NCBI GenBank assembly: GCA_015075625.1
Contig: JABTTZ010000001.1
Location: 1,736,001 to 1,800,000, forward strand
From: Anaerolineales bacterium
GTDB taxonomy: Bacteria; Chloroflexota; Anaerolineae; Aggregatilineales; UBA2796
Direction: 5' to 3'
Length of the DNA stretch: 64,000 nt
Made by a program: the position numbers and the translations under genes. Positions within the stretch are counted from its first letter, which is position 1. Every line of letters begins with the position of its first letter. Under the pieces are notes generated by a model that saw only the letters and a program-made list of their open reading frames with translations, had not been told where the DNA came from and searched no databases. Below are positions 1-64,000 of the stretch, one piece after another.

Positions 1-165
1 ACATTGCAGTACCCTCACTGGTTGGACTGTACCAGACCTCTTACAAGATGTACGGGCAGCGGTAGTCTCTACCCCTTGCTTCCCACAGCCTATCGTAATC
101 CACAAGTATAGTGTGATGACTCGGTTTGTCAACCGCTAGAGAGCAATCTTCTTGGAACATGCTCG
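1..165 (-). repeat. PL element copy 1 (diverged)
   Basis: This is the most decayed of eight copies of a dispersed element of about 165 bp. Read on the minus strand it still has TTGACA (127-132), a 16-bp spacer and TATACT (105-110), plus the conserved end that reads GTGAGGGTACTGCAAT. Most of the sequence between these parts has drifted from the other copies. Its left end may be cut by the window edge. Confidence 0.75.
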
Positions 166-180
166 GCGTTAGGCGGTTGC

Positions 181-396
181 CCCGCCGGGCGGGGAGGACG
201 CGGGGCTAAAGCCCACGCGCTAAGGCTGATCACCCCGTTGGGGCTTGAATATGGGACGCCTTTCAAGCCCTGTGGGGTGGTTACTTTCAGCCCGTCCCCT
301 TTAGGGGCGGGCGGATCATAGACGGACGCCCCCTGGGGCGTCCCTACGGGGGGCTAGGGGGCGCGGGGTTCTTTTAGACATGTTCCTATCGGACGA
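181..396. repeat. Family B GC-rich palindromic unit
   Basis: One family B unit. Inverted arms of the type TGATCACCCCGTTGGGGC...GCCCCGTAGGGGTGGTTA flank a short spacer, with outer GC hairpins on each side. From about 330 to 396 there is GC-rich filler. No gene is seen between the window start and 596. Confidence 0.8.
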
Positions 397-561
397 CTAT
401 TGCAGTACCGTCACTGGTTGGTCTGCAACCAGCCTTCTTACAAGAAGGGCGGGCGTCGTTCGTTTACCCCATGATCACCACTGCCTGCCCCATTGGTAAT
501 TATATCGTGATACGTGGGGCGTCAACCATTAAGGGGTCAATCTCCTTGAAAAATACTGTAG
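397..561 (-). repeat. PL element copy 2
   Basis: Full-length copy with its promoter on the minus strand: TTGACG (520-525), a 15-bp spacer and a perfect TATAAT (499-504). This is the only copy with a 15-bp spacer. Its promoter-distal end lies 35 bp before the start codon at 596, but the promoter reads away from that gene. Confidence 0.9.
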
Positions 562-595
562 GCTATTTCGGAAAGACCTTCTACAATCCCCAACC

Positions 596-2311
596 ATGAT
601 AGACATCCTCCCCTGGCTGCTCACGCTTGTCACCCTCCTCTCGCTCTATCCCTGTGCGCGTCTTGCCGTGCCGGAGGGCGATCTGATCCTCGTCGGCTGT
701 ACGGCGCTGGCGCTGGCGGCGGGCGCACTCTCCCTGACGATGCTTTGGTGTGGGCTGCTTGGGCTTCCCCTCGATTGGCGCATCCCTGCCGCTGTGGTCA
801 TTGGTGGCGGGGCGTGCGGGTGGCTTGTTTTAGGGCGGGCGATGCCCCTCTCCCTCCGAATGCCCCATCGAGAACGATCTGCGTTTCCTATCGCCGTGTG
901 GCTCAGCGGGAGCATTATCGGCGGGATGGTCGTCCTCATCCTGTTCAACGCCGCTTATGGCGTCTTTGCTATTGATGATGCGATTGCTATCTATGGCTGG
1001 CAAGGCAAACAGATTTACCTGAGCGGAACCCTCCCCGTAGGGATGCTTTACGAAACGTACCCGATGCTGCTGCCGCTGCTCTATGCCTTCACGCATAGCG
1101 CGGCGGGGTGGGTGAACGAAGGGCTGGCGCTTTTCGTCTCGGCGCTGCTCAGCGTGGGGAGCATTGGCGCGGCGTATTGCTTGGGAAGGGCGCTCTATGG
1201 CGGCGGGACGGGGAGGCTGGCGGCGCTGCTCTGCGCCCTAACGCCAATGGTCACCCATTGGGCATCGGCGGGCTATGCCGACCTGCCCACAGGGTTTTTC
1301 TATGGGATGAGCGCCGTTTACCTCTATCGTTTGGCGGATCGGGCTGCTCCCCATCCCCTCTCCGCTGCCCTCGCGGGGATTATGGCTGGCTTGGCGGCGT
1401 GGACGAAAAACAGCGGTCTGTTGATTCTGCCCGGAATCGGGCTGTGGCTGATTTCTCTGTGGTGGGGGGGAGGAATCCCCTTTCGGCGGGTGCTGATCTA
1501 TGGGGCGCTCTGTGCGGCGGGGGTGGCTGCCACCGCTGCCCCCTGGTATCTGCGCAGCTTGAGCATGGCGGGGGTCATCATCCCCCCGACGGGCTGGACG
1601 TGGCTGGCACAGCGGACGCTGACGACGCTTTTCCCCTACCTTGCCGATCCACGCTACGGGGTGATTGGGATCATCTTTAGCGCGGGAATTATCCTGACGG
1701 CGATCAGCGCGATTGCAGGCATCGCCCGACGGCGGCGAGATGCGGCAGGGGCGCTGCTGCTGGCGCTTTACCTACCCTTTTTCGCCGCGTGGTGGTGGCT
1801 TGTCTCTTACGATGGACGCTTTTTGTTGGCGCTCACGCCGCTGGTGGCGGTCATGGCGGGGCGGGTGGTGCGCCGTGTTCTGGATGGCATTGCCCCGCTG
1901 TTCGGCGCGAGAGAACGGCTAGGTGGGCTGTTCGCCGCTGTGGTGATGATCGTCCTTGCTTTGCCGGCGGCATGGAACGCCGTTGATTTTAAAGACGCCC
2001 TCATCGCTGATCCGCTCATGGGGCTTGGGCGGAAGTATGAGACTCGGCTTGGGGCGCGTTATGCGGCTGCGCTCTACTTGCGGGCGCATTTCGCCGGAAC
2101 ACAGGTCTGGACGACGGATGGCTTGCTCCCTTACCACGCCGAGGGCGTCCGGGTGACGGTGGGCAACCCCCCCCAAGCCGGGCAGTTGGCAGGCTATGCG
2201 GCGCTCGTCCTCATGCCCAACGAATCGCCTCCATCCTGGCTGCCGCTCTCTGAGCCGCTTTTTGAACGGGCGGGCTATCGCATCTACCTTCTGCCCCCCT
2301 CACCCTCGTAG
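596..2311 (+). CDS. Multi-pass membrane glycosyltransferase (PMT/GT39-like)
   Basis: Predicted integral membrane protein of 571 residues with about ten or more hydrophobic segments. The first extracytoplasmic loop holds an acidic pair (AIDDAIAIYGWQ, about residue 127), the usual position of the catalytic Asp in lipid-phosphate-sugar glycosyltransferases of the PMT/ArnT type (GT-C fold). The C-terminal 120 residues form a soluble tail without obvious motifs. Family knowledge suggests transfer of a sugar from a polyprenyl carrier outside the membrane; the acceptor cannot be told. It stands alone between a PL element and family B repeats. The family call is by general architecture, so it could be another GT-C clan. 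Confidence 0.65.
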   Translation: MIDILPWLLTLVTLLSLYPCARLAVPEGDLILVGCTALALAAGALSLTMLWCGLLGLPLDWRIPAAVVIGGGACGWLVLGRAMPLSLRMPHRERSAFPIAVWLSGSIIGGMVVLILFNAAYGVFAIDDAIAIYGWQGKQIYLSGTLPVGMLYETYPMLLPLLYAFTHSAAGWVNEGLALFVSALLSVGSIGAAYCLGRALYGGGTGRLAALLCALTPMVTHWASAGYADLPTGFFYGMSAVYLYRLADRAAPHPLSAALAGIMAGLAAWTKNSGLLILPGIGLWLISLWWGGGIPFRRVLIYGALCAAGVAATAAPWYLRSLSMAGVIIPPTGWTWLAQRTLTTLFPYLADPRYGVIGIIFSAGIILTAISAIAGIARRRRDAAGALLLALYLPFFAAWWWLVSYDGRFLLALTPLVAVMAGRVVRRVLDGIAPLFGARERLGGLFAAVVMIVLALPAAWNAVDFKDALIADPLMGLGRKYETRLGARYAAALYLRAHFAGTQVWTTDGLLPYHAEGVRVTVGNPPQAGQLAGYAALVLMPNESPPSWLPLSEPLFERAGYRIYLLPPSPS

Positions 2312-2678
2312 GGTCGCCGCGTGCGCCGGATCGCCCGCCCCTAAAGGGGACGGGCTAAGAGTAACCACCCCTACGGGGCTTGAAAGGCGTCCCATATCAT
2401 GGTGTATTCAAGCCCCAACGGGATGATCCGTAGGGGCGCCCGTCTTGCCAGAAGAACCCCGCACCCCCTACCCCCTCTCCCACGCAAGCGAGGAGAGGGG
2501 GAAAATTCATTCCCTTTCTCCGTTTACATGGGTTGCTATAGTAGGGGCGCCCCCTGGGGCGTCCGCACTCCCCCTACAGTATTTGCCGCTCCCCCTTTAT
2601 AATGAAGGCTATTTCTTGGAATCTTTTCCGACCACAGCAGCACATAACACACCTAACCACCAGCGAGGAACGCCCCAC
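2312..2678. repeat. Family B unit and family C fragment between genes
   Basis: From 2329 to 2425 is a family B unit with inverted arms of the GCCCC(N3)GGGGTGG type. From about 2457 to 2530 is a fragment of the family C sequence (CCCTCTCCCacgcaagcgaGGAGAGGGGG). The rest up to the alaS start contains no recognisable gene. Confidence 0.75.
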
Positions 2679-5363
2679 ATGAAAAAAATGACCAGCGCAG
2701 AGATCAGGCAGTCGTTCTTGGAGTTTTTCGAGGAAATGGGGCATAAGCCCGTCGCCTCGTCCTCCCTTGTGCCGGGGAACGACCCGACGCTGCTCTTTGC
2801 CAATTCGGGTATGGTGCAGTTTAAGGATGTCTTTTTGGGGGTGGATAAACGCCCTTATTCGCGGGCGGCGACAGCACAGAAGTGTATGCGCGTCTCCGGC
2901 AAGCACAACGACCTTGAAAACGTCGGACCCTCACCCCGCCACCACACCTTTTTCGAGATGTTGGGCAACTTCAGCTTTGGCGATTACTTTAAGCGCGATG
3001 CCTGCCGCTTTGCCTATGACCTCTTGACGAAGGTCTACGGCTTGCCGCCAGAGCGCCTGTTTTTCACCATCCACACCAGCGATGACGAGGCATTCCGCAT
3101 CTGGACGGAGGAAGTCGGCGTCCCCCAAGAGCGCGTTCACCGCCTGGGCGATAAATCAAACTTCTGGCAGATGGGCGAGACCGGTCCGTGTGGTCCGTGT
3201 TCGGAAATCTTCTGGGACTGGGAGCCGCACAAGCCCACCGATCACGACACGATTGCCCGCGAACACGTTGAGGACAGCGGGCGTCTGATTGAGATTTGGA
3301 ACCTCGTCTTTATGCAGTACAACCAAAAAGCGGACGGCTCACGCGAGCCGCTCCCTAAACCGAGTGTCGATACAGGGATGGGCTTAGAGCGCATCACGAA
3401 TGTGATGCAGAACACAGGGACGAACTACGAAACCGATTTGTTCGCCCCGATTGTGGCGCGGATTCAGGCGCTGAACGGGGCAAGCGATGGGCAGCGCAAG
3501 GCGGATTCGATCCCCTACCATGTCATTGCCGATCACATTCGGGCGGCAGCTTTCCTGATTGCCGATGGCGTCTTGCCCGGACCGAAAGATCGCGGCTCGG
3601 TGTGCCGGATGGTCATTCGGCGGGCGGCGCGTTACGGGCGGAAGATCGGCTTCACCGCGCCCTTCCTTGCCGAAGTTGCCGAGACGGTGATCGAGATCAT
3701 GGGCGGGCATTATAAAGAACTTCATGAAAAGCGCGAGGCGATCCGTAAGGCGATCACCCAAGAGGAAGTGCGCTTTTCCCGCACCCTGGAGGCGGGCTTG
3801 GCAAAACTCGATGAGATGTTGGAGAAACTCCCCACAGGCGGGACGCTCTCCGGGGCAGACGCCTTCTTCCTGAAGGGATCGCTTGGCTTGCCCTTTGAAG
3901 TCACCCGCGATATTGCCAAAGAGAAGGGCTATGCCCTAGACGAGGCGGCGTTCCTTGCCGAAGAAACGAAGCACAGCCTTGCCAGCGGCGGCGGGCAGGC
4001 GATGGGCGCCTTTGATGAAACGCAGGTGTATTCCACCCTGTTGAGGGGGTTGCAGGAACTTGGCGCGTTGGGCGCCGATGGCGTCACCTACGATCCCTAT
4101 GGAGACTTGGAACGGAACGTTCACATTCTAGCGATCCTCCGTGAGGGGCAGCCAGTGGAATCAGCAGCGGTGGGGGATCGGGTGGAAGTTGTCCTCGGCA
4201 AGACGCCCTTTTATGTCGAAGCGGGCGGGCAGGTCAGCGATACGGGCGTGATTCGTGGCGAGGGGTGGGCGATTGACGTAGAGGATATGAAACGTCCCGT
4301 TGGGGGGATGATCATCCACTATGGCGAGGTGGTCGAAGGGCAGCCGCGCATCGGCGTTTCCGGCGTGGCGCGGGTGGATGCCGCACGGCGGATGGACATT
4401 ATGCGCAACCACACGGCGACCCATCTGCTCCATGCCCAACTGCGAGCGGTGTTGGGGGCGCATGTCCAGCAGAAAGGGTCGCTGGTTGCCCCCGAACGGC
4501 TGCGTTTTGACTTCAGCCACGATGCGCCAATCACCCCCGAACAGATGGCGACGATCACGGCGGCGATCAACGAAGCGATCATGGCGAACCTTCCGGTGGT
4601 GGTTGCCGAAAAAGACCTTGCCACCGCACGAGACGAAGGGGCGATGGCGCTCTTTGGCGAAAAATATGGCGAGCGCGTCCGCACGGTGACCATCCAGAAA
4701 AACGGCGGGCGCTACAGCTACGAATTGTGCGGTGGGACACACCTTCCGGCAACGGCGGTGATCGGGACATTTGTGATTGCCGCCGAGGGTGGCGTAGCGC
4801 AAGGCGTCCGGCGCATTGAGGCGCTCACCGGACATGCGGCGCAGGGGTACATCAGCCGCCAGTTGGGGACGCTGCGCGGCATTGCGGCAGCGCTGAACAC
4901 CGCCCCCGATCAGGTTGGCGAACGCCTGACCGCCTTGCAGCAGGAGATTGCCGGCGCACGGGCAGAAAATCTGAAACTACAGCGGGCGCTGGCACGGGCG
5001 GCATTTGAAGCGCTGCGGAGCAAGACCGAACGCCTGAACGGAGTGAATGTCCTCGTGGCACAGGTGGAAGCCACCCCACCGGAGATGCTGCGCGAGATGA
5101 CCGATTGGTTTCGGGATGCCCTGAAATCGGGCGTCGTCGTTTTAGGGACGGTGAATGAGGGGAAACCCTCCCTTGTCGCCGCCGTGACTGGCGATCTGGC
5201 GAAGCGCGTTGGGGCGGGCGATGTGATCAAGAAGATCGCGCCGATTGTCGGCGGCGGCGGCGGTGGTAAGCCCACCATGGCGCAAGCGGGCGGCAAAGAC
5301 GCGGCAAAACTTAGCGAGGCGCTCAACGTGGCAAAGGTGTTCATCGGGGAAAAGGTGGGCTAA
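2679..5363 (+). CDS. alaS: Alanyl-tRNA synthetase
   Basis: Charges tRNA-Ala with alanine in the cytoplasm. At 894 residues it is a full-length AlaRS. The N-terminal class II catalytic core opens with TSAEIRQSFLEFFEEMGHK and includes the motif-2-like stretch RHHTFFEMLGNFSFGDYFK. The editing domain has the zinc-type motif HTATHLLHAQLR and the downstream partner CGGTHLPAT. The C-terminal DHHA1-like oligomerisation/C-Ala domain ends with the Gly-rich GGGGGGKPTMAQAGG. The start at 2679 is chosen because upstream in-frame codons translate repeat sequence, and family members begin at MKKMTSAEIR. The matching tRNA-Ala lies at 46.6 kb. No operon partner is seen. Confidence 0.97.
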   Translation: MKKMTSAEIRQSFLEFFEEMGHKPVASSSLVPGNDPTLLFANSGMVQFKDVFLGVDKRPYSRAATAQKCMRVSGKHNDLENVGPSPRHHTFFEMLGNFSFGDYFKRDACRFAYDLLTKVYGLPPERLFFTIHTSDDEAFRIWTEEVGVPQERVHRLGDKSNFWQMGETGPCGPCSEIFWDWEPHKPTDHDTIAREHVEDSGRLIEIWNLVFMQYNQKADGSREPLPKPSVDTGMGLERITNVMQNTGTNYETDLFAPIVARIQALNGASDGQRKADSIPYHVIADHIRAAAFLIADGVLPGPKDRGSVCRMVIRRAARYGRKIGFTAPFLAEVAETVIEIMGGHYKELHEKREAIRKAITQEEVRFSRTLEAGLAKLDEMLEKLPTGGTLSGADAFFLKGSLGLPFEVTRDIAKEKGYALDEAAFLAEETKHSLASGGGQAMGAFDETQVYSTLLRGLQELGALGADGVTYDPYGDLERNVHILAILREGQPVESAAVGDRVEVVLGKTPFYVEAGGQVSDTGVIRGEGWAIDVEDMKRPVGGMIIHYGEVVEGQPRIGVSGVARVDAARRMDIMRNHTATHLLHAQLRAVLGAHVQQKGSLVAPERLRFDFSHDAPITPEQMATITAAINEAIMANLPVVVAEKDLATARDEGAMALFGEKYGERVRTVTIQKNGGRYSYELCGGTHLPATAVIGTFVIAAEGGVAQGVRRIEALTGHAAQGYISRQLGTLRGIAAALNTAPDQVGERLTALQQEIAGARAENLKLQRALARAAFEALRSKTERLNGVNVLVAQVEATPPEMLREMTDWFRDALKSGVVVLGTVNEGKPSLVAAVTGDLAKRVGAGDVIKKIAPIVGGGGGGKPTMAQAGGKDAAKLSEALNVAKVFIGEKVG

Positions 5364-5689
5364 GCGCCCCTACAGGGGGCGGGCGGGATGGCGGGTTAGA
5401 CTGTCAACACACCCTATGTATCGCCACAAACGTCCTTTGGGGTGAAGACGATAGAACAACCGGTGCCACGATGTCTTTCAAGCCCCGAAGGGGTGGCGGC
5501 TTTCAGCCCGCTGCTTTAGCGGCGGGATCATGCGCCAGGCAGCCTGTTCATTGTGGTTGTACTTAGCCCCCTCAGCCTGCCAGAGGAGGGGGAAACACCC
5601 CCCAACGGCATCTGGCGGGTGCTTATTCGGCGCATCTCAGGCTATACTCGGCAGGTTTTACGGTTACGCTGCCAACGGAGTCCGCCTCT
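5364..5689. repeat. Half family B unit; otherwise empty gap
   Basis: From 5473 to 5530 lies one arm of a family B unit (GCCCCgaaGGGGTGG followed by the GCCCGCTGC...GCGGCGGGC hairpin). A possible -10 hexamer, TATACT, sits at 5643-5648, without a convincing -35. Nothing else is recognised. Confidence 0.6.
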
Positions 5690-6625
5690 ATGACCGATAC
5701 CGCTGATGTGACGCGGATTCTTTCCGACACACAAGCACCGACGCCCTCTGTCAGCGGAACAGCCCCCACCCCGCGCCCTTCTATCGTATTCGCGTTACGC
5801 CTTGTTTGGATTCTGAGCGTTACCGTGCTGTTCACCCATCATGTCGCGTTGGTGCTGCCTAACGCCTTTGTGGAATGGGCGACAACGAGCTGCTCGCTGT
5901 CTGCCTCCAATGGGATCATCCCCCGTCCCGCCTGTGCTTATGGCTTGGTTCTCTATCAATTTTTACTCCCCCTGATCGGGTCTGTCTTAGGGACGATCTT
6001 CTTTTGGCGACGCCCGACGGATCGTGTCCGTGCCTTAGCCGCCTTTTCCGCCTTGCTGCATGTTTTTTCTGCCCCTAGCGCGAATCTGCTGTTGATGAAT
6101 CATCCAGAGATCACCCCACTCCCCACGCTGATTTTCAATCTAACGGTTGTTATTTACTCCACAATGGGGTGGGTGTTTCCCTCTGGGCGGTTTGTCCCTC
6201 GGTGGGGGATGTTCATCAGCATGGCAGCGGCGGCGTGGGCAACCTTAGCGCTCGTATTTCCCGCCTTGTCGCCTTTTCAAACCCTTGCCAACGGCGGCTA
6301 TACGCGCAGTATTTTTTTCCTATCCATCTTTGCCGTGCCAGTTATTGCCGCACAGGTCTACCGCTACCGCGCCGTCTCCACCCCCACCGAACGCCAGCAA
6401 ACAAAATGGGTGGTGGTCGGCGTTGTCTTAGGGGCAGCCATCCACGGGGGGACGTTCCTTCTCTCCCATTTGCAACAAAAGCCGGAAAGTCCGCTCATTA
6501 TCAACCCCAATCTTCCGCCAGCAACGGTGAGGGTTTTAGAGCGCGTCTTGGCGAAAGAACCCAAAGACCGTTACCCAACAGCCAGCGCCTTTGTCCGCGC
6601 CTTGCAGTGGGCGTTGGCGCTTTAA
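5690..6625 (+). CDS. Chimeric protein: sensor-type membrane domain fused to a Ser/Thr-kinase C-lobe tail
   Basis: A 311-residue protein. Residues 1-25 are a Pro/Thr-rich cytosolic leader. Residues about 30-265 hold some seven hydrophobic helices ending in ERQQTKWVVVGVVLGA, a pattern familiar from membrane domains of Chloroflexota sensor histidine kinases. The last 40 residues (NPNLPPATVRVLERVLAKEP, then KDRYPTASAFVRALQWAL) instead match the very end of a Hanks-type Ser/Thr kinase, the final C-lobe helices with the R-Y-P-T-A signature. The kinase N-lobe, HRD and DFG motifs are absent, so it cannot phosphorylate. The simplest reading is an in-frame deletion or recombination that joined two genes. 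Whether it is expressed is unknown. Confidence 0.7.
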   Translation: MTDTADVTRILSDTQAPTPSVSGTAPTPRPSIVFALRLVWILSVTVLFTHHVALVLPNAFVEWATTSCSLSASNGIIPRPACAYGLVLYQFLLPLIGSVLGTIFFWRRPTDRVRALAAFSALLHVFSAPSANLLLMNHPEITPLPTLIFNLTVVIYSTMGWVFPSGRFVPRWGMFISMAAAAWATLALVFPALSPFQTLANGGYTRSIFFLSIFAVPVIAAQVYRYRAVSTPTERQQTKWVVVGVVLGAAIHGGTFLLSHLQQKPESPLIINPNLPPATVRVLERVLAKEPKDRYPTASAFVRALQWALAL

Positions 6626-6746
6626 GGCGTCTCCGAACAGGACGGCGTGAAGGGGGTAGTAGGGACGCATTGTATGCGTCCGTTTTTGCGCCCCCCATCC
6701 CCCGCCCCCTTCGCCGTACACAGGGGCGGGGGATAAGGGACTAGCT

Positions 6747-7835
6747 TCAGCCCACTTTGATCAAGACGTTATGAATGGCATCCGTGCCTTCGGGGAAGGG
6801 TTTCCCAAACAAGCCGCTCTCCAGCCGCGTTTGGCTGTAGCCTGTGGCGTCGGTGGCGCGGATGGCAACCTCATACAGTCCGGGCGCGGGCGGCGACCAA
6901 TCATAAAGCCACCATGTCCAAATTTTCCCCGACGGCGGGCGAATCAAGCGGGTGGGCGTCCATAGCGACTCCCCCTGATCCCTCGCGCTGATCCGCACTT
7001 CTACGGCGGTGATCACCCGCCCGCCGCCAAAGGCATAGCCTTCCAAGCGGATTGGGGCGGTGAAGGGGAGGACGGTTTTTTCCGGCTGGCGGATTGCCGA
7101 GTTCGTTTTCACCGTCGCCACATTCGACCACCCCCGATCCTCTTGCTCCCAATAGCCCAAACGGTCTTGGTCGGTCAGCGTGATGCGCGTGATCCATTTG
7201 GGCTGCTTCTGCCCATACACAGCCGGGATCAGCAGCCGCAGGGGGTAGCCGTGCGCGGGCGTCAGCGGCGCTCCCCCCGCACCATAAACAAGCCATGTGT
7301 CGGGATCGGTCAGGCGGCTGAGCGGGACGGCGGTGGTATAGCCATCTGCCGCTTCAAACAGGGCGTGCGTCGCCCCATCTTGAATCCCCGCCCGCGCCAA
7401 AAGCGGCGCAAGGGGCGTCCCCTCCCATTCAACGTTTCCGATCAGCCCCCCGCCAATCGGGTTGCTGATGCATTGCAGGGTACGTTCTTCTTTTTGAGAG
7501 GGGAGAGCGCGAATCTCCCCTTCGCTCAGGGTGAGCGGACTCTTCACCAAGCCATCAATGGTCAAGCGCCATGCCGCCGTATCAAAGGTTGGCTGCCCGC
7601 GAAAGGACATGATGTAGAGCCGCTCAATGGTGGTGAGCGGCACGCGGGCGGGGACGGGCGGGAGCGTCGCCGGAATCGCCGTGAGGGTCGGGGGAACGGA
7701 CGGGGAGGACGGCAATTCGTTGGGGGAGCGCGTTGTATACAGGGTTGGCACAGCCCGCCCCCCCGGACGGCAGCCCGCCACCGCCACCACCAGACCGATC
7801 AGGAATTTTCGCCGTGAGAGCCGTTCATTGGGCAT
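6747..7835 (-). CDS. Exported molybdopterin-dependent oxidoreductase (sulfite-oxidase fold)
   Basis: A 362-residue protein with a twin-arginine type N-terminus (RLSRRKFLIGLVVAVAGC). This combines RRKF with a lipobox-like AVAGC, so it is probably exported folded and perhaps lipid-anchored. The body is a sulfite-oxidase-type Mo-cofactor domain. The Mo-ligand Cys is in RTLQCISNPIGG, followed by GNVEWEGTPLAPLLARAG and the pterin-contact region HGYPLRLLIPAVYGQK. A C-terminal dimerisation-like beta domain follows (ITAVEVRISARDQGESLW). The substrate is unknown; relatives act on sulfite or on oxidised methionine (YedY/MsrP). No heme partner is adjacent. It is convergent with the preceding plus-strand gene. 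Confidence 0.85.
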   Translation of the reverse strand: MPNERLSRRKFLIGLVVAVAGCRPGGRAVPTLYTTRSPNELPSSPSVPPTLTAIPATLPPVPARVPLTTIERLYIMSFRGQPTFDTAAWRLTIDGLVKSPLTLSEGEIRALPSQKEERTLQCISNPIGGGLIGNVEWEGTPLAPLLARAGIQDGATHALFEAADGYTTAVPLSRLTDPDTWLVYGAGGAPLTPAHGYPLRLLIPAVYGQKQPKWITRITLTDQDRLGYWEQEDRGWSNVATVKTNSAIRQPEKTVLPFTAPIRLEGYAFGGGRVITAVEVRISARDQGESLWTPTRLIRPPSGKIWTWWLYDWSPPAPGLYEVAIRATDATGYSQTRLESGLFGKPFPEGTDAIHNVLIKVG

Positions 7836-7880
7836 ACTATCCGCCGCTGAACTCAGCTTACACCTTAACCTGAAATGATT

Positions 7881-8044
7881 CTACAGCATTTTTCAACGAG
7901 ATTGACCCCTCAGCGGTTGACAGACCTGTTTATCACGATAGACTTACCGATGGGCAGGCGGTGGTGATCAAGGGTAAACGAACGACGCCCGTCCTTCTTG
8001 TAAGAGGGCTGGTTGCAACCCAACCAGTGAGGGTACTGAATGAA
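7881..8044 (+). repeat. PL element copy 3, reading into the next gene
   Basis: The plus strand carries TTGACA (7917-7922), a 16-bp spacer and TAGACT (7939-7944), then about 95 bp of leader. The leader includes CTGGTTG-caacc-CAACCAG and the GTGAGGGTACTG end. The element stops 2 bp before the ATG at 8047, so it probably supplies promoter and 5' UTR for that gene. Confidence 0.9.
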
Positions 8045-8046
8045 AC

Positions 8047-8763
8047 ATGACGCCTATGCTCTCCTCATCCTCCCTTCATCTTTGGCGCGGACGGCTGGAC
8101 TCCGTTGCGCCGGAGCGCGTTTCTTTTTTGCTCAGCGGGGACGAAAGTGAACGGGCAAAACGCTACCTTTCGCCCCTTGTTCGGCGGCGGTTTATTGTGG
8201 CGCGGGGGCTGCTGCGGATCGTCTTAGGGCGTCTGCTTGACCTCCCGCCTGATCGACTCACCTTTCAGTATGGCGCGGATGGAAAACCCGCCCTTGCCGG
8301 AAAGCCCGCCGCCAGCGGACTTCAGTTTAATCTCGCCCATTCGGATGATTCCCTCTTAATCGGGATCACCCATAGGCGGGCAATTGGCGTTGATATCGAA
8401 CAGATTCGCCCGCTGGACGATCTGAAGGGCATGGCGGGGCATTACTTTAGCCCGGGCGAACATCGGGCGCTCTTAGCCCTGCCCGATTATGCCCGTCAGG
8501 ATGCTTTTTTCACCTGTTGGGCGCGGAAAGAGGCTTACATCAAGGCGCGGGGAGAGGGGATGAAGATTTCGCTGCGCAGCTTTGAGGTCACGGTGACACC
8601 CGGCGGTGCGCCGCGCCTTCTCCGTGCCGAGGGGGACGACCCAACGCGCTGGACGTTCTACGACGCCGCCCCAGAGAGCGGCTATGCGGGGGCGGCTGCC
8701 GTCCATGCCCTGATCAGCGAGATCGAAAGTCCGCTCTGGCACGATATTGAGATCGCCTCATGA
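8047..8763 (+). CDS. 4'-phosphopantetheinyl transferase, Sfp type
   Basis: Transfers the phosphopantetheine arm of CoA onto a serine of acyl- or peptidyl-carrier proteins. At 238 residues it matches the two-lobed Sfp type rather than the short AcpS type. Signature motifs are IGVDIEQIRPLDD (Mg/CoA-binding Asp and Glu) and FFTCWARKEAYIKARGEGM, which holds the W-x-x-K-E-A-Y-x-K block. The start lies 2 bp after a PL element. Its stop overlaps the start of the next gene by 4 bp (ATGA), implying translational coupling with the transporter. No carrier-protein megasynthase is in the window, so its client is not visible. Confidence 0.93.
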   Translation: MTPMLSSSSLHLWRGRLDSVAPERVSFLLSGDESERAKRYLSPLVRRRFIVARGLLRIVLGRLLDLPPDRLTFQYGADGKPALAGKPAASGLQFNLAHSDDSLLIGITHRRAIGVDIEQIRPLDDLKGMAGHYFSPGEHRALLALPDYARQDAFFTCWARKEAYIKARGEGMKISLRSFEVTVTPGGAPRLLRAEGDDPTRWTFYDAAPESGYAGAAAVHALISEIESPLWHDIEIAS

Positions 8764-9650
8764 CGCCGCAAACGGTGCGTGGGGCACTCTATGGCATTGG
8801 CGCGGCGGCAATCTGGGGCGGCTTGTATGTCGTTGCCGATGAACTGCTGAAGGTCTTTCCCCCCTTCATCTTGCTGACGATTCGCCTGATCATGAGCGGG
8901 ATGGTCATGCTCGCTCTGCTGATCCTCACGCGGACGCCGCTTCCCAAACGACGCGCCGATTGGGGGGCGCTGCTTGCGGTGGGATTTCTCGGTTATGGCA
9001 TCAGCGTGGGGGCGCAGATGCTTGGGACAGCGCGATCTACGGCGATCAACGGGGCGGTGATCACCAGCGCCGCGCCCGCCTTCATCGTCCTCTTTGCGGC
9101 GCTGTTCCTTGCCGAGCCGCTGACGATACGGCGGATTATCGCCCTGATCACGGCGTCGGTAGGGGTCTTGATCGTCCTCAACCCGCAGGCATTTCAACTC
9201 CGTTCAGAGGCGTTCGTGGGCGATCTGGCGCTGGTCTTTGCCGCCGTCACTTGGGGGGCATATTCTGTCCTTGTGCGGCGTCTCTCCACACAGCACCCCA
9301 CCCTGAGCGTGACCCTGTTCGGGATGGTCGCCGGCTTGGGCATTGCCATTCCGCTGGGGCTAACCGAACTGAGCGGCTGGACACCCCCCCCACTCACCCT
9401 AGAGATTCTAGTTGGCTTGTTTTATGTGGGGATCATTAGTATGGCGGGCGCGGCGTGGCTGTGGAATCGCGCCTTTGCCCTTGTGCCAGCGGCGACGGCA
9501 TCGTTGTTCTTCTTTGCCCAACCACTGGTCGGGGCGCTTCTGAGCATGATCATCCTCCGCCAAGCGCTGACGACGACCCTTCAAGTGGGCGGGGCGCTGA
9601 TTGTGGCGGGGGTGTTTGTGGCGCTGACGGAAAAGGCGCGGGCGGTTTAA
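8760..9650 (+). CDS. DMT-superfamily (EamA) transporter
   Basis: A 296-residue protein with ten hydrophobic helices arranged as two EamA repeats, the hallmark of drug/metabolite transporters that export small metabolites or amino acids. The first repeat starts ALYGIGAAAIWGGLYVVADE, the second LALVFAAVTWGAYSVLVRR. It is coupled by a 4-bp overlap to the phosphopantetheinyl transferase, and the shared promoter is probably in the upstream PL element. The substrate cannot be told from sequence. The gene is convergent with fmt, with only 16 bp between them and no clear terminator. Confidence 0.88.
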   Translation: MTPQTVRGALYGIGAAAIWGGLYVVADELLKVFPPFILLTIRLIMSGMVMLALLILTRTPLPKRRADWGALLAVGFLGYGISVGAQMLGTARSTAINGAVITSAAPAFIVLFAALFLAEPLTIRRIIALITASVGVLIVLNPQAFQLRSEAFVGDLALVFAAVTWGAYSVLVRRLSTQHPTLSVTLFGMVAGLGIAIPLGLTELSGWTPPPLTLEILVGLFYVGIISMAGAAWLWNRAFALVPAATASLFFFAQPLVGALLSMIILRQALTTTLQVGGALIVAGVFVALTEKARAV

Positions 9651-9666
9651 CCTGCCCCGCCCCACG

Positions 9667-10626
9667 TCACCGTCCTAACAGCGCCCCCAAAAAATCCCGC
9701 CGCCCGTTGAGAAAATCGCTCACGGAAAGCGCCGGACGCCCCGCCACCTGCACCCGCTGCGGGATGTACACCCCCGCCCCCGTCCCAATGGCAGCCACCC
9801 CATCACGGAAAATGACCTGTCCGGGCGGGGCATCCCCCGCCAGCGTTGGCGGCGCTGATGGTGTTGAGGGCGTCAGCGCGGGCAGAATCTTGAGGTACTC
9901 CCCATTCCAAAAGGTGAATGTGCCGGGGAAGGGGTGGTACGCCCGCACCTGACGGTCAATCGCCTCGGCGGGCTGTGTCCAATCGATGCGCCCATCCTCT
10001 TTTTTCAGCATGGGGGCGTAGGTGCTGCCCGTCTCTGCCTGTGGCGTTGGGGTGATCGCTCCGGCAAGGTACGCCAAAAGCGTTTCAATGAGCATCGCCC
10101 CGCCAAGCGTCGCCATCTTGTCGTGAAGGGTATCGCCTGTTTCCGTCGCCGTGATCGGGATTGCCGCTGAGCGAAGTATTGCCCCGGTATCCAGACCGGC
10201 ATCCATCGTCATCATCGTGATCCCCGTTTCGGCGTCGCCAGCGCGGATTGCCGCTTGGATGGGGGCTGCCCCCCGCCAACGAGGGAGCAGCGAAGCATGA
10301 ATATTCACACAACCATAGGGCGGAAGATCAAGGATATTCTGCCGCAAGATATGCCCAAAGGCGGCAACGACGATCAGATCGGGGGCGAAGGCGGCAAGCG
10401 ATTCAAAGACGCCCGGCGCACGGAGTTTTTCCGGCTGCAAGACAGGCAAAGACGCCGCCAACGCCGCTTGTTTCACGGGTGATTGTTGAAGTTTATTGCC
10501 CCGTCCGGCGGGGCGGTCTGGCTGCGTGACAACAGCCGCAACAGCAAACTGTGGCGATGCGATCAACGCATGGAGGGGCGGGACAGCAAAGTCTGGCGTT
10601 CCCATGAACACAATTCGGTAGGGCAT
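9667..10626 (-). CDS. fmt: Methionyl-tRNA formyltransferase
   Basis: Formylates initiator Met-tRNA using 10-formyltetrahydrofolate, in the cytoplasm. The 319-residue protein shows the Rossmann N-domain start RIVFMGTPDFAVPPLHAL, the loop PDRPAGRGNKLQQSPVKQAA, and the catalytic motif VNIHASLLPRWRGAAPIQ with Asn and His, completed by the Asp in GITMMTMDAGLDTG. The C-terminal OB-like domain is present (DGVAAIGTGAGVYIPQRVQ). def, the usual neighbour, is not adjacent. The next upstream minus-strand gene encodes a tiny membrane protein 7 bp away, so these and the MBL hydrolase probably form one operon. Confidence 0.96.
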   Translation of the reverse strand: MPYRIVFMGTPDFAVPPLHALIASPQFAVAAVVTQPDRPAGRGNKLQQSPVKQAALAASLPVLQPEKLRAPGVFESLAAFAPDLIVVAAFGHILRQNILDLPPYGCVNIHASLLPRWRGAAPIQAAIRAGDAETGITMMTMDAGLDTGAILRSAAIPITATETGDTLHDKMATLGGAMLIETLLAYLAGAITPTPQAETGSTYAPMLKKEDGRIDWTQPAEAIDRQVRAYHPFPGTFTFWNGEYLKILPALTPSTPSAPPTLAGDAPPGQVIFRDGVAAIGTGAGVYIPQRVQVAGRPALSVSDFLNGRRDFLGALLGR

Positions 10627-10633
10627 GAGGGGC

Positions 10634-10852
10634 TTAGCCCTTCTTTCCCGCCGAGGGCGGGCTGCGGCGCGAATAGATGATCATGGTGATCAAAATTAAG
10701 AACGCGGCGATCAACAGCGTGGCAATGAAGGTCGTCACATCGTCCCACCGAAAGACACGGCTGAGGATGATCCCGATGATCCCGCCCACCACCGTGACGG
10801 CGGTCAGCAGGCGGCGAAGGGCGGGGGATAAGGGTTGATTCAGGGGGGTCAT
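10634..10852 (-). CDS. Small two-helix membrane protein
   Basis: A 72-residue protein with two hydrophobic helices, about residues 15-34 (LTAVTVVGGIIGIILSRVF) and 39-60 (TTFIATLLIAAFLILITMII), and a basic C-terminus. I do not recognise a family. Its start overlaps the stop of the MBL-fold gene by 4 bp and its stop is 7 bp before fmt, which supports it being real and cotranscribed. Confidence 0.6.
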   Translation of the reverse strand: MTPLNQPLSPALRRLLTAVTVVGGIIGIILSRVFRWDDVTTFIATLLIAAFLILITMIIYSRRSPPSAGKKG

Positions 10853-11856
10853 AGGATAGCCCGATAGGTAATTGCGCCGTCGTCCGTCACCGCTTGGATG
10901 CGTCCGGCATCTTCCAGCAGGTCAAGGTGTCCCAACGTCTCTGAAAGGGTGAGGAACATCTGCGCATCGGTGATCTTGGGAAAGAGCCGCCGCGACAAGG
11001 CATAAAGGGTTTGTCCGTCCGCCTCAGCCAGAAAGCCATAGAGAATGGCTGCCCGCTGGTCGTGAAAGGCAAGCCGCCTCGCCACCAATCCGGCAATGTC
11101 GGTGATCGGCTCGCCATGTCCGGCATAGGCAATCTGGAGGGGGAGCGCGGCAATGCGCCGCAGTTCGCGGAGGTAATCGGGAAGGCGGCGCGGACGGGGA
11201 GCATCCGCCGTCGCGGGCGCTTCAAGGACGGGGTTAGAACTGACCTCCCCCAATAGGTGATCGGAGGACAGCAGCACAGCCCCTTCGGGGTCATAAAAAC
11301 AGAGCAAATCGCCCGCATGTCCGGGCGTGTGGTAGGTCTGCCAGCGGCGTCCAGCAATGTGGACAGAAGCGCCCTCGTCAAGCGTGCCAGCCAGCGGCGC
11401 GGCGTCCTTTTGCCCGCGAATCGCCTGCCAAAAACTGCCCATGATCGCCAGCGCCTCAGCGGGGACGCCATGCGCCCGAAAAAGGCGCTCAATGTACGCC
11501 TGCTCCCTCCAAAGTGATTCATCGGGGCGTTCCAACCAGGGGACACAGAGGGGGTGCGCCCAAACCGCCGCGCCCTCGGCGGCAATCTGCGGGGCAAGCC
11601 CTAGATGGTCGGCGTGGTGGTGGGTGATGATCAAGCGCTTTATGTCGGCAAGGCGGTAGCCAAGCGCGGCTAAACCGCCTTCCAAGGCGGTAAGACTTTG
11701 CCTTCCGCGCACCCCACAGTCAATGAGCGTGAGCGGGTCGCCTTCGGCAAGGAATACATTGACCGCCCCAATGCGATAGGGGGTGGGCAAGGCAATCTGA
11801 TGGAGTCCGGGAATCACCGTTGCGGTGACGGCGTGAGCAGTCGTTTCGTGAATCAC
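10849..11856 (-). CDS. MBL-fold metallo-hydrolase (glyoxalase II-like)
   Basis: A 335-residue metallo-beta-lactamase-fold hydrolase. The metal-binding motif is LIITHHHADHLG. Further ligands are the His in YHTPGHAGD, the Asp in LLSSDHLLGE, and the His in IAYAGHGEPITD. A C-terminal helical extension of about 90 residues (FLAEADGQTLYALSRRLFP) looks like the winged-helix domain found in LACTB2-like members. The substrate is unknown; thioesters or small esters are typical of the family. It is first in a likely operon with the small membrane protein and fmt. Two short remnants of the PL element lie 30-138 bp upstream. Confidence 0.85.
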   Translation of the reverse strand: MIHETTAHAVTATVIPGLHQIALPTPYRIGAVNVFLAEGDPLTLIDCGVRGRQSLTALEGGLAALGYRLADIKRLIITHHHADHLGLAPQIAAEGAAVWAHPLCVPWLERPDESLWREQAYIERLFRAHGVPAEALAIMGSFWQAIRGQKDAAPLAGTLDEGASVHIAGRRWQTYHTPGHAGDLLCFYDPEGAVLLSSDHLLGEVSSNPVLEAPATADAPRPRRLPDYLRELRRIAALPLQIAYAGHGEPITDIAGLVARRLAFHDQRAAILYGFLAEADGQTLYALSRRLFPKITDAQMFLTLSETLGHLDLLEDAGRIQAVTDDGAITYRAIL

Positions 11857-11885
11857 GTTGGGTCCACTACAAGATAAATGAGTTT

Positions 11886-11994
11886 CAGCACCCTCAACGG
11901 GCTGGATGTGGTTGCAGCGCGTTCACGGTGTCTACTGCCGTCTGCAAGATCTCGCGTTTCAGTACCCTCAACGGGGCTGGACGTAGTTGCAACG
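11886..11994 (-). repeat. Two tandem remnants of the PL leader end
   Basis: Two 34-35 bp stretches (11886-11919 and 11960-11994) share CAGTACCCTCAACGGG and end in GTTGCA(A/G)CG. They match the last part of the PL element (hairpin plus GTGAGGGTACTG), read on the minus strand toward the MBL gene. The PL promoter part is missing. Confidence 0.6.
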
Positions 11995-12026
11995 TAGGGA
12001 CGCCCCTTGGGGCGTCCGCGCCCTCC

Positions 12027-12758
12027 TTACCAGCCATGCTCCAAACGGGCGATCAGGCGCTCTGGCATATCCGCCTTGCGCATTTTGTCTTGGGTCACTT
12101 TGATCGGGTACGGGACGCGGCGATACTCAAAAACGTTCGTCTCTACCTCAAGGACACCATAGGCGGAGTCAGGGTTGGAATCACGCGGCTGCCCCACACT
12201 GCCCGGATTCACGATCAAGCGGTGACCATTCAACGGCGAGGGTTGGCGGTAGGTTGGGCTAACGGCGTCCGTATCGCCTTTATCGGAGAGCAGCTTGTAC
12301 ATCACCGGTGTGTGCGTATGCCCAACGAGGCAGTAGGGCGTCTCGAAATGGGGGAAATTTAGGGCGGCGATGAGCGGATCCAGGATGTATTCCCAAACGG
12401 GTTCGCGGGGGCTGCCGTGCGCCAAGGTGTACTGTCCTAAAACAAAGGTGGTGGGGAGCGCATCCAGATAGGCAATGTTTTCCGGCTTCATCGTCTCTTG
12501 CGTCCAGGTCACCGCTTTGCGGGCATCGGCGTTGAAGGTGCGAATATCCAGCCGCCCTAGCGCCGCCCAGTCATGATTTCCGGCAAGGCACAGGTGCGGC
12601 AGTGTCCGTAAGAGTTCACAGCATTCGTTAGGATCGGGACCGTAACCAACAACATCCCCCAAGCACCAAACGTAATCCCATGCGCCTTTGGCGTCTTTGA
12701 GGACGGTCTCAAACGCGGCGAGGTTTGCGTGAATGTCAGAAATAATCAAGACGCGCAT
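12027..12758 (-). CDS. Metallophosphoesterase (YfcE/MJ0936-like)
   Basis: A 243-residue calcineurin-like phosphoesterase. Metal motifs are in order: ISDIHANL near the N-terminus, CLGDVVGYGPDP, LAGNHDWAAL and LVGHTHTPVMY. Relatives are Mn/Ni-dependent phosphodiesterases with broad in vitro activity. The start is placed at MRVLIISDIH, where the family begins; a longer in-frame start would add six residues. It is a single gene, minus strand, with no partner that suggests its physiological substrate. Confidence 0.9.
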   Translation of the reverse strand: MRVLIISDIHANLAAFETVLKDAKGAWDYVWCLGDVVGYGPDPNECCELLRTLPHLCLAGNHDWAALGRLDIRTFNADARKAVTWTQETMKPENIAYLDALPTTFVLGQYTLAHGSPREPVWEYILDPLIAALNFPHFETPYCLVGHTHTPVMYKLLSDKGDTDAVSPTYRQPSPLNGHRLIVNPGSVGQPRDSNPDSAYGVLEVETNVFEYRRVPYPIKVTQDKMRKADMPERLIARLEHGW

Positions 12759-13125
12759 CGGCAATTCATCCTGCAATGGGTGGGAGTATGATCATGTTCC
12801 TCATAATAGCACGGTTTCCCTTCAACGGCGAAACGAACTCTTAACGATTTGGCTTAGGAAATAGATATTATCCAATAGTGATAGTGATAGACGTTACGCC
12901 GTTGCCCTCATCCCCCTACCCCCCTTCTCCCAGTGGGAGAAGAGGGAATCCATTTTTTGAGGGGCTTCCCCCTCAAACTTCCCCTTTCGATGAATACAGG
13001 GTAAACACGTTCAACTGCGTAAGTTCTAAGTGATTCAACTGAACGAAATGGCGCATTGAACGTTCTCCACCCCAGACGCATAGATACCTATTGGTCACAA
13101 GGTGGAGTTTCTGCGCCATAAGGCT
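12759..13125. repeat. Family C element copy 1 (MITE-like) in an empty gap
   Basis: From 12891 to 13025 lies a complete C element. Its ends are ACGTTACGCCGTTG and, on the other strand, AACTTACGCAGTTG, giving imperfect terminal inverted repeats. The core is the CCCTCATCCCC...CTCCCagtGGGAG palindrome. The flanks show no gene. Confidence 0.75.
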
Positions 13126-13280
13126 AATTATCTCACCTTACGCACAGACCCTCACCCCCCTAACCCCTCTCCCGCCACGCGGGAGAGGGGGAATGCACTT
13201 TTTTGAGGGGGCTTCCCCCTCAAACTGCCCCTTTCGACGAATACGGGGTGAACAAACCCAACTGCGTAAGGTGAGTAATT
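13126..13280. repeat. Family C element copy 2 with long TIRs
   Basis: The left end (13126-13144) reads AATTATCTCACCTTACGCA. The right end on the opposite strand reads AATTACTCACCTTACGCA. These are inverted repeats of 18-19 bp differing by one base. The core is the usual CTCCCgccacgcGGGAG palindrome with flanking GAGGGGGcttCCCCCTC. An apparent open frame across it is not a gene. Confidence 0.8.
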
Positions 13281-13294
13281 ATCTTAAAATTAGA

Positions 13295-14062
13295 TCAATC
13301 CTGTAAGATTGCCACGACTCGCGCTGGGCCTGCGCTGCCGCCTGTAATCCGCAGCGGGAAGCAGGAAACCTTAAAGCCAAATGGTGGCAGCTCAGAGAGG
13401 TTCATCAGTCGCTCGATCTGGGCATAAGGGAGATCGACCTGATGAGCCGCCCAGAACACGCCGGGCGTCGGCACGCCGCCCGCCATCGCTTTCTGGGCTT
13501 GCACATTCAGCGGCATATCCCAACCCCAAGCGTCAATCCCCATCACCCGAACGCCCTGCTCAAACAGCCAGCGTGTTGCCTCTGCGGAAACGCCACAGCC
13601 GTGAAATAGATAATCTGGGCGTCCATAGAAGGCATCTGCACCGCAGCGAATTAGCACGATATCGAGCGGCTTAAGCGTGTAGCCAATGCGCTTCAGCGCG
13701 GACTGTGCATCTTCAACGGTCATCACATCCGCATCCTGTTTATGGCTCATGTCAAGCAGTACGCCATCCTGAAAGAACCACTCTAGCGGAAGCTGATCGA
13801 TAGTTTGCGCAGGCTGCCCCTGACACTTGCTGTTATAGTGCCAGGGGGCGTCAATATGGGTGCTGTCGTGCGTGCCAAAGCGGGTGAACGTCTCGGCTGC
13901 CCAACCTTCGCTTTCACGAAAGACAATCGGTGGTATACCGAGAATCGCCTCTGCCTGTGCTGCACCCTCGGCGTGAGTAGAATAAGTTATATCAGTGCAG
14001 AGAAAGGGTGGCGTCGTATCTGGGCTTTGGGAGATCGGCGCGGATAAATCAACAAGACGCAT
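13295..14062 (-). CDS. Cyclase-family hydrolase (kynurenine-formamidase-like)
   Basis: A 255-residue member of the cyclase/KynB metal-hydrolase family. The diagnostic metal-binding segment is GTHDSTHIDAPWHY. Further conserved blocks are DIVLIRCGADAFYG and VRVMGIDAWGWDMPL. Family members hydrolyse N-formylkynurenine or amide/lactam bonds; no kynurenine pathway gene is near, so the substrate stays open. I choose the start MRLVDLSAP (14062) because GAAGGA lies 8 bp upstream of it; the ATG five codons earlier lacks a ribosome site. Family C elements flank both sides. Confidence 0.85.
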   Translation of the reverse strand: MRLVDLSAPISQSPDTTPPFLCTDITYSTHAEGAAQAEAILGIPPIVFRESEGWAAETFTRFGTHDSTHIDAPWHYNSKCQGQPAQTIDQLPLEWFFQDGVLLDMSHKQDADVMTVEDAQSALKRIGYTLKPLDIVLIRCGADAFYGRPDYLFHGCGVSAEATRWLFEQGVRVMGIDAWGWDMPLNVQAQKAMAGGVPTPGVFWAAHQVDLPYAQIERLMNLSELPPFGFKVSCFPLRITGGSAGPARVVAILQD

Positions 14063-14094
14063 CGTTATATCCTTCATTCAGCAGACATTAATGG

Positions 14095-14222
14095 AGTTAC
14101 GCACTTGCCCTCATCCCCTACCCCTTCTCCCTTAGGGAGAAGGGGAAAAAAGGTTTTGAGGGGCTTCCCCCTCAATCCACCCTTTCGATGAATACGAGGT
14201 AACAGGTTCAACTGCGTAAGTC
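14095..14222. repeat. Family C element copy 3
   Basis: A complete 128-bp C element. The left end reads AGTTACGCACTTGCCC. The right end on the opposite strand reads GACTTACGCAGTTGAACC. Between 14223 and 14495 I see only AT-richer sequence with no gene. Confidence 0.8.
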
Positions 14223-14495
14223 CTATTAGGGATAAGAAATCGAGCCAGGATCAAGGATAGCACTTCGAGTTCGCTTTGTTTCAATCCTGCTGTGGCCAAC
14301 ACAAAAAGTTATAGGGGGGGGTGTTTTTCAGCTTTGTATAGGTTAGCCGGTCTCTATTCTATCTCATCCTGAAGAGGTTTTCTTAGGAGATTATCAAAAT
14401 TTGGCTAAAGGAGGACTGTATTGTAGGGTCAGGGGATGATTTTCACCCTTTGCCCCTCATCCGTGAAAGGGATAAGGAGCAAAGAAACTGAGCAG

Positions 14496-15284
14496 CTAAT
14501 GCAGGTTGGCGTCTGTTCCCGAACGGGGCGCACTCACGCTGGCGCGGCGGGGCTGGCGCATCATCTTGATCGCCGCGTTCACAAAGGTATCAAAGAGGTT
14601 CTGCATCGCCGGATCGGTGGCGGCAAGGCTTTCTGGATGCCATTGGACGCCGATCACGAAATCGCGTTCGGTGTGTTCGACTGCCTCCACAACACCATCG
14701 GGGGCATAGGCGGCAACGCGCAGCGACGGCGCAACGCGATCCACCGCCTGATGGTGAAAGCTGTTCACCCGCGCCACGCCGCCCAAAATTCCGGCGAGGG
14801 CAGAGCCGCGCACGGTTTCCACACTGTGGGCAACCCATTCGCGTGGTTTTTCGGGGAAATATTGGTGGCGCATGGCGTCGGGGAGCATATCGGTCACGTC
14901 CTGATAGAGCGTGCCGCCCGCTGCCACATTCAGCAGTTGAGAGCCGCGACAGACGCCGAGGATCGGCTTGTTATCCGCCAGCGCCCAGCGCATCAGGGTC
15001 ATTTCCGTCTCGTCGCGAAGCGCATCAATGCCGCCCGTTTTGCTGTACTTTTCCGCCTCGTAGAGTTCGGGGTTCAGATCGCCACCGCCCGCCATAAAGA
15101 CACCATCGAGACGCTCATACAAATTGCGCAGCGTGTCTGAGCCTAAGGCAAGGGGAAGAATGACCGGGAGCGCCCCCGCACACTCCAACGCGCCAATGTA
15201 GGGACGGCTCATCCCAAAGCGCGGTGGCATACTTTCCGGGGCAGAGGTGTCGTAGAAACTCGGTATCCCGATCAACGGATTCAT
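14496..15284 (-). CDS. Class I glutamine-amidotransferase-like hydrolase (PuuD family)
   Basis: A 262-residue protein of the gamma-glutamyl-GABA hydrolase type. The nucleophile Cys sits in PILGVCRGSQLLNVAAGG. The His-Glu pair is in VIGVQWHPESLAATD. The N-terminus NPLIGIPSFYDTS is typical of the family. In PuuD it cleaves gamma-glutamyl-4-aminobutyrate in putrescine breakdown, but no other puu gene is here, so the natural substrate is uncertain. Sequence rich in A/T runs (15285-15480) precedes it; a ribosome site GGGGA lies just before the ATG. Confidence 0.88.
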   Translation of the reverse strand: MNPLIGIPSFYDTSAPESMPPRFGMSRPYIGALECAGALPVILPLALGSDTLRNLYERLDGVFMAGGGDLNPELYEAEKYSKTGGIDALRDETEMTLMRWALADNKPILGVCRGSQLLNVAAGGTLYQDVTDMLPDAMRHQYFPEKPREWVAHSVETVRGSALAGILGGVARVNSFHHQAVDRVAPSLRVAAYAPDGVVEAVEHTERDFVIGVQWHPESLAATDPAMQNLFDTFVNAAIKMMRQPRRASVSAPRSGTDANLH

Positions 15285-15502
15285 AAACGTCCCCTTTTAC
15301 CTTGCGGGTGTGCGAAAATGGCTTTCAATACCCACTTTTTTGCTAAAAAGGGGGCAAGAAAGCCAACCTAAGATTATTTTTGTCTGAGTGTTGTGTAAAG
15401 GATAGCCGAAAAAGGGGTTCGGCGTCAACAGGTTTTGCTCACAAATATATTCTTATTTCGTTGTGCAGAGGGTACAACCAGATAAAAAACGGGGGTCAGG
15501 TG

Positions 15503-15633
15503 GACGCGGGGTTAAAACGCCCGCGCTAGGAATGATCACCCCGTTGGGGCTTAAACCAGAATACAGGATGCGCCTTTGCCTTCCAAGCCCCGTAGGGGTG
15601 GTTAGTCTCAGCCCGCTGCTTTAGCGGCGGGCG
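15503..15633. repeat. Family B unit
   Basis: Complete unit: GCGGGGTTAAAACGCCCGCGC, then TGATCACCCCGTTGGGGC, a spacer, GCCCCGTAGGGGTGGTTA and the GCCCGCTGC...GCGGCGGGC hairpin. The stretch 15285-15502 upstream has no gene. Confidence 0.8.
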
Positions 15634-15651
15634 CATACTTTGGTGATCGCT

Positions 15652-15693
15652 TTTTGCAAATGTCCGTTTTGCAAATCCGATTCAGGCTATAAT
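15652..15693 (+). promoter_or_regulatory. Candidate promoter and direct-repeat operator of the kinase gene
   Basis: TTTTGCAAAT occurs twice 15 bp apart (15652-15661, 15667-15676), followed by TATAAT at 15688-15693. No good -35 lies 17 bp upstream of the -10, so the repeats may bind an activator. They lie 60-100 bp before the GTG start. Confidence 0.4.
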
Positions 15694-15750
15694 ACCTTCG
15701 GTGTGGGGTCATCCAACCAATCTATTCCCTAACACGGAGACACGAGCGGC

Positions 15751-17592
15751 GTGAATAATCTCAGCGGGCAAACGCTCGGACAATATGAACTCAAAGCACT
15801 CATCGGACGCGGCGGTATGGCAAGTGTCTACCGCGCCTTGCAGCCCTCCATTAACCGCGAGGTGGCGATCAAGGTCATTCACAGTGATCTGCTCCATCAA
15901 TCCCCCGACTTTTTAGCGCGGTTCAAGCGTGAAGCGCAGCTTTTGGCAAACCTGAGCCACCCCCATATTTTAAAGGTCTTTGATTACGGGCATCAGGATG
16001 ATACGGTCTATATCGTCATGGAACTGCTGCACGGCGGCACGCTGAACGATTGGCTGCGCAAGGGGCATGTCTCCCCACCGCACGCGCTCCGCATGTTGGC
16101 GCAGATCGGCGCGGCGCTGGATTACGCCCACGCCCGCAACATCGTCCACCGTGACCTGAAACCGCAGAATGTCTTGTTGGACGAGGCGGAAAACGCCTAC
16201 CTGACCGACTTTGGCATTGCCAAGCTGCTCCATAACCCCTCGCTGACCGCCACCGGACAGACGGTGGGGACGCCTTCTTACATGGCGCCCGAACAGTGGG
16301 ATCCTACAAAAGAGGTGGACGCACGGGCGGATATTTACAGCTTGGGCGTCATTGCTTATGAAATGCTCAGCGGGCGCGTCCCTTTTGGCTCGCAGACCTC
16401 TGTCCACCTGATGTACGAACACCTGACGAAGATTCCGCCCTCCCCCCGCGAATTCAACGACAAAATCCCGCAGTACGCCGAATCGCTCTTGCTCCGCGCC
16501 CTTGCCAAAGACCCGGCGGTGCGCTTTAACGCAGCCGGCGAATTCACTGAGGCGCTGAAGGCATCCTACAATTACGATACGGCGACGATGGACGCCTTCC
16601 CTCACCCTCGGCGCAGCGTGCCGGGCTGGATCTTGGCGGCGGGGCTTGTCTCGGCGGCGCTGATCGTCCTCGTTGCCTTTGCCGCCTTGCGCGGGACACC
16701 CGCCACGAACCCAACCGCAACCCGCGCCGCCACCTCCGCTGTTGTGCAGGTAACGATAACCCCGCTGCCCGTGACGGCGGCTGCCTCCAACGCCACGCCC
16801 ATGCCCGCCGCTGGCGCCACACGCACCGATGCGCTTGGTATTGCCCAAGTGTGGCTGCCGCCCGCCTGTTTTCAGATGGGCAGCAACCCGGCGCTCCGCC
16901 GGGAAGCCGATCCTAACGAAACGCCGCAGCATAAGGTTTGCCTGAGCCGGGGCTTCTGGATTGACCAGTATGAGGTGTCGAACGCTCAATACCAAGCCTT
17001 TATTGATGCCGGCGGCTATGACAATGCCCGCTATTGGTCGCTAGAGGGGTGGGCATGGTTGCAAGCAGAAGGCGTTGGCGCTCCGCAGCCCTTCAGCGGT
17101 TTTGATGCCCCTAACCAGCCCCGCGTGGGGGTTTCGTGGTACGAGGCGGAAGCCTATGCCCGTTGGCGCGGAGGGCGCTTGCTGACCGAGGCAGAGTGGG
17201 AATACGCGGCAACAGGCGGGACAACCCGCCGCTACCCCTGGGGGGATGATTACAAAGCGGGCAGCGCCAACCTCAACGACTCAGCGATGAACGGAAACCC
17301 CTTGTTCAAGACTGCACCCGTCGGAACGTACCTCACAGATCGCGCCCCAAACGTCATCTTTGATCTCGCCGGCAACGTCCGCGAGTGGGTTGCCGATTGG
17401 TATGACCCGCAGGTGTATCAAAACCGGAATGAGATCAGCGATCCGCTTGGGGTGATGAATGGCGAGGCGCGTGTTTTGCGCGGCGCGTCGTGGTCAGACG
17501 GTCCGAATCAGGGGCGAACGGCGCACCGCAGCAGCGGCAAACCCGGCGTCCGCTCGATTGATGTGGGCTTTCGGATTGCCTTGCCCAATTAG
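15751..17592 (+). CDS. Membrane Ser/Thr protein kinase with C-terminal FGE-sulfatase-like domain
   Basis: A 613-residue protein, GTG start. Residues 10-275 are a Hanks-type kinase with the Gly-rich loop IGRGGMASVY, Lys41, the catalytic loop HRDLKPQN (Asp135), DFG at 153-155 and the MAPEQ activation end, so it is expected to be active. A single membrane helix follows near residue 290 (WILAAGLVSAALIVLVAFAA), then a Thr/Pro linker. Residues about 355-613 form a formylglycine-generating-enzyme-like domain (CFQMGSNPALRREAD, LTEAEWEYAATGG, NVREWVADWYDP, VLRGASWSDG). The active-site cysteines of true FGE are absent after RGASW, so this domain probably senses or binds outside the cell. Transmembrane signalling is inferred. 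Confidence 0.92.
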   Translation: MNNLSGQTLGQYELKALIGRGGMASVYRALQPSINREVAIKVIHSDLLHQSPDFLARFKREAQLLANLSHPHILKVFDYGHQDDTVYIVMELLHGGTLNDWLRKGHVSPPHALRMLAQIGAALDYAHARNIVHRDLKPQNVLLDEAENAYLTDFGIAKLLHNPSLTATGQTVGTPSYMAPEQWDPTKEVDARADIYSLGVIAYEMLSGRVPFGSQTSVHLMYEHLTKIPPSPREFNDKIPQYAESLLLRALAKDPAVRFNAAGEFTEALKASYNYDTATMDAFPHPRRSVPGWILAAGLVSAALIVLVAFAALRGTPATNPTATRAATSAVVQVTITPLPVTAAASNATPMPAAGATRTDALGIAQVWLPPACFQMGSNPALRREADPNETPQHKVCLSRGFWIDQYEVSNAQYQAFIDAGGYDNARYWSLEGWAWLQAEGVGAPQPFSGFDAPNQPRVGVSWYEAEAYARWRGGRLLTEAEWEYAATGGTTRRYPWGDDYKAGSANLNDSAMNGNPLFKTAPVGTYLTDRAPNVIFDLAGNVREWVADWYDPQVYQNRNEISDPLGVMNGEARVLRGASWSDGPNQGRTAHRSSGKPGVRSIDVGFRIALPN

Positions 17593-17700
17593 GCTGAGGG
17601 CAATCCAAATTTTGGCAGACGCGCGGCGGCGCTGCTTCCATGGGCGACCACACAGCGCTGCCCCTACAGCGCGGTGTGGGCAGCAGAGACCATTAAAAGC

Positions 17701-17836
17701 TCACCTCAGGCAGGTGGGTTTGTTTATCCTGTGTTTTAGGAAAGGGGGAGTTTGAAGGGAACGCCCCTCAAAACTGGATTCCCCCTCTCCCCACGAGGAG
17801 AGAGGGGGCTAGGGGTGAGGGTGACTGCATAAAGCC
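17701..17836. repeat. Family C element copy 4 (ends degraded)
   Basis: The core CCCCTCTCCCcacgagGAGAGAGGGGG with a GGGAGTTTGAAGGGAACGCC arm is clear. The terminal repeats are only partly kept (TGACTGCATAAAGCC at the right). It sits directly upstream of the next gene. Confidence 0.65.
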
Positions 17837-17861
17837 CATTAAACGAAAAGGGAATCCGTTC

Positions 17862-19547
17862 ATGCGTTCATTTACCAACCATCTCATCTCCATGCGGGGT
17901 CTGCTCTTGGGGTGTCTGATCACCGCCCTTTTGTGGGGTGGTTTCGCCCTGCCAACAAAAGCACAAGACACCACGTATACGCTGACGATCATGCACACGA
18001 ACGACACCCGCGCCCGCCACCTGCCCGAAAGCAGCGGTGATGGCGGCGCCGCCCGTGAGGCAACCGTGATCAAGCAGATTCGGGCAAAGGCGAAAAATTC
18101 GATCCTGCTTGATGCGGGCGGGCGCTTCACCGGAACGCTGTTTCATAAAATCTATAAGGGCGCCGATAACGTCCAGATCATGAATCTGCTCGGTTATCAG
18201 GCAATGACGCTCAGCAATACCGAATTTGACGACGGCGACCAAACGCTGCTGCGCTTTATTGAGGGGCTTAATTTCCCCGTCGTGTCCTCAAACATTGACG
18301 CCAGCCGCTCCATTTTGGGCAACAAAATCCTCCCCTCGGTGATCATCGAAGTCAACGGCGAGAAGATCGGTATCCTCGGCTTGACGCCTGCCGACACCCC
18401 TCGGCTATCCTCGCCCGGTCAGGCAATCGCCTTCAACGGCGGCTATGCCAACGCCATTCAACGGCAAGTCATCCTGCTTGGCAACGAGGGCGTCAACAAA
18501 ATCATCCTCCTCTCGCAGATTGGCTATCAGGCAGATCAGGCGTTGGCGGCGGAAATTTCCGGCGTCGATGTGATCATCGGCGGGAACAGTTGGAGCCTTC
18601 TGAGCAACCGCTACCGCGTTGATAACCCCGCCTATGTTTACCCCACCGTCGCCCAGAGCAAAGACGGCGAACCCGTCTTAATCGTCCAAGCGGGCGGCGG
18701 GAATTTGCTCTTTATGGGGCGGCTGGATGTCACTTTCAACGCCGAGGGCGTTGCCGAGACATGGGCGGGCGATACGATCTTCCTCTCCCAATACATCGCC
18801 CCCGATCCGGCGGTGTCAGCCGTCGTCAGCGGTTTTCAGGTGAAGGTGGACGAACTGCTGACGACGCCCATCCGCACGCTCAAAAATGAACCCGCCAACG
18901 CAACGGGCGAGTTTCCCTTTGATCGCCGCAATGCTGCCCTTGATTGTCGCGGCGAAGAATGTGCCCTTGGCAACTTGATTACCGATGCTATGCGCTTTGA
19001 ATCGGGGGCGCAGATCGCCATTATGAACGGCGGCGCCATTCGCGCCGGACTGCCCGCAGGGACGATTACGAACGGTGAAATCCTCGAAATTTTGCCCTTC
19101 GAGAATCTACTCTCTACCTTCAAACTGCGCGGCTCGGATGTCGTTTTGGCGCTAGAAAACAGCGTGTCTCGCGTCGATGCTGACAGCGGCACAGGACGCT
19201 TTTTACAAGTCTCCGGGCTGCGCTACAGCTATCTGCTAAGCGCCCCCGTCGGGGAGCGCATCGTCAGTGTGGAGATCGCCAGCGAGGATGGAAAGTCGTT
19301 CACGCCCATCGTCCCCGATACGATCTACACGGTTGCCACCATCGATTTCCTGCGGCGCGGCGGCGATGGCTATAATGTTCTCGCGGAGAAGGCAATTGAC
19401 TCTTACGATTTTGGGCGGTTCATCTCCGAAGTCGTGATCAATTACATCGAATTCAACAGCCCTGTCACACCGGCAGTTGAGGGGCGCATTCTGATCGTGG
19501 AGAGTGGGGACGCGCCCGCCGCGCCAACGCCCACCACCGCCCCGTAG
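17862..19547 (+). CDS. Exported 5'-nucleotidase-like protein with a degenerate metal site
   Basis: A 561-residue protein with a signal peptide (about residues 10-35, ending near TKAQD) and the two-domain layout of UshA-type 5'-nucleotidases. The C-terminal substrate-binding domain looks normal (GNLITDAMRFESG, NGGAIRAGLPAGTITNGE, GTGRFLQVSGLRYSY). The N-terminal metallophosphatase domain is not. NDHHG is NDTRA, DAGD is DAGG, GNHE is SNTE, SHxG is SQIG and GGHSH is GGNSW. Of the usual metal ligands only one Asp and one Asn remain. Probably a pseudo-enzyme that binds nucleotides or another ligand outside the cell; alternatively it has a changed metal site. Confidence 0.85.
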   Translation: MRSFTNHLISMRGLLLGCLITALLWGGFALPTKAQDTTYTLTIMHTNDTRARHLPESSGDGGAAREATVIKQIRAKAKNSILLDAGGRFTGTLFHKIYKGADNVQIMNLLGYQAMTLSNTEFDDGDQTLLRFIEGLNFPVVSSNIDASRSILGNKILPSVIIEVNGEKIGILGLTPADTPRLSSPGQAIAFNGGYANAIQRQVILLGNEGVNKIILLSQIGYQADQALAAEISGVDVIIGGNSWSLLSNRYRVDNPAYVYPTVAQSKDGEPVLIVQAGGGNLLFMGRLDVTFNAEGVAETWAGDTIFLSQYIAPDPAVSAVVSGFQVKVDELLTTPIRTLKNEPANATGEFPFDRRNAALDCRGEECALGNLITDAMRFESGAQIAIMNGGAIRAGLPAGTITNGEILEILPFENLLSTFKLRGSDVVLALENSVSRVDADSGTGRFLQVSGLRYSYLLSAPVGERIVSVEIASEDGKSFTPIVPDTIYTVATIDFLRRGGDGYNVLAEKAIDSYDFGRFISEVVINYIEFNSPVTPAVEGRILIVESGDAPAAPTPTTAP

Positions 19548-19720
19548 GAAAAAGAACCCAAGCCCCCTATCCCCTCTCCCACGGGGAAAGGGCAAAAGCG
19601 GGCGTGTTACCGCACGCCCCTACAGCGCGTCCCCATAGGGTGGGGTGGAGGTCGGGGCGACCATAGAGCATCGCCCGACGAGTGTAGCAGCCAACGAGGA
19701 AACCGGACAAAAAACAAGCC
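19548..19720. repeat. Short family C fragment
   Basis: Around 19560-19595 there is a CCCCTATCCCCTCTCCCacgGGG core fragment. The rest is GC-rich filler before aroB. Confidence 0.45.
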
Positions 19721-20800
19721 ATGATCCACCCTAGCACTCCCCTCACCCTCTCCGTCAAAACGCCGGAGGGGGCATACCCCATTCACATTGGCGACGGGCT
19801 GCTTGATGCCTTCCCTGCCCTGCTGACGGCGCAAGGCATTGGCGGAGCGCCGATCCTCGTCACGAACACGACCCTTGCCCCGCTCTATGGGGAGGCGCTT
19901 GCCGCCCGTTTGGGCTGCCCGCTGGTCGCCCTCCCCGATGGCGAAGCGTTCAAAACACTGGACACCGTGCGGACGCTCTATGATGCTTTCCTTCAGGCGG
20001 GGGTGGATCGGGGCGGCGTGGTGATCGCTCTCGGCGGCGGTGTGATTGGGGATATGGCGGGCTTTGCGGCGGCAACCTTTCTACGCGGGGTGACCTTTGT
20101 CCAAGCACCCACCAGCCTTTTAGCGATGGTTGATGCCAGCGTCGGCGGCAAGGTGGGCGTCGATCTGCCACAGGGAAAGAATCTTGTGGGGGCGTTCAAA
20201 CAGCCCGCCCTCGTCGTCATTGATCTAGCGACGCTGCGCACGCTCCCGCCGGAAGAATGGCGCTGCGGGGTTGCTGAGACGATCAAGCACGGGTTGATTG
20301 CCGATCCCGATTTGCTGTATCTTGAGCGCTACATGCACAGCGGCGATCCGGCGGCGGCGGCGGCGGGATTTGTGCCGCAGTCCGTCGGAATCAAGATCGC
20401 CGTTGTCGAAGCCGACCCCTACGAACACGGGCAGCGCGCTCACCTGAATCTGGGGCATACCTTTGCCCACGCGGTGGAGCGCGTCAGCGGCTTTGCGTGG
20501 CGGCATGGCGAGGCGGTGGGCATTGGGCTGATCGCCGCCGCGCGGCTTTCGGCGGCGCTGAACCTCTGCGAGCCGGAACTGCCCGCCCACGTGGAATCCC
20601 TCGTGGCGGGGGTGGGCTTGCCCACACACCTTTCGGGGATGTCTGCCGCCGACATTGCCGCCGCGATGGAGACGGACAAAAAACGACAGGGCGCTGATCT
20701 GCGTTTTGTGCTGCTCCATGCGCCGGCATTCCCGCTGGTGCGGGGGGATATCCCTACCGAAACCGTGATCGCCGTACTGCGCACCTTAGGAGCGAACTAA
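19721..20800 (+). CDS. aroB: 3-dehydroquinate synthase
   Basis: Second step of the shikimate pathway, converting DAHP to 3-dehydroquinate with NAD and a divalent metal, in the cytoplasm. The 359-residue protein is full length. It shows the NAD-binding GGGVIGDMAGFAAATFLRG, the block QAPTSLLAMVDASVGGKVG, the Glu metal ligand in GVAETIKHGLI, and the His ligands in LNLGHTFAHAVE and WRHGEAVGIG. No other aro gene is adjacent; the neighbours are unrelated, so it is probably a single-gene unit. Confidence 0.97.
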   Translation: MIHPSTPLTLSVKTPEGAYPIHIGDGLLDAFPALLTAQGIGGAPILVTNTTLAPLYGEALAARLGCPLVALPDGEAFKTLDTVRTLYDAFLQAGVDRGGVVIALGGGVIGDMAGFAAATFLRGVTFVQAPTSLLAMVDASVGGKVGVDLPQGKNLVGAFKQPALVVIDLATLRTLPPEEWRCGVAETIKHGLIADPDLLYLERYMHSGDPAAAAAGFVPQSVGIKIAVVEADPYEHGQRAHLNLGHTFAHAVERVSGFAWRHGEAVGIGLIAAARLSAALNLCEPELPAHVESLVAGVGLPTHLSGMSAADIAAAMETDKKRQGADLRFVLLHAPAFPLVRGDIPTETVIAVLRTLGAN

Positions 20801-20822
20801 AGCCCCCCATCCGCTGCCCCGT

Positions 20823-20830
20823 GCTATAAT
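20823..20830 (+). promoter_or_regulatory. Extended -10 promoter
   Basis: TGCTATAAT is a perfect extended -10 (TGnTATAAT). No -35 is recognisable, which is common for extended -10 promoters. It lies 48 bp before the start at 20879. Confidence 0.55.
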
Positions 20831-20878
20831 GTCCCCATGCGCACACATAGCTAACTTAACGACGCAGGGGGCAACCCA

Positions 20879-21355
20879 ATGAACACTACTCAAACAACCA
20901 TTTTGATCTTTGGGGCGGTGGTGCTGATCGTCATATGGGCGATGGCGCTCATGAATAGCCGCCGCCCGCCGGCTGCCCCCGCGCCGTCCTATTGGCCCCC
21001 CGTTTTTTTTCACCCCGAATGGGAAGTTCCCATTGCCGATGACGATGCCGAACCAACCGGTCAGTTTCGGATTCCCGTTCCTGACGACAAAACAAGTCAG
21101 GTGGCGCGGACGCCCGTCACCCCGTTGGCGACTGTTGCCCCCGTCCCCGATATTCCGCCCCTCCCCACCGCCAAGGAGGACAACATCCACCTTCCCAAAG
21201 GCATGGCACGGGGGATGAAAGTCAGTGACATGACAAACCCCAAACCGTTTGGCGACGATGAGCCGACGAATCCGAGGGTGATGCGTCCTAACCTGCCGAG
21301 CAGCGATCAGGGCAGTCCGGGCGATGAGCCAACCTCACAGATTCCAAAAAAATAA
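20879..21355 (+). CDS. Membrane-anchored protein of unknown function next to the TIR gene
   Basis: A 158-residue protein with one N-terminal membrane helix (ILIFGAVVLIVIWAMALM, about residues 9-26) and a Pro/Asp-rich, low-complexity cytosolic or surface tail. I recognise no domain. A promoter with a perfect extended -10 sits just upstream, and the TIR-domain gene begins 44 bp after its stop on the same strand. Cotranscription with that gene is likely, and a helper role is conceivable but unproven. Confidence 0.6.
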   Translation: MNTTQTTILIFGAVVLIVIWAMALMNSRRPPAAPAPSYWPPVFFHPEWEVPIADDDAEPTGQFRIPVPDDKTSQVARTPVTPLATVAPVPDIPPLPTAKEDNIHLPKGMARGMKVSDMTNPKPFGDDEPTNPRVMRPNLPSSDQGSPGDEPTSQIPKK

Positions 21356-21399
21356 GCTGAGACACACCCACTATACCGAACGAGAGGCATTATCCCTAT

Positions 21400-23076
21400 A
21401 TGTCTGATGTCTATCTTTTCTATGCCCCAGACGATGCCCCCCGCGTAGAGGGCTTGCGCCGTGAGTTAAACGCTGTGGGGCTAAAACCCTTCATGGTCGG
21501 TCACTATGCCCGCTCCCGCGAGACGTGGAGCGATTCGATCCTCTTTAAGATGCAAGAGGCACGCTTTATCATCATCGTGATCACCCGCAACGCCGAAAAA
21601 TTTCAGCCTCTCCGGGCGTGGTGGGATGAAGCCGATAAGCAAAGCCTGCCCATCTTTACCTTATTGTTGGAAGAAGCGCCAAATTTGCGCTCGCGCTATA
21701 TGAAACACGTCATGCTGACGATGACGACGCTCCCCGCCTTTTTGCGGGCGCTGCGCCCCGTCCCGCTGCCTTCTGTGGGGGAGGACACTGAGGACGGTTT
21801 GCTGCTGGACGATGTGTTGGTCGCCAAAGAGTCTGCCGCCCCGCCAACACCCGAACCCGTTAGGGAAAAACTCGGCTCAAAGCCGGCTGGCAAGCCTGTG
21901 ACGAAACCGCTGACCACACCCACCCCGAAAAAAGCGCCGCAAGAGCCGCCCGCCGAGACGCCGCCGCCGCCCCAAGCGCTGCCCGCCGCCAGCAAGGACG
22001 AAGAAGAACAGCGCAAAAGCGACTCGCCGCGCCGCACCTGGAAACCAGACCGCGATAACGAGAAAACGCAGCCGCTGCCTCCGATGCGGGGAATTACCCC
22101 CCCTGAACAGCCCAAGCCCCCCGCGCCGCCTGCCTCTCCCGCCCCGCCCGCCCCTATCGCTGCCGCCCCTGTGGGGGGCGTGTCGGCTGGTGAGGGGGCA
22201 CCGGGCGGCACAGACGATCTGCGCGGCGGGGGGGTCAGCACCGAGGATGTGCGCTTCACGGGGTTTGCCCCCCGTCAGGCGGCGGTGGATGAGTGGTACA
22301 GCCTGCTCGTCTACACCCATATTGACGCCGCCCTTGATAAAGTCCGCCGCGATGCGGATCGTTTCAAGGCGGAGATGGGCGGCAACCCCCGCGAGGCAAA
22401 GGCAAGCCCGCCCGCGAAACTGGCACGCGGCACAGAGATCAGCATCGTTCCCGCTTGCGAAGGGGTGATCTTTAACCCAGAGCGCGTCACCTTTAAATGG
22501 GCAGAGGATATGCACCGCGCTGATTTCCGCTTTCGAGCGCGGACGGATATGGCAGACCTTGCCGGAAACATCATCGTCTCAATCTTTGTAGGGGCGCTCA
22601 TCGTGGGGACGATCAAATTGGGGATTCTGTTCACCGAGGCGGATGCCGCCCCCCCGCCGCAAGAGGTTCAGCCAACGGCAATCAGCGCCTCACTCTACAG
22701 CGCCAGCCAGATTTTCCCCTCCTACAGCCACAAAGATGAAGGGATCGTCCTTGCCTGCCGGAATGCCTACAAAGCGCTTGGTTACGACTTCCTGCGCGAT
22801 AAAGATGCGCTCCGCCCAGGCGAGGATTGGAACGCCAAACTCGTTGAGTTCATCGAGAAAGCCGATATTTTCCAGTTGTTCTGGTCACCGCGTTCGGCAC
22901 AATCGAAATATTGCCAAGAGGAATGGCAGTACGCCCTGAAGTTGATGCAAGCGCGGAAGAAACCCGCCGCCTTTATCCGCCCCGTCTATTGGGAGCGGGA
23001 TACGTTCGTCGCCCCCCCGCCAGAATTGGGCAGCCTCCATTTCGCCTTTGTCGATCTCCCTAAAACGACGCCATAG
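21400..23076 (+). CDS. Membrane protein with two TIR domains
   Basis: A 558-residue protein. Residues 1-125 are a TIR-like fold (DVYLFYAPDDAPRVEGLRRE, RETWSDSILFKMQEARFIII). Residues 150-280 are a Pro/Ala/Lys-rich disordered linker. Residues 285-395 are a conserved-looking region (VRFTGFAPRQAAVDEWYSLL, VYTHIDAALDKVRRDADRF) followed by one membrane helix (IIVSIFVGALIVGTIKLGIL). Residues 435-550 are a second, clearer TIR domain (FPSYSHKDEGIVLACRNAYK, LRPGEDWNAKLVEFIEKADI) with SKYCQEEWQYAL at the place of the NADase Glu. TIR domains in bacteria act in NAD cleavage or nucleotide signalling, often in defence. No sensor or NTPase gene is adjacent, so a specific defence role is not shown. Confidence 0.85.
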   Translation: MSDVYLFYAPDDAPRVEGLRRELNAVGLKPFMVGHYARSRETWSDSILFKMQEARFIIIVITRNAEKFQPLRAWWDEADKQSLPIFTLLLEEAPNLRSRYMKHVMLTMTTLPAFLRALRPVPLPSVGEDTEDGLLLDDVLVAKESAAPPTPEPVREKLGSKPAGKPVTKPLTTPTPKKAPQEPPAETPPPPQALPAASKDEEEQRKSDSPRRTWKPDRDNEKTQPLPPMRGITPPEQPKPPAPPASPAPPAPIAAAPVGGVSAGEGAPGGTDDLRGGGVSTEDVRFTGFAPRQAAVDEWYSLLVYTHIDAALDKVRRDADRFKAEMGGNPREAKASPPAKLARGTEISIVPACEGVIFNPERVTFKWAEDMHRADFRFRARTDMADLAGNIIVSIFVGALIVGTIKLGILFTEADAAPPPQEVQPTAISASLYSASQIFPSYSHKDEGIVLACRNAYKALGYDFLRDKDALRPGEDWNAKLVEFIEKADIFQLFWSPRSAQSKYCQEEWQYALKLMQARKKPAAFIRPVYWERDTFVAPPPELGSLHFAFVDLPKTTP

Positions 23077-23088
23077 GGCTGGCGTCCG

Positions 23089-23325
23089 CCCCGTCGCCCG
23101 CCGCTAAAGCAGCGGGCTAAGAGTAACCACCCCTACGGGGCTTGGAAGGCAAAGGCGGCACGGTGTATTCCGTTTTAAGCCCCAACGGGGTGATTAGTCC
23201 TAGCGCGGGCGTTTTAACCCCGCGCGCCCCTACGGGGCTTGGAAGGCACCCCGTGTTGTATTTAAGCCCCAGCGGGGTGATCATGCCTAGCGCGGGCGTT
23301 TTAACCCCGCGCCCCCCCTACGGCA
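23089..23325. repeat. Two family B units
   Basis: Nearly two complete B units, with repeated GCCCCtacGGGG / CCCCaacGGGG arms and TTAACCCCGCGC outer hairpins, fill the convergent gap between the TIR gene and the thrombospondin-repeat gene. Confidence 0.8.
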
Positions 23326-23332
23326 AGGAAAA

Positions 23333-26300
23333 CTACCTCCCCATCCACTGCAAGCCATAGGCTTTCCCGCGTGAGGCGATGTATTCTTGCACCTTCCCCT
23401 TGCTTTCCCCCTCCACAGAGACAAGGTACGTTTTTGTGCCGTCGTCAAAGGTCACGTAGAGCGTTGTGTACTTCACGCTCTCCAAGCGCGTGATCCGAGG
23501 GAAATTGGGCAAGAGAATCGGCGCAATGTTCCCCAGACCAAAGTAGATCATCGTGCCGCGCTGGTTGGGGACAGTGCAGAGGAACATGATCCCCTTCTCT
23601 CGCCATGTGCTTGGGTAGGTGCAGGATGCGCCCTCTGGCTGATCTTTATAGAGCGTCTCGTTGTTAAGCGCTGTCGCCTTGCGATAGAAGATGAGGCTGC
23701 GTTCCCCTTCTTGGCGTTCATAGTACAGGTTGGCATTGATCACTACCGGGTTCGCCGCGTTCGCCACCACCACACGGATACAGTCCGGGGAGGCATTGTT
23801 TTCTCTGCACAGGTCAACTTTGATGCGTCCGATGTGGCGCCCGCCTGACTCGTCTTGCAGTGTTGCCCACATCTCTTGCCCGCCGTACCATGCCAAGCGC
23901 GATTCAGGGACAAATGCCAAGCCTGTTGGTGCGTCAATCTGCCCGGCAAACTTTTCGTACAGACCATAGTGGATGATCAAGCGACTCACCCCGTCTGCCC
24001 CTGTACGCAGGTAGGCAAAGCGTTTTGAGATTGGTTCATATGCCAGACTCGTCTCGCTCTCACCTGTGTTTGGCGTCAGGGGAACAGCTTCTCCGTGCTT
24101 TAGGTAGTAAATGTCCGTCGATTTTCCATCGGCAGAGATGCCGATGAACAAGCCGACGCCTTCACTCAGATCGTCGCGGACAATGCGCGGGGTAAGGATG
24201 ACCGCCGCCTCGACCCGCGTCTTGGTTGTTTCGCCGCCGCCGCCACCGCCGCCGATAACTTCCTCCACAACGGTGAGCGGCGTCTCCAAGATGGGCGTCA
24301 CTTCAACGGTTGTGAATCCGGCGGGGGTGTCGGGGGAGCTTCCCAACGCCACCTCTACAGGCAGTTCGGGCGCTTCGGGCGAGCCAAGCACGGGCAAGAA
24401 CGACGCATTCGCCGGCAGTTCGGGCGTTTTGCGATAGTTCAGAAAGTCCGACGCGGCGCTGCATGAGTCAAGGGCGTTCGTGATTCGTTCGCGCACTTCG
24501 GCGGCGGGGTTCAAGCGGAGAAACTGTGCTTCCCAGTCTGGACAAGCGGCAAAGCGGTTGTTTGCCGCCGGCGGGCGCCCGCGCCGCTTGGTGATGTTTT
24601 CAAGGATGCCGCTCACGTCACAGTCGTCCGATCCCTCTGCCGCTTTGCCCACTGTTGTGACAACATCGCGCACATCGACGCCCAATTGAAGGGCATAGTG
24701 GGTGATTTTAAAGGCGGCGTTGGGCTTCAGCTTACAGGAATCTTGTAAGCCCTTGTAAAAGGCATCTTCCGTCGGGGTGAAGTCCTCTAGGGCAATGACA
24801 CCCTTCACCAGCGCACAGGCATCCGCGTCGGTTTCGTTCAGGTTTAGGGCGAAATCCTTCACATAGACGCCGATCCGTTCGCGGTGGCTGACCGTGCTGT
24901 TTGGCAAGCAGCGGGCAATCGTGGCATCGACAACCGCTTCGGGGGGCAGGTTCGTTAGGGGCATTGTCCCGCGCAGCACGGCAAGTGTGTTGTCGCAGGC
25001 GCTTCCCGCCGCCCCAATCTGGTCGATCAGGGCATTGAGGAGGGTGACCCCATCATTCCCTTTGGCAAGCGTCAGCGCATATTGGACGAATTCGGGGGCA
25101 AGCTGTGGGCAGCCACCCAAAAGAACATCAACGCTTTTGTAGGTAATCGCCTCAATATCGGGGGGGAGGACATCCAAAACGGGGTTGATGATCGAGTCGT
25201 AGCCTTTGGGCGCCAGGCTGTCCACCGTCGGGCGTCCATTCAGGGTGTTGCAGTTTAGCCCGCCAATGCGCGAGACGCTCATGCTGACCCACCCTTCAAC
25301 CCCGTTGAACATGATCCCGTAAAAGTTGTTTTCCTCATCGATCCGCGTGACGCCGAAACGCCCTTCGCTGCGCAAAAACTGACCGAGGGCAACGGAATTC
25401 GTCGTCGGCTGGCTGCGAACGTTCACCTCCAGCGTGTTCCCCGGCTGCGCCGTAAGGTTGCAGGGGGCGAAGGGATCGGGCGAGAGCGCCGTCACGATTT
25501 TCACGGGGGGGAGGGCGGTGGGGGTGGGTTCAGGCGCTGGCATTTCATGCGGGCAGCCGGGTCCAAGCAGGCTGTCCAAATAGCCAAAGACGGTTGGGCA
25601 GCGGTCGTCCACATCAAGGACGCCATCATCATCGAAATCATAATCAATCGGACAGCCCTGATTAGAAGGGGGTCCTAGTTCGCCCACACATTGATCAATC
25701 GGGTAGCCCGAATAACCGGGGAAGGGGGGTTCAAACACCCCGTCCCCGTCTGTGTCCGGGCAGCCGAAGGGAGTAAGCCCGGCGGTGGTCGGACACAAAT
25801 CCGTTTGCCCCGGATAGGGCGGGTCGTATATCCCATCCCCATCGGCATCAGGACAGCCCACCGGCGCTACGCCAACGGTAGTCGGACATTGGTCGGTAGG
25901 ACCGGGGAAGGGGGGATCGTACACGCCGTCCCCATCCGCATCCGGGCAGCCAACGGGCGCTACGCCGGGGGTTGTCGGGCATTGGTCAACATCATCGGTT
26001 ACCCCATCTCCATCTGTATCGGGTGGGGGGCAGCCATTGTAGGTGGGCAGACCGGGCGTATCGACGCAGGCATCAAGGTAGTTGGGAACGCCATCATTGT
26101 CATTATCTGGGGAAATATTGCAATATCGATAGGGACCAACGATTGTCATTGTACATGACGGGGATCCCAACATTCCGCCGGCGGTGATAGTGAAAACTGT
26201 TCCATCCCCTGCGCCAGTAAAGCAAGAAACGAACCCTCCTATCTGAAGCCATAGATAACCACTAGGAATGTTAAACCCACTTGTAAATCCACCACATGGT

Positions 26301-26497
26301 GGAAGTGTAAAATTGTAGATTGTAGGTCCAGCGTTATCGGCATAGACAACGGGATTAACACCAAATATTCCAACATGAGGAGTGCTTGGATCATCACTGA
26401 AAGTCAATGTGGTTAGCGTTGGTGCCTGTGCATGAACCGTAGTCACAATGCCGATCGTGACAATAAGTACAAACAAGATGGCGAGGCGTTTCTTCAT
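23333..26497 (-). CDS. Large secreted protein with thrombospondin type 3 repeats and an SH3-like domain
   Basis: A 1054-residue protein. The start at 26497 is chosen because MKKRLAILFVLIVTIGIVTT opens a signal peptide (cleavage near VHAQA) and AAAGGATG precedes the ATG. Residues about 130-300 hold calcium-binding thrombospondin type 3 repeats (DTDGDGVTDDVDQCP, DADGDGVYDPPFPG, DADGDGIYDPPYPG). A bacterial SH3-like segment follows (LEVNVRSQPTTNSVALGQFL, GVEGWVSMSVSRIGG). The middle 350 residues are Cys-containing helical sequence without known motifs. The last 230 residues look like beta-propeller blades (VGLFIGISADGKSTDIYYLK). An extracellular role in adhesion or matrix is inferred; no anchor is seen. 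Confidence 0.85.
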   Translation of the reverse strand: MKKRLAILFVLIVTIGIVTTVHAQAPTLTTLTFSDDPSTPHVGIFGVNPVVYADNAGPTIYNFTLPPCGGFTSGFNIPSGYLWLQIGGFVSCFTGAGDGTVFTITAGGMLGSPSCTMTIVGPYRYCNISPDNDNDGVPNYLDACVDTPGLPTYNGCPPPDTDGDGVTDDVDQCPTTPGVAPVGCPDADGDGVYDPPFPGPTDQCPTTVGVAPVGCPDADGDGIYDPPYPGQTDLCPTTAGLTPFGCPDTDGDGVFEPPFPGYSGYPIDQCVGELGPPSNQGCPIDYDFDDDGVLDVDDRCPTVFGYLDSLLGPGCPHEMPAPEPTPTALPPVKIVTALSPDPFAPCNLTAQPGNTLEVNVRSQPTTNSVALGQFLRSEGRFGVTRIDEENNFYGIMFNGVEGWVSMSVSRIGGLNCNTLNGRPTVDSLAPKGYDSIINPVLDVLPPDIEAITYKSVDVLLGGCPQLAPEFVQYALTLAKGNDGVTLLNALIDQIGAAGSACDNTLAVLRGTMPLTNLPPEAVVDATIARCLPNSTVSHRERIGVYVKDFALNLNETDADACALVKGVIALEDFTPTEDAFYKGLQDSCKLKPNAAFKITHYALQLGVDVRDVVTTVGKAAEGSDDCDVSGILENITKRRGRPPAANNRFAACPDWEAQFLRLNPAAEVRERITNALDSCSAASDFLNYRKTPELPANASFLPVLGSPEAPELPVEVALGSSPDTPAGFTTVEVTPILETPLTVVEEVIGGGGGGGETTKTRVEAAVILTPRIVRDDLSEGVGLFIGISADGKSTDIYYLKHGEAVPLTPNTGESETSLAYEPISKRFAYLRTGADGVSRLIIHYGLYEKFAGQIDAPTGLAFVPESRLAWYGGQEMWATLQDESGGRHIGRIKVDLCRENNASPDCIRVVVANAANPVVINANLYYERQEGERSLIFYRKATALNNETLYKDQPEGASCTYPSTWREKGIMFLCTVPNQRGTMIYFGLGNIAPILLPNFPRITRLESVKYTTLYVTFDDGTKTYLVSVEGESKGKVQEYIASRGKAYGLQWMGR

Positions 26498-26734
26498 GAT
26501 GCATCCTTTCGCATGACGTAAGCGGCGATATGACGGTGTGGAACGGCTTTTCCTTTGTCCGAAAAAATCATCCCTACAGACTCGAACGAAAGTGTTCACT
26601 TACCTTGTGTCTAAGACGGGTTATTAAAACAAACCTTATTATAACGAAAAACGAATCCTGATAAACTATTTTTCACACAAAATTCGTTTTGAATTCACAT
26701 AGGAGACTTTGGTGCTGGTGACGCCGCACGGGAT

Positions 26735-27168
26735 GCCTTTCAAGCCCCGTAGGAGGGCGCGGGGTTAAAACGCCCGCGCTAAGGCTGATCACCCCGTTGG
26801 GGCTTGAAACGGAATACACCGTGCCGCCTTTGCCTTTCAAGCCCCGTAGGGGTGGTTACGCTTAGCCCGCTGCTTTAGCGGCGGGCAACGGGGGGAGGGC
26901 GCGGGGTTAAAACGCCCGCGCTAGGAATGATCACCCCGCTGGGGCTTAAACCAGAATACAGGATGTGCCTTTGCCTCCCAAGCCCCGAAGGGGTGGTTAC
27001 GCTTAGCCCGCTGCTTTAGCGGCGGGCAACGGGGGGAGGGCGCGGGGTTAAAACGCCCGCGCTAAGGCTGATCACCCCGCTGGGGCTTAAAACGGAATAC
27101 AGGATGCGCCTTTGCCTTTCAAGCCCCGAAGGGGTGGTTACGCTTAGCCCGCTGCTTTAGCGGCGGGA
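26735..27168. repeat. Family B array, three tandem units
   Basis: Three head-to-tail B units of about 130-135 bp, each with TTAAAACGCCCGCGCT, TGATCACCCCgytGGGG, a spacer (GGAATACA..), GCCCCgwaGGGGTGGTTA and CTGCTTTAGCGGCGGG. This is the densest array in the window. From 26498 to 26734 there is AT-rich sequence upstream of the secreted protein and no gene. Confidence 0.85.
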
Positions 27169-27249
27169 TCACTGGGGTTACAATGCCAACACACCCATGA
27201 GGCACGTGCGCAGTCCCTCATCACAAGAACGGTGCGTTGAGCGCTGCCC

Positions 27250-27278
27250 TTGCCTTCTTAGAACTTATGTGCTATACT
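27250..27278 (+). promoter_or_regulatory. Sigma-70-type promoter of the SWIM gene
   Basis: TTGCCT (27250-27255), a 17-bp spacer and TATACT (27273-27278). This predicts a start of transcription near 27285 and a 5' UTR of about 30 nt. Confidence 0.55.
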
Positions 27279-27313
27279 TATCGTATAGGACAATGGGTGA
27301 GGGAGGCTTAGCA

Positions 27314-27709
27314 ATGCGCCCTGTAAACATCAAAGACTTGCAAGATAAAAGCCGCGATTTAGGCGTTCGGTTGTTTGATCCCGCCCGTCCTAACGACCCC
27401 TACACGGCAATTGTAGAGAGCCGCACCAGCAGCACGTTCAACCATGTGGTGACGCTCCGCTTCAACCGCAAGGGGGATATTCACGCCCGCTGCACCTGCA
27501 CATGGGCGCGGTATGGAGGGGTTGCCTGCGCCCATGTCTTGGCGGCGCTCTCCAAACTGGCGGAGCGCAAAGAACGGACGCTGAGTTTTTGGCTTTCGGC
27601 AGAGGAAGCACAGCGCCAAAAACAGCGCGTGCTGCGTTTGCTTAGCGAGGAAGGGGCGATCTACATCACCAGCCGCCGCGAACACAGCGCAACGGCTGAG
27701 GCAGGCTAA
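27314..27709 (+). CDS. Small SWIM zinc-finger protein
   Basis: A 131-residue protein with a SWIM finger, CTCTWARYGGVACAHVLAAL, matching C-x-C-x(n)-C-x-H at about residues 58-77. The upstream part (NHVVTLRFNRKGDIHARC) is the beta strand usually preceding the finger. SWIM domains bind DNA or protein and often accompany SNF2 helicases or MULE transposases, but no partner gene is here. The start is chosen for GGGAGG 7 bp upstream; an ATG seven codons earlier is possible. The C-terminal 50 residues are a charged helix (LSAEEAQRQKQRVLRLLSEE). Confidence 0.75.
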   Translation: MRPVNIKDLQDKSRDLGVRLFDPARPNDPYTAIVESRTSSTFNHVVTLRFNRKGDIHARCTCTWARYGGVACAHVLAALSKLAERKERTLSFWLSAEEAQRQKQRVLRLLSEEGAIYITSRREHSATAEAG

Positions 27710-27720
27710 CGACAGAAGGG

Positions 27721-28068
27721 CTAAACCCCCGCTGCCTCGCGGAGCGCCTTTTCTTCATCGAGCCGTTCGCGCACTTTTGGGGGAATCGCCTCTACATGCG
27801 CCTCGATGTAGCGGAATTTCGTCCGCCGAAAGCCGAGGTTGTTTGCAGAGCCGGTTTCTTCCCGCCGTTCGACAAGGGTAATTTGCAAATTCAGGGTGGG
27901 AAGGGTGTACTTCGTGTGCCACCGATTGCCCCCCACAGAGACGCGGAAGATGTTCAGTCGTCCCTTTTTGTCCAAACTGCGAATGTGCGCTTTGGCGCGG
28001 TTGAAGCGCATTTTTGCTAATTTTTTGGCAAGGTCATCCATCTCGACCTGCCCGAAGACGACAGGCAT
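27721..28068 (-). CDS. Hypothetical protein, 115 residues
   Basis: I do not recognise a family. The protein has a basic, helix-rich N-terminus (DDLAKKLAKMRFNRAKAHIR) and a central beta-rich segment (NRWHTKYTLPTLNLQITLVE). The charged C-terminal helix is VRERLDEEKALREA. No signal peptide or membrane helix is present. It is convergent with the SWIM gene, whose stop is 11 bp away. Codon use resembles the neighbours, which supports a real gene. Confidence 0.55.
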   Translation of the reverse strand: MPVVFGQVEMDDLAKKLAKMRFNRAKAHIRSLDKKGRLNIFRVSVGGNRWHTKYTLPTLNLQITLVERREETGSANNLGFRRTKFRYIEAHVEAIPPKVRERLDEEKALREAAGV

Positions 28069-28192
28069 CAGTCTCGCTCCGGTGTGTAGTATGTGAGGCG
28101 AAGGTTTCTTATATGCCCGAATTCTAACACGCTTTCAGAAGATTCTGTATGCGGGGTTGATAAAGAGGGTGTGGGCGCGGGCGACGGGGCGG

Positions 28193-28545
28193 TGAGGGCG
28201 CGGGGTTAAAACGCCCGCGCTAGGAATAATCACCCCGTTGGGGCTTAACAGAATACAGGATGCGCCTTTGCCTTCCAAGCCCCGTAGGGGTGGTTACTCT
28301 TAGCCCGCTGCTTTAGCGGCGGGCGACGGGGCGGTGGGGGCGCGGGGTTAAAACGCCCGCGCTAGGACTAATCACCCCGTTGGGGCTTAACAGAATACAG
28401 GATGCGCCTTCGCCTTTCAAGCCCCGTAGGGAGGGCGCGGGGTTAAAACGCCCGCGCTAAGGCTGATCACCCCGTTGGGGCTTGAATACAACACGGGGTG
28501 CCTTTCAAGCCCCGTAGGGGTGGTTACGCTTAGCCCGCTGCTGCG
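28193..28545. repeat. Family B array, two to three units
   Basis: Tandem B units with the same TTAAAACGCCCGCGCTA and CCCCgttGGGGCTTAA blocks as at 26.7-27.2 kb. The last unit is truncated. A family C fragment with TTGCGTAAGGTGA lies at about 28580-28650. No gene lies in 28069-28665. Confidence 0.8.
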
Positions 28546-28665
28546 GTTGGGTTTTGAAATGACTGGTAGGTAACGTTTAAGGCAAGCCCTCACCCCCCGT
28601 TTATGCAGCTAATCTCAGGGAGAATCACACTGCTTTGCGTAAGGTGATTTAATGACTCATTCTAC

Positions 28666-29088
28666 TCAGACTCCTTTGGAATTCAACCAATCGACAGCTT
28701 GTTCAAGGGTGAAAAAGAGGCTGATCTGCCGCGTCCCCCGCGTCGTTCGGATAAAGAGTTTCAAGATGGAGGTGATCAACCCTCGGGGGACAACCACCGC
28801 CACATAGCCGCTGAGCGTCGGGCGGATAAGGCGCACTTCTTTCATCATCTTTTGGGTATAGGGCGAGACGATCAAATTGGGGTTTGTCAGATCGTAAATG
28901 GCGGTGTAGGGGCGCGTCTCGTCCCATTCTTCAATCGTGCGCGTCATGATCTGTTTGGCGGCGTCGATATCGACACGGGTGCTGTCGGTGATCCGAAACA
29001 CGGCGATCCGCCCATCTTCTAGCCAGCCGCGTGCAACATGATTCGTCATTGTCTCCACCTGAGACAAGGTAAGGTTTTTTGGGGTCAT
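28666..29088 (-). CDS. Hypothetical protein, possible STAS/SpoIIAA-like fold
   Basis: A 140-residue soluble protein. The alternation GRIAVFRITDSTRVDIDAAK, RPYTAIYDLTNPNLIVSPYT, SGYVAVVVPRG and ISLFFTLEQAVDWL resembles SpoIIAA-like/STAS alpha-beta proteins described for other bacteria. That assignment is weak and rests on pattern only. The start at MTPKNLTL is preferred because GGAG lies 8 bp upstream; a longer start nine codons earlier has no ribosome site. It is a single gene flanked by repeats. Confidence 0.5.
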   Translation of the reverse strand: MTPKNLTLSQVETMTNHVARGWLEDGRIAVFRITDSTRVDIDAAKQIMTRTIEEWDETRPYTAIYDLTNPNLIVSPYTQKMMKEVRLIRPTLSGYVAVVVPRGLITSILKLFIRTTRGTRQISLFFTLEQAVDWLNSKGV

Positions 29089-29115
29089 CACGAGAACTCC
29101 AAAAAGGGTACGCAA

Positions 29116-29340
29116 AAAATTTAAGCCTCCCCACCGATAGAACGTGCCGATGGGGAGGGGACACTGGTGGAACGAGATTCTGGTGATGTATTTGGTTCAG
29201 AACCCCTATCCCCCTACCCCCTTTCCCCGCAGGCAGAGAAAGGGGGATAGATTCCCTCTCTCTGTGACGGGGTGGGGGGGGGGCAGGGCTTCCAAGCCCC
29301 TAAGGGCGGCTGCTTTCAGCCCGCTGCTTTAGGGGCGTTA
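29116..29340. repeat. Family C and B fragments
   Basis: From 29200 to 29260 is a C-type core (CCCCTTTCCCCgcaggcag...AAAGGGGG). From 29285 to 29336 is a half B unit. No gene is seen. Confidence 0.6.
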
Positions 29341-29355
29341 CACTGCCAACCCACC

Positions 29356-31791
29356 CTAATCCCAACTGATTTTGAACGTTTTCGGCTCACTGATCGCCAA
29401 AACAGTCGGATTCTTGGGGTCTGTTGGGTCAAGAACGACAACTTTGTAGGCGATGCTGTTCACCGTGCGCGGAGTGGCATCGAACGCCTCATTATCAATG
29501 AAGAAGGCGACATCCTTAAAGCTGGTCTGTCGTCCCTTCACCTTGAAGCGCAAGCCCGCCCCCACCACACCGCCGATGTTGTAATCATCAACGGCTGCCG
29601 GAAGGGGTTTATTCGTCGCCGCATCGTAGAACAAAACGCCGACGACAAGTTCTTTGCCCTCGAAGTTCTCAAGCTCAAAGCTCACCGTAATGGTGAAGCC
29701 TAAACGCCCCTTGAACTTCACGTTGAACTTGGGGGTGATGTCGGTGAAGGTTGCTTTTGCCTCGGTGGTTACGGGCGTCTTTCCGCTGATAGGCGCTTCT
29801 GTATTGTTGTTTTCGGGCGGGGGGAGCGCGATCCGTCCCGTCCCAAAGAGGTTATCCTCGCCGCTGTCACCCAGATCGGTGACGTTTGCCATGAGGTACG
29901 CCTTCAGTTCGGCGCTGGAGAGATCGGGGAATGCCTGTTTGACGAGTGCGGCTACCCCCGCTGCGGCGGGCGCTGCGCCAGATGTGCCGCTGAAGCCATT
30001 GGTGTAGCCCGCCACCACTTCGTTTGTGGGGGCGGTCACATCGGGCTTGATGCGGCTGTCGGCGGTGGGTCCCTGCGAGCTGTAGGATTCAAGGACATCG
30101 TTCGATAAGCCCACCGCGCCAACGGTGAGGACGCTCCCCGCATCGCCCGGAATTGCCACGCTGCTCAGCGGCACTTGCGCCCAGGGGACAAAATCGGCGT
30201 TGGGAATCACAATGTCAATGACGTTATCAACTGTGCCGCGTGTGCGGGTGATATAGAGGTAGTAGATTTCGCCCGGAGTCGAGGAAAAACCGGTGATCTG
30301 GAAGGGGTAGTGCGTCCGCTTTCCATTCCGAATCTCAGCAGCGCTGACGATCTCCTTGCCGGCGCTATCCAAAACGAGGAAGTTGTATTCCGATTTTTCG
30401 CCGCCCGCCCAATTTCCATCCCAGTTCATGGCAACCGCTGTCACTGGGGAAAACGCCATAAAAGGCAGCAAATTGACATCCGTATCGAAGAAGTGCGCCT
30501 TGTTCTTCCCCTCGTTGAAGGTGAACACGGTGTGCGAGGTGGCGTAGTTCCCGGCGCTGTTCACCCACAGCGCCCCCGTCTGGCGCATGAATTCTTCGGA
30601 AAGCTGCGAACTGGGCGACGAGCCATCACGCGGACCGATCAGCCGAGCGACGGAGTAATTGACAATATCAACCTTTTGCGCGGCAAGAAAATCGAGCGCG
30701 GCAAAAAAGCTGACATCGCTGCCGTTATCGAAGTAGGCAATCACGATCTCGGCATCGGGGGCAATGCCATGCACCACCGCCGCACATGCCGTCCCATGAT
30801 TGTTATCCTGCACGTTCAACTCATCGAGATCGACGTTCGCCGTCACCGTTGAGGGAAGCTGCGTCCCCAACAGGTCTTTGATTCCACCGAACCCCATATC
30901 CAAAATACCAACCTTCATGCCCTTGCCCGTGATTCCAGCGGCGTGCCATTTATCTGCGCCCATGGTCACCGCCCCAACCGAGGGCGAGCCTTGCAGTTTC
31001 GGTCCCAGGGAGGAGCTGACGGGGGCTGTCCCCCGGAAGCTGATCACATGGGGCGCGGTGGCAACTTGAACAAGGTAGCCAAGCAGCGAGCCGGGCGTTT
31101 GGTATTGGGCAAGCAGATCGAGGGCAATCCCGATCTCAACTTCATCGGTATCCAACAGGTAATCGTAGACGGCAACACCGAGGCGCGTTTCCAAGTCTGC
31201 CTTCAGCGCATCGTAGTTTGCCTTCTCGTCAACGCCCAGATAGCCGACGATCTCACCGTTCTTGTTGATATATTCGCGCTCAGCCGCCAGCTTTTCCACC
31301 GCCTCTAAGCCGCCCTCATCAAAGGCGATCAGCAGATCGAGGTAGGCAAGGGGGATGTTGAGCTTTTCGAGGATGCCGCTGTCCTTCAAAAACGCCGCCA
31401 CCCCAGAAGCGCCTTCCGCCTCGTAAATGGCGATCACACGGCTGTAGAGTTCGGCAAAGTCAAATTGATCCGCCGTCAGGTCTTTCACCTGATCCAAATA
31501 GGGGGCAAGATCGGGAAAGGTGACCAACAGATCATCGAGGGAAGCCGGTGGGTCAAAAGGCGGCGGGGCGACGGGCGTCCCATTAATGCCATCCCCGGGC
31601 TGCGGTTTCACCGTTGGTTTGGGGGGTGTGGGTGTGGGGTTTTCGGGTCCGATATTCGGTCCCTTAGTGGGGGTTGCCTGAAGGGGCGGGTTTGCGTGAG
31701 CAACGCTGCCCACACCGGACGGGGCAACCGTCAAGGCAAAGACGGCAGCAAAAATCACCACCGCTGCGAGCATTAAACCAATGCGTTTCAT
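29356..31791 (-). CDS. Secreted subtilisin-like serine protease (S8)
   Basis: An 811-residue protein. The start at MKRIGLMLAAVVIFAAVFAL gives a signal peptide, and AGGAGG lies 10 bp upstream (31802-31807). A Pro/Thr-rich stretch (about 30-75) is followed by a propeptide-like helical region to about 250. The S8 catalytic domain has Asp in MKVGILDMGFGG (about 299), His in QDNNHGTACAAVVHG (about 331) and Ser in NGFSGTSGAAPAAAGVAAL (about 602). All three catalytic residues are present, so activity is expected. The last 130 residues are beta-rich (FNVKFKGRLGFTITVSFELE), possibly a binding module. It acts outside the cell; the target is unknown. Confidence 0.9.
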   Translation of the reverse strand: MKRIGLMLAAVVIFAAVFALTVAPSGVGSVAHANPPLQATPTKGPNIGPENPTPTPPKPTVKPQPGDGINGTPVAPPPFDPPASLDDLLVTFPDLAPYLDQVKDLTADQFDFAELYSRVIAIYEAEGASGVAAFLKDSGILEKLNIPLAYLDLLIAFDEGGLEAVEKLAAEREYINKNGEIVGYLGVDEKANYDALKADLETRLGVAVYDYLLDTDEVEIGIALDLLAQYQTPGSLLGYLVQVATAPHVISFRGTAPVSSSLGPKLQGSPSVGAVTMGADKWHAAGITGKGMKVGILDMGFGGIKDLLGTQLPSTVTANVDLDELNVQDNNHGTACAAVVHGIAPDAEIVIAYFDNGSDVSFFAALDFLAAQKVDIVNYSVARLIGPRDGSSPSSQLSEEFMRQTGALWVNSAGNYATSHTVFTFNEGKNKAHFFDTDVNLLPFMAFSPVTAVAMNWDGNWAGGEKSEYNFLVLDSAGKEIVSAAEIRNGKRTHYPFQITGFSSTPGEIYYLYITRTRGTVDNVIDIVIPNADFVPWAQVPLSSVAIPGDAGSVLTVGAVGLSNDVLESYSSQGPTADSRIKPDVTAPTNEVVAGYTNGFSGTSGAAPAAAGVAALVKQAFPDLSSAELKAYLMANVTDLGDSGEDNLFGTGRIALPPPENNNTEAPISGKTPVTTEAKATFTDITPKFNVKFKGRLGFTITVSFELENFEGKELVVGVLFYDAATNKPLPAAVDDYNIGGVVGAGLRFKVKGRQTSFKDVAFFIDNEAFDATPRTVNSIAYKVVVLDPTDPKNPTVLAISEPKTFKISWD

Positions 31792-31916
31792 ATGCTGCGA
31801 ACCTCCTGTGAAAGCCATACCGAATTTACTATACCACAATGCCGGACAGATGTAATCCTCTTAGCAGACGTTGATCAGACTATCATTGTTCCTTGTGGCT
31901 TGCAGCCACCCTGTCG

Positions 31917-31944
31917 TTTCACCTGTCTAAAAATACAGGTGAAA
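31917..31944. promoter_or_regulatory. Perfect 10-bp inverted repeat upstream of the histidine kinase
   Basis: TTTCACCTGT and ACAGGTGAAA flank an 8-nt loop. No T-run follows. It lies in the divergent region between the protease and kinase genes, so an operator is more likely than a terminator. A weak promoter, TTGAAC (31971) with TAGATA (31994), is downstream. Confidence 0.4.
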
Positions 31945-32029
31945 GACTCTCGGTCTAGATAGTACAGTTTTTGAACAAACTAGCGTACTGTTATAGATAC
32001 CGCTAGAAACGAACAAGGTTTGGTGTTGT

Positions 32030-34957
32030 ATGTTCCTGTCTTTGTTGTGGAAACGACTGACCGATCCCCATCCTTCTATCACCGATTTTGAAACACAGCG
32101 GAAAAGCCGCCTGCTTTCGGGGTTCATCGCTGTTTTGCTGCCCATGATATTATTCTACCTGTGGTATATGGTGAATTACCAAGAGTATTCGCCCCGCGCC
32201 CCGTTCGTCATCCTCACCTTTTGTGCCGCAATTGCCCTTCAATATGCCTTGAACCGGAGCGGGCGCTACCGCCTTGCGGCGTGGCTCTTTGTGGGGACGG
32301 GCTATATCAGCTTCCATGCCTTGCCCTTGCTCAATGTGTTGAACCTGTACGTATTGTTCTATACGTTCATCTCGCTGCTGCTCAGCGCGATCTTGCTCTC
32401 GGCGCAAATGACGATCATCCTCTTTGGGATCAGCCTGCTCTCACAGGGCGCAGCCTGGCTGTTTCTGCCCCAACGGGACATCATCCCTCTGGAAAACGCC
32501 GACGGCATCTTCTTCACCCTGATGAATGGCGGCATGGTGCTGATCTACATGATTCACCGGAACGCCATCGAAAACGAACGACGCTTGGAACTGCAAGCAG
32601 CGAACAACGCCCTTCGCCAATCGGAGGGGGCGCTTGAGCAGCGCGTAGAGGCACGCACCCGCGAGTTGGAATTGGCGTCGGAAACCTCTCGCTCAATCTC
32701 CACCCTGATGAACCTGAACGATCTCCTGAATCAGACAGTGAAACGCCTTCAGAACACCTTTGGGCTATACCTTGTCAGCATCTTCCTTTATGAACCCTTC
32801 GGACGGCGGCTGACGCTCCGCGCCACGACGGATGCCGCTTTGCAACTTCTGGATGAAGTCCTCCTCATCGGGCGCGATCAGAACCTTGTCACCGAGGCGG
32901 CAGAACGCCGTGAGTTGGTCTTGGTGAACGATGTGACCACAGTCCCTTTGTACCGCCCGCATCCGCTTGCCCCGCTCACTCGCTCTGAACTCAGCCTCCC
33001 TCTGCTGGTGGGTGGGGCGCTGGTGGGCGTCTTGGATTTGGAGTCGGAACAGACAAACCGCTTCACCGCTGATGATCAACGAGCCTTTGGCATTTTGGCG
33101 GGGCAGATCGCCATTGCCTTGAACAATGCCCGCCTCTTTGAGGCAACAGAGCGCTCCCGCCGGACGGCGGCGCTGCTGGCAACTACCAATTTGTGCATCT
33201 CCCAAGCAACGGAAGAACAAGACATTCTCGCCGCGATTAACGAGATCGTTGCTGAACAGCAGCCAGACACAATCAGCATGTCCTACATTCACTACGACAA
33301 CACGGAGAGTCCGCAGCGCTTGGAAATTGTCGCTGTGCGGGATCGAGAGGGGAACAGTGTCCCGCTCGATAAGCTGCCGTTTCGCAGCCGCCGCCTTGCC
33401 GAATCGCCCATGATGGCGAACGTCTTGGGGCGGGGGGAGACGGTGTTCATTGAGGATATTAGCCAAGACGAACGCTGGTCAGCCGAGGACAAAGCCGCGC
33501 TTAGCCGCTATGGTGGGGTGGCAAACATTCTCCTCCCGCTCCGTTCGCGGGGGCGTTCCCATGCGACGATCCGCCTGTTGTGGAACACGGCACAGACCTT
33601 TAGCCCCGAATTTCGGGAGATGATCTCCACGATCATCCCCCGTCTGACGGATAACATTGCCGGACGGCGGGCGTACTTGGCTGCCCGTGCCGCCCGCGAT
33701 CTGACCGAACGGCTTTACAGTGCCAGCCAAGAGATGAACGCCGCCCAACATTACAGCGATATTGTCCGAGCGGTAGCCGCGTACCTGAACGACCCCGCTT
33801 ACAATGTTGTCCTGACCGCCTTTGAGGGCTTTGATTTGGCGACGGCAGCCCACTTTGAGGTATTGGCGCTGCGCCCATCGGGATCGGCGGAGGTATTTGA
33901 GCCGCACAACCGCTTTGATGCCGAACACCTTCGGACGTGGGTGACAGACAGTGTGTTCGTGGTGAACGACCTGAGCGTTCCCCATGACGCTATCCCGACC
34001 CAAACGGCTGACTTTCTGCGCCAAAGCGGGGTAGGGGCGTTCATGTATGCCCGCTTGCAAGTGGGGACGCGAATCATTGGCGGGTTGAACCTGACCCTTC
34101 CCACCGCCCATGAATTTACCTCAGATGAGATTGAGGCGATGCGGGCGTTGGGGCAGTTGTGCGCCTCGGCATTGGATCGCATCTGGCTCTACGCCGAACA
34201 AGTGCGCAGCGTTGACCAACTGCGCCTTGCCGATCAAATGAAAAGCCAATTTTTGGCGAGCATGAGCCACGAACTGCGGACGCCGCTGAACGCCATTCTA
34301 AACTTCACGGAATTTGTCTCAATGGGCGTCTTGGGACCCGTCACCGATGAACAAGTGGACGCCCTCGGCAAAGCGCTGAGCAGCGGGCGTCACTTGCTGG
34401 CATTGATCAACGATGTCCTTGATGTGGCGAAGATTCAAGCGGGGAAGATGAAGATGTTCCTTGAGGACAACGTGAACCTTGAGGAGGAGATCAAGACGGT
34501 CATTGCCGCCGCCGAATCGCTGTTGAAAAACAAACCGCTCCGCTTCATTCAAGATATTGACACGCCGCTGCCCCGCCTGCGTGTGGATCGCCGCCGCATC
34601 CGTCAGATTCTGCTGAATCTGCTCTCGAACGCTGTGAAATTCACCGAGAAGGGCAGCATCACGCTGAGCGTCAAACGCCGGGCAGCTGATCTCCTCTTTG
34701 CCGTGATCGATACCGGTCCCGGCGTTCGCCCTGAAGATCAGTCCGCTATTTTTGAAGCATTTTTGCAATCGGAAGAAGGGGTCAAGGCGGGTGGCGGCAC
34801 AGGGTTGGGCTTACCCATCTCGCGCAGCCTTGCCGAGGCGCACGGCGGACGGCTTTGGCTAGAAAGCGAAGTCGGTGAGGGTGCATCATTCTTCTTCAGC
34901 CTGCCGCTGACGCCCACGCTCGAAAACGATGCCCTGCCGGAGGCGACTCATGCTTAG
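32030..34957 (+). CDS. Multi-GAF membrane sensor histidine kinase
   Basis: A 975-residue protein. Residues about 28-180 contain five or six membrane helices. A coiled coil follows (LELQAANNALRQSEGALEQR). Three GAF-like domains cover roughly 215-370, 385-540 and 560-725. HisKA is near 740-805 with the phospho-acceptor His in FLASMSHELRTPLNAIL. The HATPase_c domain follows (QILLNLLSNAVKFTEKG, IDTGPGV, GGTGLGLPIS). It autophosphorylates and passes phosphate to receivers. Its stop overlaps the first of three receiver genes by 8 bp, so the set is one signalling unit. The stimulus is unknown; GAF domains suggest a small ligand or redox/light cofactor. Confidence 0.93.
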   Translation: MFLSLLWKRLTDPHPSITDFETQRKSRLLSGFIAVLLPMILFYLWYMVNYQEYSPRAPFVILTFCAAIALQYALNRSGRYRLAAWLFVGTGYISFHALPLLNVLNLYVLFYTFISLLLSAILLSAQMTIILFGISLLSQGAAWLFLPQRDIIPLENADGIFFTLMNGGMVLIYMIHRNAIENERRLELQAANNALRQSEGALEQRVEARTRELELASETSRSISTLMNLNDLLNQTVKRLQNTFGLYLVSIFLYEPFGRRLTLRATTDAALQLLDEVLLIGRDQNLVTEAAERRELVLVNDVTTVPLYRPHPLAPLTRSELSLPLLVGGALVGVLDLESEQTNRFTADDQRAFGILAGQIAIALNNARLFEATERSRRTAALLATTNLCISQATEEQDILAAINEIVAEQQPDTISMSYIHYDNTESPQRLEIVAVRDREGNSVPLDKLPFRSRRLAESPMMANVLGRGETVFIEDISQDERWSAEDKAALSRYGGVANILLPLRSRGRSHATIRLLWNTAQTFSPEFREMISTIIPRLTDNIAGRRAYLAARAARDLTERLYSASQEMNAAQHYSDIVRAVAAYLNDPAYNVVLTAFEGFDLATAAHFEVLALRPSGSAEVFEPHNRFDAEHLRTWVTDSVFVVNDLSVPHDAIPTQTADFLRQSGVGAFMYARLQVGTRIIGGLNLTLPTAHEFTSDEIEAMRALGQLCASALDRIWLYAEQVRSVDQLRLADQMKSQFLASMSHELRTPLNAILNFTEFVSMGVLGPVTDEQVDALGKALSSGRHLLALINDVLDVAKIQAGKMKMFLEDNVNLEEEIKTVIAAAESLLKNKPLRFIQDIDTPLPRLRVDRRRIRQILLNLLSNAVKFTEKGSITLSVKRRAADLLFAVIDTGPGVRPEDQSAIFEAFLQSEEGVKAGGGTGLGLPISRSLAEAHGGRLWLESEVGEGASFFFSLPLTPTLENDALPEATHA

Positions 34958-35360
34958 GGAGCATGTCTACCTCTATGTAGAGGATGATCCATTCAGCCGC
35001 GATGTGATGCGCCTGATCGCTAAGACGCAGTTGAAGACGAATCGCTTTTACATGTTCGAGGATAGTGGCTGTTTTGAAGAACGTCTAGGGGCGCTCCCCG
35101 AAGCGCCCGATGTGTTCCTCTTGGACATTCATCTGAAGCCGGTTGATGGCTTTGCCCTGCTGCGCAAGGTGCGCGAAAACCCGACCTATGCGGGGGCGTG
35201 CGTCGTCGCCCTCACCGCCAGCGTGATGAACGAGGAAGTCGAACGGCTGCGCGAAGCCGGCTTTGATGGGGCAATAGCCAAACCGCTGAACCTGACAACC
35301 TTTTCACAGGTGCTGCGCACCATCTTGGAAGGGCAAGCCGTGTGGCATATCGGGGAATAA
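34950..35360 (+). CDS. Single-domain response regulator 1
   Basis: A 136-residue receiver with no output domain. It has the acidic pocket VEDD, phospho-acceptor Asp in LLDIHLKPVDG, switch Thr in VVALTASVM and Lys in AIAKPLN. The C-terminus ends LEGQAVWHIGE. The start MLREHVYL overlaps the kinase stop by 8 bp, giving translational coupling, so it is the most direct partner of that kinase. It probably acts through protein-protein contact or phosphorelay. Confidence 0.9.
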   Translation: MLREHVYLYVEDDPFSRDVMRLIAKTQLKTNRFYMFEDSGCFEERLGALPEAPDVFLLDIHLKPVDGFALLRKVRENPTYAGACVVALTASVMNEEVERLREAGFDGAIAKPLNLTTFSQVLRTILEGQAVWHIGE

Positions 35361-35450
35361 GGACGCCGATCACGGCGTTTGGATGGGAAGGAGGGGCGGG
35401 CGTATGCGATGCGCCCCTACACCCCCCTCCGAAGAACTGGGTAATCTCTC

Positions 35451-35600
35451 TTAGGGCTTATGCCGTTGAACGTGTTTCCCTTGTATTCCTCGAACAGGGT
35501 AGATTGAGGGGGAAGCTCCCTCAAAAAAACGCATTCTCCCTCTCCCGTGCAGCGGGAGAGGGGGCTAGGGGTGAGGGCAAGGGCGTAACGCCTAATCTCT
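35451..35600. repeat. Family C element copy 5
   Basis: Ends read TTAGGGCTTATGCCGTTG and, on the opposite strand, TTAGGCGTTACGCCCTTG. The core is CTCCCgtgcagcGGGAG. It splits the first receiver gene from the second, which suggests insertion into the signalling operon. Confidence 0.75.
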
Positions 35601-35644
35601 TTGGCAGCTCGTTATTGGCAGGCAGGGAGTAGAAAGGTCTCTTA

Positions 35645-36070
35645 ATGGCAATACCACCGACAACAATTCTGCGGGGGAAAACGATCTTCTACATTGAAGA
35701 TAACCCGGGTAACCGTTCGATTGTCCAGATGATTTTGGAGCGTGAAGGGGCGAAAATCGCCTATGACCGGTGGGGCAGCGAGGATGTCATTGCTAAGCTC
35801 AAGACGCGCTTACCCATTGACCTGATTTTGTGCGATCTGATGCTCCCCAACAACGTGACAGGCTATGATGTCTTTCACCGTATTCGGGAAGAAGCCGACT
35901 TGCGCACCATTCCGGTGGCGGTGGTTTCCGCTGCCGATCCGGGTTTAGAGATGAACCGCGCACGGGCAGAAGGGTTCGTGGGGTTCATCACCAAACCGAT
36001 TCACCTGATTCGTTTTCCACAGCAAATCGCCCGCTTGTTGGCGGGTGAAACCGTTTGGGATGGAGAGTAA
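35645..36070 (+). CDS. Single-domain response regulator 2
   Basis: A 141-residue receiver: IEDNPGNRS pocket, acceptor Asp in LILCDLMLPNNVTGYD, switch Ser in VAVVSAAD and Lys in FITKPIHL. It lacks an output domain. The C-terminus LLAGETVWDGE is shared with the other two receivers of the cluster. It lies 6 bp before the third receiver, so those two are cotranscribed. A C element separates it from receiver 1. Confidence 0.9.
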   Translation: MAIPPTTILRGKTIFYIEDNPGNRSIVQMILEREGAKIAYDRWGSEDVIAKLKTRLPIDLILCDLMLPNNVTGYDVFHRIREEADLRTIPVAVVSAADPGLEMNRARAEGFVGFITKPIHLIRFPQQIARLLAGETVWDGE

Positions 36071-36076
36071 CCGCGC

Positions 36077-36457
36077 ATGGAAGCCTTGATTATTGACGAT
36101 AACCCACTAAACGCCGATGTCCTCGTCCTGCTGCTCCAGCAGCAGGGCATTCATCCGGTTGCCCTTTCCGAGCCAAACGAGCTTGAGTCAGTTATGGCGA
36201 CGGTGACCCCAAGCGTGATTTTCCTTGATTTGGAATTCCCGCGGACGACGGGCTTTGATGCGTTGAAGATCATCCAAGCCGATGAACGCCTGCACGATGT
36301 TCCCGTTGTCGCCTATACCGTCCACATTAGCGAGGTGGACACGGCGCGGACGGCGGGCTTTCATAGTTTCCTCGGCAAGCCGTTGAGCGCGCAGAAATTC
36401 CCGGCGCAGTTGAAGCGCATCCTTGCCGGAGAACAGGTCTGGGACCCGTACCAGTAG
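36077..36457 (+). CDS. Single-domain response regulator 3
   Basis: A 126-residue receiver: LIIDDNPLNADVL pocket, acceptor Asp in VIFLDLEFPRTTGFD, switch Thr in VVAYTVHIS and Lys in FLGKPLSA. No output domain is present. The tail ILAGEQVWDPYQ repeats the motif of the neighbours. It is the last gene of the kinase-receiver cluster. Confidence 0.9.
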   Translation: MEALIIDDNPLNADVLVLLLQQQGIHPVALSEPNELESVMATVTPSVIFLDLEFPRTTGFDALKIIQADERLHDVPVVAYTVHISEVDTARTAGFHSFLGKPLSAQKFPAQLKRILAGEQVWDPYQ

Positions 36458-36599
36458 GGACGACCCGCACCCGCCCCTAAAAGGCGTGTCCGCAAAGAGG
36501 TCAGCCTAAGAGAGTCGCCAAAGTGCCGAGGGGTCTAGGCTCTGTTGGCAGAGTAATTCCCGTAGAGGCGCAATGCTTGCACCCATCGCCGCCGGTGAG

Positions 36600-36730
36600 C
36601 GCCCGCCGCTAAAGCAGCGGGCTGAAAGCAGCCACCCCTTCGGGGCTTAAAGGCAAAAAGCCGCATCCTCTATGCGTCTTTCAGCCGCAACAGGGTGATC
36701 ATTCCTAGCACGGCGGCTTCAGCTCCGTGC
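36600..36730. repeat. Family B unit (diverged)
   Basis: CCGCTAAAGCAGCGGGCTG hairpin, GCCACCCCttcGGGGCTT arm and a degraded opposite arm. The gap 36458-36801 has no gene. Confidence 0.65.
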
Positions 36731-36801
36731 CTCCACCCCCGCACCCGCAACCTCCCTTTACAAGGTACACTACGGACACCGCACAGGGAGATATACCGCC
36801 T

Positions 36802-37770
36802 ATGGACGCCCTCCGTTTTGATCATGCCCTCCGCGTGGTGGGCGATGAACCACTGCCCACACCCGCCCCCGATGAGGCGCTCATCCGCCTTCGCTTGGCG
36901 GGCATTTGCCATACCGACCTCGAACTCACACGGGGGTACATGGGCTTTCAGGGGATTCTAGGACATGAATTTGTTGGGGAATTAGCCGCGCCAGCGGGGG
37001 ACTTTCCCGCTGGGCAGCGCGTTGTGGGCGAGATCAATGTCGCCTGTGAGCGCTGTCCCTATTGCGCAGCGGGGATGGGCAGCCAATGCCCCCACCGCGT
37101 CACGATGGGCATAGATCGCTATCCGGGGGCGTTTGCCGAAGTCCTCCGCTTGCCCATCCGCAACCTACACGCTGTCCCCGCCGCTGTCCCCGACGAGGTG
37201 GCAGTTTTTGCTGAGCCGCTTGCCGCCGCCTTTCAAGCGCTTGCCATGCAGCCGATTCGTCCCGCAGATCGGGTTATTGTGCTTGGGGCGGGAAAGCTCG
37301 GCTTGCTCACCGCGCAGGTTGTCCGGCTGACAGGCTGCGATCTGAGCGTCCTTGCCCGCCAACCGCGCCCCTTAGCGCTGCTAAGGCAGTGGGGAATCCC
37401 CGCGCTAGATGGCAATGATCAGGGTTGGTTGGCTGCTTATGAGCGTCATTCGGCGCAGGTCGTGATCGACTGCACCGGATCGGCAGAGGGGTTCGCCCTC
37501 GCCCTTGACCTGTGCCGTCCACGCGGGACGATCCTTCTGAAAAGCACCTATGCGGGCGTGCCTAGCGCCGACCTCACCCGGATTGTCATTGATGAACTGC
37601 GCATTGTTGGCAGTCGCTGTGGGGACTTTCCCGCCGCGCTGCGGGCGATGGCAGCGGGGCTGATCGACGTGACCAGTTTGATTGAGGCACGCTACCCGCT
37701 GCGGGAGGCGCTGCGGGCATTTGATCACGCCGCCGGACGGGGCGTCTTGAAGGTGCTGTTGACGCCCTAA
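36802..37770 (+). CDS. Zinc-type alcohol dehydrogenase-like protein (MDR family)
   Basis: A 322-residue medium-chain dehydrogenase/reductase. The catalytic zinc segment is AGICHTDLELTRGYMGFQG, followed by ILGHEFVGELA. The structural zinc site is CERCPYCAAGMGSQCPHR. The cofactor Rossmann motif is VIVLGAGKLGLLTAQVV. These predict an NAD(P)-dependent oxidation of an alcohol or polyol. The start at MDALRFDHA is chosen because GGGAG lies about 11 bp upstream and preceding codons are low-complexity proline. The substrate is unknown; sorbitol/threonine dehydrogenase-like relatives are the closest in style. Confidence 0.88.
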   Translation: MDALRFDHALRVVGDEPLPTPAPDEALIRLRLAGICHTDLELTRGYMGFQGILGHEFVGELAAPAGDFPAGQRVVGEINVACERCPYCAAGMGSQCPHRVTMGIDRYPGAFAEVLRLPIRNLHAVPAAVPDEVAVFAEPLAAAFQALAMQPIRPADRVIVLGAGKLGLLTAQVVRLTGCDLSVLARQPRPLALLRQWGIPALDGNDQGWLAAYERHSAQVVIDCTGSAEGFALALDLCRPRGTILLKSTYAGVPSADLTRIVIDELRIVGSRCGDFPAALRAMAAGLIDVTSLIEARYPLREALRAFDHAAGRGVLKVLLTP

Positions 37771-37889
37771 GTAAGCCCACAGCCGCGTTCGATTGCGAGA
37801 CTCCCGTGATGAGTGATCCATTGCGCAACTTGCCCCTTCCGCGCTAAGATCAGGGGCGATCATCGACACAACCCACGAGGAGCAGACCC

Positions 37890-38177
37890 GTGAGCCTTAG
37901 CCGCGACCAAGTGATGCAGATTGCTGAACTGGCGAAACTTACGCTCAGCGAAGACGACCTTAATCAATATGCGGGGCAGCTTTCCGCCATTTTGGACTAT
38001 TCCGCCCGCTTAGATGCGCTGAACACGGCGGATATTCCCCCTACGGCGTCTGTCTTGCCGCTGGAAAATGTGTTTCGTGACGATCAAATCGTCCCCTCCC
38101 TCCCGCGTGAGAAGGCGTTGGCAAACGCCCCGAGTGCGCTTGAGGGGCAGTTTCGTGTGAATGCCGTTCTAGATTAA
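37890..38177 (+). CDS. gatC: Asp/Glu-tRNA amidotransferase subunit C
   Basis: The small subunit of GatCAB, which converts Glu-tRNA(Gln) and Asp-tRNA(Asn) to the amide forms. It is 95 residues, the usual length, with the typical start SRDQVMQIAELAKLTLSEDD. The conserved core is QLSAILDYSARLDALNTADI and the tail PPTASVLPLENVFRDD. The GTG start follows GAGGAG at 9 bp. gatA and gatB are not adjacent, so the complex is assembled from scattered genes. The response-regulator gene begins 23 bp after it. Confidence 0.95.
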   Translation: MSLSRDQVMQIAELAKLTLSEDDLNQYAGQLSAILDYSARLDALNTADIPPTASVLPLENVFRDDQIVPSLPREKALANAPSALEGQFRVNAVLD

Positions 38178-38200
38178 GCGCCGGAGGCGAAAGATCGTCC

Positions 38201-39040
38201 ATGTCGAAGAAACGACTCCTGTTGATCGAAGATGATTTCGACGTGTCGGAAATGCTGTTGGCGTATTTCTCGGCGCAAGGCTACGACATGATCCACGCCC
38301 AAAATGGGAGCGAGGGGGTATCCCTTGCGCGGGCAAAATCGCCCAACCTGATTCTGTTGGATGTCATGCTGCCCGATATGGATGGCTTTGATGTCTGCCG
38401 CCAACTGCGCGGAACGCTGCTGACGAAGCATATCCCGATCACCTTTCTGACGCAGCGTGACCGCCGCGCCGATAAAGTTGCCGGTCTGGAATTGGGCGCG
38501 GATGATTACATTACAAAACCTTTTGATATAGATGAGCTAAAATTGCGGGTGGCTGCCCAACTTCGCCGTGCGGGGCGGGAATCGATCCAAGATGCGATCA
38601 CCGGACTGCCCACCAACGAGGTGATCGATGAGGTCTATAACGCCCTCCAAATGCGCGACGGCTGGACGCACCTCCGCCTCGAAATTTACGGGTTCAACGC
38701 CTTTCGCAGCAATTACGGCTTTTTGTCTGCCGATGATGTCTTGGGCTTCACTGGGACAACCCTCCGCGAAGGGGTGATCCAGTACGGCACGCCGGAAGAT
38801 TTTGTCGGCAAGCGCACCGAGACAAAATACACCGTGTTCACCTTTAGCCCCGATCCAGCGGTGCTGATGAAGGCGCTCCAGACGACCTTTACCGAGGGCG
38901 TCAAACGCTTTTACACTTTCAGCGACGTTCAGCAGGGCTATATTGTGATCAACGAGGCGCGGGACGACGAGCAGCACATCCCGCTGATGCGGCTTGGCGG
39001 CGAGATTGTCAAAGAGGCGTCACCCTTCGCCCCACGTTAA
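38201..39040 (+). CDS. Response regulator with a degenerate GGDEF domain
   Basis: A 279-residue protein. Residues 1-120 are an intact receiver (LLIEDDFDVSEMLLAYF, acceptor Asp in LILLDVMLPDMDGFDV, ITFLTQRD, YITKPFD). Residues about 130-270 follow the GGDEF fold: DAITGLPTNEVIDEVYNALQ is the D-x-L-T-G-L-x-N start, LEIYGFNAFRSNYGFLSADD is the substrate-binding helix. At the active loop, however, it reads GKRTETKYTVF in place of GGDEF. Diguanylate cyclase activity is therefore not expected; a receptor or scaffold role is possible. It follows gatC by 23 bp, probably cotranscribed. Confidence 0.85.
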   Translation: MSKKRLLLIEDDFDVSEMLLAYFSAQGYDMIHAQNGSEGVSLARAKSPNLILLDVMLPDMDGFDVCRQLRGTLLTKHIPITFLTQRDRRADKVAGLELGADDYITKPFDIDELKLRVAAQLRRAGRESIQDAITGLPTNEVIDEVYNALQMRDGWTHLRLEIYGFNAFRSNYGFLSADDVLGFTGTTLREGVIQYGTPEDFVGKRTETKYTVFTFSPDPAVLMKALQTTFTEGVKRFYTFSDVQQGYIVINEARDDEQHIPLMRLGGEIVKEASPFAPR

Positions 39041-39059
39041 AGTGCTGACAAGAAAGAGA

Positions 39060-39213
39060 ACTTACGCAGTTGAACCTATTTACCCTATAGTTATGGAAAG
39101 GGGACGTTTGAGGGGGAAGCCCCCTCAAAAAATAGATTCCCCCTTCTCCCACTGGGAGAGCGGGTACACGCCGAAGGCGGGTCGCAGGGGATGAGGGCAA
39201 CGGTGTAACGTCT
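39060..39213. repeat. Family C element copy 6
   Basis: Ends read ACTTACGCAGTTGAACC and, on the opposite strand, AGACGTTACACCGTTGCCC. It directly abuts PL copy 4, with 6 bp between them. Confidence 0.75.
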
Positions 39214-39219
39214 AAAGGA

Positions 39220-39381
39220 CTATTGCAGTACCCTCACTGGTTGGACTGCAACCAGCCTTCTTACAAGAAGGACGGGCGTCGTTCGTTTCCCTTGATCGCC
39301 ACCGCCTGCCCATCACCACGTATATCGCCATAAGCGGGGCTGTCAACCACTGAGGGTCAATCTCGTTGAAAAATGCTGTAA
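39220..39381 (-). repeat. PL element copy 4
   Basis: Minus-strand promoter TTGACA (39341-39346), a 16-bp spacer and TATACG (39319-39324). It ends 12 bp before the pdxT start but its promoter reads away from pdxT, antisense toward the receiver/GGDEF gene. Confidence 0.9.
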
Positions 39382-39393
39382 GGATAGTCTGTC

Positions 39394-39978
39394 ATGATCA
39401 AGGTAGGTGTCTTGGCGCTGCAAGGGGATTTCCGCGAACATGCGGCGATGCTCCGTCAGGTGGGGGCAGAGCCGCTGGAAGTGCGCACGCCGGCTCATCT
39501 GGCGCAGGTGGCGGGCTTGATTATGCCCGGCGGCGAAAGTACAACGATGGCAAAGGTGGCAAAGGCAAGCGGCATTTTTGAGCCGCTGCGGGCGTTTTGC
39601 GCCACCCACCCCACGTGGGGAACGTGCGCCGGCGCGATCCTCCTTGCCACCGAGATTGACGGCGAACCGCCCCATCTTGCCCTAATGGCGATGCGCGTCC
39701 TTCGTAATGCCTTTGGGCGGCAGATCGACAGTTTCACCGCCGACCTGACCGTGAAAGGACTCAGCGGCGATCCGCTGCGGGCGGTTTTTATCCGCGCCCC
39801 AATCATTGATTCCGTTGGGGCGGGGGTGGAGGTCTTATCGCGCTTGGACGATGGGCGGATTGTCGCCGCACGGCAGGGACATTTGCTGGCGACATCCTTT
39901 CACCCCGAACTGACCCCCGATACGCGGATGCACGGCTATTTCTTCGACATGGTGCGCGGGGCGCGTTTGGTGGTCTAA
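39394..39978 (+). CDS. pdxT: Pyridoxal 5'-phosphate synthase glutaminase subunit
   Basis: Releases ammonia from glutamine for the PdxS synthase in PLP biosynthesis. The 194-residue class I amidotransferase has the motif IMPGGESTTMAKVAKASG. The nucleophile Cys is in WGTCAGAILLA, and FGRQIDSF and the His-Glu pair in LATSFHPELTPD complete it. The N-terminus KVGVLALQGDFREHAAML is typical. pdxS is usually next door but is not in the window. A PL element ends 12 bp upstream, in the orientation that does not drive it. Confidence 0.95.
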   Translation: MIKVGVLALQGDFREHAAMLRQVGAEPLEVRTPAHLAQVAGLIMPGGESTTMAKVAKASGIFEPLRAFCATHPTWGTCAGAILLATEIDGEPPHLALMAMRVLRNAFGRQIDSFTADLTVKGLSGDPLRAVFIRAPIIDSVGAGVEVLSRLDDGRIVAARQGHLLATSFHPELTPDTRMHGYFFDMVRGARLVV

Positions 39979-40035
39979 GTGAGGGGCGCAGCGTAGGGAC
40001 GCCCCCTGCGGCGTCCGTCCATCGCCGATGATGAT

Positions 40036-40165
40036 CGCCCGCCGCTAAAGTAGCGGGCTAAGAATAACCACCCCTACGGGGCTTGGAAGGCAACTCACAC
40101 CATGTTGTATTCAAGCCCCAACGGGGGGATCAGCCTTAGTACGGGCGTTTTAACCCCGCTCCATG
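40036..40165. repeat. Family B unit
   Basis: GCCCGCCGCTAAAG...GCGGGC hairpin, GTAACC-type arm (ATAACCACCCCtacGGGGC), a spacer, GCCCCaacGGGG and an outer hairpin, followed by PL copy 5. Confidence 0.75.
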
Positions 40166-40210
40166 TGCGTTCGCTTGCGTCCGCCTTCATCTGACGTGGT
40201 AGAATCACCC

Positions 40211-40374
40211 CTACAGTATTTTTCAAGGAGATTGACCCCTGAGTGGTTGACAGCCCCGCTTATGGCGATATACTTACCGATGGGCAGGCGGTAGTGATGA
40301 AGGGTAGCCGAACGACGCCCGTCCTTCTTGTAAGAAGGCTGGTTGTAGTCCAACCAGTGAGGGTACTGCAATAG
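40211..40374 (+). repeat. PL element copy 5, reading into the next gene
   Basis: A clean copy: TTGACA (40247-40252), 16 bp, TATACT (40269-40274). In the leader are CCTTCTT-gt-AAGAAGG (40323-40338) and CTGGTTG-tagtc-CAACCAG (40339-40357), then the GTGAGGGTACTGCAATAG end. It stops 20 bp before the ATG of the glycosyltransferase. Confidence 0.92.
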
Positions 40375-40394
40375 AGCTTACGGCGTGGCTGAAC

Positions 40395-41507
40395 ATGCCT
40401 GCCTTCTATCATCACGATCTCTTTAGCGCCCTGCGCGATCTCGGTGCGGACGTTCAGGTGATTTACGCCCGTGCGTTGATCGCGCAGCGGGTGGCGCTTG
40501 GGTGGCAGCCGCCGCCGATGGACACCCTCCCCCAACGGACGCTCACCCCCCACGCGCCGATACGCGATGCGCTCCGTGAGGTATGGCGTTTGCGCCATGA
40601 GCGAACGCGCTGGCATTTTGTCCATGCCATGTGGGGAGAGCGTTCGTTCATGGTCGCCTTGTTATTCATGCGGGCGCTTGGCTTGCCCACCATTCAATAT
40701 TGCGAAGCGCCTAACCCACACCTGCGGCGCTCCCCGCTGAAGCGGACGGCGAAGGCACTCTATGCGCACCTCATCGGGCGCTTGCCCGGCGCGTATATGT
40801 TCACCGTTGCCGAACCCGCCCTTGCTCTTTACCCCACCTTTGGCTACCCCGTCGATCACCTCTATCCGCTCGCCTATCACCGCCGCGCCCGCCCCCTTCC
40901 CAATGGGGAAAAGTCGTCAGGCGTTGAGATCGTTTTCGCCGGACAATTGATCGAACGGAAGGGCGTTGATATCCTGATTCAGGCGATACGCCCGCTCTTT
41001 GCTGAATTTCCCGCCCTGCGTTTGACACTCATCGGCAGCGGGGGAGATCGGGAGGCACTCGAGCGTCTTGCCGCAGATTCGCCAGCAATCACCTTCACCG
41101 GCGCGCTCCCTTACGACCAGATTGAAGGGCGGATAGCCGCCGCGCGGCTGTTCGTGTTGCCCTCGCGGTGGGATGGGTGGGGGCTGGTCGTCAATGAAGC
41201 GCTCTCCGTTGGCGTTCCCGTCCTATGCTCCGATCAATGTGGGGCGGCGGCGGTCATTCGTCGTGGGGTAAACGGGGATATCTTTCCGGCAGAAAATGTC
41301 ATGGCGCTGCGTGAGCGCCTGCGCGAGTTTCTGAGCCACCCGCAACAGTGGACGGCAATGAGCGCCGCCGCCCGCGCCACTAGCGAAACCCTCAGCGCAG
41401 AGCAGTCCGCCGCTTATATGATGCGCGTTTTCCAACACCTAAAAGAGCAGCACCCGACAAAACCCACCCCACCCTGGATAGAGGCGGGGGAGGGGGTCAG
41501 GGGGTGA
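40395..41507 (+). CDS. GT4-type glycosyltransferase (GT-B fold)
   Basis: A 370-residue retaining glycosyltransferase of the GT-B fold. The donor-binding C-domain shows VEIVFAGQLIERKGVDILIQ, LTLIGSGGDREALERLA and LFVLPSRWDGWGLVVNEALS, with the E-x7-E type motif ending GVPVLCSDQCGAAAVI. It probably adds a sugar to a lipid- or polysaccharide-linked acceptor in the cytoplasm. The N-terminus is short: it opens at PAFYHHDLFSALRDLG, missing much of the first strand seen in relatives. The PL element ends 20 bp upstream and may have trimmed the original 5' end. Its stop overlaps the convergent YbbR gene by 11 bp. Confidence 0.87.
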   Translation: MPAFYHHDLFSALRDLGADVQVIYARALIAQRVALGWQPPPMDTLPQRTLTPHAPIRDALREVWRLRHERTRWHFVHAMWGERSFMVALLFMRALGLPTIQYCEAPNPHLRRSPLKRTAKALYAHLIGRLPGAYMFTVAEPALALYPTFGYPVDHLYPLAYHRRARPLPNGEKSSGVEIVFAGQLIERKGVDILIQAIRPLFAEFPALRLTLIGSGGDREALERLAADSPAITFTGALPYDQIEGRIAAARLFVLPSRWDGWGLVVNEALSVGVPVLCSDQCGAAAVIRRGVNGDIFPAENVMALRERLREFLSHPQQWTAMSAAARATSETLSAEQSAAYMMRVFQHLKEQHPTKPTPPWIEAGEGVRG

Positions 41508-42762
41508 GGGGGGTGGGCGTTGGGGTACGCATCGTGATGATGACCTCTACCGTTTCCGTCAAAATGCGCACATCCTCTGGCTTGATCTCTGCCTGACTGA
41601 TCGAGGCTTGCAGCGTGACGGTATGCGTTCCTGCCGTCAGACCCGAAAGGGGGGCAAAAACCCGTATATCGTCAGCGGCTAGACCGTTCACTGCCGTCTG
41701 CGCACCGGTGACGATCACCCTGACGCGCTCCGGGGTAAAACTGATCGCGTAATCGGCGGGGTCTAAACCCTGCGCCACCACTGGAATTTCGGCAAATTCA
41801 CGGCTCAACATAACCGGCTCGATGACGACGGTCACCGTGATGTCTGTTGGGTCGGGCATGACGATCCCTTCCGGCAGCACCACCTTGACGACTTGGCTAA
41901 AGGTTTCCCGCCGCCCGCTGAGGTCAATTGGCTCGGTGGGGGCGACACCCTTTAGGGCGGCAATGGCGGCGGGATCGCCCCGCACAAAAATGCGCAGCGG
42001 CTGCCATGAATAATTGGGGCGAAGGTAGCCTGGGCGAAGCGTCCCCGGTATAAACTGCGGATCGACGGTTAGTTCGGTCACATCTGCCCGCTGGCGGACG
42101 GTGACTTCAACCGTCACTTCGGGGGGGATCAGTTCCACCTCGGTGACGGGCTTGTTGTCCTGATCAAGGGCAATGAGCGGGACGCTTTTGGTGAACGAGA
42201 GGCGCTGATCGACCAAGCTGACCCGCGCTTGGACGCTGTGAACCTGATCGACCTTCGCCTTAGCCCCTGCGACGCGCACGGCAGCTTGGGCGGGCTGCGC
42301 CGCTGCCGTATAGCCAACGGGCGCTTCGGAGGTGAAAAAGACGGCAACATTGGCGATCTTTTCGCCGCGTGCGGCAAGCTCTACGGTGATCTGTTCGGGT
42401 TGGATGCGCGTGATTGTGCCGCCGCTCAGCCCCTTGATTATCCCGACGAGGGGGACGGTATGGACGCCCTCCCCCAACCCTCTGAGATCGGCGCTCAGGC
42501 GGAGATCGTCGCGCTGGACATTGCCCCAAAAGGACGTTAAGGCGCGAAGGGTGACAGTGGCGCTGCTGTGGGAACGGGTGACGGTGATGAATCCGGCATC
42601 GGGGGTCAGCGCAATGGGGATCGCCTCCCCAAAGCGCGACTCCCTGACGGGGTTTTGGGTTGCGCTGGCAGCATACCAGACAATGAGCGCCACCATCAGC
42701 GATGCCGCTGCCCAACCGAGATGATCGAGGATTGTCCGTACCCAAGAGCGCCGTTTTGACAT
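41497..42762 (-). CDS. YbbR-domain membrane protein (CdaR-like)
   Basis: A 421-residue protein with one N-terminal membrane helix (LGWAAASLMVALIVWYAAS) and then about four YbbR-like beta repeats exposed outside (VRGLGEGVHTVPL-type repeats; IDLSGRRETFSQVVKVVLPE; FAPLSGLTAGTHTVTL). The start MSKRRSWVR is chosen because the longer frame adds a non-hydrophobic leader. In Firmicutes the homologue CdaR regulates the c-di-AMP cyclase CdaA, but cdaA and glmM are not adjacent here, so that role is only a family analogy. It is divergent from the next secreted protein, whose promoter overlaps the region before this start. Confidence 0.82.
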   Translation of the reverse strand: MSKRRSWVRTILDHLGWAAASLMVALIVWYAASATQNPVRESRFGEAIPIALTPDAGFITVTRSHSSATVTLRALTSFWGNVQRDDLRLSADLRGLGEGVHTVPLVGIIKGLSGGTITRIQPEQITVELAARGEKIANVAVFFTSEAPVGYTAAAQPAQAAVRVAGAKAKVDQVHSVQARVSLVDQRLSFTKSVPLIALDQDNKPVTEVELIPPEVTVEVTVRQRADVTELTVDPQFIPGTLRPGYLRPNYSWQPLRIFVRGDPAAIAALKGVAPTEPIDLSGRRETFSQVVKVVLPEGIVMPDPTDITVTVVIEPVMLSREFAEIPVVAQGLDPADYAISFTPERVRVIVTGAQTAVNGLAADDIRVFAPLSGLTAGTHTVTLQASISQAEIKPEDVRILTETVEVIITMRTPTPTPLTP

Positions 42763-42769
42763 AGCTGAA

Positions 42770-42799
42770 TTGTGCCACAGGTTGGGATGGTAGTACAAT
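42770..42799 (+). promoter_or_regulatory. Candidate promoter of the secreted SH3-like protein
   Basis: TTGTGC (42770-42775), an 18-bp spacer and TACAAT (42794-42799), placed between the divergent YbbR and secreted-protein genes. Confidence 0.4.
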
Positions 42800-42866
42800 C
42801 GCTACTCATGAGACGTTTTGAAATCACACCACAGGCTATGCTATGAAACGAAGGAGTCACGCACCA

Positions 42867-43556
42867 ATGCGCCTACGAGGAATTACTATCCTTGCTTTTG
42901 CCCTCGCTATTTTTGTGCCGCTGTTGGGAGCGCCCACGCCGGCTCAGGCAAACATTGCCAGTCTGACGCTGCACCGCCGTTCGTGCAATGTCGTCTCTGT
43001 GTACCTTGCCTATGATGGCTTTGCCGGCGGCGGCAGCGCCCCCTATTATGCCGTTTTTGCCGCCGACCTTGACGGAAACGGCGTCTTTGGCGAGACAGGC
43101 GAGCCAAAGGTATTCAAGCAGGTGAAGCGGAACGGGCAGCCCCTTTTGGTGAATGCCCGCTTGTACTTCAAGGCGCGGGAAGGCAGCACGATTGCCGTCA
43201 CCGCCTATGAAATTGACAGCACCGGCACGTATAGCTCTGGGCAGTTAGCACCGGTGAGCTATGAATGTACGAATCGCCCCGTCCTTTCGCCCCTTCCGGC
43301 GGATACAACCCTGCGCATTCCGGGCGTGGCGGTGACGGCAAAGATCATCCTTGAAAAAGTCGATCTCTACAGCGAGCCGACCACCGAGAGCATTTTCTTG
43401 GGCGGGGTGGGCATTGGGCAGGTCTTTGATGTCCGCGCCTTGAACACGCGGGGCGATTGGGCGCTCATAGACGTGGGCGGCGGCAAACAAGGCTGGATCA
43501 TGTGGCAATATCAAGCCTACTTGCTGGGACCGTATCAATCCTTGCCGCGACGTTAA
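42867..43556 (+). CDS. Secreted protein with SH3-like C-terminal domain
   Basis: A 229-residue protein. The start at MRLRGITILAFALAIFV is preferred because AAGGAG lies 10 bp upstream; an ATG eight codons earlier is possible. The signal peptide ends near APTPAQA. Residues about 30-140 form a beta-rich domain (SCNVVSVYLAYDGFAGGG, VFAADLDGNGVFGETG). The C-terminal 80 residues look like a bacterial SH3-like module (ILEKVDLYSEPTTESIFLGG, WALIDVGGGKQGWIMWQYQ), which in other proteins binds cell-wall material. The function is unknown. Confidence 0.72.
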   Translation: MRLRGITILAFALAIFVPLLGAPTPAQANIASLTLHRRSCNVVSVYLAYDGFAGGGSAPYYAVFAADLDGNGVFGETGEPKVFKQVKRNGQPLLVNARLYFKAREGSTIAVTAYEIDSTGTYSSGQLAPVSYECTNRPVLSPLPADTTLRIPGVAVTAKIILEKVDLYSEPTTESIFLGGVGIGQVFDVRALNTRGDWALIDVGGGKQGWIMWQYQAYLLGPYQSLPRR

Positions 43557-43617
43557 CGCGAAACGGGGCGGGGTCAGGCGGACGCCCCAAGGGGTGTCCC
43601 TACGTGTGCGGGTGAGG

Positions 43618-43905
43618 AATACCCCCCCGTTGGGGCTTAAAGAAGGGTGCGCTGTGCTGCCTTTCAAGCCCCGTAGGGGTGGCTGCTTTCAGCCCGCTGC
43701 TTTAGCGGCGGGCGACGGGGCGAAAACGGGTAGGCGACCACATAGGGTCGCCCCTACGGGGTGCGGGGAAACACATGGCGCGGGGTTAAAACGCCCGCGC
43801 TAGGACTAATCACCCCGTTGGGGCTTAAAGAAGGGTGCGCTGTGCTGCCTTTCAAGCCCCGTAGGGGTGGCTGCTTTCAGCCCGCTGCTTTAGCGGCGGG
43901 CGGGA
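43618..43905. repeat. Two family B units
   Basis: Two near-identical units share CCCCgttGGGGCTTAAAGAA, a spacer GGTGCGCTGTGCTGCC and GCCCCgtaGGGGTGGCTGC. The identical spacers indicate recent local duplication. A short family C core is at 43910-43945. No gene is seen in 43557-43995. Confidence 0.8.
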
Positions 43906-43995
43906 TACTCTCTCCCCGCCTTGCGGGAGAGGGGACGGGGGTGAACGTCTCTTAGCAACAACGACATAAACGATCATGGTGGCGGCGTAGCGGAT

Positions 43996-46554
43996 GTGAT
44001 CAACCTTTACGATATTCTTGAAGCTGGCGATGGGCAGCTTTTTGGCGATGTGGCGGCTGTCCTCTTTCCCGATTTTTGTTACGATTCCCGCCGTGTGAAG
44101 CCCGGTGAGTTGTTCGTTGCCGTGCGTACCGAGCGCGGGGACGGTCACGGCTACATTCGGGAGGCGCTAGAGGGCGGCGCACAGGGCATTATGTGCCAGC
44201 GCCCGCCCGATTTCGACACAACGGGCTTGACGGTGATCGTCATGCGCGATGTGGAGACGGCGCTGCTGCGGTGGGCAGAGGTCATGCTGCGCAAACACGG
44301 GACGACGGTTATTGCCGTCACGGGGAGCGCCGGAAAATCGACCACGAAAGAGATGATCGCCGCCATTCTCGGCACGCGCTACAACGTCTTTCGCAGTCCG
44401 GGGAGCTACAACGGCGCCTTTGGCTTGCCGCTGGCGCTTGGCAAGCTCAGCGCCGATCATAAGATTGCCGTCTTGGAGTTCGGGGCAGATCACTATGGGG
44501 AGGTTGGGCGGCTGGTGGAGGTGACTAAGCCGTTGGTCGGCGTGGTCACGAATATTCAGCATGCCTACACAGATCGGCTCACCTCGTTGGATGTGATCAG
44601 CACCGAACACGCCGCCCTGATCGAATCGCTGAGCGCCAGCGGCTTGGCGATCCTCAACTACGATGATGATCGCGTCCGGCGGATGGGCGGGCGAACGAAA
44701 AGCAGCGTGATGACCTATGGGCTTGACCTTGACGGGCGCACTTTCGGGGCTGACCTCATCGCCTTCAACCTCGTCATGGCGCGGGATAAGGTCGGCTTTG
44801 ATCTGCGCTTTGACCGCAACCGCTTGTTAGGAAAGTGGATTCCCTTCTTGGGGATGCACCACCTCTACAACGCCCTTGCCGCGCTTTTGGTGGGGACTGC
44901 CTACGACATTGCCCTTGATGAGGGGCTGCGGGCGCTGACGGAGATGAGTCCGCTGCCGGGGCGGATGCGTCCCCTTGAGGGGCGGGGCGGGGCGCTGCTG
45001 GTCGATGACACGGTGAACGCCAACCCGGAAACATGCCTCGCCGCCCTTGATTGGCTGGATGCCATGCGCGAGGCGAAGGGGGCGGGACGGTTCATCTGCA
45101 TTTTTGGCGATCTCGATGACTTGGGCGGCTACACAACGCCGGGGCACCGTGCCATTGGGCGGCGGGCGGCAGAGGTTGCCGATGAACTGATCACCAAAGG
45201 CGAGACGGCGGCGCTCATTGGGCGGGCAGCGCTCGATCATGGCATGGAGAAACGCCGCGTGCGGATCACCTTCAGCGCTGAAGATGCCGCCAATGCGGTG
45301 GGCGACCTTCGCCCCGATGATGTCGTCTTGATCAAAGGCAGCCCCTCGGCGCGGATGGAGATGGTCACCAACCACCTTTTGATCAAGGCGCGGGATGCCG
45401 ATCAGTTGGTGCGGCAAGAACCCGCCTACAACACGGTGTGGTTGGATCGTCCCACCCGCCCAACATGGATTGAGGTCGATAAGGGGGCGATTGCCGGAAA
45501 TGTCCGCCGCGTGAGGCAGATCATCGGGGATAAGGTGGGACTCATGGCGGTGATCAAGGCGAACGCCTACGGGCATGGCGCGGTTGCCGTCGCCAGCACC
45601 GCCCTGAACAACGGGGCAACATACCTCGGCGTTGCCAGTGTGAACGAGGCAATCGACCTGCGCGAAGCTGCCCTTGACGTGCCGATCCTCGTCTTGGGCT
45701 ATACCCCCATTTGGGCGGTGCGCCAAGCCCTGCGCTATAACCTGACGCTGTGCCTCTACGATGCCGAACTCGCCCGCGCCTATGACCGTGTGGCGCGGGA
45801 GATGAACGCCGCCTTGCGCGTCCATGTCAAGGTGGATACGGGGATGACGCGGCTCGGCTTGCTGCCAGAAGAAGTGATGCCCTTTTTCCGCACCCTGAAA
45901 CCCCTTACCAACCTTGAGGTGGAAGGGATGTTCACCCATTTTGCCGCCTCGGAGAGCATCCCCAATTACACGCGGGGGCAGTTGAGCACGTTTGAGGCGT
46001 TGATCGCCCCGCTGCGGGCGTCCGGCTTCCGCTTCAAGTACCTCCATGCGGCAAATACGGCGGCGGCGCTGACACTCCCCGAAACGCGGTTGGATATGGT
46101 GCGGGTGGGAATCGGGCTGTACGGCTTGAACCCCGCCCCCGATGCACCGCTGCCCGATGGCTTTCGTCCGGCACTCTCGTGGAAAACGACGCTTGCCCAA
46201 GTGAAACAAATTCCATCGGGGACGTATGTCGGCTATGGCAGCACCTACCGCACACGCGGCACAGAACGCATCGCCGTGATTCCGGTGGGCTATGCCGATG
46301 GCTTCCGCCGCGCCCCGCGCACCTTTGGCGAGGTGCTGGTCGGTGGCAAACGTGCCGCGATCATCGGGCGGGTAAGCATGGACATGACAATGATCAATGT
46401 GACCGATATTGCCGATGTCCAGATTGGGGATGAGGTCGTCTTGATCGGGCGGCAGGGCGAGCAGAAGATCACCGCGGAGGATGTGGCAAAGGCGTTGGAT
46501 ACCAGCGTCTATGAGGTCGTTAGCACGATTTTGGCGCGTGTGCCGCGCCTGTAG
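43996..46554 (+). CDS. Bifunctional MurF - alanine racemase fusion
   Basis: An 852-residue fusion, GTG start. Residues 1-470 are MurF, which adds D-Ala-D-Ala to the UDP-MurNAc-tripeptide: N-domain DSRRVKPGELFVAVRTERGD, P-loop VTGSAGKSTTKEMI near 107, MLRKHG/GADHYGEVGRLVE blocks and C-domain ICIFGDLDDLGGYTTPGHRA. Residues 478-852 are alanine racemase: PLP-Lys in MAVIKANAYGHGAVAVAS (about 520), YVGYGSTYRTRGTERIAVIP with the second catalytic Tyr region, and GRVSMDMTMINVTDIADVQ. So one protein makes D-Ala and uses the dipeptide; ddl is not nearby. The fusion is known from other phyla. It is followed by a divergent tRNA-Ala unit. Confidence 0.93.
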   Translation: MINLYDILEAGDGQLFGDVAAVLFPDFCYDSRRVKPGELFVAVRTERGDGHGYIREALEGGAQGIMCQRPPDFDTTGLTVIVMRDVETALLRWAEVMLRKHGTTVIAVTGSAGKSTTKEMIAAILGTRYNVFRSPGSYNGAFGLPLALGKLSADHKIAVLEFGADHYGEVGRLVEVTKPLVGVVTNIQHAYTDRLTSLDVISTEHAALIESLSASGLAILNYDDDRVRRMGGRTKSSVMTYGLDLDGRTFGADLIAFNLVMARDKVGFDLRFDRNRLLGKWIPFLGMHHLYNALAALLVGTAYDIALDEGLRALTEMSPLPGRMRPLEGRGGALLVDDTVNANPETCLAALDWLDAMREAKGAGRFICIFGDLDDLGGYTTPGHRAIGRRAAEVADELITKGETAALIGRAALDHGMEKRRVRITFSAEDAANAVGDLRPDDVVLIKGSPSARMEMVTNHLLIKARDADQLVRQEPAYNTVWLDRPTRPTWIEVDKGAIAGNVRRVRQIIGDKVGLMAVIKANAYGHGAVAVASTALNNGATYLGVASVNEAIDLREAALDVPILVLGYTPIWAVRQALRYNLTLCLYDAELARAYDRVAREMNAALRVHVKVDTGMTRLGLLPEEVMPFFRTLKPLTNLEVEGMFTHFAASESIPNYTRGQLSTFEALIAPLRASGFRFKYLHAANTAAALTLPETRLDMVRVGIGLYGLNPAPDAPLPDGFRPALSWKTTLAQVKQIPSGTYVGYGSTYRTRGTERIAVIPVGYADGFRRAPRTFGEVLVGGKRAAIIGRVSMDMTMINVTDIADVQIGDEVVLIGRQGEQKITAEDVAKALDTSVYEVVSTILARVPRL

Positions 46555-46582
46555 GGTGTCTTCGCACCGCACCCCGCCCAAT

Positions 46583-46619
46583 AAAAAAAGCGGTCAACGG
46601 GGTATCCTGTTGACCGCTT
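46583..46619 (-). terminator. Intrinsic terminator of the tRNA-Ala unit
   Basis: A perfect 11-bp stem, AAGCGGTCAAC / GTTGACCGCTT, with a 10-nt loop. On the minus strand it is followed by seven T residues. It lies 18 bp beyond the tRNA 3' end and may also stop the murF-alr transcript from the other side. Confidence 0.85.
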
Positions 46620-46636
46620 CTGGTTTGTTCCTTCAG

Positions 46637-46709
<73 letters not shown>

Positions 46710-46712
46710 AAA

Positions 46713-46733
46713 CCATCCAATGCAATTGGATGG
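46713..46733 (-). other. Leader hairpin before tRNA-Ala
   Basis: CCATCCAAT-gca-ATTGGATGG, a perfect 9-bp stem with a 3-nt loop, lies in the transcribed leader 3 bp before the mature tRNA 5' end. It may guide RNase P processing or serve as an antiterminator-type element. Confidence 0.5.
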
Positions 46734-46738
46734 CGTGT

Positions 46739-46767
46739 ATTATAATCGAGCCAAAGCGGACCGTCAA
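46739..46767 (-). promoter_or_regulatory. Promoter of tRNA-Ala
   Basis: On the minus strand TTGACG (46762-46767), a 17-bp spacer and TATAAT (46739-46744). This is one of the best consensus promoters in the window, as expected for a stable RNA. Confidence 0.8.
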
Positions 46768-46891
46768 GCGCCTATCCCTTATCCCTATCTATCTTTCTGT
46801 TGGGGAAATCCCTCCTTCCTGCTAAATTCCGTGTACACTAGAGAGACTCCTCACGGGGGATGGGTCGGCAGCACCTCAACAAGGATCAGTT

Positions 46892-47449
46892 GTGGATCGT
46901 AAGCGCGAGCGGGCGCTCATTCAAGCGGCACAGGCGGGCGACAAACGGGCGTTCACCCTACTTTACCGCGCCTATGTCGATAAAATCTACCGCTACATCC
47001 TTTACCGCGTCACCACCCCCGAAACCGCCGAAGACCTGACCTCCGAAGTCTTTTTGCGGATGGTCGAAGGGCTGCCCACCTATGAAGATCGCGCCATTCC
47101 CTTGTTGGTGTGGCTTTACCGGATTGCTCACGCCCGCGTGGTTGATTACTACCGCCGCACCAAGCGAGGGCGCGACGACGAGGACATTGATTCGGTTGAG
47201 ATTGGCACAGACCCCGACCTTGACGCGCCGCTAACCGCCGCCTACGAGAGCGCCCATCTTCAACAGGCGCTGTTGACGCTCACCGATGGGCAAAAACAAG
47301 TGATCGTCCTCCGCTTTGTGGAGGGCTTTAACCTTGAGAATACGGCGAAAATCATGGGCAAAACGGTGGACGCGGTGAAGGCGATGCAGTACCGCGCCCT
47401 CCAAGCGCTGGCGCAGGCGCTGCGGGCGCAAGGCTTTAATGCTGAGTGA
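46892..47449 (+). CDS. ECF-type RNA polymerase sigma factor
   Basis: A 185-residue sigma-70 family protein with regions 2 and 4 only. Region 2 includes DKRAFTLLYRAYVDKIYRYI and PETAEDLTSEVFLRMVEGLP; region 4 has LTDGQKQVIVLRFVEGFNLE and the helix-turn-helix TAKIMGKTVDAVKAMQYRAL. It directs RNA polymerase to a dedicated promoter set. The start is GTG. No anti-sigma factor gene follows; the next gene is gpsA after 310 bp of repeats, so its control is not visible. It could equally be called a general sigma-24-like factor. Confidence 0.92.
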   Translation: MDRKRERALIQAAQAGDKRAFTLLYRAYVDKIYRYILYRVTTPETAEDLTSEVFLRMVEGLPTYEDRAIPLLVWLYRIAHARVVDYYRRTKRGRDDEDIDSVEIGTDPDLDAPLTAAYESAHLQQALLTLTDGQKQVIVLRFVEGFNLENTAKIMGKTVDAVKAMQYRALQALAQALRAQGFNAE

Positions 47450-47532
47450 GGGGGTAGGGCATGAGATGGGCATGAAGGGGGGGCAAAGGCACGATGAGGC
47501 GCGAACGCCCCTACGGGGTGTGGGGAAACACC

Positions 47533-47690
47533 TAGGGCGTGGTTAAAACACCCGCGCTAGGGATAACCACCTCTGCGAGGCTTGGAAAGACAGACCATTC
47601 TGAGGGACTTTCTTGCCTTTCAAGCCCCGTAGGGGTGGTCAGGCTTAGCCCGCTGCTTTAGCGGCGGGCGACGGGCGGGCGCGGCGCATC
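47533..47690. repeat. Family B unit
   Basis: TTAAAACACCCGCGCTAGG, a degraded first arm, GCCCCgtaGGGGTGGTCA and CCCGCTGCTTTAGCGGCGGG. The gap 47450-47759 contains no gene. Confidence 0.75.
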
Positions 47691-47759
47691 CCTACACGGC
47701 GCAGTGTGTTATAGGCTGAGGGGGAATTACCCCTGAGGCAAGGCAAAAGGTAGGACACT

Positions 47760-48860
47760 GTGACGGTTATCACTATTCTGGGCGCGGGCGTGATGGGAAC
47801 GGCGCTGGGCTTCCCCGCCAGCGATAACGGGCATGAGGTGCGCTTGGTTGGCACAGACCACGACGCCGAAATCATTGAGGCATGTCAAAAAGGGAGACTC
47901 CATCCGCGTTTGCACCGGGCGCTTCCGGCGGGGGTGACGCCCTTCTTCAACGGCGACCTCCCGACGGCAATGGCGGGCGCTGAAATCGTCGTCGTTGGCG
48001 TCAGTTCACGCGGCGTCCATTGGGCGGCTGAGCAGCTCAGCCCGTACATCCGTCCCGGACACATCCTGCTCATGGTGACGAAAGGGATGGAAAGCACCGC
48101 CGATGGACGGCTGCAACTGCTGCCCGATGTCCTGCGGGAGCGCCTGCCCGCCGCCGTCCGCGATCAGGTTCACTATGCCTGTATCGGCGGTCCGTCCATC
48201 GCCGGAGAACTTGCCGGGCGCCGCCCTACCGCCGTCGTCTTTGCCTCGCGAGAGGCGTCCATTTTGCCCCGCCTACAGGCGATCTTCAGCACGCCCTATT
48301 ATCACATTTGGACATCCACCGATCTCGTTGGGGTGGAAGTCTGTGTGGCGATGAAGAACCCTTACGCCCTAGCCGTAGGCTTGGCGGCGGGCGTTTTGGA
48401 GCGGGTGGAAAAGTACACCCCAGACGCGGCGGGGGCGGGAATGCACAATTACGGGGCGGCGGTCTTTGCGCAAGGCTTGGCAGAGACGGCGCAGCTTGTT
48501 CAGGCGTTGGGCGGCGGGCTGGAAACCGTGTTCAGTCTCCCCGGCGCGGGCGATCTGTATGTCACCACGCAAGGCGGACGAAACGCCCGCATGGGGCGCT
48601 TGCTTGGCTTGGGCTTGCCCTACAGCGAGGCGGTGGAGGAAATGCCCAACGAGACGGTAGAAGGCGTTGATGCCGTCCTCGCCATGATGCCCGCGATTGA
48701 GGCGATGACGCAGCGCGGCGAACTGCCGCCGGATGCTCTCCCTCTGCTGCGCGAACTTCACCGCATCGTCACCCGCAGTACCGCCATTGATTTCGATTTT
48801 GAGGCGTTTTTCAGTAGACTCTCCCTAACACCGCCCAAGCGACAACGGATGGAGTCGTAA
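47760..48860 (+). CDS. gpsA: NAD(P)-dependent glycerol-3-phosphate dehydrogenase
   Basis: Reduces dihydroxyacetone phosphate to sn-glycerol-3-phosphate for phospholipid synthesis. The 366-residue protein, GTG start, has the Rossmann motif ILGAGVMGTALGFPASDNGH. Conserved blocks are ILLMVTKGMESTADGR, CIGGPSIAGELAGRRPTAVV, catalytic Lys in CVAMKNPYALAVGLAAGV, and the substrate-site SLPGAGDLYVTTQGGRNARM. Slightly longer than typical GpsA (about 330), with a C-terminal extension. It is a single gene; a PL element follows 61 bp after its stop. Confidence 0.88.
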   Translation: MTVITILGAGVMGTALGFPASDNGHEVRLVGTDHDAEIIEACQKGRLHPRLHRALPAGVTPFFNGDLPTAMAGAEIVVVGVSSRGVHWAAEQLSPYIRPGHILLMVTKGMESTADGRLQLLPDVLRERLPAAVRDQVHYACIGGPSIAGELAGRRPTAVVFASREASILPRLQAIFSTPYYHIWTSTDLVGVEVCVAMKNPYALAVGLAAGVLERVEKYTPDAAGAGMHNYGAAVFAQGLAETAQLVQALGGGLETVFSLPGAGDLYVTTQGGRNARMGRLLGLGLPYSEAVEEMPNETVEGVDAVLAMMPAIEAMTQRGELPPDALPLLRELHRIVTRSTAIDFDFEAFFSRLSLTPPKRQRMES

Positions 48861-48920
48861 CGATGACGAGCGAATCTATAATCCTCTACTCCGTGAACAA
48901 ATCAACCGTTTGCTGTAATC

Positions 48921-49085
48921 CATTCAGCATTTCTCAAGGAGATTGACCCCTTAATGGTTGACAGCCCCACGTATCACGATAGACTTACCAATGGGTTAAG
49001 CGGTGGTGATCACGGGGTAAACAAACGACGCCCGCCCTTCTTGTAAGAAAACTGGTTGCAGCCCAACCAGTGAGGGTACTGCAAA
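48921..49085 (+). repeat. PL element copy 6, reading into the dehydrogenase operon
   Basis: Plus-strand promoter TTGACA (48958-48963), 16 bp, TAGACT (48980-48985). The first leader hairpin is degraded (AAGAAAA in one arm) but CTGGTTG-cagcc-CAACCAG is perfect. It ends 17 bp before the E1-alpha start at 49103. Confidence 0.9.
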
Positions 49086-49102
49086 AAGAAAGACACCCCA
49101 TC

Positions 49103-50116
49103 ATGACTCTACCGCTCACCCCCGCCATGATCCGCCGCTACCATGAGGTGATCGAATCCCTCGGACCAGAGGCGCTTAAGGCGATGCTCCACACCATGCA
49201 CACCATCCGCGCCTTTGAAGAACGCGCCGAGAGCCTTTACGCGCTTGGAAAGGTTCACGGGACGATGCATCTCAGCATCGGTCAAGAAGCGACGGCTGTT
49301 GGCGCATCCAGCGCCATGCAAGACGGCGATTATCTCTTAAACCACCATCGGGGGCATGGGCATTGCCTTGCTTGGGGGTCAGACGTAAAGCGCATGATGT
49401 CCGAATTCATGGGCAAAGAGACGGGCTATTGTCGCGGGCGCGGCGGCAGTATGCACATTGCCGATGTGGAGGCGAACAACCTCGGCGCGAATGGAATCGT
49501 GGCGGGCGGCGTGCCAATTGCCGTTGGCGTTGGGCTGAGCATCACGATGCGCAAGACACGCCAAGTGTGCCTTGTCATTTTTGGCGATGGCGCGGCGAAC
49601 GAGGGCGCCTTTCACGAATCGCTGAACATGGCGTCCATCTGGAAACTGCCGATTATCTACCTGTGCGAGAACAACCAATACGCCATGTCGATGCCGGTGG
49701 CGAAGGCGTTCAACATCCCGGAGATCAGCCGCCGTGCCGATGCCTACGGGCTGCCCGGCGTCACTGTCGATGGCAACGACGTGCTGGCGGTCTACGAGGC
49801 GGTTCAGATCGCGGCGGAACGCGCCCGTCGCGGGGAGGGCGCCTCGCTGATCGAATCGCGCACCTACCGTTACAAGGGTCACTCCAAAAGCGACAAACAG
49901 GCATACCGCACCCGCGAGGAAGTCCGCGATTGGCAAGAGAACCGCGACCCGATCACCCACTTTTCGGCGTTCCTCGTCATGGCGGGGATTCTGAACGAGG
50001 CAGAGGCGGCGGCGTTCCGCGATGAGGCACAGCGCACGATTGACGGGGCGGTAGCCTTCAGCGACGCCAGCCCCGACCCCGACCCCGCCTCGATCATGGA
50101 GGGCGTTTATGCCTGA
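49103..50116 (+). CDS. pdhA: Pyruvate/2-oxoacid dehydrogenase E1 alpha subunit
   Basis: The thiamine-diphosphate-binding half of E1, which decarboxylates pyruvate (or a branched 2-oxoacid) and passes the acyl group to E2. It has 337 residues, with the N-terminal [20 protein letters not shown] and the ThDP motif [20 protein letters not shown] ... CENNQYAMS. The phosphorylation-loop equivalent is [10 protein letters not shown]. The start [10 protein letters not shown] is chosen because upstream codons fall in the PL element. It overlaps E1-beta by 8 bp. Pyruvate is the likelier substrate, but branched-chain complexes look alike, so the symbol is provisional. Confidence 0.85.
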
Positions 50117-51137
50117 GGTGAACGGGCAGAACAGGGCGGAGGGCGCGGCGCTCCGCGAACTGACCTATGCCGAGGCGCTCCGCGAGGGGCTGCGGCAGAT
50201 GATGGCAGCAGATTCCCGCGTCTTTGTCATTGGCGAGGATGTCGGCGTCTATGGCGGGGCGTTCGGCGTCACAGCGGGCTTGCTGGAAGAATTCGGGGCG
50301 GGGCGCGTCATTGATACGCCAATCAGCGAGGCGGGCATTGCCGGCGCGTGCGTTGGCGCGGCGCTCACGGGGATGCGTCCGGTGGGGGAAATTCAATTCA
50401 TGGATTTCGTCACCCTGAGCATGGAACAACTCGTCCTCCAAGCGGCGAAGGTGCGCTTTATGTTTGGCGGCAAGGCAAGCGTGCCGATGGTCTTGCGGAT
50501 GCCCGGCGGCAGCGGCACAGGGGCGGCGGCGCAGCACAGCGAGAGCCTTGAAAATTGGTTTGTCCATGTGCCCGGGTTGAAGGTCGTCATGCCTAGCACC
50601 CCCTACGAGGCAAAGGGCTTGCTAAAGGCAGCCGTTGAGGACGATAACCCGGTCATTTTTGTCGAACACAAGCTGCTTTACAAAACGAAAGGGCATGTCC
50701 CCGAAGCGCCCTACACGATTCCGCTGAGCCAAACGAAGGTGGTGCGCGAAGGTCGCCAGGTGACGGTGGTCGCCACCTCCATGATGGTGCTGCGGGCGTT
50801 GGCGGCGGCGGAACAGCTTGCCAAAGAAGGCATTGACCTAGAGGTGATTGACCCGCGCACGCTAAAACCCTTAGACGATGTGCCGATCATTGCCTCGGTG
50901 AAGAAAACGGGGCGGGCGCTCGTCGTTCATGAGGCGGTGGAGATGGGCGGCTTTGGCGGGGAGATTGTGGCGCGGATTGCCGGCAGCGAGGCGTTCGATT
51001 ATCTCGAAGCGCCGATCAAGCGCCTTGCCGGGCTGGATATTCCCATCCCCTATAACCGCGAGTTGGAGTACCACACCGTCCCCCAAGTAGAAAGCATCGT
51101 CCGTGAGGCACGAAAATTGGCGCGTGGAGCATATTGA
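50109..51137 (+). CDS. pdhB: Pyruvate/2-oxoacid dehydrogenase E1 beta subunit
   Basis: Partner of E1 alpha in the heterotetrameric E1. The 342-residue protein starts with the transketolase pyrimidine-binding domain ([40 protein letters not shown]) and includes [20 protein letters not shown]. The C-terminal transketolase domain has [20 protein letters not shown] and [15 protein letters not shown]. It overlaps the E1-alpha gene by 8 bp and ends just before the E2 start, so all three are one operon. Confidence 0.9.
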
Positions 51138-51139
51138 TC

Positions 51140-52456
51140 ATGCCCCTTCCGATCATCCTTCCCAAGTTTGGGTTCACCCTTGAGACGGCGGAGATCGTCC
51201 GCTGGCTGGTTGTTGAAGGGGATGCCGTCCGCGCTGGCGACCCGCTCTGCGAGGTGACCACCGACAAGGTGAATATGGAGGTAGAAGCGCCCGAAGCGGG
51301 GACGGTCTACGCCTTTCAATACCCGCAGGGGGCGGTTGTCCCCGTGACGGCGGTGATTTGTTACCTAGCGCGTCCCGGAGAGGCAGCCCTTGCTCCGCCG
51401 CCCGCTGAAGGGATCGATCAGCCCGTTGCCGAGGCGCTTTCGACGGGCGATTACCCCAACCCCATGCCCCAAAGCGCGGTAACGCCCTTAGCGAAGCGAG
51501 TTGCCGAGGCGCACGGCGTTGATCTGACCGGCGTGCAAGGGTCGGGGCGACAAGGGCGGATCACCCGCCGCGATGTGGAGGGGGGCATTGCCAGTGGAAA
51601 GGTTCGCGCCACACCTGCCGCCCGCCGCCTCGCCCGCGAGCAGAACATCGATCTTGCCGAAATTGCCCACAGAGGGGGGACGGGCGTCCGAGGGCGCGTA
51701 CAGGGGGCGGATGTGCAGCGCTATGTCGACGCTGCCGCGCAAAGCAGCGCAGTACAGAACAGCCTCCAGAACGGCGGGGCAATCCGCGAGGTGAAGATCG
51801 CCGGAATGCGGCGGACGATTGCCAATCGCCTCCAAAAGAGTTTTCAGACGGCGCCCCATGTTTTCTTTGATGCGCAGATCGCCATGAACGGCATTGAGAC
51901 TCTGCGGGCGACGCTCAAAGGGCGCGGCGAAAAACTCTCGGTGACGGCAATCATCATGAAAGCCTGTGCCTCGGCGCTGCTGCGTCACCCCTATCTGAAC
52001 GCGACGACGGACGGCGAGACGATTTTCCTGCACTCCACCGCGAACATCGGCATGGCGGTGGCGGTGGAGGGCGGCTTGGTCGTCCCCGTGATTCCGCACG
52101 TAGAGGGTTGTTCGCTGCGCGAGGTGCAAGCGCGGATCGATGCGCTGACCGAACGCGCCCGCACGAACACGCTGCACCTGAATGATGTCCGTGAGGGGAC
52201 ATTCACGGTGAGCAACTTGGGGATGTATGGGGTGGATCGCTTCACGGCGATCATCAATCCGCCGCAGGTGGCCATTTTAGCCGTCGGACGGACGCAGCGC
52301 CTGTTTGCGCCGGATGAGCGCGATCAGCCCGTCTTGAAATCGTTCCTGATGGTGACGCTCTCGGTGGATCATCGGGTCGTTGATGGGGCGGTGGCGGCGC
52401 AGTTTCTCAGCGATTTACGCGGCGTCTTGGAAACGCCCGCGCTGCTGGCGTGGTGA
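51140..52456 (+). CDS. pdhC: Dihydrolipoyl acyltransferase (E2) with two subunit-binding domains
   Basis: The core of the 2-oxoacid dehydrogenase complex. The 438-residue protein has one lipoyl domain (Lys43 in VTTDKVNMEVEAPEAG). Two consecutive peripheral subunit-binding domains follow (about 108-145, VTPLAKRVAEAHGVDLTGVQ; about 152-190, ATPAARRLAREQNIDLAEI). The catalytic domain carries His in LSVDHRVVDGAVAAQFL near 410. The start ATG at 51140 lies just past the E1-beta stop. E3 is absent from the window. The last codons are part of a 56-bp repeat that recurs at 54.4 kb beyond the restriction-modification genes. Confidence 0.92.
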   Translation: MPLPIILPKFGFTLETAEIVRWLVVEGDAVRAGDPLCEVTTDKVNMEVEAPEAGTVYAFQYPQGAVVPVTAVICYLARPGEAALAPPPAEGIDQPVAEALSTGDYPNPMPQSAVTPLAKRVAEAHGVDLTGVQGSGRQGRITRRDVEGGIASGKVRATPAARRLAREQNIDLAEIAHRGGTGVRGRVQGADVQRYVDAAAQSSAVQNSLQNGGAIREVKIAGMRRTIANRLQKSFQTAPHVFFDAQIAMNGIETLRATLKGRGEKLSVTAIIMKACASALLRHPYLNATTDGETIFLHSTANIGMAVAVEGGLVVPVIPHVEGCSLREVQARIDALTERARTNTLHLNDVREGTFTVSNLGMYGVDRFTAIINPPQVAILAVGRTQRLFAPDERDQPVLKSFLMVTLSVDHRVVDGAVAAQFLSDLRGVLETPALLAW

Positions 52457-52494
52457 GCGAAACATGCCCCGCCGCAGAGACGCCGCTAACGCAG
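52439..52494 (+). repeat. Left copy of the 56-bp direct repeat flanking the R-M module
   Basis: Starts inside the last codons of the E2 gene (GCGCTGCTGGCGTGG) and runs past its stop into GACGCCGCTAACGCAG. It is identical to 54367-54422 at 55 of 56 positions. The single difference turns the E2 stop TGA into TAA in the distant copy. Confidence 0.93.
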
Positions 52495-52696
52495 CAGCCT
52501 AAGGGGAACTGCCCCGACAGAGCTTGAAAGGCAAAAGACATTACCCCTCGGTCTCCTTTCTCCGTCTGCGGGAAAAGGGGAGGGGCGATAGGTTGTTTGA
52601 AATACATTCTACACAACCGGTTTGTCAAAGACCCTGAATGACGGACTTGTTGAGGCTGAAATCAGATGGTTTTACGTTACCATCGGAATAACATCT

Positions 52697-53347
52697 ATGG
52701 CAGACAACACAGCCCTTCCTCAACTACCTGACCCAGCGGGGTTCAATCCTTACGCCGAATTACCCTACGGATGCACCCCCGAACACATCAGATTGGCAAT
52801 GAACGAATTCATCGACTTCTTGTCTTTTGTGAATCAACAACTGGCAACAAAGGATATTCCACGCCTAGAAACAATGCTCATGCCCGCCAATTTTAGCAGT
52901 ATGGTCGGCGAATTTGTTATTGCCAGCATTCCGAAATACTGCCCAACCCTTGCCAAAAATCGCTACCACAATGGTCATCCTGACCTGATTCCTGTCGGGC
53001 GTTTTCCCAAGAACCGTGTGCAATACACAACGGAAGGAATTGAAGTCAAAGCCTCGCGTTACGTGCGGTCATGGCAAGGTCACAACCCAGAGGCTGTGTG
53101 GCTGATGGTGATCGTTTTTGAGAGCAATAGAGCGAGTGATAGTGATGAGGCAGACGAAGGTACGGCGGCAGTGGTCATACCCTTTAGGTTCTTGATGGTT
53201 GCTGGCGCTCAATTGGAAAAAGAGGATTGGAAATTCGCGGGACGGTCAGCTACCAGCCGTCGGACAATTACAGCCAGTGTAGCTGACTCCGGCTATCAAA
53301 AAATGATGCTGAACTGGATTTACAAAGCTCCTCGGTTAAGGAAATAA
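52697..53347 (+). CDS. Putative type II restriction endonuclease
   Basis: A 216-residue protein (start MADNTALPQL; an upstream TTG would add 25 residues). A PD-(D/E)xK nuclease signature is visible in GHPDLIPVGRFP followed by EGIEVKASRYVRSW. Here Asp plus Glu-x-Lys are spaced as expected. It converges with an adenine/cytosine amino-methyltransferase with a 12-bp overlap, the usual layout of a type II pair. Its base composition is clearly less GC-rich than that of the flanking genes, and the module is bracketed by direct repeats, both signs of transfer. The recognition site cannot be read from sequence. I do not recognise a specific named enzyme. Confidence 0.72.
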   Translation: MADNTALPQLPDPAGFNPYAELPYGCTPEHIRLAMNEFIDFLSFVNQQLATKDIPRLETMLMPANFSSMVGEFVIASIPKYCPTLAKNRYHNGHPDLIPVGRFPKNRVQYTTEGIEVKASRYVRSWQGHNPEAVWLMVIVFESNRASDSDEADEGTAAVVIPFRFLMVAGAQLEKEDWKFAGRSATSRRTITASVADSGYQKMMLNWIYKAPRLRK

Positions 53348-54313
53348 AGAGGACTGGTATGCGGAGCCTTTGAAGGACGATTGAAGTTTCGTTAGTTTGG
53401 GAATTGCCGCTAGGCTCATCTGATAGTAGTCTGTGTGTCGTTCTACCCCTACACACGACAACCCCATAGATTCCCCGGCGGCAATGGTCGCTCCAGAACC
53501 CATGAATGGGTCGGCAAGAATACCTTGTCCGAGGGGGAGGGCGGCATAAACGATTTGGCGTAGGAAGGATTGCGGCTTCAAACTGGGGTGATTGGCAATA
53601 TCCCGTTCCTTTTGTGGTGTGCGTTCACTCGGAATGACATCGCTAAACGGTCTACCGTCAGGGGTGCGCCGCAAACCGCCAGTGCCGAAGTCCCGCAGGC
53701 AATCGCTCACCCGCATTCCGGGGAGAAGGGGTTTACGAAACAAGCCCCATGGCTCGAATGCGCCCCGTGGCAGTGAGGATACATCGGGAAATTCTTCTTC
53801 GGCATTCTTAGGGCGGTCTCCGCCGCGCAGAGTCTGCACCAGACGGATAATCTCTCCCCGAAATTCAAGATTGCTCTCGATCAACGCGCCAAAGACAAGC
53901 TGGGAGAGGAAGGCATTGCTTGCCAAAAAGAGATGACCACCGGGCAGCAGCGCTCGCCTTGCCAATGTCCCCCAGTCGGTAAAAAATGCTTTTAAGGTTG
54001 CCCGTTCTTTCGGATTAAGGGCGGTGAAACGTGGCAAAGGAGAGCGCTCATGACCATCGAACGATGGGGGAATGCGCCAAATGCCGCCTTGCCCTTTTTC
54101 CCGTTTGGTAAGCTGCTCGGCTTGGTACTCTTTGACTCCATAAGGTGGATCAGTCACGATGGCGTGTAAACTGTTTTCTGGGATGGTTTGCAGCCATGCC
54201 AGACAGTCGCCATGAATCACTATGGAGCGCCCGATCCGTGTTGATGGGAACTGCTCACCAAAGCGGTCTATCGACTCTATCGGCTGCATGATTTCACCCA
54301 ATTCCATCCCCAT
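53336..54313 (-). CDS. DNA N6-adenine/N4-cytosine methyltransferase, beta class
   Basis: A 325-residue methyltransferase. The catalytic motif IV HAIVTDPPYGVKEY comes first (about residue 55) and the SAM-binding motif I ADPFMGSGATIAAGESMG near the end (about 275). That is the beta-class order. The target-recognition region lies between them. It protects DNA from the convergent endonuclease. A TATAAT on the minus strand (54341-54346) about 28 bp upstream is a candidate -10. An alternative start at the second or third ATG (54307, 54289) is possible. It modifies A-N6 or C-N4; sequence alone does not decide. Confidence 0.88.
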   Translation of the reverse strand: MGMELGEIMQPIESIDRFGEQFPSTRIGRSIVIHGDCLAWLQTIPENSLHAIVTDPPYGVKEYQAEQLTKREKGQGGIWRIPPSFDGHERSPLPRFTALNPKERATLKAFFTDWGTLARRALLPGGHLFLASNAFLSQLVFGALIESNLEFRGEIIRLVQTLRGGDRPKNAEEEFPDVSSLPRGAFEPWGLFRKPLLPGMRVSDCLRDFGTGGLRRTPDGRPFSDVIPSERTPQKERDIANHPSLKPQSFLRQIVYAALPLGQGILADPFMGSGATIAAGESMGLSCVGVERHTDYYQMSLAAIPKLTKLQSSFKGSAYQSSLFP

Positions 54314-54366
54314 CAGCTTGGTCGTACTGATCTCCTGACTATTATACAGGAACTGAGCGTTATCAG

Positions 54367-54422
54367 GCGCTGCTGGCGTGGTAAGCGAAACATGCCCCGC
54401 CGCAGAGACGCCGCTAACGCAG
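54367..54422 (+). repeat. Right copy of the 56-bp direct repeat flanking the R-M module
   Basis: A copy of the E2 gene's 3' end placed after the methyltransferase start region, with no E2 reading frame attached. It matches 52439-52494 at 55 of 56 bases. Beyond it both copies run into different degraded family B sequence. Confidence 0.93.
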
Positions 54423-54688
54423 GGGGCTCAAGTTAGCCATCTCTGCGGGGCTAGTCAACCATCAAGAAGGTAACCATAGAAAGAGACAGCCCTCATCCCC
54501 CCTAACCCCCTTCTCCCTGTGGGAGCAGGGGGAATCACGTCTTTGAGGGGGCTTCCCCCTCACCCCCTCGTCCGCAGCGTTTCGCTCCTTTCCCTGTGTA
54601 CGGGGAAAGGAGCGGGGGATAGGGGTTCTTTAAAAATTTTCTTGACGAACTACTAGGGGAAACGAGGGTTACCATGGATGTTCTAACG
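54423..54688. repeat. Family C fragments and an 11-bp inverted repeat
   Basis: C-type cores fill 54490-54560 (CTCCCtgtGGGAG; GAGGGGGcttCCCCCTC). From 54584 to 54613 a perfect inverted repeat, GCTCCTTTCCC / GGGAAAGGAGC with an 8-nt loop, is followed by GC-rich sequence. No gene is seen between 54314 and 55117. Confidence 0.65.
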
Positions 54689-54854
54689 CTATTGCCGTAC
54701 CCTCACTGGTTGGGCGGCAACCATCCTTCTTACAAGAAGGGCGGACGTCGTTCGTTTATCCCCTGATCACCACCCCCTAGCCCATCGGTAACTATATCGT
54801 GATAAGCGGGGCTGCCAACCACTAAGGGGTCGATCTCCTTGAAAAATGCTGTAG
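54689..54854 (-). repeat. PL element copy 7
   Basis: Minus-strand promoter TTGGCA (54813-54818), 16 bp, TATAGT (54791-54796). It reads toward the methyltransferase about 380 bp away. The leader hairpin arms CCTTCTT/AAGAAGG are perfect and the second hairpin has one mismatch. Confidence 0.88.
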
Positions 54855-54933
54855 GAGCTTTGTGATGACCTTTCTGACGATCTACTAAGCGACTATCGCC
54901 ATAGAATAGACCGTTTCTCTAAATGAATGAACA

Positions 54934-54964
54934 TTCAGTCTCTTACATGTTGTAAGAGACTGAA
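54934..54964. other. Perfect 14-bp inverted repeat
   Basis: TTCAGTCTCTTACA and TGTAAGAGACTGAA around a 3-nt loop. No T-run follows on either strand. It lies about 90 bp before the BRO-gene promoter. It could be an operator, a recombination site or a leftover element end. Confidence 0.55.
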
Positions 54965-55050
54965 GCCACTTGACACCTATTGAGGCAGGGTAAGTCCCTC
55001 ACTCACCACTTTGCCGCAGGGCAAAAACAGCCAGAACAGTGACCGATCTA

Positions 55051-55103
55051 TTGACAATACCTTTTAATATACTTATTATTTAAGTGTACTTGATTTTTAA
55101 GTG
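55051..55103 (+). promoter_or_regulatory. Strong promoter with repeated operator-like sites for the BRO gene
   Basis: TTGACA (55051-55056), a 17-bp spacer and TATTAT (55074-55079), matching the consensus at 11 of 12 positions. TTTAAGTG occurs twice, 17 bp apart (55079-55086, 55096-55103), covering the expected transcription start. This fits an operator for autorepression. GAGGTG (55108) is the ribosome site. Confidence 0.65.
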
Positions 55104-55117
55104 ATCTGAGGTGTTTC

Positions 55118-56008
55118 ATGAGTCATCCAATCCCTACAGACGCCATCGATGGTAGCCACATCAGACGTGAATGGCATGAAAACACATGGTACTATGGGGT
55201 TGTGGATATCTTGATGGTTTTGCTCGATGCGGATCAAAAACGCGCTCAAAACTACTATCATGTCCTTAAAGGGCGTCTAAAGCGCGAGGGCAATGTCTCT
55301 CTCACAGGTTCTAAGCGGTTAAAGCTGCTTGCCAGCGACGGAAAGCGTTATTTGACGGATGTGATGAATGCGGAACAAGTTTTACGCTTGATTCAGTCTG
55401 TGCCGTCGCCCAAAGTCGAGCCACTAAAACTATGGTTAGCACACATTGGGGCTGAACGGTTTGAGGAGCAAGATGACCCAGAATTAGGATTGTTTCGCTC
55501 CTTAGACAGGACGATTGCGGAGTATCAGGCGAAGGGGAAACCAGACAGTTGGATTGTCTACCGTGTGGAAGGAATCATCACACGTAAACGGTTTGTCGAG
55601 GCGTTGAGCCAAGCCGTTCTTAGTGCGCCCCCCTCTATGTACGCACAAACGACGGAGCGGATGTATCGCGGGCTTTGGGATCGCACGACCATTCAATTGC
55701 GTAACGAGTTAGAAATCTCCCCAAAAGAAAACCCACGCGATCATTTTGGGAAGTACGCCCTTATGTATACGCGCCTTGCCGAAGAGTTGGCGGCAGAAAA
55801 ACTTGTTGATGCCGAAACTGTATCCCTTTCAACAGCGATGGATATTGTCTGGCAGGTAGCAAAATTGTTTGGTGCCCAGGCGAAGCAATTGAGCGAAAAC
55901 GTGGGCTATGATTTGGTGACGGAGAAACCTTTACTGCCCAAACCCTTATCCACAAAGGGGACATCTGATCTGCCAGCAAGCGCCAAGCCCAAAAAATCCT
56001 TGAAGTAA
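55118..56008 (+). CDS. BRO-N domain protein (DinD/phage-antirepressor-like)
   Basis: A 296-residue protein. The N-terminal 110 residues are a BRO-N domain: [37 protein letters not shown] and [20 protein letters not shown]. The remainder is helical and resembles DinD-type proteins ([60 protein letters not shown]). BRO-N domains bind DNA and are common in phages and mobile elements; DinD is a damage-inducible relative. A near-consensus promoter with repeated operator-like sites precedes it. Its composition is AT-richer than the core genes. The exact function is unknown. Confidence 0.85.
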
Positions 56009-56145
56009 GAGGCGTCACGAAGCCTGGCTAGCGTCCTTGTCGTCTGCCCTCACTCCCCTGCCCCCAAACGCGACGAGCCGCGCATCCTTGCGGACACGCG
56101 GCGCGTAGAACAGCGAACAACGCGGAAACCGAGCGGGTTAGGGGA

Positions 56146-56457
56146 TTAGCCCGTGCAGACGCATGTCCAGCTTTGAACATTCGCGCAACGCCCGCGATTA
56201 CCGCCCGCCACGTTCTCCAATTGATCATCGGAGAGTTCGTCGCTGCCGCTTTCCGCGGCGGGCATGTGAGGGATCACCAAATAAAAGGTGTCGGCAGACT
56301 CCTCAACGATCTTGATATTTACGCCATCTGGGATGTGCCAGCCCGTCTCCGAAGCGACGGCTGCCGCCGGATTTGCCATGAGTTCGGCGCGATAAGCGGA
56401 ATCTTTCTTAGCGCGACCCACAACCTTCTCTTCACCTTCACGACGTGCGTCAGACAT
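56146..56457 (-). CDS. RiPP precursor peptide, NHLP leader, copy 1
   Basis: A 103-residue precursor. The leader is a nitrile-hydratase-like (NHLP) domain: VVGRAKKDSAYRAELMANPA, AAVASETGWHIPDGVNIKIV and EESADTFYLVIPH. An acidic linker ends in the double-Gly cleavage site DDQLENVAGG. The predicted core is the 17-residue NRGRCANVQSWTCVCTG with three Cys. GGAGG lies 7 bp before the ATG. A paralogue is 155 bp upstream on the same strand. No lanthionine synthetase, YcaO, radical SAM enzyme or peptidase-transporter is in the window, so maturation must occur in trans. The compound class is not decided by sequence. Confidence 0.85.
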   Translation of the reverse strand: MSDARREGEEKVVGRAKKDSAYRAELMANPAAAVASETGWHIPDGVNIKIVEESADTFYLVIPHMPAAESGSDELSDDQLENVAGGNRGRCANVQSWTCVCTG

Positions 56458-56533
56458 GGGGAGCCTCCGTGTAACCTACTGTGTAAACCGACCACTTGCT
56501 ATGAGAAAACTGACCTTTTTCGTTGAATTGCCC

Positions 56534-56569
56534 CGCTTGCCCGATGGGTGTCCCCATATGGGGCAAGCG
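56534..56569. other. Nested palindrome between the two RiPP genes
   Basis: An outer inverted repeat, CGCTTGCCC (56534-56542) with GGGCAAGCG (56561-56569), partly overlaps the perfect palindrome CCCCATATGGGG (56552-56563). It may attenuate read-through from the upstream precursor gene or bind a regulator. No T-run follows. Confidence 0.5.
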
Positions 56570-56612
56570 TGCAACGCTGTGATGCCTTGGTCTGTAGACT
56601 GCTGCCCAGAGC

Positions 56613-56912
56613 TTAGCCCGTGCAGACACACGTCCACGTCTGGATATTCGAGCAGCGCGTCCGCGACCCACCCGCCACATCTTCTAGCTGTTCATCACCG
56701 AGTTCCGAGCCTTCACTGCTGAAGGGGATGACAAGGTAGAACGTGTCGGCGCTTTCTTCGACCACTTTCACCGTGACGTTATCTGGGATTTGCCAGCCCG
56801 TCTCGGCGGCGACTGCGGCTTTCGGATTGCTCATCAGTTGGCTGCGGAATGCCGCATCCTTCTTCGCACGCTCAACAACCTTCGTCTCACCGGTGTAGCG
56901 ATTGTCAGACAT
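56613..56912 (-). CDS. RiPP precursor peptide, NHLP leader, copy 2
   Basis: A 99-residue paralogue of the previous peptide. The leader reads VVERAKKDAAFRSQLMSNPK, AAVAAETGWQIPDNVTVKVV and EESADTFYLVIPF. The linker GDEQLEDVAGG gives the cleavage site. The core SRTRCSNIQTWTCVCTG matches copy 1 at 12 of 17 positions; all three Cys, both Arg and WTCVCTG are kept, and the changes are mostly conservative (A/S, V/I, S/T). AGGAG lies 11 bp before the ATG. It is the promoter-proximal member. An array of GAGAC repeats sits 59 bp upstream of its start. Confidence 0.87.
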   Translation of the reverse strand: MSDNRYTGETKVVERAKKDAAFRSQLMSNPKAAVAAETGWQIPDNVTVKVVEESADTFYLVIPFSSEGSELGDEQLEDVAGGSRTRCSNIQTWTCVCTG

Positions 56913-56958
56913 TGTTACTCTCTCCTGAACTGCTTGTGTGTTCCCGAACGTTGAACAT

Positions 56959-56987
56959 AGGATACAGGGGATTTTGTCTCATGTCGT
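56959..56987 (-). promoter_or_regulatory. Candidate promoter of the RiPP genes
   Basis: Minus strand ACGACA (56982-56987), a 17-bp spacer and TATCCT (56959-56964). Both hexamers are weak, as expected for an activator-dependent promoter. The -35 region lies inside the GAGAC array. Confidence 0.4.
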
Positions 56988-57042
56988 CCCTTTTTGTCTC
57001 TAAGCTGTTGCAATGTGTCTCTAAAGAGTCTCATTTCGTCTC
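56971..57042 (-). promoter_or_regulatory. Helically phased GAGAC direct-repeat array
   Basis: Seven units of 10 or 11 bp read on the minus strand: five are exact GAGAC, one is GGGAC and one GCAAC, each followed by an A/T-rich half. Exact copies on the plus strand start at 56976, 56996, 57017, 57028 and 57038. The array begins in the last codons of the ABC ATPase gene and ends 6 bp before the candidate -10. Confidence 0.65.
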
Positions 57043-59358
57043 TGGAACGGGAGACTCTGGATCGCTTTCGGGGTGAATGCCCGCCATGAGCAAGCCCAGT
57101 TGTTCGCGGGTTGCCCCTTCGCTTGGCACAATGGCGATGATTTGCCCCTTGTACATGACGGCAATCCGATCCGAAAGCGCCATGATCTCATCCAACTCGG
57201 CAGAGACGAGCAAGACGGCGGCGCCGGCATCGCGCTGGCGGATGATCTGGTTGTGGATGAACTCAATCGAGCCGACATCAATGCCCCGCGTCGGTTGGGA
57301 GGCGATCAGCAGGCGCGGCTGGCGGCTGAATTCCCGCGCCACGACCATTTTTTGTTGGTTGCCGCCGGAAAGACTGCCCCCTTTCGTTTCCGGGGAGGGC
57401 GTCCGAATATCGAATTCCTCGATCAATTCTTGGGCGGTGTCGTGGACGGCGGCGGCGTTCACCGTCAGCCCGCCCATTGTTGAGACGGCAGCCGTCTTAA
57501 GCCAGCGCCGAAGAACGCCCAAGAGAGCAATACTCCCTCGGTGGGCAGCCAATACCCCAAGCAGCGCCGCCACCAGCGAAACGCCCATCGCCAGCAGGAA
57601 GGGTGGAATCTCGCGGCGGTTATCCAGTTCGGAAAGGCGCAGGGCGTTCACCAAAAGGGCATAGAGCGGCGTCCAGAGGACGGTGAACAGGGCAAAGAAG
57701 ATCAGCGCAAAAGTAGCCCCATACACGGCGACAGCGGCGGGTATCTCGCGCAGATCGGGAAACACGGCGAAGGGCGTTTTAAAGTAGTTGTTCAGAACAA
57801 GGTTATCGGCAACGGAGAAGGGTTTTACCATCCCGTAGCGGTGGCGGTCTTCGGGGACATGGGCAGTATCGGCAAGCATCAGGGCGCGGGGACTTTGGAT
57901 CGGTATCAGCACGCCGTTGATCGTCACCGTCCCACTCAGTGGTTTACGAAGCCCGGTGAGCGCCTCTACGAATTCGGTCTGCCCGTTGCCCTGCACGCCA
58001 GCAATGCCGAGGACTTCCCCCCCCCGCACCGTGAAGGAAACCTCTTTCACCGCCGTCGTCCCCCGCTCATCTTGGGCGCTGATCCCCGCCACAACGAGGA
58101 CGGGATCGGCGGGTTGGGCGGGCTGCTTGTTCACCTTTAGCAGCACCTCCCGCCCAACCATCATCGCCGCAAGGGAGGCTTCCGTCATGCTGGCGGGAGC
58201 TGCCGCCCCCATGACCCGCCCCCCGCGCATGACGACAATGTGATCGGCAATGGCGAACACCTCCTTCAGCTTGTGGGTGATGAAGATGATCGAAACGCCC
58301 TTCGCCGCAAGGTCTTTCATAATGCGGAACAGTTCGCGCCCCTCTTGCGGGGTAAGAACTGCCGTCGGCTCATCAAGGATCAGAATTTCCGCCTTGCGGT
58401 AGAGCGCTTTCACAATCTCCACGCGCTGCTGAATACCCACCGGAAGTTTCTCTATCGTCGCGTCGGGGTCTACTTCGAGGTTGAATTGTTTGGAAATCTC
58501 CCGCACGCGGCGGGCGGTGCGCCGGCGGTTTAGGCGGTTCAGCACCGTCCCAAACCAATCGAGGATAGCACTGACCGCCATATCCATGACGGAGCGGTGG
58601 GCGCTGTACTCCAGTTTCAACGTCCGCCCGTGCCATGTTCGGCGGGCGTGGCGGTAAAGCCAGACCATCGTCAGCGCCCCGCCCACCGCCCCAAGCACCA
58701 GCGGCAGCCAGACGAGGATCGTCGTCAGGACGGGGTGGCTTTGGTAATACTCACCGAGGGCAAGGCTTGCCTTCTCGAAAAGCTCTAGGCGCTGGAAACG
58801 CCGCTGCCCAAAATCGGGGTTGTTCGGAAGGTAAATGCCAAAATTCAAGAGAAACAAAAACAGGATATAGCCAAGCCCCACGCCAACGAGCGCTGCCAAA
58901 AAAGGCGTCACCACCCGCCACAGCGCCCCCCACATAAGGCGCACCGCGCCGGCAAAGGCGGTTTCATCGGGCGGGGGGGCATCCTCTTGCCCGCTCACCG
59001 TCTTTTCCTCCCCCAAGACGACGTTTTCGGCAACGGTCATCACCGGAATCAGTTGAAAGTGCTGATGGACCATCCCAATTCCGCTGTGGATTGCCTCGCG
59101 GGGGCTGGCAAACTTCACCTCCCGCTCCTTTAAGAGGATTTGCCCTTCGTCGGGATGGTACAAGCCATAGATGATGTTCATTAACGTGCTTTTACCCGCG
59201 CCGTTCTCGCCAAGAAGCGCCAAAATCTCCCCCTTGTGAAGTTTTAGGCTGACATCTTGGTTGGCAATGACGCCGGGGAAGCGTTTCGTGACGCCCGCCA
59301 CCTCAAGGACGATCTCACGGGTGTCGGGGGGGGTTGGTTGTGTCGTTGTCATGATCAC
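57031..59358 (-). CDS. BMP/nucleoside-type ABC importer ATPase with membrane insertions in both NBDs
   Basis: A 775-residue protein; relatives with two fused nucleotide-binding domains have about 510. NBD1: Walker [12 protein letters not shown] (51-61), Q-loop [20 protein letters not shown], signature [11 protein letters not shown] (305-315), Walker [15 protein letters not shown]2: degenerate Walker [37 protein letters not shown], signature [26 protein letters not shown]. Both are typical of the RbsA/BMP group. Between Q-loop and signature, NBD1 carries residues about 119-278 and NBD2 residues about 530-640 as extra sequence, each with two likely membrane helices. It overlaps the permease gene by 4 bp. 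The substrate is probably nucleosides, by family. Confidence 0.88.
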
Positions 59359-60317
59359 TCCACCTCATACGCCTGACCGACATGCGCCGGAGGACGCGCC
59401 CGCCCCATGAAGCCCGCCAAGACGACCAACGTCAAAACATAAGGCAGCATGGCAACGAACTGATGCGGTATCTGGATTTTGGCAAACTGAAGCTGGTTGT
59501 TGATGGCATAGGCAAAGCCGAACATGAGCGCCCCCAAAAACGCCCGCGAGGGTCGCCACATGCCGAAGATCATGACGGCAAGGGCGATGAAGCCTTTTCC
59601 AGCAGTCATGCCGCGCTCGAAGGAAACGCCCTCCAAGACGAGGAACGCCCCCGCCAAGCCGACCAAAATCCCACTGATCACCAGATTCGTGTATTGCAGG
59701 CGGTAGACATTCACCCCAAGCGTATCGGCGGCGCGGGGATTTTCGCCTATGGCGCGGGTGCGCAAGCCCCATGTGGTGCGAAACAGGGCATAGCCCAAAA
59801 AGGGGACGAGGATAAAGGTGAGGTAGGTGAGCAGCGCTTTATCAAACACGATGCTGCTGATTCCATATAAAATTCCTTTTTCGCAGGGGGTGTTGGCGGT
59901 GCAGGCAAAGGGGTTCGACAACGCGGGAAGCTGTCCGAGGTTGTTCTGCCCACCAATGTAAAGATAACCCGTCAAGCCGGCGGCAAGGATGTTGATCACC
60001 GTCCCGCTGATGATCTGATCGACCTTAAAGCGGATGGAGAGGATGCCGTGCAGCATGGCAAGGGCAATGCCCGTCACCGCCGCCGCCAAAATTGCCAAGC
60101 CCAAGCGGACGGGCTGCATTTGAAGCGCCTCCGGGACGCCCGGCGCACTGAGGTAGACATTGGCAATGAAGGCGCTGAAGGCGCTCCCCAACATCATCCC
60201 TTCAATGCCGATGTTCACAATCCCAGAGCGTTCGCTGACGATCCCGCTTAATGCCCCTAAGGTGATCGGGATGCTAAAGCGGATCGCCGCGTTCATCACA
60301 CCAATAAATTCATCCAT
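59355..60317 (-). CDS. BMP/nucleoside-type ABC importer permease 2
   Basis: A 320-residue inner-membrane permease of the BPD_transp_2 family with about eight helices. Typical blocks are [40 protein letters not shown] and [20 protein letters not shown], the last being the cytoplasmic coupling loop. [20 protein letters not shown] and [20 protein letters not shown] follow. It pairs with the other permease to form the channel of the importer. Its stop overlaps the ATPase start by 4 bp, so translation is coupled. No lipoprotein receptor gene is in the window. Confidence 0.92.
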
Positions 60318-60337
60318 GATCAGTTAAATCTCCCTAT

Positions 60338-61570
60338 TTAACGCTGCCCCCACGTTGAACTGAGGGTGATCTTGCCCTCGCTTGTGCCGCCCTTGATGCG
60401 GTAAAGCCCGCGAATGATTTGATCGGCGGCAACGAACATGAGGATCAGCGCTTGCATGACGCGGATCAGTTCGCCGGACACGCGGGAGGCAAACTGCATT
60501 TGCGTTGTTCCCGCATCCAGCGCCCCAAACAAAAAGGCGGAAGGGATAATCCCCACCGGATTACTCCCCGCCAGCAGCGCGACGGCAATGCTATCAAAGC
60601 CCGTCGCTAAGTTTTGATTCGTCTGAAAATCGTGGTTCACACCCGTCACCTGAATGGCGCCCGCCAAACCCGCCAGCGCCCCCGCCAAGACCATCGTGAT
60701 GATCGTCATCCGCCCCACCTTGATTCCGGCATAGCGGGCGGCGTTCGGGTTCAAGCCAACCATCCGCAGTTCAAAGCCGAAGGTCGTCTTAAAGAGCAGA
60801 ATCCCGACCAAAATGGCGACGATCACGGCGACAATCACGCCGAGGTGGAGGTATTCGGAGGGGTTACGCCCGCCGGGGACGTAGATGGGCGGGAGGTAGG
60901 CGCTCTCCAACAGGGGCGGCGTGCGGTTGGGATTGCTTTCACACTGCCCTTGAGTGAGACAAAAGGCGAACGGTCCGGGTAGAGAGTTGGGGCGTCCGGG
61001 GGCAACCGCCCACTCCACGAAAAGCACCGCAATGTAGTTGAGCATGATCGTCGTGATCACCTCATGAGCGCCCGTCCGCGCCTTTAGGAAGCCCGGCAGG
61101 AAACCCCATGCCGCGCCGCCGAGAACGCCCGCCAGCAGGCACAGTCCAACATGGAGCAGCGGCGGCAGCCCATAGACGGCGTAGCCCATGATGGCGGCAC
61201 ACAGTGAGCCGATCACCAGTTGTCCTTGCGCCCCGATGTTGAACAACCCGCCCTTGAAGGCAAGCGCCACCGCTAAGCCAGAGAGGATCAGCGGCGTCAT
61301 TTTCAACAACGTCCGCGTGATGGCCACATCGCTGCCCAACGCCCCTTGCAGCAAGCCCCCAAAGGCAAGGAAGGGATCGAAGCCAGCCAGCAGGATGAAC
61401 ACCGAGCCGATGATCACCGCTGTAAAAACAGCGAGGATCGGCACAGCAAGCGCCCGAAAAAGGCGGCGCGGCAGGCTGAGCGAAGGCGCGGTGTCGGGGG
61501 AAACCTCCGGCGGGCGGGCAAGCTGCACCGTGCCGGGGACAGGGTTGGGCGATAACGGCGAATCAGTCAT
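60338..61570 (-). CDS. BMP/nucleoside-type ABC importer permease 1
   Basis: A 410-residue permease, longer than permease 2 because of a Pro-rich cytosolic N-terminus (SPNPVPGTVQLARPPEVSPD). It has about nine helices. FKGGLFNIGAQGQLVIGSLC and LKARTGAHEVITTIMLNYIA are typical of this family, as is the coupling region MVGLNPNAARYAGIKVGRMT. One extracytoplasmic loop has a Cys pair (FCLTQGQCESNPN) that could form a disulfide. It is the first gene of the three-gene importer operon, 20 bp before permease 2. Confidence 0.92.
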   Translation of the reverse strand: MTDSPLSPNPVPGTVQLARPPEVSPDTAPSLSLPRRLFRALAVPILAVFTAVIIGSVFILLAGFDPFLAFGGLLQGALGSDVAITRTLLKMTPLILSGLAVALAFKGGLFNIGAQGQLVIGSLCAAIMGYAVYGLPPLLHVGLCLLAGVLGGAAWGFLPGFLKARTGAHEVITTIMLNYIAVLFVEWAVAPGRPNSLPGPFAFCLTQGQCESNPNRTPPLLESAYLPPIYVPGGRNPSEYLHLGVIVAVIVAILVGILLFKTTFGFELRMVGLNPNAARYAGIKVGRMTIITMVLAGALAGLAGAIQVTGVNHDFQTNQNLATGFDSIAVALLAGSNPVGIIPSAFLFGALDAGTTQMQFASRVSGELIRVMQALILMFVAADQIIRGLYRIKGGTSEGKITLSSTWGQR

Positions 61571-61862
61571 AGTAAGAATATCCTCTCAAATAAACCCGTG
61601 AGGGGACGGGATTCTTTCGCGTGCGGGCGGATTGTACCGCACAGGGTGAGATTGTGTGTGAAGGCTATCTGAAATTTATTTGGGAAACGGTGCGGTGAGG
61701 GGGCGGGCGACATGCGGGCGGCGATGGGCGCAAGGCATTGCGCCCCTACTACCAATAAAGCCTAGACCCCTCGGTGTTTTGGCAGCTCTCTTAGACTGAC
61801 CTATTTGCGGACACGCCTTTTCGGGCGGGGGTACAACCTCTCGCCAAGCGCGTTGGGGATGG

Positions 61863-61868
61863 TATAGT
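61863..61868 (+). promoter_or_regulatory. -10 element placed for a leaderless transcript
   Basis: TGGTATAGT forms an extended -10 whose last base is 6 nt before the ATG at 61875. The expected transcription start would be at or next to the start codon. The gap 61571-61862 otherwise shows no gene or clear repeat. Confidence 0.5.
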
Positions 61869-61874
61869 AGAGGG

Positions 61875-63071
61875 ATGTCACCACCACGCCGCCAGCCGCC
61901 TTACCGCATCCTTGCCATTGCCCCCACGCCCTTTTTTGTAGATCGCGGGGGGCATGTCCAAATTTACGAGCAGGCACGGGCGCTTCAGCGCTTGGGCAGC
62001 GCCGTTGAACTGGTCACTTACCACATCGGGCGGGATATGCCGGGCATTCCCACCTACCGTATTCGGCGCATCCCCTGGTACACCAAACTCGATGCCGGTC
62101 CCAGCTACCACAAGCTCTACCTCATGCTGCTGCTCTTTGAGCGCTCTCTCCGGCGCGTCCGCCGTTTTCAGCCGGATGTCCTTCATGGGCATGGGTGGGA
62201 TGGCTGTTGGATTGCCTACGCGCTCTCTGCGCTGACAGGCGTCCCCTTCGTCTTTGATATGCAGGGGAGTTTCACGGGCGAGATCGTCGCTCACGGCTAC
62301 GCCAAAACCGAGAGCCGCTTTTTTCAATTCCTTCGTTGGATCGAGCGCCGCACGCTCCATTTGGGGACGGTGGTCACCCAATCCGAGCAGATGGTGAAGG
62401 ACGCCATCCGCGATTTTGGCGTGCGCCCAGAGCGCATTTACCACACCTTTGATGGGGTAGATACCGATGAGTTCCGCCCCGGACTTGAGGCAACCGATCT
62501 CCGCGCCGCGCTCAAGCTGCCCGCCGCGAAGAAAATCGTCGTGTTTGTTGGCTTGCTCAAACCATATCAGGGGGTCGATTGCCTTTTAGAGGCGATTCAC
62601 CATCTCGTCACCGCTTTGGGGGATACATCGGGGCATTTTCTGATCATGGGGTTTCCCGATGAAGACCGTTACGCAGCGCGGGCGGCGGCGATGGGCATTA
62701 GCGCCTACACCACCTTCACGGGCAAGATCAATTACAAGGAACTCCCCCGTTATCTGGCGTTGGGGGATGTCGCTGTTGCGCCGAAACTTTCCCCCACCGA
62801 AGGCGACGGAAAAATCTACAATTACCTTGCGCAAGGGCTGCCCATTGTCGCCTTTACCCGTCCGGCAAGCGTCGAAATTTTGGGCGATGCGGCGTTTTAT
62901 GCCACCTTAGGCGACGCCCACTCGCTGGCGGAGGCGCTCCACACAGCGCTTACCGATAGCGCCCGCGCCGCCGAATTGGGGGCAAAAGGGCGGGCGTTGG
63001 CGCTAGAACGCTATTCGTGGGAGGCGGTGGCGCGGCGCTTGATGGGTGTCTATGCGGCAGTCATCGGCTGA
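61875..63071 (+). CDS. GT4-type glycosyltransferase (GT-B fold)
   Basis: A 398-residue glycosyltransferase. The N-domain starts YRILAIAPTPFFVDRGGHVQ and IYEQARALQRLGSAVELVTY, with the Gly-rich acceptor-side loop intact. DVLHGHGWDGCWIAYALSAL is the middle N-domain block. The C-domain has KKIVVFVGLLKPYQGVDCLL, LPRYLALGDVAVAPKLSPTE and the donor-binding Glu region DGKIYNYLAQGLPIVAFTRP. It probably builds a surface glycan or glycolipid; no other cluster gene is adjacent. The start codon lies only 6 nt past a -10-like sequence, suggesting a leaderless mRNA. Confidence 0.9.
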   Translation: MSPPRRQPPYRILAIAPTPFFVDRGGHVQIYEQARALQRLGSAVELVTYHIGRDMPGIPTYRIRRIPWYTKLDAGPSYHKLYLMLLLFERSLRRVRRFQPDVLHGHGWDGCWIAYALSALTGVPFVFDMQGSFTGEIVAHGYAKTESRFFQFLRWIERRTLHLGTVVTQSEQMVKDAIRDFGVRPERIYHTFDGVDTDEFRPGLEATDLRAALKLPAAKKIVVFVGLLKPYQGVDCLLEAIHHLVTALGDTSGHFLIMGFPDEDRYAARAAAMGISAYTTFTGKINYKELPRYLALGDVAVAPKLSPTEGDGKIYNYLAQGLPIVAFTRPASVEILGDAAFYATLGDAHSLAEALHTALTDSARAAELGAKGRALALERYSWEAVARRLMGVYAAVIG

Positions 63072-63189
63072 GCCAGCCCCGCATGGTGGGGGTAGGTAGG
63101 TCCCCTCCCACAAGGGTGAAACTATGTCAAGAGACCTTAGTCCCCTAAGTACAACCACATTGAACACGCGGGATCAGGAGAAGACCCCC

Positions 63190-63310
63190 TCACCCCTAGC
63201 CCCCTCTCCCACGCAAGCGAGGAGAGAGTAGGGTATCCAAGCCCCGAAGGGGTGGTTACTCCTAGCCCGCTGCTTTAGCGGCGGGCGGCGATGGGGGCGC
63301 AAGTCCTTGC
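63190..63310. repeat. Family C core and family B half unit
   Basis: From 63190 to 63228 is CCCCCTCTCCCacgcaagcgaGGAGAG. From 63236 to 63290 is a B half unit with GCCCCgaaGGGGTGGTTA and the CTGCTTTAGCGGCGGG hairpin. Confidence 0.65.
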
Positions 63311-63341
63311 GCCCCTACGGGGGTTGCACCCTCAACAGCCC

Positions 63342-63503
63342 CTACAGCATTTTTCAACGAGATTGACCCTCAGTGGTTGACAGCCCCGCTTATCACGATA
63401 TACGTGGTGATGGGCAGGCGGTGGCGATCAAGGGAAACGAACGACGCCCGTCCTTCTTGTAAGAAGGCTGGTTGCAGTCCAACCAGTGAGGGTACTGCAA
63501 TAG
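63342..63503 (+). repeat. PL element copy 8
   Basis: Plus-strand promoter TTGACA (63377-63382), 16 bp, TATACG (63399-63404). Both leader hairpins and the GTGAGGGTACTGCAATAG end are intact. It points toward the 3' end of recO, so here it would make antisense or stand-alone RNA rather than drive a gene. Confidence 0.9.
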
Positions 63504-63572
63504 TTACCGGACATGCCTTTTAGTCCCATGCCTCCCCGCGCCCCTGTAGGGACGCCCTATCCCGCCCTATCC

Positions 63573-64000
63573 CTATGGAGATACGGGCGGGGGGGATGGT
63601 GACGTTTCGAGGCGCTGTAACAGGTGAAGAAAGTCTGCGCTTTTCAGGCGGCTTTCTAAGATATGGGCAATATAGGTGTGGGCAACCCGTTCCAGCGTGG
63701 CGTGCATTGCCGCGCTCAGGTCCCACCGGCTCACCGCCTCGAAATCATCCGTTTGCATATGGCGGAGCAGCTTCAGGGCGTTCAACGAGAGCGGGATCAA
63801 AGACCGCCCCCGCGCATGGTCAGGGCAAACCAGACCGCCATCGCCCACGCTGAAAAACTGATCTTGGGCGGTGATTTTTTCCCCGCCCACCGCACAGCGA
63901 AACAGAGAGGGTTCAAAGCCCGTCAGCCGCAAGAGGCGCGTTTCGTAAAAGCGGGTGATGAGGGCGAGATCGCTCGAAGGCTCTGCCAGCCACCCCAACG
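63573..64000 (-). CDS. recO: DNA repair protein RecO, C-terminal part
   Basis: The 3' part of a gene whose start lies beyond the window edge. The visible 140 residues match the RecO helical C-domain: TRFYETRLLRLTGFEPSLFR, LIPLSLNALKLLRHMQTDDF, and VAHTYIAHILESRLKSADFL. RecO loads RecA on SSB-coated gaps with RecR. The zinc-finger cysteines are partly replaced here: only LFRCAVGGE and GLVCPDH remain of the usual four-Cys set. The tail ends LQRLETSPSPPP. The call rests on the C-domain pattern only. Confidence 0.72.
   Translation of the reverse strand, partial: LGWLAEPSSDLALITRFYETRLLRLTGFEPSLFRCAVGGEKITAQDQFFSVGDGGLVCPDHARGRSLIPLSLNALKLLRHMQTDDFEAVSRWDLSAAMHATLERVAHTYIAHILESRLKSADFLHLLQRLETSPSPPPVSP

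Follow-up and report, generated by a model that had tools for sequence, protein, structure and literature searches.

Among short repeats that spread through bacterial genomes, the Correia elements (CREE, or NEMIS) of Neisseria measure 153-157 bp in their long form, insert at TA and have no transposase of their own; in the excerpts consulted (PMC2649163; PMC10969869) they are described as carrying sigma-70 promoters, as forming hairpins in mRNA and as lying in many copies 5' of genes, and in one case the end of the element coincides with the A of an ATG (PMC2649163). RUP of pneumococcus is a short non-coding element that likewise inserts at TA, according to the portion of PMC2229807 available to us. 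The term mobile promoters (Matus-Garcia 2012; van Passel 2014), as those studies are cited in an excerpt of PMC8049555, refers to repeated promoter sequences spreading within genomes. Because the Correia element shows such features, promoter-bearing MITEs and mobile promoters are in themselves already known.

Here we describe a repeat of ~165 bp, first seen in a 64,000-nt stretch of an Anaerolineales genome (hereafter the window), which is in our judgement probably a non-autonomous, MITE-like mobile promoter whose useful copies are kept by selection. The Correia element is its closest analogue in the way it appears to work, and we claim no relatedness between the two.

Copies, boundaries and insertion sites

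Eight copies of about 165 bp had been predicted in the window, and all eight were recovered (Table 1). Across the 4.68 Mb of the genome, a 23-mer from the right end and a 25-mer from the left end, allowing up to three mismatches, match 93 and 84 times, respectively, against 0 for each reversed-pattern control, and the repetition is therefore far beyond chance. A profile search of 435 kb around these matches returned 98 rows representing 97 copies, as two rows are the halves of one deleted copy. One additional copy found later brings the total to ~98, a lower bound because the profile search covered only the stretches fetched around matches. The statistics below refer to 90 near-complete aligned copies, excluding the truncated ones and the copy found late. 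One pair of copies is identical and 12 of the 90 have a neighbor at least 99% identical, so some of the spread is recent. Being short, dispersed, multi-copy and too short to encode a transposase, the element is in these respects a MITE.

A DNA search of 61 genomes, including the host's own, gave no match in the 60 relatives, one of them of the same genus, and a covariance model of the 3' half gave 0 matches in the 153 other genomes of the order (154 searched, with stricter filters). No relatives of the element were present in the plasmids, phages or viral contigs searched. An exact 20-mer match in a Pseudoalteromonas contig (genome_contigs) was set aside, ~0.5 such matches being expected by chance.

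The left end of the element is sharp. Composition is random as far as position -2, followed by C (82/90), C or T (87/90), T (86/90) and A (88/90) and then by CAGCATTTTT; the full C-C/T-TA (CYTA) precedes 77 of the 90 copies. Since sites without the element show CTA, the left CTA is part of the target. Unlike the left end, the right junction is ragged: TGCAA is followed directly by TA in 54/90 copies, and in 11 of the 36 remaining ones exactly 4 nt precede TA, frequently as a repeat of CAAT or GCAA; judged by eye, these copies are not closely related to one another. Terminal inverted repeats are weak: the tips show ~CAGYA, and the DNA fold adds a longer match with interruptions.

In another repeat, into one copy of which the element has inserted, the paralogous site lacking it reads CAACAGACCC-TA-GTTACCGG, and the filled counterpart CAACAGCCCC-TA-element-TA-GTTACCGG, so that a target-site duplication is seen both as TA on either side and in comparison with the unfilled site. 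In the same-genus genome, the upstream gaps of glgA and holA measure ~33 and ~21 nt, respectively, and are free of the element, with the ends of the upstream genes alike. This short gap led us to reject the glgA copy as an ancestral native leader. The upstream regions of folD, the carbamoyltransferase gene and pgm are not alike in that genome, and these sites are therefore uninformative. Unfilled sites and near-identical copies at distant loci bear out the earlier proposal that the element spreads as a unit.

Several arrangements nearby deserve mention in their own right. A tandem duplication with a 16-nt step affects the right end of one copy (C1:1074674-1074704, L090; GAGGGTACTGCAATAC-GAGGGTACTGCAATAG). 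In the window, another repeat family (12953-13270, 35447-35563 and 39057-39150) has ...CAACTGCGTAAGTCC-TA at one end and the reverse, TA-GACGTTACGCAGTTG, at the other; judged by these ends it looks like a second TA-flanked MITE, and it serves as a landing site for the mobile promoter element. Between positions 39220 and 40374, a gene that we presume from its sequence to be pdxT lies between two inverted copies, in a layout resembling that of a composite transposon.

Table 1. Copies of the element in the window and features of the focal copy (positions in the window)
Feature	Position	Strand	Remark
Focal copy, TA-CAGTATTT...ACTGCAA-TA	40209-40374	+	
-35 box, TTGACA	40247-40252	+	
-10 box, TATACT	40269-40274	+	16-nt spacer
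Weak helix A (GGGC with GCCC) and loop	40282-40320	+	paired in 93.9% of cells
Hairpin B, CCTTCTTGTAAGAAGG	40323-40338	+	
Hairpin C, CTGGTTG-TAGTC-CAACCAG	40339-40357	+	
Conserved tail, TGAGGGTACTGCAA	40358-40371	+	Shine-Dalgarno-like GAGGG at 40359-40363
Group 1 glycosyltransferase gene downstream of focal copy	40395-41507	+	start 23 nt past the element
Most diverged, old copy	1-169	-	long GTG-started frame begins 1 nt beyond it, outside the window
Copy	397-563	-	
Copy before phosphopantetheinyl transferase gene (8047-8763)	7879-8044	+	
Second copy, 1 kb from focal copy, inverted	39220-39383	-	points away from pdxT-like gene (39394-39978)
Copy before dehydrogenase E1 component gene (start 49103)	48920-49087	+	
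Copy	54689-54856	-	
Copy nested inside another repeat	63340-63503	+	counterpart site without the element reads CCCTAGTTACCGG

Promoter, leader and neighboring genes

The predicted TTGACA-like and TATACT-like boxes are present, and in the focal copy, with its 16-nt spacer, they agree with the sigma-70 consensus at 11 of 12 positions. The complete promoter lies within the repeated unit and is kept in most of the 90 copies. The ~100 nt downstream of it hold two well-conserved hairpins, followed by the tail TGAGGGTACTGCAA. Both hairpins, CCTTCTT/AAGAAGG and CTGGTTG/CAACCAG, are real, as had been proposed, and the arms of hairpin C diverge by 0-4% compared with 7-52% in its loop. A further helix in the original prediction, GGGCAGGCG with CGCCCGTCC, fared poorly: many copies have an extra T, and the family prediction keeps only GGGC/GCCC. 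The tail, described as invariant, is nearly but not fully so.

Covariation for the RNA folds is weak. We count seven double-change cells that keep pairing, in six pairs, where shuffled alignments give 1.0 and 0.9; slid controls, however, give 2-10 cells in 2-6 pairs. The RNA fold of the focal copy is no better than that of shuffles (z -0.55). Comparison with Rfam, suggested as a check, gave no match to the element at the gathering score, and the only match in the window is a tRNA gene at 46637-46709 on the minus strand. Since a search of the focal copy revealed no terminator at its right end, a promoter with a 5' leader is expected there rather than a free small RNA, and a leader role is likely for the ~100-nt part that would be transcribed.

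The position of the element relative to genes, called with our own codon-usage caller, is biased on its right side. There the nearest gene is co-directed in 62 copies, convergent in 26 and absent in 2 (62:26 among the 88 with a gene, binomial p = 1.6e-4); on the left, no such bias is seen. Seventeen copies have a start codon 0-6 nt past their right end. Placing each of the 62 co-directed copies at random in its own gap gives an expectation of 5.6, and 0 of 20,000 simulations reached the observed count; for two copies (C4_167212 and C1_1743881) the distance was assigned by hand once the frames had been inspected, and the count is 15 without both. At the left end, 0 start codons lie within 6 nt compared with 2.6 expected. 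The end of a convergent gene is equally close (0-6 nt) in 5 copies, and many copies besides the 26 convergent ones have a gene only far off.

Pfam matches, for which 30 of the 41 listed proteins were scanned, indicate that the co-directed targets are mixed in function. They include glgA-like, folD, DNA polymerase III delta (holA), carbamoyltransferase, E1 dehydrogenase and MraY-like genes, as well as transaldolase/PGI, aldehyde dehydrogenase, histidine phosphatase, phosphopantetheinyl transferase and others. In the holA copy, GAGGG ends 8 nt before the ATG, which fits the distance of a Shine-Dalgarno sequence. In the focal copy it lies ~31 nt before the ATG, too far for such a role, and this copy would thus act only as a promoter.

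For comparisons of age and conservation, we divided the copies into 30 gene-linked (co-directed start within 60 nt, one assigned by hand), 26 convergent and 34 others; the copies are mutually related, and all p values in this paragraph are therefore approximate. Gene-linked copies are older, as their nearest relatives are more distant (median nearest-neighbor distance 0.071 versus 0.022 for convergent copies, p = 8e-4). Private changes in the promoter boxes, scaled to those in the left part, spacer and leader loop, are relatively fewer in gene-linked copies (16:268) than in convergent (14:95, p = 0.02) or other copies (28:167, p = 0.002). Stems and tail show no contrast between the classes (p 0.2-0.3). 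Over all copies, changes are fewer than in loops and spacer for hairpin B (p = 3e-10), the arms of hairpin C (p = 7e-15), the tail (p = 1e-14) and the -35 box (p = 2e-3), and the -10 box is kept no better than background; the view that promoter and hairpin are the best-kept parts thus holds for all of these but the -10 box. Since hairpins and tail are conserved in every class, their conservation may owe as much to mobility as to the leader, and the hairpins could act in mobility, in mRNA stability or in both.

Proposed mechanism and alternative explanations

In the mechanism that we propose, a transposase acting in trans, likely TA-specific, would insert the element at C-C/T-TA, leaving TA on both sides. 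The inserted element would then start outward transcription from its own sigma-70 promoter, and the ~100-nt leader with its two hairpins would run into the next gene. In copies whose right end adjoins a start codon, GAGGG could serve as a Shine-Dalgarno sequence. Copies that give a gene a useful promoter would be kept by selection, and others would decay or vanish.

The element could alternatively be a plain MITE with an incidental promoter, its hairpins and tail being recognition sites of the transposase and its position before genes reflecting tolerated insertions. Hairpin arms and tail are well kept in convergent copies too (private rates 0.012, 0.008 and 0.015), so their conservation is independent of a downstream gene, and 88 of the 90 copies lie outside called genes, both as a plain MITE would have it. 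We nevertheless regard this explanation as unlikely, given that start codons are enriched at the right end and not at the left, and that gene-linked copies are older with a better-kept promoter. Orientation bias, start-codon docking and better promoter retention where a gene follows also agree with the original prediction that the element is more than a plain repeat.

A different way of moving, compatible with a promoter role, would be that of an IS200/IS605-like single-strand element, with CYTA as the 5' target and the right-end hairpins as the recognition structure. The asymmetric ends, CYTA before most copies, the best-kept parts (hairpins and tail) near the right end and four Y1 transposase matches in the genome are all consistent with it. 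The one Y1 locus that we read (L111, 1150-2250) sits, however, in an array of a different repeat, in the manner of REP-linked transposases. The TA on both sides, better explained by duplication, also speaks against this way of moving, as do the seven transposase loci scanned, which show no element-like ends apart from one weak profile match (E 0.014, L112). On balance we hold it to be slightly less probable still than an incidental promoter. The palindromic repeats that make up the array at L111 (CAAGCCCCGTAGGGGTGG..., CCCGCCGCTAAAGCAGCGGGC) occur frequently in the window as well (repeat families D1-D3); with the Y1 (REP-type) gene inside it, the array resembles a REP/RAYT system.

The host genome yielded no intact TA-type transposase, and the only IS630-type matches are three DDE fragments, none with ends resembling those of the element. 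An autonomous parent was also sought through unpaired element ends. Two of the candidates so obtained, C1:1831419 and C2:206653, are truncated copies and a third, C2:884850, is a normal one; at C2:1269284 only the left end matches, and C2:1264145 is chance-like. No autonomous partner with the same ends was seen in this genome; it may have been lost or reside elsewhere.

We consider it very unlikely that the copies form a regulon, in which a native leader, riboswitch-like or bound by a protein, was duplicated by recombination before co-regulated genes. The well-kept hairpins with their few compensatory changes and the many copies directly before start codons would suit such an origin, but the functions of the targets are mixed, 26/88 copies have no co-directed gene, and neither the fold of the single copy nor Rfam lends it support.

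Slightly more doubtful again is a link to CRISPR, in which the 3' hairpin and tail would imitate the host's CRISPR repeat, so that Cas6 binds or cuts the leaders of dozens of mRNAs, or the RNA acts as a decoy against the CRISPR machinery. If true, a mobile promoter would tie housekeeping genes to this machinery or decoy it. The genome contains a Cas6 match, and the tail part GAGGGTACTG is identical to part of the host CRISPR repeat (GTTGCAACCACATCCAGCCCGTTGAGGGTACTGAAAC). The likeness spans ~24 nt (p ~1e-3) and was noticed after the fact. Shuffled sequences attain its alignment score 19 and 11 times in 20,000 for the two directions (~0.1%), and genomic windows without the motif GGGTACTG do so in 11 of 2,464 cases; the top score among these windows, 58, suggests that some may contain parts of CRISPR repeats. 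As a post hoc result of a loose pattern search with 10 control matches, it is given little weight.

Arrays of the repeat GTTGCAACCACATCCAGCCCGTTGAGGGTACTGAAAC are found at L141 (333-1404, 15 units) and L079 (~649-1344, 10 units). The minus strand of the window (11882-11993) holds two degenerate host repeats ~74 nt apart with one spacer, a decayed or mini array, and at C1:1733097 a copy of the mobile promoter is inserted beside a CRISPR leader with a single repeat.

Least credible is a small-RNA family in which every copy yields a free RNA of ~100 nt, which could draw on the promoter and hairpins of nearly every copy and on stems kept even without a co-directed gene, but is opposed by the focal copy, whose right end shows no terminator-like site, and by start-codon docking, which fits a leader and not a free RNA. 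The earlier claim that the element makes an RNA, either a leader or a small RNA, would thus hold in its first form, to which orientation bias, docking and promoter retention all point.

As a mobile promoter kept by selection, the element would be a natural example of promoters being replaced within a single lineage. It combines unfilled sites in a same-genus genome, an age series of copies and a contrast between gene-linked and unlinked copies, through which the rewiring of housekeeping genes by mobile promoters, and their retention by selection, become testable outside Neisseria. For this question, holA and glgA are example genes.

Comparison with known systems

The literature searched, in the portions accessible to us, contained no report of this element. 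Like the RNA anti-CRISPRs and solitary CRISPR repeats described in the available part of PMC10651486, it has a promoter and a tail part identical to part of the host's CRISPR repeat; the placement of its hairpins differs and the likeness is limited to ~24 nt, and on this evidence it is not a member of that group. With RUP and other IS630-linked MITEs, as far as the excerpts describe them, it shares its short length, lack of coding capacity and location at TA, but RUP has ends in common with an IS630 element, and for the present element a partner of this kind was not found in its genome. Compared with mobile promoters as presented in the citing paper, it is tied to one lineage and has fixed ends and a hairpin leader.

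The likeness to CREE, judged by the published descriptions in the parts consulted, extends to length, TA target, lack of a transposase, promoter, mRNA hairpins and copies before genes. The same descriptions also set the two apart, since CREE have 26-bp inverted repeats and promoters at their ends that partly need host sequence. The aligned ends of the present element contain no 26-bp inverted repeats of this description, its inverted repeats being minimal, and it has one complete, one-way internal promoter and a leader with a Shine-Dalgarno-like sequence. The element is thus new to the collections searched, and what distinguishes it is the combination of one complete one-way promoter with a leader.

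Follow-up and report, generated by a model that had tools for sequence, protein, structure and literature searches.

A tandem pair of NHLP-leader peptides with a new core as candidate substrates of an unlinked, ProcM-like LanM in a genus of Chloroflexota

In the prochlorosin and synechococsin systems, one LanM acts on precursors that may be encoded far off in the genome (PMC10783134; PMC7268733). NHLP genes adjoining a LanM were described by Haft et al. in 2010 in Nostoc and Azospirillum, and the same authors noted Nif11-type peptides that share only the genome with a LanM (PMC2887384). Lanthipeptide mining is usually limited to the vicinity of the synthetase; e.g., a large survey covered, as it stated, seven genes on either side of the LanC-domain protein (PMC7268733). 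A pair such as the one analyzed here would be missed in this way. We found little literature on lanthipeptides in Chloroflexota. Here, we propose that two tandem genes from this phylum encode substrates of a ProcM-like class II lanthipeptide pathway whose enzyme is encoded apart from them and acts in trans, a reading that we consider likely from the comparison of sequences.

The window is a stretch of 64,000 nucleotides (G000:C1:1736001-1800000) inside a five-contig genome of 4.68 Mb, G000, with a completeness of 98.5%. It encodes on its minus strand an upstream precursor of 99 aa (56613..56912) and a downstream one of 103 aa (56146..56457), both starting with ATG. They match TIGR03793 (“NHLP leader peptide family RiPP precursor”, NCBIfam) at 85.6 bits (E-value 1.6e-24) and 83.0 bits (1e-23), respectively, over the curated cut-off of 50.9 bits. 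Both also match Pfam NHase_alpha over its cut-off, in the C-terminal part of nitrile hydratase alpha. The Nif11 model gives at most 16.7 bits on either precursor, versus a cut-off of 32.3, and the leader is thus of the NHLP type. It is followed in both by an acidic stretch, a GG site, and a core of 17 residues. The upstream leader extends to GG82, with the core SRTRCSNIQTWTCVCTG (17 codons, 56616..56666, minus strand), and the downstream one to GG86, with the core NRGRCANVQSWTCVCTG (17 codons, 56149..56199, minus strand). A whole-genome search found these two NHLP leaders only. The sequence-only reading had described both open reading frames as RiPP precursors with an NHLP leader and a GG site, which is confirmed here. 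It had also called them orphans, which is right for the neighborhood and wrong for the genome, where a LanM and an exporter are encoded elsewhere (see below).

When 60 related genomes were searched, the same tandem pair was found in G001, the sole other genome of the genus. Both genes have their orthologue there, and in both genomes the pair stands at the end of the same operon, made of an ABC ATPase and two permeases. The first gene of this operon (57031..59358, minus strand; Pfam ABC_tran) is a syntenic marker outside the pathway. The precursor proteins are about 60-72% identical, versus only about 40% at third codon positions. Because the pair was kept in place in G001 while third codon positions diverged, we conclude from this comparison that the protein, core included, is under purifying selection and that a chance origin of the pair is excluded. 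Selection on the core had been proposed from the window, and the loss of the GG site or of Cys in a relative had been named as a result that would speak against a RiPP. Such a loss was looked for and is absent, since the GG site and all three Cys are intact in G001. The pair could otherwise be a relic, or a non-functional duplication carried along with the ABC operon, because biosynthetic genes are absent nearby and the synteny could be passive. We regard this as extremely unlikely, given the excess of protein identity over that of third codon positions, the intact reading frames and GG/Cys residues, and an upstream repeat array that is conserved in sequence and spacing. Next to the pair, the window also encodes a 296-aa protein with a weak Bro-N match (55118-56008), whose gene does not accompany the pair in G001. 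A gene for an N6/N4 DNA methyltransferase (52622-54313, minus strand) is convergent with a gene for a 241-aa protein without Pfam match, perhaps as a restriction-modification pair.

The cores of G001 are ARVRCPVETWSCKCTA and GSTRCPVQTWSCKCTA. All four precursors have 15-17 residues after the GG, with three Cys in each core, and RC-x(1-2)-[VI]-x-[ST]-W-[ST]-C-x-C-T-[GA] is what the genus has in common. The longer motif RxRCxNxQxWTCVCTG, read earlier from the window, holds between the two paralogues of G000 but not across the genus, where the shorter pattern remains. The same core was not found in the 60 relatives, in 396 genomes of the class, or in a pattern scan of GTDB r220 contigs, and the other matches have the leader alone in common with the pair. 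The core sequence is, by these searches, new among the genomes searched.

The paired cores are identical at 12/17 residues in G000 and 12/15 in G001, share one Cys pattern, and are more alike within one genome than between genomes. In the core, synonymous codons agree more often, but not convincingly so (Fisher 0.43 in G000, 0.055 in G001), and we claim no recent gene conversion of this tract inside either genome. The leaders match best by position (68% identity between the upstream copies and 72% between the downstream ones, versus 60-70% in the other comparisons), and the precursor duplication therefore probably predates the split of the two species. This parallel divergence, together with the retention of the tandem pair as a pair in both genomes, could be expected of a two-component lantibiotic proper, with two cooperating peptides, and the pair had indeed been described as a two-peptide natural product. 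However, two-component lantibiotics have dissimilar alpha and beta peptides. Because the cores are instead near-copies of each other, the two-component sense is unsupported and seems to us rather unlikely. The pair seems to represent two variants of a single product.

The pair is preceded by six direct repeats, GAGAC or GGGAC (56976..57042, minus strand), in steps of 10 or 11 bp and one of 21 bp (10, 11, 21, 10, and 10 bp). The first sites overlap the end of the ABC transporter gene. The array lies 68 to 130 bp upstream of the start codon of the first precursor in G000 and 61 to 123 bp upstream in G001. The spacing is the same in G001, where all six sites are GAGAC and a degenerate site occupies the 21-bp gap. 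The triple-repeat pattern occurs twice per genome, both times within the array, and nowhere else in G000 or G001, while a reversed control pattern has zero occurrences in both. Because the repeats are helically phased, the array suggests a row of activator-binding sites of the SARP or OmpR/PhoB type. A possible, weak promoter (ACGACA, 17 bp, TATCCT; 56954..56982, minus strand) was placed by eye from the sequence and the alignment with G001; a consensus promoter scan reported nothing. SARP promoters have direct repeats one or two helical turns apart, upstream of a weak -10 (PMC10936776). The array recalls the operators of AfsR and ActII-ORF4 in its direct repeats at helical steps, here upstream of a possible weak -10. 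It differs from them in its six or seven GAGAC repeats, in its steps (as above, versus repeats of 11 or 22 bp), and in the distance from the last repeat to the -10, which would be 9 to 11 bp with a -10 that is uncertain and placed by eye, versus 8 bp in SARP operators. We found no such array upstream of the LanM and no operator common to the pair and the LanM.

The presence of precursors without modification genes nearby raises a question: which enzyme could modify them? G000 has one LanC-type match, a full-length LanM encoded on contig C2 without a precursor beside it (719 bits versus a cut-off of 304; positions 2-932 of 932 of TIGR03897). Downstream on the same strand are an NHLP HlyD adaptor (TIGR03794, 243 versus 156 bits) and then an NHLP C39 peptidase/exporter (TIGR03796, 1104 versus 853 bits). 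G000 encodes no other NHLP-type HlyD adaptor, and no other exporter of the genome exceeds that cut-off. Beside the LanM there was no match to TIGR03797, the second exporter subunit, and the genome search found neither YcaO nor SPASM radical SAM proteins. The genome thus combines leaders over the cut-off, GG sites with short cores, and both TIGR03796 and TIGR03794, as NHLP systems do. The sequence-only reading had predicted an enzyme encoded elsewhere and had named a genome without candidate maturase as contrary evidence. The genome-wide count (one LanM, one NHLP-type C39 peptidase/exporter, no YcaO, and no SPASM radical SAM), with the LanM, adaptor, and exporter all on another contig, agrees with its prediction, and none of the results that it had named as contrary was seen. 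On C1 the precursors lie 318 kb, and on C2 the LanM lies 271 kb, from the nearer contig end, which puts at least about 590 kb between them. In G001 the LanM (53% identical) is likewise on another contig than the pair, with a HlyD gene fragment after it. The NHLP model found no NHLP-type peptide within the LanM loci of G000 or G001. These loci have little intergenic room, and the small ORFs in the gaps are not credible as hidden precursors. Both genomes of the genus have a full-length LanM as well as the pair, and the nine other genomes of the family have neither. As the two genomes are sisters, this co-occurrence counts once, as one evolutionary event, and we take it as supportive. Two tRNA-Ser genes (L002:7473-7682) stand directly after the operon of LanM, HlyD, and exporter, which could have been acquired there.

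The LanM holds the equivalents of CylM D252, H254, K274, D347, H349, D364, R506, and T512; the roles of the phosphorylation and elimination residues of CylM have been described, as have its zinc ligands, two Cys and one His (PMC4550811). In the LanM of this genus, the zinc site of the cyclase reads CHG...CCG (LCCGTFG, ACCGSFG), i.e., the His is replaced by Cys to give a three-cysteine site, whereas the second zinc motif is CHG in LicM2 and in other Chloroflexota LanMs. CCG is a mark of the ProcM-like group of synthetases (PMC10783134), in which it was linked to substrate tolerance (PMC10783134; PMC12328550). In a tree of 28 LanMs, all from Chloroflexota, the six sequences with CCG group together, supported at 100/100. 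All four other CCG loci have an NHLP-type peptide within a few kb of the LanM, placed immediately upstream, downstream, or within about 2 kb. At least three of the four show a GG site or a Cys-bearing core, and one (G445) has no visible core. Hence, the CCG clade appears to go with NHLP peptides, and the split between enzyme and substrate is, on these loci, a trait of the genus under study. A T-W-x-C step is seen again at the ends of some unrelated NHLP cores (VTWECCN, VTWSCCHAN, and CWTWSCI...; L113:7773-8156, L113:11698-12006, and L038), and it may recur among the substrates of these enzymes. Seven NHLP peptides of one genome of the class Anaerolineae (G173:C18:90810-117926; L036, L046, and L049-L053) have GGGRT[LM]RP after the GG and a C-terminal Cys, another conserved-then-variable precursor family.

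The pairing of this LanM with the precursors is suggested by its being the sole candidate and by guilt by association. With the assembly at 98.5% completeness, a further maturase could have escaped it, and other, unprofiled modifying enzymes may possibly act on the precursors. The lack of linkage could also mean that the LanM acts on something else, e.g., a Nif11-leader peptide, of which G000 and G001 have one each, and that the NHLP pair is processed by an enzyme of an unknown class. We find this very unlikely: the sister LanMs of the clade adjoin NHLP-type peptides, YcaO and SPASM proteins are absent, and the Nif11-type peptides were rejected as LanM substrates because their cores lack Cys and so cannot form lanthionines. 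Somewhat less improbable, though still unlikely, is that the precursors are exported and cleaved by the NHLP exporter, unmodified by the unlinked LanM, with their Cys free or disulfide bonded. The GG site and the C39 exporter would suffice for this, and the odd number of Cys would be no obstacle if the peptides dimerize. Yet the operon of this very exporter includes the LanM, an intact enzyme for which the genome offers no further NHLP-type substrate, and the four cores all keep three Cys and three Ser/Thr at a spacing compatible with rings. The two Nif11-leader peptides, L117 (G000:C1:2073267-2073497, minus strand; TLTLSAEIVHLL...) and L118 (G001:C177:15989-16216, plus strand; VMRVPGEVISLL...), have a GG site and are encoded divergently from the gene of a conserved ~395-aa protein that carries an HExxH-like motif (HEGTH or HECVH). 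They are possibly a second, non-lanthionine RiPP pair.

Class II lanthipeptide synthesis, which we favor, is consistent with a LanM that has dehydratase and cyclase domains with intact catalytic residues and with the ring-compatible spacing of the cores. In two of the four cores, NRGRC... and ARVRC..., the Ser/Thr number exactly three and occupy the three positions at which every core of the set has such a residue. There are thus enough partners for each Cys, and the free Cys left over that had been envisaged earlier is not required. The residues of the nisin rings D and E are TATCHC. In the nisin group these rings are intertwined (PMC4698656). The [ST]-x-[ST]-C-x-C of the cores has the same spacing, a likeness of spacing only, without claimed homology of the peptides, and nisin is a class I lanthipeptide (LanB/LanC). 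Once rings like D and E form, the N-terminal Cys and the last Thr remain, and we infer that they make the third bridge, with the Cys before the dehydro residue. Bridges in this direction exist among ProcM products. The predicted pairs are T10-C13 and T12-C15, intertwined, and C5-T16. By calculation, the loss of three waters would bring NRGRCANVQSWTCVCTG from 1853.808 to 1799.777 Da, and that of three or more would bring SRTRCSNIQTWTCVCTG from 1914.850 to 1860.818 Da or less. We put forward only tentatively, as a possibility we would not bet on, the full picture of a compact new-core lanthipeptide of about 16-17 residues, with an intertwined D/E-like pair and a third Cys-to-Thr bridge. In this picture, its ProcM-like synthetase became separated from the substrates in a single genus of Chloroflexota, and a dedicated phased operator took control. 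If true, the ring topology, an intertwined pair plus a bridge from the N-terminal Cys to the C-terminal Thr, would be new. The ring pattern is a concrete and cheap prediction in a poorly cultured phylum.

The pathway that we infer, from enzyme-substrate pairing to export and a biological role that may be antimicrobial, signaling, or morphogenetic, would run as follows. The phased GAGAC array of the pair would set its transcription, and the NHLP leaders would be recognized by the single LanM of G000, encoded at least about 0.59 Mb away. This enzyme would phosphorylate the conserved Ser/Thr of the core and eliminate water, and its ProcM-like CCG cyclase domain would then add the three Cys to the dehydrated residues, in the simplest case to give intertwined rings across the [ST]-x-[ST]-C-x-C stretch, with a bridge from the N-terminal Cys to the last Thr. 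The C39 domain of the exporter encoded beside the LanM would cut after the GG, and the HlyD/ABC pair would export the product. The two genes could thereby give two close versions of one product.

How does this system compare with those already described? It shares with the Haft et al. systems the NHLP leader, the LanM, and the TIGR03794 and TIGR03796 exporter genes, but there the NHLP genes adjoin the LanM and here they are unlinked. The pair shows that precursors can be unlinked in organisms other than picocyanobacteria, with another type of leader and no variable library of cores. The split between enzyme and substrate arose inside a clade whose remaining members have the two side by side, so that it can be dated and tested. 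With ProcM and SyncM the system has in common a single LanM with a CCG zinc site, distant precursors, a GG site, and a long leader. The differences are that the leader here is NHLP and theirs is Nif11, that each genome has two near-identical cores instead of dozens of hypervariable ones, and that the precursor locus, in Chloroflexota, is syntenic and has its own conserved array. Hence, the system works like a prochlorosin system but, on account of its leader and cores, is not one. The split arrangement was already known from marine cyanobacteria, and it is the peptide core that is new.
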